A stretch of DNA of 10,888 nt, taken from contig JAKASN010000021.1 of the NCBI GenBank assembly GCA_021819025.1, positions 1 through 10,888 of the forward strand, read 5' to 3'. Under the pieces are notes generated by a model. That model was given only the letters and a program-made list of their open reading frames with translations. It made no database searches and was not told where the DNA came from. Source of the DNA: Actinomycetes bacterium (GTDB lineage: Bacteria; Actinomycetota; Acidimicrobiia; Acidimicrobiales; Acidimicrobiaceae). The position numbers and the translations under genes are program-made. Shown in pieces: positions 1 to 10,888 of the stretch (position 1 is its first letter; each line of letters opens with the position of its first letter).

Positions 1-351
1 GACGGCGGGGTCTTCCGCTTCGGTGACGCCAACTTCTACGGCTCCATGGGTGGCAAGACCCTCAATGCCCCCGTGGTGGGTATCGCCTCCACTGCAGATG
101 GAGCGGGCTACTGGATGGTGGCCCAAGATGGCGGGGTCTTCAACTTTGGAGACGCCAACTTCTACGGCTCCATGGGCGGCGTAATGCTCAACAAACCCAT
201 CGTTGGCATCTCGCCTACCCCTGACGGCAAAGGCTACACCATTGTCGGCTCCGATGGCGGAACCTTCAACTTCGGCGACGCCAAGTTCGATGGCTCACTT
301 GCTAACGTGGTCTTGAATGCTCCCATTGTCGGAGTCGCTATCGGATACTAG
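1..351 (+). CDS. C-terminal part of repeat-containing (GDANFYGS-type) surface/secreted protein, 5' truncated
   Basis: Open from the first base in frame 1 and ending at TAG 349-351, so only the last 116 residues are present. It consists of 42-residue (126-bp) units starting at 1, 127 and 253, the last one shortened. Each begins DGGVF(R/N)FGDANFYGSMGG or a close variant, continues with an LNxPIVGI strand and, in the two complete units, ends in a GYWMV-like strand. The Gly/Asp/aromatic-rich, strand-forming repeats resemble the repeat arrays at the C-termini of large exported proteins in acidophilic actinobacteria, possibly a beta-propeller-like or wall-associated domain. No enzymatic residues are visible; the N-terminal functional domain lies outside the window. 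The last unit is the most diverged (DGSLANVV) and stops after AIGY, which looks like a natural C-terminus. Function unknown. Confidence 0.85.
   Translation, partial: DGGVFRFGDANFYGSMGGKTLNAPVVGIASTADGAGYWMVAQDGGVFNFGDANFYGSMGGVMLNKPIVGISPTPDGKGYTIVGSDGGTFNFGDAKFDGSLANVVLNAPIVGVAIGY
1..351 (+). repeat. Tandem 126-bp coding repeat (two full units plus a partial third)
   Basis: Units start at 1, 127 and 253. Units 1 and 2 share long near-identical DNA stretches around the GGCGGGGTCTTC and AACTTCTACGGCTCCATGGG segments, while unit 3 has diverged. DNA identity between units 1 and 2 suggests recent duplication or gene conversion. The array probably extends left of the window. Confidence 0.85.
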
Positions 352-367
352 TGGCACCGTGATCAAC

Positions 368-414
368 GTCCACGGAGGTGATCTTGGCTATCCAAGTGGT
401 CACTTTCCGTGGAC
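368..414 (+). terminator. Strong stem-loop after the repeat-protein gene, probable terminator
   Basis: GTCCACGGA (368-376) pairs perfectly with TCCGTGGAC (406-414). Inside it GTGA (378-381) pairs with TCAC (400-403) and CTTGG (383-387) with CCAAG (392-396), closing a CTAT loop, for 18 base pairs in 47 nt. It begins 17 bases after the stop codon. There is no T-tract after it, which is common for actinobacterial terminators; a role in mRNA 3'-end stability is an alternative. Confidence 0.6.
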
Positions 415-452
415 GGCTGCGTTGCTCGCAACTTGGCGCCTCGGTGCCTTTG

Positions 453-473
453 GTCGCTGAGTGAACCAGCGAC
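453..473. other. Perfect 7-bp inverted repeat upstream of the sigma-factor gene
   Basis: GTCGCTG (453-459) and CAGCGAC (467-473) are exact reverse complements around a 7-nt loop, 82 bases before the sigma-factor start. It could be a second terminator hairpin, an operator or a leader structure; nothing visible decides this. The rest of 415-554 shows no gene and no convincing -35/-10 pair. Confidence 0.4.
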
Positions 474-554
474 GCAATCTCACCTAGACTGCGATAGACC
501 CGGTCATTTTGGCGAGGCCCGGTATCGCAGATGTTTTCTCGATGGGGAGCGTAG

Positions 555-1112
555 TTGTTTCAAGGTCGTGACAAGATCCAAGGCAACGATCAAAATAACT
601 TGACGGTGACGGCGTTGATCGAGAAATTCTTCGATGAAAATGCCAAACTTCTTCTCGGGTATGCCATCAATAAAGTTGGCGATGTCCACGAGGCACAAGA
701 CCTCGTCCAAGAGACCGCACTTCAGGCGTTGAAGCGCTCTACGACGTTTGATCCAAGGCGAGGATCGCTCAAGACTTGGATATTTTTGATCCTGGACTCC
801 TTGGCTATCGACTGGCATCGGAGCCGCGAAAAACGAAAGCTCTCCCGGATCGTCGGGGTCGAAGACGATGGAGGTTCGTGGTCTATGGGGCTGACGGCGG
901 AGATGGGATCGAGGTTGGAGTTGGAATCTGTGCTCGCGTGGCTTTCCAACGAGCATCGCGAGGTGATAAAGCTTGTGGTTCTCGACGGTATGACGTCTGT
1001 CGAAGCCGCCTCTATGCTTGGGATCCTTCCCGGAACAGCACGAAGTCGGCTCTTCTACGCACTTGGCCAGCTGCGTAGCGAATTTGCGGCAAGGAGTGGT
1101 TTGATTGGCTGA
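555..1112 (+). CDS. ECF-type RNA polymerase sigma factor (sigma-70 family)
   Basis: A 185-residue protein with the two-domain layout of extracytoplasmic-function sigma factors. Region 2 spans about 24-95, with the acidic EAQDLVQE helix (46-53, core-RNA-polymerase side) and the -10-recognition helix around WIFLILDSLAIDWHRS (75-90). A short linker follows, then region 4 at about 122-178, with a helix-turn-helix ending ILPGTARSRLFYALGQLR that would read the -35 element. Length is normal for the class. The TTG start is chosen because GGGGAG lies at 544-549, 5 bases upstream; an in-frame TTG or GTG about 15 codons later is possible. Its stop overlaps the start of the anti-sigma gene by 8 bases, so the two are translationally coupled and surely an operon. 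The inducing signal is unknown. Confidence 0.9.
   Translation: MFQGRDKIQGNDQNNLTVTALIEKFFDENAKLLLGYAINKVGDVHEAQDLVQETALQALKRSTTFDPRRGSLKTWIFLILDSLAIDWHRSREKRKLSRIVGVEDDGGSWSMGLTAEMGSRLELESVLAWLSNEHREVIKLVVLDGMTSVEAASMLGILPGTARSRLFYALGQLRSEFAARSGLIG
1091..1096 (+). promoter_or_regulatory. Ribosome binding site inside the sigma gene, fixing the anti-sigma start
   Basis: AAGGAG lies within the last codons of the sigma factor, 8 bases before the TTG at 1105. It supports the overlapping TTG start over any later codon and implies translational coupling of sigma and anti-sigma. Confidence 0.7.
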
Positions 1113-1734
1113 GTGCGCTAAGGATTTTCGTGACCTCGTCGTGCAACGCGCAATCGGCGAGATTTCCGCTTCGGACGCTCTAGTGCTCGATGCTCACCTT
1201 TCTACTTGCGAGGTTTGTGCCAGCGACTTGGTTGATGTTGCGACGTCGCTCTCGGCACTGCGCTCACTCGCGAGTTATCCTGTCGCAAACCCGAAGCCCA
1301 TGTTGGTACCTGAGTTCCCCTCGCACGCCATTACCTCGCTGGGGCGGGAGAGCATTTTGCGGAGACTGGCATTTATCGGTGCGGCGGCAGCAATTTTTAT
1401 CGGCGGCGTTATTTTTGGACACCTTGATGTGGGATCTTCAAACTTGGCATCCCCCCTTGTGGCGCCGAAGGTCGTCCAGCTCAGCCCTGGACTTGGTGTG
1501 TCGCTGAATGGAGTCGCGCAACTGGCCGATGAAGGTTGGGGCACTCAGGCTACTTTCCAGCTTTCGCACGTACCGGCTCATGTGACCCTCGCCCTCTGGC
1601 TCGAGGACGCGAGTGGGAAGCACGTCTCCGCGGGATCAGTTCAAAGTGCCGCAGGCGGGACACTGCGCATCACGACGGCTTCGGCGTTGCACGCCAACCA
1701 GGTGGTTGCTGCTGGTTATACCCTTATTACTTGA
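1105..1734 (+). CDS. Zinc-finger (ZAS) transmembrane anti-sigma factor
   Basis: A 209-residue protein that should bind and silence the sigma factor encoded just upstream. The N-terminal cytoplasmic part has the zinc-binding anti-sigma pattern: C4, then H31-x3-C35-x2-C38 (HLSTCEVC). It is followed by a helical linker, one membrane helix at about 87-105 (RRLAFIGAAAAIFIGGVIFG), and an extracytoplasmic domain of about 100 residues rich in beta-strand and Ala/Gly. The outer domain resembles the C-terminal domain of RskA/anti-sigma-K-like proteins (weak, judged by eye). The layout predicts regulated release of the sigma factor, by proteolysis at the membrane or by redox change at the zinc site; which one cannot be told from the sequence. 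It starts with TTG inside the sigma gene. Downstream there is no further gene of this operon. Confidence 0.85.
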   Translation: MAECAKDFRDLVVQRAIGEISASDALVLDAHLSTCEVCASDLVDVATSLSALRSLASYPVANPKPMLVPEFPSHAITSLGRESILRRLAFIGAAAAIFIGGVIFGHLDVGSSNLASPLVAPKVVQLSPGLGVSLNGVAQLADEGWGTQATFQLSHVPAHVTLALWLEDASGKHVSAGSVQSAAGGTLRITTASALHANQVVAAGYTLIT

Positions 1735-1876
1735 TGACCGCTGTTCCTAATCTAATTTAGAATGGGCCACCTTGGCCACCCAGAACCGGTTAGTCAGGGC
1801 CTAATGCTTTTGGCCCGCCGCTCAGATGTTCGCCGAAGCGTTTCAGGGTTTACCTTTTCCCGAGAAACTCCCGCAT

Positions 1877-1921
1877 GAGGCACACGAATGCTAGCTGGGG
1901 GCCGGTTAGCGTGTTTGCCTC
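1877..1921. other. Long imperfect stem-loop (18 bp) in the intergenic region
   Basis: GAGGCA (1877-1882) pairs with TGCCTC (1916-1921). CACG (1883-1886) pairs with CGTG (1910-1913) after a TT bulge. CTAGCTGG (1891-1898) pairs with CCGGTTAG (1902-1909), including two G-U pairs, across a GGG loop; AATG is bulged on the left arm. It has no T-tail and sits about 190 bases before the transporter start, so it may be a terminator of the sigma operon, a leader structure or a small RNA element. The minus strand would lose the G-U pairs, so the structure favours plus-strand RNA. Confidence 0.55.
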
Positions 1922-1994
1922 GCTGGTCAATCTTAACGTGGTACTTGACGAACCTTCGAAATCTAAGGCCGTTGACCCTAGCAGATGAGGGATA

Positions 1995-2024
1995 TTGACT
2001 CTAAGGCACCGATCGTCATATCGA
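1995..2024 (+). promoter_or_regulatory. Possible promoter of the TDT transporter gene
   Basis: TTGACT (1995-2000) is a good -35-like hexamer. An 18-base spacer leads to TATCGA (2019-2024), a poor -10. The first TCGATG motif overlaps this -10, which would suit repression. Confidence 0.3.
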
Positions 2025-2036
2025 TGAAAATCGATG
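2021..2036. promoter_or_regulatory. Tandem TCGATG motifs upstream of the transporter, candidate operator
   Basis: TCGATG occurs at 2021-2026 and again at 2031-2036, separated by AAAA, so the repeats fall one helical turn apart. The same hexamer is doubled upstream of the SQR-like gene (3416-3429). Regulator unknown. Confidence 0.35.
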
Positions 2037-2111
2037 TAACGAGTTACCGTCTCAATTCGTGGGCAAGTGATCGCGCGCAGCGCCGCTTGAGACTCGACCT
2101 TGAGGAGCAGC

Positions 2112-3293
2112 ATGCAAGGCGCTGAAGATAAAAGTGATCTCGACGAGTTAACCTCGTTGCGACCCACGGGAAGTGGCCGTGCTGCAGTTCAAGCGGAGCG
2201 GCTATGGTTACGGGACTTCCACCCGGGATGGTTTGGTGCAGTGATGGGGACTGCGGTAATTGGTATTATCGCATCGATGAATCCGGGCAAGTTTGCCTCT
2301 TGGGCCAACACGATGCGCTATATCTCCGTCGGGGCAACCGTGCTCGCCGCAGCTCTATTCGTGGTGATCGCAATTCCGTATCTATCGCGTTGGCTGATTC
2401 ATTCCGGTGCTGCGTGGAAGGACATGCGTGATCCAGTAGCTGGGCCTCTACACGGGACATTTCCTGGTGCTATTCTGGTCTTGGCGGCAGCAGTAGCAAA
2501 CGTCGGCCCCCGTGAAATCTCTGTCGGTGCCACCTCGGATATCGTTGCTGGCCTAGCCGTTGTCGGAGTCCCGCTGGCACTCGCGATCAGTCTTCTTTTT
2601 GCCTACCTTCTTTTTACCCTTGATTTGCCGGACGTACGCCTTGTAAATGGTGGATGGTTCATCCCCCCAGTTGTCACCATAATTGTTCCTGTGGTTCTCC
2701 TAACCCTTCTAGGCGACGTCGCTCACCTGACCGCGAGGTTGCTTTTGTTTGCCGCCTACGCCTTCTGGGGAATCGGATTTCTCCTCTTTCTGCTCGTGAT
2801 GGGCTTGCTCCATGATCGCCTTGTCACTCAAGCGCTTCCCCCAGCAGAGATGGCTCCTTCGCTTTGGATCGTACTTGGGCCAGTCGGAGTCGGCACTTCC
2901 GCGCTCATTGGTCTCGGCCATGCTACTCCTGAAATTCTCGGACCCTCGGCAGCGGTGATGGGGATTGTCTCACTGTTAGGGGCAAGTATTCTTTGGGGCT
3001 TCGGTGCGTGGTGGTTGCTTGTGGCGTTGATGTTGCTGGGGCGCTACATAAGGCGTGGTGGAGTTCCCTATGGAATCGGCTGGTGGGCTTTCACCTTCCC
3101 TCTCGGCGCTTTGACCTTGGCGACCGTGGCGCTCGGGAGAGCATGGTCGCTGGCCGCTCTGGCAGACATTTCCCTAGCAATGTTCGTGCTGCTGGTTTTG
3201 CTGTGGCTGATCGTCACGGTGCGTACCCTAGATTCACTTGCCAAGGGGACGCTTTGGGTAAGGACGTTGCCAGCCTCTCCACCCAAGACATGA
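2112..3293 (+). CDS. TDT-family (TehA/SLAC1/Mae1/Ssu1-type) membrane transporter
   Basis: A 393-residue integral membrane protein with about ten hydrophobic helices (roughly 39-55, 68-90, 114-131, 143-170, 181-200, 207-234, 249-269, 277-309, 320-342, 350-374), the TehA/SLAC1 topology. Family-like stretches are HPGWFGAVMGTAVIG near helix 1, HGTFPGA before helix 3, GWFIPPVVTIIVP, LGPVGVGTSALIGLG and GWWAFTFPLGALTLATVALG. Family members carry small anions: tellurite-related (TehA), malate (Mae1), nitrate/chloride (SLAC1) and sulfite (Ssu1). The substrate here cannot be read from the sequence; sulfite or another sulfur anion is an inference from the SQR-like neighbour. The ATG at 2112 is preferred to an in-frame TTG at 2100 because AGGAG at 2103-2107 sits 4 bases before it and overlaps the TTG. 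The 30-40 residue hydrophilic N-terminus is probably cytoplasmic. Confidence 0.88.
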   Translation: MQGAEDKSDLDELTSLRPTGSGRAAVQAERLWLRDFHPGWFGAVMGTAVIGIIASMNPGKFASWANTMRYISVGATVLAAALFVVIAIPYLSRWLIHSGAAWKDMRDPVAGPLHGTFPGAILVLAAAVANVGPREISVGATSDIVAGLAVVGVPLALAISLLFAYLLFTLDLPDVRLVNGGWFIPPVVTIIVPVVLLTLLGDVAHLTARLLLFAAYAFWGIGFLLFLLVMGLLHDRLVTQALPPAEMAPSLWIVLGPVGVGTSALIGLGHATPEILGPSAAVMGIVSLLGASILWGFGAWWLLVALMLLGRYIRRGGVPYGIGWWAFTFPLGALTLATVALGRAWSLAALADISLAMFVLLVLLWLIVTVRTLDSLAKGTLWVRTLPASPPKT

Positions 3294-3415
3294 TCGTGCC
3301 CATGAAATCTAGCTTCCCTAGTAACTTGCTGTTGTGGACGCCGCTGCTGCGATATTAATGATCGGCAGGCAAGTGTTGGCGACAGTGGCGCTTGGAGTGG
3401 ACTTTTGTGATTGGG

Positions 3416-3429
3416 TCGATGCATCGATG
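3416..3429. promoter_or_regulatory. TCGATGCATCGA palindrome / doubled TCGATG upstream of the SQR-like gene
   Basis: Bases 3416-3427 form a perfect 12-bp palindrome, and the extended block reads as TCGATG, CA, TCGATG. It lies 45-58 bases before the SQR-like start, a typical operator position, and shares its hexamer with the doubled motif before the transporter. No convincing -35/-10 is visible around it. The whole 3294-3474 gap otherwise holds only a weak hairpin (CAAGTG 3370-3375 / CGCTTG 3389-3394). Confidence 0.4.
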
Positions 3430-3474
3430 GGCTCGTTCGCCTTCGTAGATCGGTGAATTTGGAGGTTGGAAATA

Positions 3475-4683
3475 ATGCCATATGAAACCAAGCCCCGTGT
3501 AGTGATTCTCGGTGCGGGGTTTGCCGGCTTGAGGATTCTCTACCGACTCGCTGGTAAGGCCGACATCGTTCTCGTTGACCCGAGAGCCACGAGCCTTGCC
3601 AAGCCAGTGCTTCCCGAGGTTGCGTTTGCTGGCAAACCGATTGCGCATGCCAGTTTCCCGATCGCCCCGATAGCCAAGCGGCTTGGCGTTACCTTCATTC
3701 ATGCTGCCGTCGTGGCGATTGACCCTTCGTCGCAGATCGTTGCTACCAGCACTGGGGAGAAGGTCGCCTTTGACTTTCTCATTATCACCCTGGGAGCGAC
3801 CAAGGACTATCGGGCGATTCCCGGCTTGGAGGAGTACGGATACTCGGTTTGTGACGACGAGCATGCGCCACTGCTCTGGGCCGCGGTGGAAAACTTTCGC
3901 GGTGGTCCCGTGGTGACGGGGGCCGCCCTTACGACCTGGGGCACGCGCGTAAAGGTGCCTGAGCTCAAGGCTCCTTGTGAAGGTCCTATTGGTGAGGTGA
4001 TGTTCATGGTCGACTACGCCCTGGCAGGGCGCAAAGTCGGGCATTCGATTTCGGTATTTTCCCCGGGATCGATCTTTTTCGAAGACGTAGGGCCGACCGT
4101 CCATGCAGCCGTGGAACCCCTTATCGCATCCCATGGCATCAAGGTCGTGACGGATAAAGTGTTAACTGCCGTTGAGCCCGGTGGAGTCCAGTTTGGGGAT
4201 GGGACTTCGATGGAATCGGCCCTATCGATAGTGATTCCTCCCTATCGCGGTCCGAAGCTTCTCCTTGAATCGGGACTCGGTGATGAGGCGGGATTTTTGC
4301 CCGTTGATGAAACGATGCGGTCCCTGGATCACCCAAGGATTTATGGCGCCGGAGACGTGACAGCCCTGTCGATGCCCAAGCTCGGCCACATTGCCGTGCA
4401 TCAAGCCGACATCGTGGTTTCAAGCCTTCTTGCGGAGATTACTGGCAAGGGCAAGATACTGAAGTACCAACCGGAGGTATTCTGCATTATGAATCGAGGT
4501 GGAGACCAGGCGACGCTGATTCTTTCGGACTTCCTTTTTGGTGGATCGCGCGATATTGCCAAGAGTGGCCGGTTGGCCCACTTGATGAAGTGGAGCTTTG
4601 ACTCCTGGAGCTTTCACACCCACGGCCACCTTCCTCCAGATGCCCTTAACGAAGGGCTGGAGTTTGTTCTCGAGCACCTCTAA
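3475..4683 (+). CDS. FAD-dependent sulfide:quinone oxidoreductase-like flavoprotein
   Basis: A 402-residue two-dinucleotide-binding-domain flavoprotein. The N-terminal FAD site is VVILGAGFAGLR (9-20, GxGxxG) with an acidic strand end at VLVDPR; the second FAD contact is IYGAGDVTALSMPKLGHIAVHQA (289-311, GAGD). Three cysteines, C126, C168 (APCEGP) and C337 (FCIMNRGG), fall close to the three catalytic cysteines of membrane SQRs (about 128, 160 and 356 in Acidithiobacillus; 124, 156 and 347 in Aquifex). That favours SQR over a type II NADH dehydrogenase, which lacks them. SQR oxidises sulfide to polysulfide at the inner membrane face and reduces quinone. The C-terminus (MKWSFDSWSF and after) may form the amphipathic membrane anchor. 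ATG 3475 is chosen over TTG 3466 because GGAGG (3461-3465) is 9 bases upstream. The closest alternative is a flavocytochrome-c-sulfide-dehydrogenase-like or persulfide-oxidising relative. Confidence 0.8.
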   Translation: MPYETKPRVVILGAGFAGLRILYRLAGKADIVLVDPRATSLAKPVLPEVAFAGKPIAHASFPIAPIAKRLGVTFIHAAVVAIDPSSQIVATSTGEKVAFDFLIITLGATKDYRAIPGLEEYGYSVCDDEHAPLLWAAVENFRGGPVVTGAALTTWGTRVKVPELKAPCEGPIGEVMFMVDYALAGRKVGHSISVFSPGSIFFEDVGPTVHAAVEPLIASHGIKVVTDKVLTAVEPGGVQFGDGTSMESALSIVIPPYRGPKLLLESGLGDEAGFLPVDETMRSLDHPRIYGAGDVTALSMPKLGHIAVHQADIVVSSLLAEITGKGKILKYQPEVFCIMNRGGDQATLILSDFLFGGSRDIAKSGRLAHLMKWSFDSWSFHTHGHLPPDALNEGLEFVLEHL

Positions 4684-4906
4684 ATCTTCTCTCGTGGAAG
4701 CATCGCCTCCGGCGGCCGTGGTGAGATGAGCGATCGAAATGGCATGGCGGGAAAGCTAATTCAGTAGTTTTTCTTTTCGACGAAATATGGCGTTGGTGGG
4801 TCGAGCATACTTACTATCCATCTTGAGGTGCTCCATGGGTCGCTTCGCCGGAGAGTATGCCTTGCCAAGTCTGGGGCCGCAAAGATATTAATGTTCGAGA
4901 CACCGA
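4684..4906. other. Convergent intergenic region, no gene seen
   Basis: Two genes converge here. It holds a T-rich stretch around 4768-4776 and a 7-bp inverted repeat with a long loop (GCATACT 4805-4811 / AGTATGC 4854-4860). Neither is a clear terminator. Confidence 0.4.
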
Positions 4907-5386
4907 CTATAGACCGAGGGCACTGAGACCCGGTTCATCGTCGGGGCGACGCCCGAGGGGCCAACGGTATTTGCGCTGTGCTTCGCTGAGCTCCAAGTCG
5001 TTGATGGACGCGTGTCTTTTTGCCATCAACCCAGATTCATTGAACTCCCAATTTTCGTTGCCGTATGACCTGAACCAGCGGCCCGCGTCGTCGTGCCACT
5101 CATAGGCGAAGCGAACGGCGATGCGGTTGTCGGTATATGCCCAAAGCTCCTTGATGAGGCGGTAGTCGAGTTCCTTGGACCATTTCCTCCTTAGGAACGA
5201 CACGATCTCGTCCCGTCCCCGAATGAATTCTGAGCGATTGCGCCACTGGCTGTCGACGGTGTAGGCGAGGGCGACTTTCTCGGGATCTCGAGCGTTCCAG
5301 GCATCTTCGGCGAGACGCACTTTTTGGGCGGCAGTCGCTTGGGTAAACGGGGGGAGAGGAGGTCTGGCCCCTTCTGCTTCGGCCAT
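4907..5386 (-). CDS. DUF1348 family protein, NTF2/SnoaL-like fold
   Basis: A 159-residue protein. From residue 15 on it matches the DUF1348 pattern: [20 protein letters not shown] helix, then a strand with [20 protein letters not shown], a [20 protein letters not shown] segment, the paired strands [27 protein letters not shown], and the closing [11 protein letters not shown]. This is the alpha+beta cone of the NTF2-like superfamily; DUF1348 members are small cytosolic proteins of unknown activity and are often simply called nuclear transport factor 2 family. The start at 5386 is preferred to the longer frame beginning at 5464, because AAGGAG lies 8 bases upstream of this ATG on the minus strand and the extra 26 residues are not family-like. 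It stands alone, convergent to the SQR-like gene. Its upstream region carries a perfect inverted repeat at 5510-5527 that could be its operator. Confidence 0.88.
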
Positions 5387-5509
5387 AGCGTTGGCTCCTT
5401 GGAGCTTGGAGTTGGCAAAGGTCACTGGCAATTCTAGATGAGGTTGGCACGCCGAGATTGCCATTTAGGTCCAGGGTAGGGAGATTTCGGTATATGCCCT
5501 TGAAGGCGC

Positions 5510-5527
5510 GTTCGTATATCTACGAAC
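5510..5527. promoter_or_regulatory. Perfect inverted repeat GTTCGTATATCTACGAAC, candidate operator
   Basis: Seven-base arms GTTCGTA/TACGAAC flank a 4-base centre, giving an 18-bp site of the kind bound by TetR- or MarR-family dimers. It is 124 bases upstream of the DUF1348 start. No regulator gene is next to it, unless one decayed in the adjacent region. Confidence 0.45.
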
Positions 5528-6159
5528 TTTACTTTTCTGGGGGGGGGAAGATCTGCTCCTGGCACGGTGGTTAGGGCAGTTGCTTTCTTGCTATCGGTAG
5601 CGACGTTATCGCCGAGGCTCAATGCGGATCTCCCTCAGCGCCCCGTGATGAGTTCACCGAGACGTTTGGTGCGAGACCGGCACCTTGTAAGAGACGTTGA
5701 AAAGAAAATCTCGGGAGTCACCCCTTCCGCCGCCGGTAGTCGTGCCGGCGATCTGAGTCGCTAGCCGGCGAGGTTTCATTGCAAAGCGAATCGATTCGGA
5801 CTTTCTATCCGATGTCGGAGTGGTGTTTTTCCCTGTCTCTGCGCTCTGTATCGCAGAAGTGCTGGGATTTAGCTCAATCGCCTCTCGATTTACAGGCCTA
5901 CAAAGCCGCAGGGCAGCCCCAACAGGTGGTTGCGACGCGTTGCCTTGGTTGATTCTCCGGCCACTCGTTGGGATGGGGGCGCTCGAAGCCAAGTCCAAGG
6001 TGCGCCGCGGGGGACCGCCGCCGCGTTGTGGCCGAGATTGCCGGTATTTCCATGGCGCCCATGCGTCCAACCCGATACCGAGTCGGTCGAGGCTTCGCAA
6101 GAAGGAGCGTACTCACCGGAGCGATCCGCTTTAGCGAGGGCGAGGTGCCGTAAGGCCTC

Positions 6160-6924
6160 AGGTGGGCCAGGCGATGGTTTTGGTGCGGATCATCCTAAGT
6201 TGGGTAAGTTCGCCACCGTGGTGCTTCAAGAGCAGATCTTCGAGAGTAGGAGTACAAATCGGGTTGGATACTCCAAGCACGGTGAACTGCCTCACATGCC
6301 ACCGTATTGCCCTGCGAAATGCCTGCCAACGAAGGGGAAGTGCGCGAACAGGTACGCATCGCCTCACCCGACTCGGGCTCGAAGTGAAGATTCTTTAGCT
6401 CGGGAAGGGTCTGGGCGAAGTTCGTTGAAAGCTCAGCGCCAGTCGCTGCACGCTGTTCGAAGGTTGCTAAGGTGCGTCTGCCAAAGCAATAGATCTGGTC
6501 GAGCGGCCGAAGAGTCTTCGCTTGTGTCAATAACGGTGGTAGTAGCGGCTTAAGTTTGGAGCGCCGGCGACTTCCGGACGCTTCATCTAGCTCATCTACT
6601 CGATTTGTTGAGAAACCAGCGCTCTACTGTCCAATTGATGGTCTCTTGCCAGCACCACGAAGGGCGTGATTCGCACGAGCAGGGGTGGCAGGGCATCGGT
6701 GCAAAGGGCGACCTTCAATGGTGGTATCTCCCCCAAGCGGGTGTTGAGAGTGAGTCCAGGTCCGAAAAGCTTCGCCGAGGTGACTGAGGTGAATCAAAAG
6801 GCTCGACGCCGAGTTTTACAGCAACCCTAGCGGGGTTCCATGCGAGGTGGGCAGGATTAAGCATCATGGTGGTATCACACTTGAATCGAGATCCCTGCTC
6901 GCGTATCGAGACCCATAGGCGCAT
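6160..6924 (-). pseudogene. Possible decayed gene (protein-like fragments in shifting frames)
   Basis: Three minus-strand stretches read like real protein but lie in different frames, interrupted by stops. (a) About 6924-6800, including LNPAHLAWNPARVAVKLGV. (b) 6793-6596, including LTLNTRLGEIPPLKVALC and LPPLLVRITPFVVLARDH. (c) About 6598-6370, including LDQIYCFGRRTLATFEQ and AQTLPELKNLHFEPES, with a possible continuation in another frame down to about 6160 (LEDLLLKHHGGELTQLRMI). I do not recognise a family. The pattern would fit a frameshifted, mutation-laden former gene of roughly 250 codons, but chance open frames cannot be excluded. Confidence 0.2.
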
Positions 6925-7089
6925 CTGGAAGGGCAGTTCTTGGTCCTTTACTTGGCCTTGACGGCCGCGAGGAGCCGGGAAGAAGCAAATTTGCCGAGAT
7001 GCATTTCTTGGCCAAGGTGGGACAGAATTGCGCGGGTAGGCGTCGCCTGAGAACTTGCGTTGGAAGCTCCGGACGGGCGCGCAAGACCA

Positions 7090-7110
7090 CTACCTCAATA
7101 AAAAAGGTAG
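7090..7110. promoter_or_regulatory. Inverted repeat CTACCT/AGGTAG before arsR
   Basis: Six-base arms at 7090-7095 and 7105-7110 enclose an AT-rich 9-base centre (CAATAAAAA), ending 26 bases before the likely arsR start. Position and AT-rich core suit an autoregulatory operator, but it does not match the site shared by the dsrE-like gene and arsD. Confidence 0.35.
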
Positions 7111-7136
7111 GCGATGAGGCGTCAAACTCCCTAGAT

Positions 7137-7487
7137 ATGATGAAGTACATGGTACGGCGTCAATTAGAAGTGACCGATGAGGAGTGCTGCAGCCCAGGGC
7201 TCGTCTCGTCGGTGCTACCTCTCGACGATGATCGGCTCGCGCAAATGGCCAAAGCCCTCGGGCATCCCGCGAGGGTGCGGATTTTGCGACTCTTGGCCGA
7301 TCGAGGCGCATGCATTACTGGGGACCTCGTCGCCGAACTTCCACTTGCCCAATCCACAGTGTCAGAGCACCTCCGCATCTTGCGCGATGCTGGTCTCATC
7401 CAAGGTGAAATCGAAGGTCCAAGGACTTCATACTGCATTAACTCGGGGGGATTGTTGGCTCTCAAGGCGGCCGTTCAATCCTTGTGA
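7137..7487 (+). CDS. arsR: ArsR-family As(III)/Sb(III)-responsive repressor
   Basis: A 116-residue (from ATG 7137) winged helix-turn-helix repressor. The core runs from LAQMAKALGHPARVRILRLL through ITGDLVAELPLAQSTVSEHL, with the recognition helix in STVSEHLRILRDAGLI, to the wing (GEIEGPRTSYCIN). Candidate metalloid ligands are the vicinal pair C17-C18 (EECCSPG) and C59 (RGACITG). The 41-residue gap between the second and third Cys closely matches the Cys15/Cys16/Cys55 As(III) site known for Corynebacterium glutamicum ArsR, and differs from the ELCVCDL helix site of plasmid R773 ArsR. The start is uncertain: ATGs at 7137, 7140 and 7149 and a GTG at 7170 are all in frame and none has a strong ribosome site; a longer frame from 6999 adds a basic, non-family N-terminus. 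It heads the arsenic cluster and probably represses the two promoters downstream and possibly its own. Confidence 0.88.
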   Translation: MMKYMVRRQLEVTDEECCSPGLVSSVLPLDDDRLAQMAKALGHPARVRILRLLADRGACITGDLVAELPLAQSTVSEHLRILRDAGLIQGEIEGPRTSYCINSGGLLALKAAVQSL

Positions 7488-7582
7488 AGGCGAGCTGTCC
7501 TAGATAGATCGAAGATCGTCGAATGACGATATACTAAATGGGTAACTGATCATTCGGAGTTGATCCGAGACGGAGGATACTA
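7488..7582 (+). other. Intergenic leader between arsR and the dsrE-like gene
   Basis: This gap contains the operator/promoter at 7513-7535, a small hairpin TCGGA (7554-7558)/TCCGA (7564-7568), and GGAGG at 7572-7576 that serves the next gene. Confidence 0.5.
7513..7535 (+). promoter_or_regulatory. Candidate ArsR operator overlapping a TATACT -10 element
   Basis: AGATCG (7513-7518), six variable bases and GACGATATAC (7525-7534) recur with identical spacing before arsD (8781-8802). Within it ATCGTC (7515-7520) and GACGAT (7525-7530) form a perfect inverted repeat around GAAT. TATACT at 7530-7535 is a good -10 hexamer, so a bound dimer would block polymerase. No consensus -35 is visible 17 bases upstream. 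It lies about 50 bases before the dsrE-like start. Confidence 0.6.
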
Positions 7583-7939
7583 GTGCCCAAGACGGTGATA
7601 TTTATCTTTCATGACGACGATGCCTCCCTAAACGCTGGATCGCATGTTGCGGAGCGCATACGCCAGGTGGCCCAGGAACAGAAGGTCGAGCTCGAAGTGT
7701 TTTGCTTTGGGCCGGCTCAAGGTGCCTTGAGCGATGAGACCGACAACCCTGTACGTATTGAGTACCGAGAACAGATCGACGCGCTTGTCGCAGCCGGAGT
7801 TCCGGTTGGAGCATGCTTGAATGCCGCCACTGCAAACGGAAGTGTTGATGAGTTGACCGGGCGGGGTATCGCATTGCAGTTTGCTCGCGACGCCTTTGCC
7901 CGTTATGGGCTCGAAGGCGCGTCAGTGGTGAGTTTTTGA
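7583..7939 (+). CDS. DsrE-family protein
   Basis: A 118-residue protein with the single-domain DsrE/DsrF-like fold: first strand KTVIFIFHDDD, a helix with HVAERIRQVAQEQ, a second strand VELEVFCFGPAQGAL, a helix REQIDALVAAGV, then the strand and family-type Cys in VPVGACLNAA (C78), and a C-terminal helix ending in the strand ASVVSF. C41 is a second possible thiol. Family members (DsrE, TusD, small DsrE-like proteins) relay persulfide sulfur or sit beside sulfur-metabolism genes. The GTG start is supported by GGAGG at 7572-7576, 6 bases upstream. The next gene begins 12 bases after the stop, so they are an operon. Inside an arsenic cluster a role with thiolated arsenic, persulfide or a thiol cofactor is inference. 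Confidence 0.85.
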   Translation: MPKTVIFIFHDDDASLNAGSHVAERIRQVAQEQKVELEVFCFGPAQGALSDETDNPVRIEYREQIDALVAAGVPVGACLNAATANGSVDELTGRGIALQFARDAFARYGLEGASVVSF

Positions 7940-7950
7940 TCGGAGATGCC

Positions 7951-8781
7951 ATGACGAAGAGCGATGAGGGTTTTTCCGATTCCAGCCCCGACGACGGGCG
8001 GAGCTGGTTGGTGCCTTACTGGTTGGGCGAGGCGGTGGATTTGCCTCACTTCGAGGTGATTGACACCCGTTCTGCCCAGGGCCGTCTCGAGAAGCGAAGC
8101 AAAACGGTGACTATCGCAGACCTCATCCTCTTCCACGGGCACGCCTGTGACGGACTAATTCGCGGAGCATACGCGATGCGGGCACTTGCCGATGTCGCCT
8201 TCGCCAAGGGTGTCTTCGACCGAAGCGACTTGACGGTGGTCTCCAAGAACAGCCCGTGTCTCGGTGACGTTGCCGCGTATCTGACCGGAGGACGCGTGCG
8301 CTTTGGAACTCATCGCCTTGACAACGAACTTGGCGTGGGTTTTGTAATTTGTAAACATTCCAGCGGTGAAGTGTTTCAGGTTCGCGAGGAGCCGGGTTTC
8401 TTCCCGGCAATCATAACTGCGTGGGAGGCGGCGCTGCTCGACGAAGCTATCGTCGCCAACGGCACTTTGACTGCAGAAGAGAAGGCTGAGATGGTTGCCG
8501 TCAATGAGGCACAGCAATGGGACTGGGTTCGGAGCGTGCTTCTTCCCACCAGACCTGCCGAGCACTACTTTGTGTCGCGCCTAGTCGATTTCAAGCTGCC
8601 CGATCCGATTTACCAGGCAAGACGAACCGACGTGGTAAACCGCAACGTTCCTGGCGCCAAGGACTATCACAGTCCTTATGAGTACAGTATCGACACTCGC
8701 AGTCGCAAGCGCGATGTGCCAAGCATGGACATTTGGGTGGAGAAGTACTTCGAGGGACCGCCCCGTATAAGCTCCGACTAA
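7951..8781 (+). CDS. FmdE-domain protein in the arsenic cluster
   Basis: A 276-residue protein whose middle part (about 52-165) matches the FmdE domain. The signature helix start is LILFHGHACDGLIRGAYAMR (59-78), corresponding to the HGHxCPG motif with H62, H64 and C66 as likely metal ligands. The second conserved Cys lies in NSPCLGDVAAYLTGG (C103, D106), and a strand pair follows with RLDNELGVGFVICK. FmdE was named for a protein associated with molybdenum formylmethanofuran dehydrogenase; many bacterial FmdE proteins have no known function and are found far from methanogens. Here D replaces the usual P (HACDG), and the typical C-terminal zinc ribbon is absent. Instead there is an unrecognised tail of about 110 residues, rich in charged and aromatic residues. 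ATG 7951 (GGAG at 7942-7945) is preferred to TTG 7936, which overlaps the dsrE-like stop. Substrate unknown; a metal- or metalloid-binding role is inference. Confidence 0.75.
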   Translation: MTKSDEGFSDSSPDDGRSWLVPYWLGEAVDLPHFEVIDTRSAQGRLEKRSKTVTIADLILFHGHACDGLIRGAYAMRALADVAFAKGVFDRSDLTVVSKNSPCLGDVAAYLTGGRVRFGTHRLDNELGVGFVICKHSSGEVFQVREEPGFFPAIITAWEAALLDEAIVANGTLTAEEKAEMVAVNEAQQWDWVRSVLLPTRPAEHYFVSRLVDFKLPDPIYQARRTDVVNRNVPGAKDYHSPYEYSIDTRSRKRDVPSMDIWVEKYFEGPPRISSD

Positions 8782-8803
8782 GATCGAGAATCGACGATAT
8801 ACG
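8781..8803 (+). promoter_or_regulatory. Second copy of the candidate ArsR operator, before arsD
   Basis: AGATCG (8781-8786), six variable bases and GACGATATAC (8793-8802) match 7513-7534 at 17 of 22 positions with no gap. Both copies contain ATCG-N8-CGAT. TATACG (8798-8803) sits where TATACT does in the first copy but is a weaker -10. It begins at the last base of the FmdE-gene stop codon and ends 72 bases before arsD, suggesting a separate, co-regulated arsD-arsA transcript. A small hairpin TTGCC/GGCAA follows at 8824-8839. Confidence 0.55.
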
Positions 8804-8860
8804 ATATTGCCTGTCTTGATGCCTTGCCGACTTAGGCAAACTGCGATGCGATGAATATAG

Positions 8861-8865
8861 GGAGG
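8861..8865 (+). promoter_or_regulatory. Ribosome binding site of arsD
   Basis: GGAGG lies 9 bases before ATG 8875. It decides against the in-frame ATG at 8851, which lies upstream of it. Confidence 0.75.
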
Positions 8866-8874
8866 ATCTTGGAA

Positions 8875-9525
8875 ATGCCAACGATCGAAGTATACGATCC
8901 TGCAATGTGCTGTTCAACGGGCGTGTGTGGGCCTAGCGCCGATGCCGACCTTGCGCGTTTTGCCGGGGATTTGGATTGGCTGGCTTCAGTCGGCGTGGAG
9001 GTTGAACGCTATAACCTCGGAAATGAGCCTGGTCGCTTTGCCCAAAACGTACACGTGCGTGACTTGCTCACCGAAAAAGGAGAGGATGCTCTTCCGGTGG
9101 TCATGGTCGCCGAGAGGGTTGTCGCCTCGGGGTATTATCCAAGGCGTGATGAGCTCGCGAGTTGGGCGGGTCTCGCCGATGCGGTTGCGATCGTTCCCAA
9201 CGCGGTGGTAGTTGAGCTCACCGCCATCGGCGCTGCGGTTGCGTCAAATTGCGAGCCCTGTCTCAGGTACCATTTCGACGCCGTTATCAAGTTGGGAATT
9301 TCACCGGAACAGGTTTCGCTGGCGATCAGAACCGCACAGACCGTGAAAGAGACCCCTGCTGCCGCAATCGCCAACCTCGCCGAGGAGTTGTTGGCTTCCA
9401 CCCTTGGCAATGATGGAAAAGCTGAGCGAACAGAGGGTGCCAATCCAGATGGCGCCGAGCCATGCTGTGGAGGAGCTTCCCCCGCTGCTGCTTCCCCGCT
9501 TAAAATTTCTACCGGATGTTGCTGA
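8875..9525 (+). CDS. arsD: ArsD metallochaperone fused to an AhpD/CMD-like thiol-redox domain
   Basis: A 216-residue protein, almost twice the usual ArsD length of about 120. Residues 1-105 are ArsD: IEVYDPAMCCSTGVCGP with C12, C13 and C18, exactly the As(III)-transfer cysteines of E. coli R773 ArsD, followed by a thioredoxin-like fold (VEVERYNL, ALPVVMVAERVVASGYYP). Residues 108-175 are an alkylhydroperoxidase/carboxymuconolactone-decarboxylase-like domain with E114, C126-x2-C129 and H133 (CEPCLRYH). That spacing equals the catalytic E118/C130/C133/H137 set of Mycobacterium AhpD. The tail (176-216) ends in two vicinal pairs, C197-C198 and C215-C216, perhaps equivalents of the C-terminal CC pairs of classical ArsD. 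Known ArsD passes As(III)/Sb(III) from glutathione-like thiols to ArsA; the redox domain could keep its cysteines reduced or couple to a dithiol pool (inference). arsA starts 12 bases downstream. Confidence 0.88.
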   Translation: MPTIEVYDPAMCCSTGVCGPSADADLARFAGDLDWLASVGVEVERYNLGNEPGRFAQNVHVRDLLTEKGEDALPVVMVAERVVASGYYPRRDELASWAGLADAVAIVPNAVVVELTAIGAAVASNCEPCLRYHFDAVIKLGISPEQVSLAIRTAQTVKETPAAAIANLAEELLASTLGNDGKAERTEGANPDGAEPCCGGASPAAASPLKISTGCC

Positions 9526-9537
9526 GGTTATAGGTAA

Positions 9538-10888
9538 GTGCTTGAGGAACTCATCGGAGAGCCGACTCGTTACCTTTTTTTCACCGGAAAGGGCGGGGTG
9601 GGGAAGACCTCTTTGTCCGTGGCGACAGCGATTGCTTTGGCCGACAGTGGCCGCCGGGTGTTGCTGGTGAGTACTGACCCTGCCTCTAACTTATCTGAAG
9701 TTTTGGAGAGCAAAGTCGGGATTCATCCCGATCCGATCTCTGGCGTCGAGGGGCTCTGGGCGATGGATGTGGATCCGCTCGCAGCGGCGGCCGAATATCG
9801 CGAACGCGTCGTGGGTCCATATCGGGGAATCTTGCCAGAGGGGGTGATCGCGGGAATTGAAGAGCAGTTGTCTGGTGCATGTACGGTAGAGATTGCGGCC
9901 TTCGACCGCTTCACCGGGTTGTTGGTTGACGCTTCTGACTATGACCATGTGGTATTTGACACAGCTCCCACCGGACACACCCTGCGGCTATTGGCTTTGC
10001 CGGGGGCTTGGACAGAGTTTCTCGATACCAACAGCGCTGGGGTGACGTGCATCGGCCCTCTCTCGGGCTTGACCGAGCAACGAGAGCGTTATCGCGAGGC
10101 GCTTGCGACGCTCTCGAATCCGCTTCGCACAACCGTGGTTCTAGTTTCGCGCCCCGAAGCGGATGCGATAGAAGAGGTGCTTCGCTCTTCGATTGAACTT
10201 ACTGCAGCTGGCCTAAGTAATCAGCGCCTGGTACTCAACGGCATCTTTACCCCGAGCAGTACCGATCCCGTCGCGCTGCGTTTTGCTTCACGCCAGCAGG
10301 AGGTGCTGGGGGGGATCGCAAAGCGTTTCGAGGGATTCGAGGTCGGTACCGTGGCGCTGCAACCCTATTCTCCCATCGGGGTTGCGTCGTTGCGCTCGTT
10401 CCTCCGATCGGATTCGGGCGAGGTGGCCGCCGCGGGGTATTCTGAGGCCCCCTCTGTAGAGGTGGATAAATTCTCCGAACTCCTCGACGAAATCGTTGCT
10501 TCGCGACGCGGCTTAATAATGACCGTGGGAAAGGGAGGCGTCGGAAAAACCACCATCGCTGGCGCCATTGCATGTGCCGTGGCAGCGCGAGGAGTGGAGG
10601 TGGTGTTATCCACCACGGATCCCGCTGCGCATCTGACGGGACTACTCGGTGGCGAAACCTTGCCCGAGGGCCTGCGCGTTGAGCGAATCGATCCAGCGGA
10701 AGTGACTTCGTCATATGCGGCCGAGGTCGTCGCCACCTTAGGGCCGGAACTTGAGCAAGAGGGCCTAGAAGTACTAATGGAGGATCTCAGGTCTCCTTGC
10801 ACCGAGGAGATCGCGGTCTTTCGTGCATTTGCCGATGTTGTGGGACGCGCTCAAGAAAGCGTGGTGGTGTTGGATACCGCGCCAGATC
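9538..10888 (+). CDS. arsA: ArsA arsenite/antimonite-translocating ATPase, 3' truncated
   Basis: 450 codons are visible; the gene runs off the right edge. It is the two-halved ATPase that drives an arsenite efflux pump. The A1 half has P-loop GKGGVGKTS (17-25) and switch motif DTAPTGHTLRLLALPG from D141. The A2 half has P-loop GKGGVGKTT (331-339) and reaches DTAPD at 446-450. The three metalloid-binding cysteines of E. coli ArsA (113, 172, 422) have counterparts C115 (SGACTVEIAAF), C171 (GVTCIGPLSG) and C421 (RSPCTEEIAVF), so it should be allosterically activated by As(III)/Sb(III). The GTG at 9538 directly follows an in-frame TAA (9535-9537) and is the first usable start; GAGGT at 9524-9528, overlapping the arsD stop, is 9 bases upstream. 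This implies coupling to arsD. The A2 switch shows D where T or S is usual, at the last complete codon. Confidence 0.93.
   Translation, partial: MLEELIGEPTRYLFFTGKGGVGKTSLSVATAIALADSGRRVLLVSTDPASNLSEVLESKVGIHPDPISGVEGLWAMDVDPLAAAAEYRERVVGPYRGILPEGVIAGIEEQLSGACTVEIAAFDRFTGLLVDASDYDHVVFDTAPTGHTLRLLALPGAWTEFLDTNSAGVTCIGPLSGLTEQRERYREALATLSNPLRTTVVLVSRPEADAIEEVLRSSIELTAAGLSNQRLVLNGIFTPSSTDPVALRFASRQQEVLGGIAKRFEGFEVGTVALQPYSPIGVASLRSFLRSDSGEVAAAGYSEAPSVEVDKFSELLDEIVASRRGLIMTVGKGGVGKTTIAGAIACAVAARGVEVVLSTTDPAAHLTGLLGGETLPEGLRVERIDPAEVTSSYAAEVVATLGPELEQEGLEVLMEDLRSPCTEEIAVFRAFADVVGRAQESVVVLDTAPD

Follow-up and report, generated by a model that had tools for sequence, protein, structure and literature searches.

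The stretch of DNA analysed here (10,888 nucleotides in all, hereafter the window) can be compared with an ars operon of the arsRDABC kind, that of E. coli R773, named in the accessible part of PMC8060452. The locus resembles this type in its ArsR-type repressor, ArsD and ArsA, with Acr3 or ArsB, and ArsC, present in its relatives, and differs from it by dsrE and fmdE genes, by the fusion of ArsD to a CMD domain, and by two copies of a putative 23-bp operator, one of which serves dsrE-fmdE. Accessory thiol/redox genes, a feature shared with the window, have been reported in other ars operons, where the helpers are CcdA, thioredoxin and redox-active disulfide protein 2; these differ from the proteins considered here, and DsrE, FmdE and carboxymuconolactone find no mention in that text (PMC2963123). 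In Thioalkalivibrio, DsrE/F-like genes change with arsenite and their role is left open; neither a placement in an ars operon nor FmdE is named in the part of the source available (PMC6620896). A search of the literature returned no description of a DsrE–FmdE pair in ars operons. As judged from sequence comparisons, dsrE and fmdE very probably form a two-gene accessory module belonging to the arsenic regulon, and the pair is probably an undescribed part of arsenic resistance in these microbes.

Gene content of the arsenic locus

The features of the window are the following.

2100..3293, + strand: SLAC1/TDT-family transporter, possible associate (PF03595, 217.4 bits)
3475..4683, + strand: SQR type III-like flavoprotein, likely associate; comparable proteins are found again close to the pair in other loci
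7137..7487, + strand: arsR, ArsR/SmtB-family repressor, exact start unsure; Cys17, Cys18, Cys59, Cys100
7508..7530, no strand assigned: putative operator 1, ATCGAAGATCGTCGAATGACGAT, upstream of dsrE-fmdE
7583..7939, + strand: dsrE, protein of 118 aa with a DsrE/YchN fold and an invariant Cys78; start codon GTG, preceded by a GGAGGA site
7951..8781, + strand: fmdE, 276-aa FmdE core-domain protein; FHGHAC...NSPC motif (H62, H64, C66, C103)
8783..8805, no strand assigned: putative operator 2, ATCGAGAATCGACGATATACGAT, upstream of arsD-arsA
8875..9525, + strand: arsD, carrying a fused CMD/AhpD-type domain with a CEPC motif and a tail that contains Cys pairs
9538..10888, + strand: arsA, arsenite-pump ATPase, broken off at the contig end

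The order arsR–dsrE–fmdE–arsD–arsA, all in one direction as originally noted, is borne out by profile matches and coordinates. The winged-helix domain of ArsR is recognized by PF01022 (56.1 bits) and NF033788 (72.7 bits, cut-off 55), and the arsenic-responsive ArsR 6j0e is among its PDB matches, with an alignment over residues 15-95. Cysteines C17, C59 and C100 are present in 12/12 aligned relatives and C18 in 8/12, so that the window ArsR has conserved cysteines that would be able to hold As(III), as expected of an ArsR/SmtB-family As(III) sensor; we take them to be equivalent to the site of the Corynebacterium ArsR. With ArsR, ArsD and ArsA, the window unites arsR and arsenite-handling genes in one cluster, as in an ars operon.

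The open reading frame of arsD opens at 8851, and the ATG at 8875 is favoured by the relatives and by a GGAGG site. Its product matches PF06953 (132.6 bits), PF02627 (36 bits) and NF033727 (117.9 bits, cut-off 90), and the cysteine motif MCCSTGVC is present in an alignment from which the L073 row, in the wrong frame, was left out. ArsA scores 261.5 bits with PF02374 and 571.7 bits with TIGR04291, below the cut-off of 650; this last match reaches profile position 443/565, where the contig ends. A joint loss of CMD and FmdE was considered and rejected, because L011, the locus of Ferrithrix thermotolerans DSM 19514, has FmdE without CMD and there is thus no strict link between the two; no CxxC was found in the single archaeal CMD protein whose full sequence (240 aa) was read.

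Upstream of arsR, the flavoprotein at 3475..4683 reaches 100.8 bits with NF049943, far below the cut-off of 525, and is therefore called only SQR-like. A gene 56% identical to it lies upstream of arsR in L007, and SQR-like genes were found in 11/21 archaeal loci. SLAC1/TDT genes occur near the pair or the operator in L012, L017/L018 and L093, as fragments in L045, and in 8/21 archaeal loci.

The DsrE-like and FmdE proteins

The product of dsrE falls just under the PF02635 cut-off (21.5 vs 22.7 bits) and is for this reason named DsrE-like; an archaeal relative in L120 clears the cut-off with 24.8 bits. The window protein has a DsrE-like fold, and with the DsrE/TusD/YchN proteins (2hy5, 2d1p, 1jx7, 1l1s) it shares, besides this fold, the cysteine of the GVxxxAC segment, C78 being aligned with a Cys in each of two weak profile matches, MTH1491 and 2fb6. 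C78 is present in 23/23 aligned sequences and is the sole fully invariant cysteine, C41 not being universal among these relatives; in the archaeal set the cysteine was recovered in 18/19 proteins by motif pattern, and L122, missed by the pattern, has it too. C78 presumably corresponds to the active cysteine of DsrE/TusD. The DsrE-like protein departs from these systems in being paired with FmdE under what appears to be arsenic-type control, and no DsrF/DsrH or TusB/TusC partner genes were found among the selected neighbours scanned with Pfam.

FmdE scores 38.1 bits with PF02663 (cut-off 22.9). Residues H62, H64, C66 and C103 are present in 25/25 aligned sequences, and FHGHxC with a later Cys in 18/18 archaeal FmdE proteins (17 new ones and L030, by motif check). 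By motif, these four residues correspond to His15, His17, Cys19 and Cys55, the Zn/Ni ligands of 2glz, a protein that has the same FHGHxC motif (PMC2954224). The window FmdE is 11-13% identical to the PF02663 structures 2glz, 2gvi and 3d00 in structural alignments. A C-terminal treble-clef zinc finger is a feature of only some PF02663 members; no second Pfam domain was found in the window FmdE, whose C-terminal stretch is partly modelled with low confidence. In the structure paper the metal site is described, roles go no further than suggestions, and most PF02663 genes are said to adjoin genes for metal-ion transporters (PMC2954224, the last in section 3.7). The solved relatives of FmdE have no known substrate, which weakens a functional reading. 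In a transcriptome of Acidiplasma, an FmdE gene (WMT55891) was more than 14-fold down on sulfur, pyrite and arsenopyrite with respect to ferrous iron, this gene being possibly, though not certainly, the ars-linked form (PMC12524180, accessible part). Differently from known FmdE, the window protein adjoins ars genes and a DsrE-like gene rather than formylmethanofuran dehydrogenase; a function in formylmethanofuran metabolism was rejected, as no fmd/fwd genes were found among the ten window proteins scanned.

A shared palindrome and the distribution of the pair

The two operator-like sites, originally noted as matching, are copies of one 23-bp palindrome, ATCG-N3-WTCGWCGA-N4-CGAT, lying before dsrE and before arsD. 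In the 2.74-Mb assembly it occurs at just two places when up to one mismatch is allowed, and its reversed control at none. Scored with a held-out matrix, trained solely on the arsD sites of other loci, operator 1 reaches 22.7 bits, while the maximum in shuffled windows averages 9.1 with a highest value of 18.3, and the dsrE-side and arsD-side sites ranked first in 4/4 test loci. Of 22 genomes holding related loci, 15 contain the operator with at most one mismatch (14 of these with a perfect match) and none the reversed control. All 4 perfect operators outside the pair locus were located at ars genes or at fragments of such genes; in L015 the operator sits between the genes for OsmC and a ferredoxin-FAD/NAD reductase. 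The reading of the repeated GACGATATAC as a simple −10 promoter was dropped, because conservation covers the whole 23-bp palindrome but not the TATAC part. No strong operator was found in L021, L022 and L026 (best scores 17.6, 13.9 and 12.2 bits), on an Alicyclobacillus plasmid (11.1 bits) or in L030, which we take to belong to the same archaeal class as Acidiplasma, so that control in these loci would depend on another site. In the window, dsrE-fmdE carry the same putative ArsR-type operator as arsD-arsA, and its conservation across loci supports the predicted co-regulation of the pair with the ars genes and makes control by ArsR directly testable.

In a single scan of 26 related loci, arsA, arsD, acr3 or arsB was found within 10 kb of the pair in 19, and L012, with arsR and the operator, is one further ars-linked locus; near-duplicates (L013/L014, L015/L016, L017/L018) reduce the 26 to about 23 independent loci, and L044 and L047 are the same contigs as L011 and L009, respectively. 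These counts rest on tblastn, because a simple ORF picker mis-frames GC-rich DNA and misses genes of the pair. The genomes are mostly fragmented MAGs, in which "Acidobacteria" labels (L006, L024–L026 and others) may reflect wrong binning. Six of the 26 loci (L006, L008, L020, L024, L025, L027) had no ars gene within reach; in L020 and L006 a contig end truncates one flank. In the family of the window, fmdE is present in only 5/42 genomes, two of the copies being broken or truncated, and 35/42 genomes lack both genes; for three further copies in this family (L045, L046 and L051), of which two are broken or fragmentary, tblastn found no arsA, arsD, acr3 or arsB. L007 and L010 have the order arsR-dsrE-fmdE-arsD-arsA-acr3-arsC, and an ArsI/CadI-type gene precedes dsrE-fmdE-acr3-arsC in L021, L022 and L026. 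The arsDA genes do not require the pair: the operator-arsD-arsA of L075 and a second arsR-arsD-arsA in L094 both lack it. Furthermore, L072, L073 and L074 show operator-arsD-arsA-dsrE without fmdE alongside, and DsrE can thus persist without FmdE.

Within one archaeal family, 20/21 loci have dsrE adjacent to fmdE, 20/21 have an arsR-type gene and 10/21 arsB; in the tree, the 17 new archaeal sequences together with L030 and L012 are labelled ars-linked, although many of the archaeal loci have only the arsR-type gene. The Alicyclobacillus (Bacillota) plasmid reads arsD-arsA-arsA-dsrE-fmdE-arsR-arsB-arsC-arsC-trxB. A CxC within the first 70 residues is present in 21/21 ArsR-type proteins (20 archaeal and one from Alicyclobacillus), as LCVC in 20, and is presumably the classical As(III) site.

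The original prediction, which held simple chance adjacency of the pair and the ars genes to be less likely, is strengthened by these data: the loci do not show a pair that as a rule lies apart from ars genes with no relation to them, and the linkage recurs in Actinomycetota-type loci, on a Bacillota plasmid and in an archaeal family. The six unlinked loci and the family genomes devoid of both genes would suit chance, whose probability we nevertheless put close to nil: about 1-2% linkage would be expected (a rough estimate, for a 20-kb span and one or two ars clusters per genome of 2-3 Mb), against 19/26 observed, and together with the conserved operator these neighbourhoods refute it. The pair might instead belong to a sulfide/sulfur detoxification module, together with the SQR-like protein and the TDT transporter, whose presence on metal-resistance islands would reflect co-inheritance alone. 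The recurrence of SQR-like and SLAC1/TDT genes near the pair in both domains, the patchy and at times decayed copies, and a ThiF-rhodanese gene adjoining the pair in L024/L025, where no ars gene is linked, speak for such a module, which we judge quite improbable, since four loci show a separate operator copy at the pair, the remaining perfect sites of the searched genomes are located at arsenic genes, and many dsrE-fmdE-ars loci show neither SQR-like nor SLAC1 genes, in flanks that are short in some.

Possible roles in arsenic resistance

Judging from the protein families and their conserved residues, we consider it reasonably probable that DsrE and FmdE act in some sulfur- or thiol-linked step. 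FmdE, with an open His2Cys2 site of the Zn/Ni type, and the DsrE-like protein, carrying a single TusD-like cysteine, would act jointly on arsenic-bound sulfur or arsenic-bound thiols. A specific form of this step, the one we favour but suggest only tentatively, is dethiolation, in which sulfur would be removed in the cytoplasm from thioarsenicals or from As(III)-persulfide or As(III)-thiol complexes and free As(III) handed on. FmdE would bind the arsenic-sulfur substrate (a thioarsenical or As(III)-thiol), Cys78 of DsrE would accept the sulfur in persulfide form, and As(III), once released, would pass to ArsD-ArsA or straight to the pump (ArsB/Acr3), while the nearby SQR-like flavoprotein may handle released sulfide. 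A sulfur or thiol reading agrees with the DsrE fold and the invariance of Cys78, with the FmdE His2Cys2 site and with SQR-like, TDT/SLAC1, CMD and trxB neighbours, as well as with the OsmC and ferredoxin-FAD/NAD reductase genes at the L015 operator and the ThiF-rhodanese gene of L024/L025.

Alternatively, the pair could leave arsenic untouched and provide persulfide sulfur for Fe-S or Zn-thiolate proteins damaged by As(III), or a protective thiol. The DsrE/YchN fold and the thiol/redox partners (OsmC and ferredoxin reductase at the L015 operator, trxB of the Alicyclobacillus plasmid, the SQR-like protein) agree with a role in repair or protection; we hold it to be rather unlikely, no gene for Fe-S assembly or thiol synthesis having been found among the selected neighbours scanned with Pfam. 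Still less probable is a relay without sulfur chemistry, in which FmdE (C66, C103) and the DsrE cysteines would bind As(III) and pass it to the cysteines of ArsD. The conserved thiol-containing site of FmdE, the proximity of the pair to ArsD and ArsA, and the reported adjacency of most PF02663 genes to metal-ion transporter genes are in its favour; however, the pair also occurs in loci where neither ArsD nor ArsA was found (L021, L022, L026 and the 21 archaeal ones), but only ArsB, Acr3 or an arsR-type gene, and the His2Cys2 site of the solved relative of FmdE holds Zn or Ni. Moreover, As(III) sites usually consist of three thiols, and DsrE has a single fully invariant cysteine.

We know of no described ars gene that provides an arsenic-sulfur detoxification step as proposed here. 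One FmdE subfamily gains a concrete and testable context, being found in bacterial and archaeal arsenic clusters and nearly always beside a DsrE-fold protein. If the dethiolation form holds, this would be the first function for FmdE proteins outside methanogenesis; if the sulfur step holds, arsenic resistance in these organisms would cover arsenic–sulfur species, with a bearing on bioleaching and arsenic cycling.

Operator sites in the window and related genomes

The arrangement arsR–dsrE–fmdE–arsD–arsA with two matching operator-like sites, as described in the original prediction, was confirmed, and the pattern proved more general than could have been known from the window. Both sites correspond to a single 23-bp palindrome, ATCG-N3-WTCGWCGA-N4-CGAT, which is present twice:

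7508–7530, operator 1, before dsrE, palindrome match
8783–8805, operator 2, before arsD, palindrome match

No third place with at most one mismatch was found in the window's assembly, where the reversed control pattern scored zero. The related loci L007, L009 and L010 share the gene order of the window and carry the operator at both places, before dsrE and before arsD. In arsR–arsD–arsA–dsrE–fmdE loci it lies between arsR and arsD (L011, L013, L015, L017, L019, L023, L028, L029 and, likewise, the near-duplicates L014 and L018), and in L012, where the order is arsR–dsrE–(transposase genes)–fmdE without arsDA, it is found upstream of arsR. A held-out matrix, trained on eight arsD-side sites from other loci, was used to scan four test loci (the window, L007, L009 and L010), and in each of them the top two places were the dsrE-side and arsD-side sites. 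The dsrE site of the window reached 22.7 bits, as against a shuffled-window maximum with a mean of 9.1 and a highest value of 18.3 (200 shuffles).

Among the 22 genomes holding related loci, the operator was found at no more than one mismatch in 15 and as a perfect match in 14, and the reversed control gave zero in all 22. Four perfect sites lie away from the pair locus; all were fetched, and all four stand at ars genes or ars fragments:

L093, perfect operator at arsD/arsA fragments
L094, perfect operator at arsR–arsD–arsA
L095, perfect operator at arsR with acr3–arsC
L096, perfect operator at arsB and arsR

One-mismatch places also occur on contigs without known ars genes, among them G458:C19 and two in G470; at the two that were fetched, L097 and L098, tblastn detected no ars gene, and L097 gave only a weak DsrE-type match. 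A third strong site in L010 (6748) is located upstream of an MFS transporter gene, and in L015 (8996) a weaker one is flanked by OsmC and ferredoxin–FAD/NAD reductase genes, so that the regulon may extend beyond the ars cluster. The operator is not universal, since L021, L022, L026, the archaeal locus L030 and the Alicyclobacillus plasmid (L032) hold the pair with ars genes, and strong sites were not found in them. Overall, the case for membership of the pair in the ars regulon is strong.

Recurrence of the pair beside ars genes

The gene-neighbourhood search proposed in the original prediction showed that the pair recurs with ars genes in 19 of 26 loci, as well as on the Alicyclobacillus plasmid and in an archaeal family. 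The 26 loci (about 23 of them independent) derive from a single search in which the FmdE alignment was run against the genome_contigs collection, and ars neighbours were sought by tblastn within 10 kb. By this measure arsA, arsD, acr3 or arsB accompanies L007, L009, L010, L011, L013–L019, L021, L022, L023, L026, L028, L029, L030 and L031, with only a partial arsB in L030 and a partial arsA in L031; beyond these 19, L012 has arsR and the operator only. No ars gene was detected by tblastn within 10 kb in six loci (L006, L008, L020, L024, L025, L027), among which the flank is limited to 291 bases before dsrE in L020 and to 427 bases beyond the fmdE match in L006. A DsrE match adjoins fmdE in 24 of the 26 (partial in L031), the exceptions being L027, where tblastn found none by fmdE, and L012. 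In the latter (Conexibacter sp. S30A1, 6451–10768), transposase genes, of the Mutator family and as ISAZ013-type pieces, lie between the two. An ArsI/CadI-type gene immediately precedes dsrE–fmdE–acr3–arsC in L021, L022 and L026; the L022 protein scores 180.5 bits against NF041414 (cut-off 116), and its counterparts are 85% identical to it.

Two FmdE matches were found by tblastn among 72,556 plasmid records. Plasmid p1 of Alicyclobacillus sp. SO9 carries FAD oxidoreductase–CMD–arsD–arsA–arsA–dsrE–fmdE–arsR–arsB–arsC–arsC–trxB, its dsrE being annotated as hypothetical and its product 36.7% identical to the window's DsrE. The Sulfuricella plasmid has fmdE behind ATP-synthase genes and a rhodanese gene in the vicinity, and ars genes were not found in the surrounding 20 kb.

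In the archaeal family of L030, FmdE occurs in 22 of 77 genomes. Twenty-one loci were compared (L030 plus 20 of 22 further matches, some with short flanks): dsrE adjoins fmdE in 20, all but L137, whose contig ends at fmdE; an arsR-type gene lies within 5 kb in 20 and arsB in 10, and further neighbours are SQR-like (11/21), DUF1641 (12/21), SLAC1 (8/21) and CMD (7/21) genes. The fullest layout (L120, L123, L124, L125) reads Lrp-type–CMD–SLAC1–(arsB, other strand)–dsrE–fmdE–arsR–(DUF1641 and SQR-like, other strand). A CxC motif is present in all 21 arsR products examined (20 archaeal plus Alicyclobacillus), as LCVC in 20. The DUF1641 gene (L120 6167–6613 and relatives) adjoins the SQR-like gene wherever both occur. 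The SLAC1/TDT and SQR-like families, which recur beside archaeal dsrE–fmdE, are also among the other genes of the window:

555–1734, ECF-type sigma factor, then a gene that weakly matches zf-HC2 and RskA-like profiles; not connected with the present finding
2100–4683, SLAC1/TDT transporter and SQR type III-like flavoprotein genes, upstream of arsR
4907–5464, minus strand, DUF1348 (SnoaL-like) gene between the SQR-like gene and arsR, followed by about 1.5 kb, outside the profile scan, in which no convincing gene was seen

In a tree of 42 FmdE proteins, a long, well-supported branch parts the actinobacterial-type set from the archaeal/Alicyclobacillus set, and each set contains ars-linked members. 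Seven rows are unlinked: L006 pairs with L008 and L024 with L025, and L020, L027 and L033 stand singly. The linkage label requires five changes, at least four of them forced by starred branches, and 20 of 500 shuffles were equally good. With L027 and L033 each placed low on its own side, ars linkage may or may not be ancestral on this tree.

A loose partnership within the cluster

Within the window's family, fmdE is found in 5 of 42 genomes (two copies broken or truncated), dsrE in 7 (two partial or weak) and an ArsD match in 9 (two weak, one broken). Three loci (L072, L073, L074) have operator–arsD–arsA–dsrE without an adjoining fmdE, the genome of L074 holding a separate dsrE–fmdE at L045, and L075 has operator–arsD–arsA and no pair. 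These loci and the patchy counts indicate that the pair is an add-on rather than a strict partner, and DsrE may act without FmdE. Three more copies in the family, outside the 26 (L045, L046, L051), gave no arsA, arsD, acr3 or arsB match on the fetched stretch; the fmdE of L046 contains stops and L051 is a fragment. Decayed or truncated fmdE and arsD/arsA copies in relatives (G014:C47, which is L046; G449:C37 and C370; G014:C54, which is L076) suggest frequent gain and loss of the cluster.

The window's ArsD (8875–9525) is fused to a CMD/AhpD-type domain that carries a CEPC motif, and cysteine pairs stand at its end. The Alicyclobacillus plasmid encodes its CMD protein, whose tail is likewise Cys-rich, by a separate gene directly ahead of arsD. 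No CMD domain was detected in ArsD of L011 and L072, and ArsD as read in L075 is too short for one.

Conserved sites and possible chemistry

Cys78 of DsrE is conserved in 23 of 23 cases. MTH1491 and 2fb6 each have a cysteine aligned with it, presumably where DsrE and TusD have the cysteine that carries sulfur. In FmdE, H62, H64, C66 and C103 are conserved in all 25 aligned proteins; by motif, their counterparts in 2glz are His15, His17, Cys19 and Cys55. According to the structural report (PMC2954224), these residues of 2glz bind Zn or Ni, and in one crystal form of 2gvi the equivalent of C103 has an unexplained ligand at a distance of 1.8 A.

In the literature searched, which covers few subscription papers, none of the top-ranked matches describes an ars operon that contains dsrE or fmdE. 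By term search, neither DsrE nor FmdE occurs in the texts on ArsA operons (PMC2963123), ars transporters (PMC4435449), ars distribution (PMC6205960) or Alicyclobacillus mali (PMC8060452). DsrE/F-like genes are reported to change under arsenite (PMC6620896), an arsC-like gene, which according to the abstract contributes nothing to resistance, has a DsrE gene downstream (PMC5360009), and an Acidiplasma FmdE gene is reported to undergo a more than 14-fold drop on sulfur, pyrite and arsenopyrite (PMC12524180). If this is the same gene as the ars-linked fmdE, the drop does not favour simple arsenic induction.

A ThiF-rhodanese gene lies close to the ars-free pair in L024 (10922–12085) and L025 (8915–10078), and a rhodanese gene close to the ars-free fmdE of L033 (11747–12211), a further hint of a sulfur-transfer connection. 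When its thiol and sulfur partners are considered along with the conserved FmdE and DsrE sites, the best reading of the pair is a step linked to sulfur or thiols, as originally predicted. This chemistry is a hypothesis, and candidate substrates would be a thioarsenical, a complex of As(III) with a thiol, or a protein that has been damaged.
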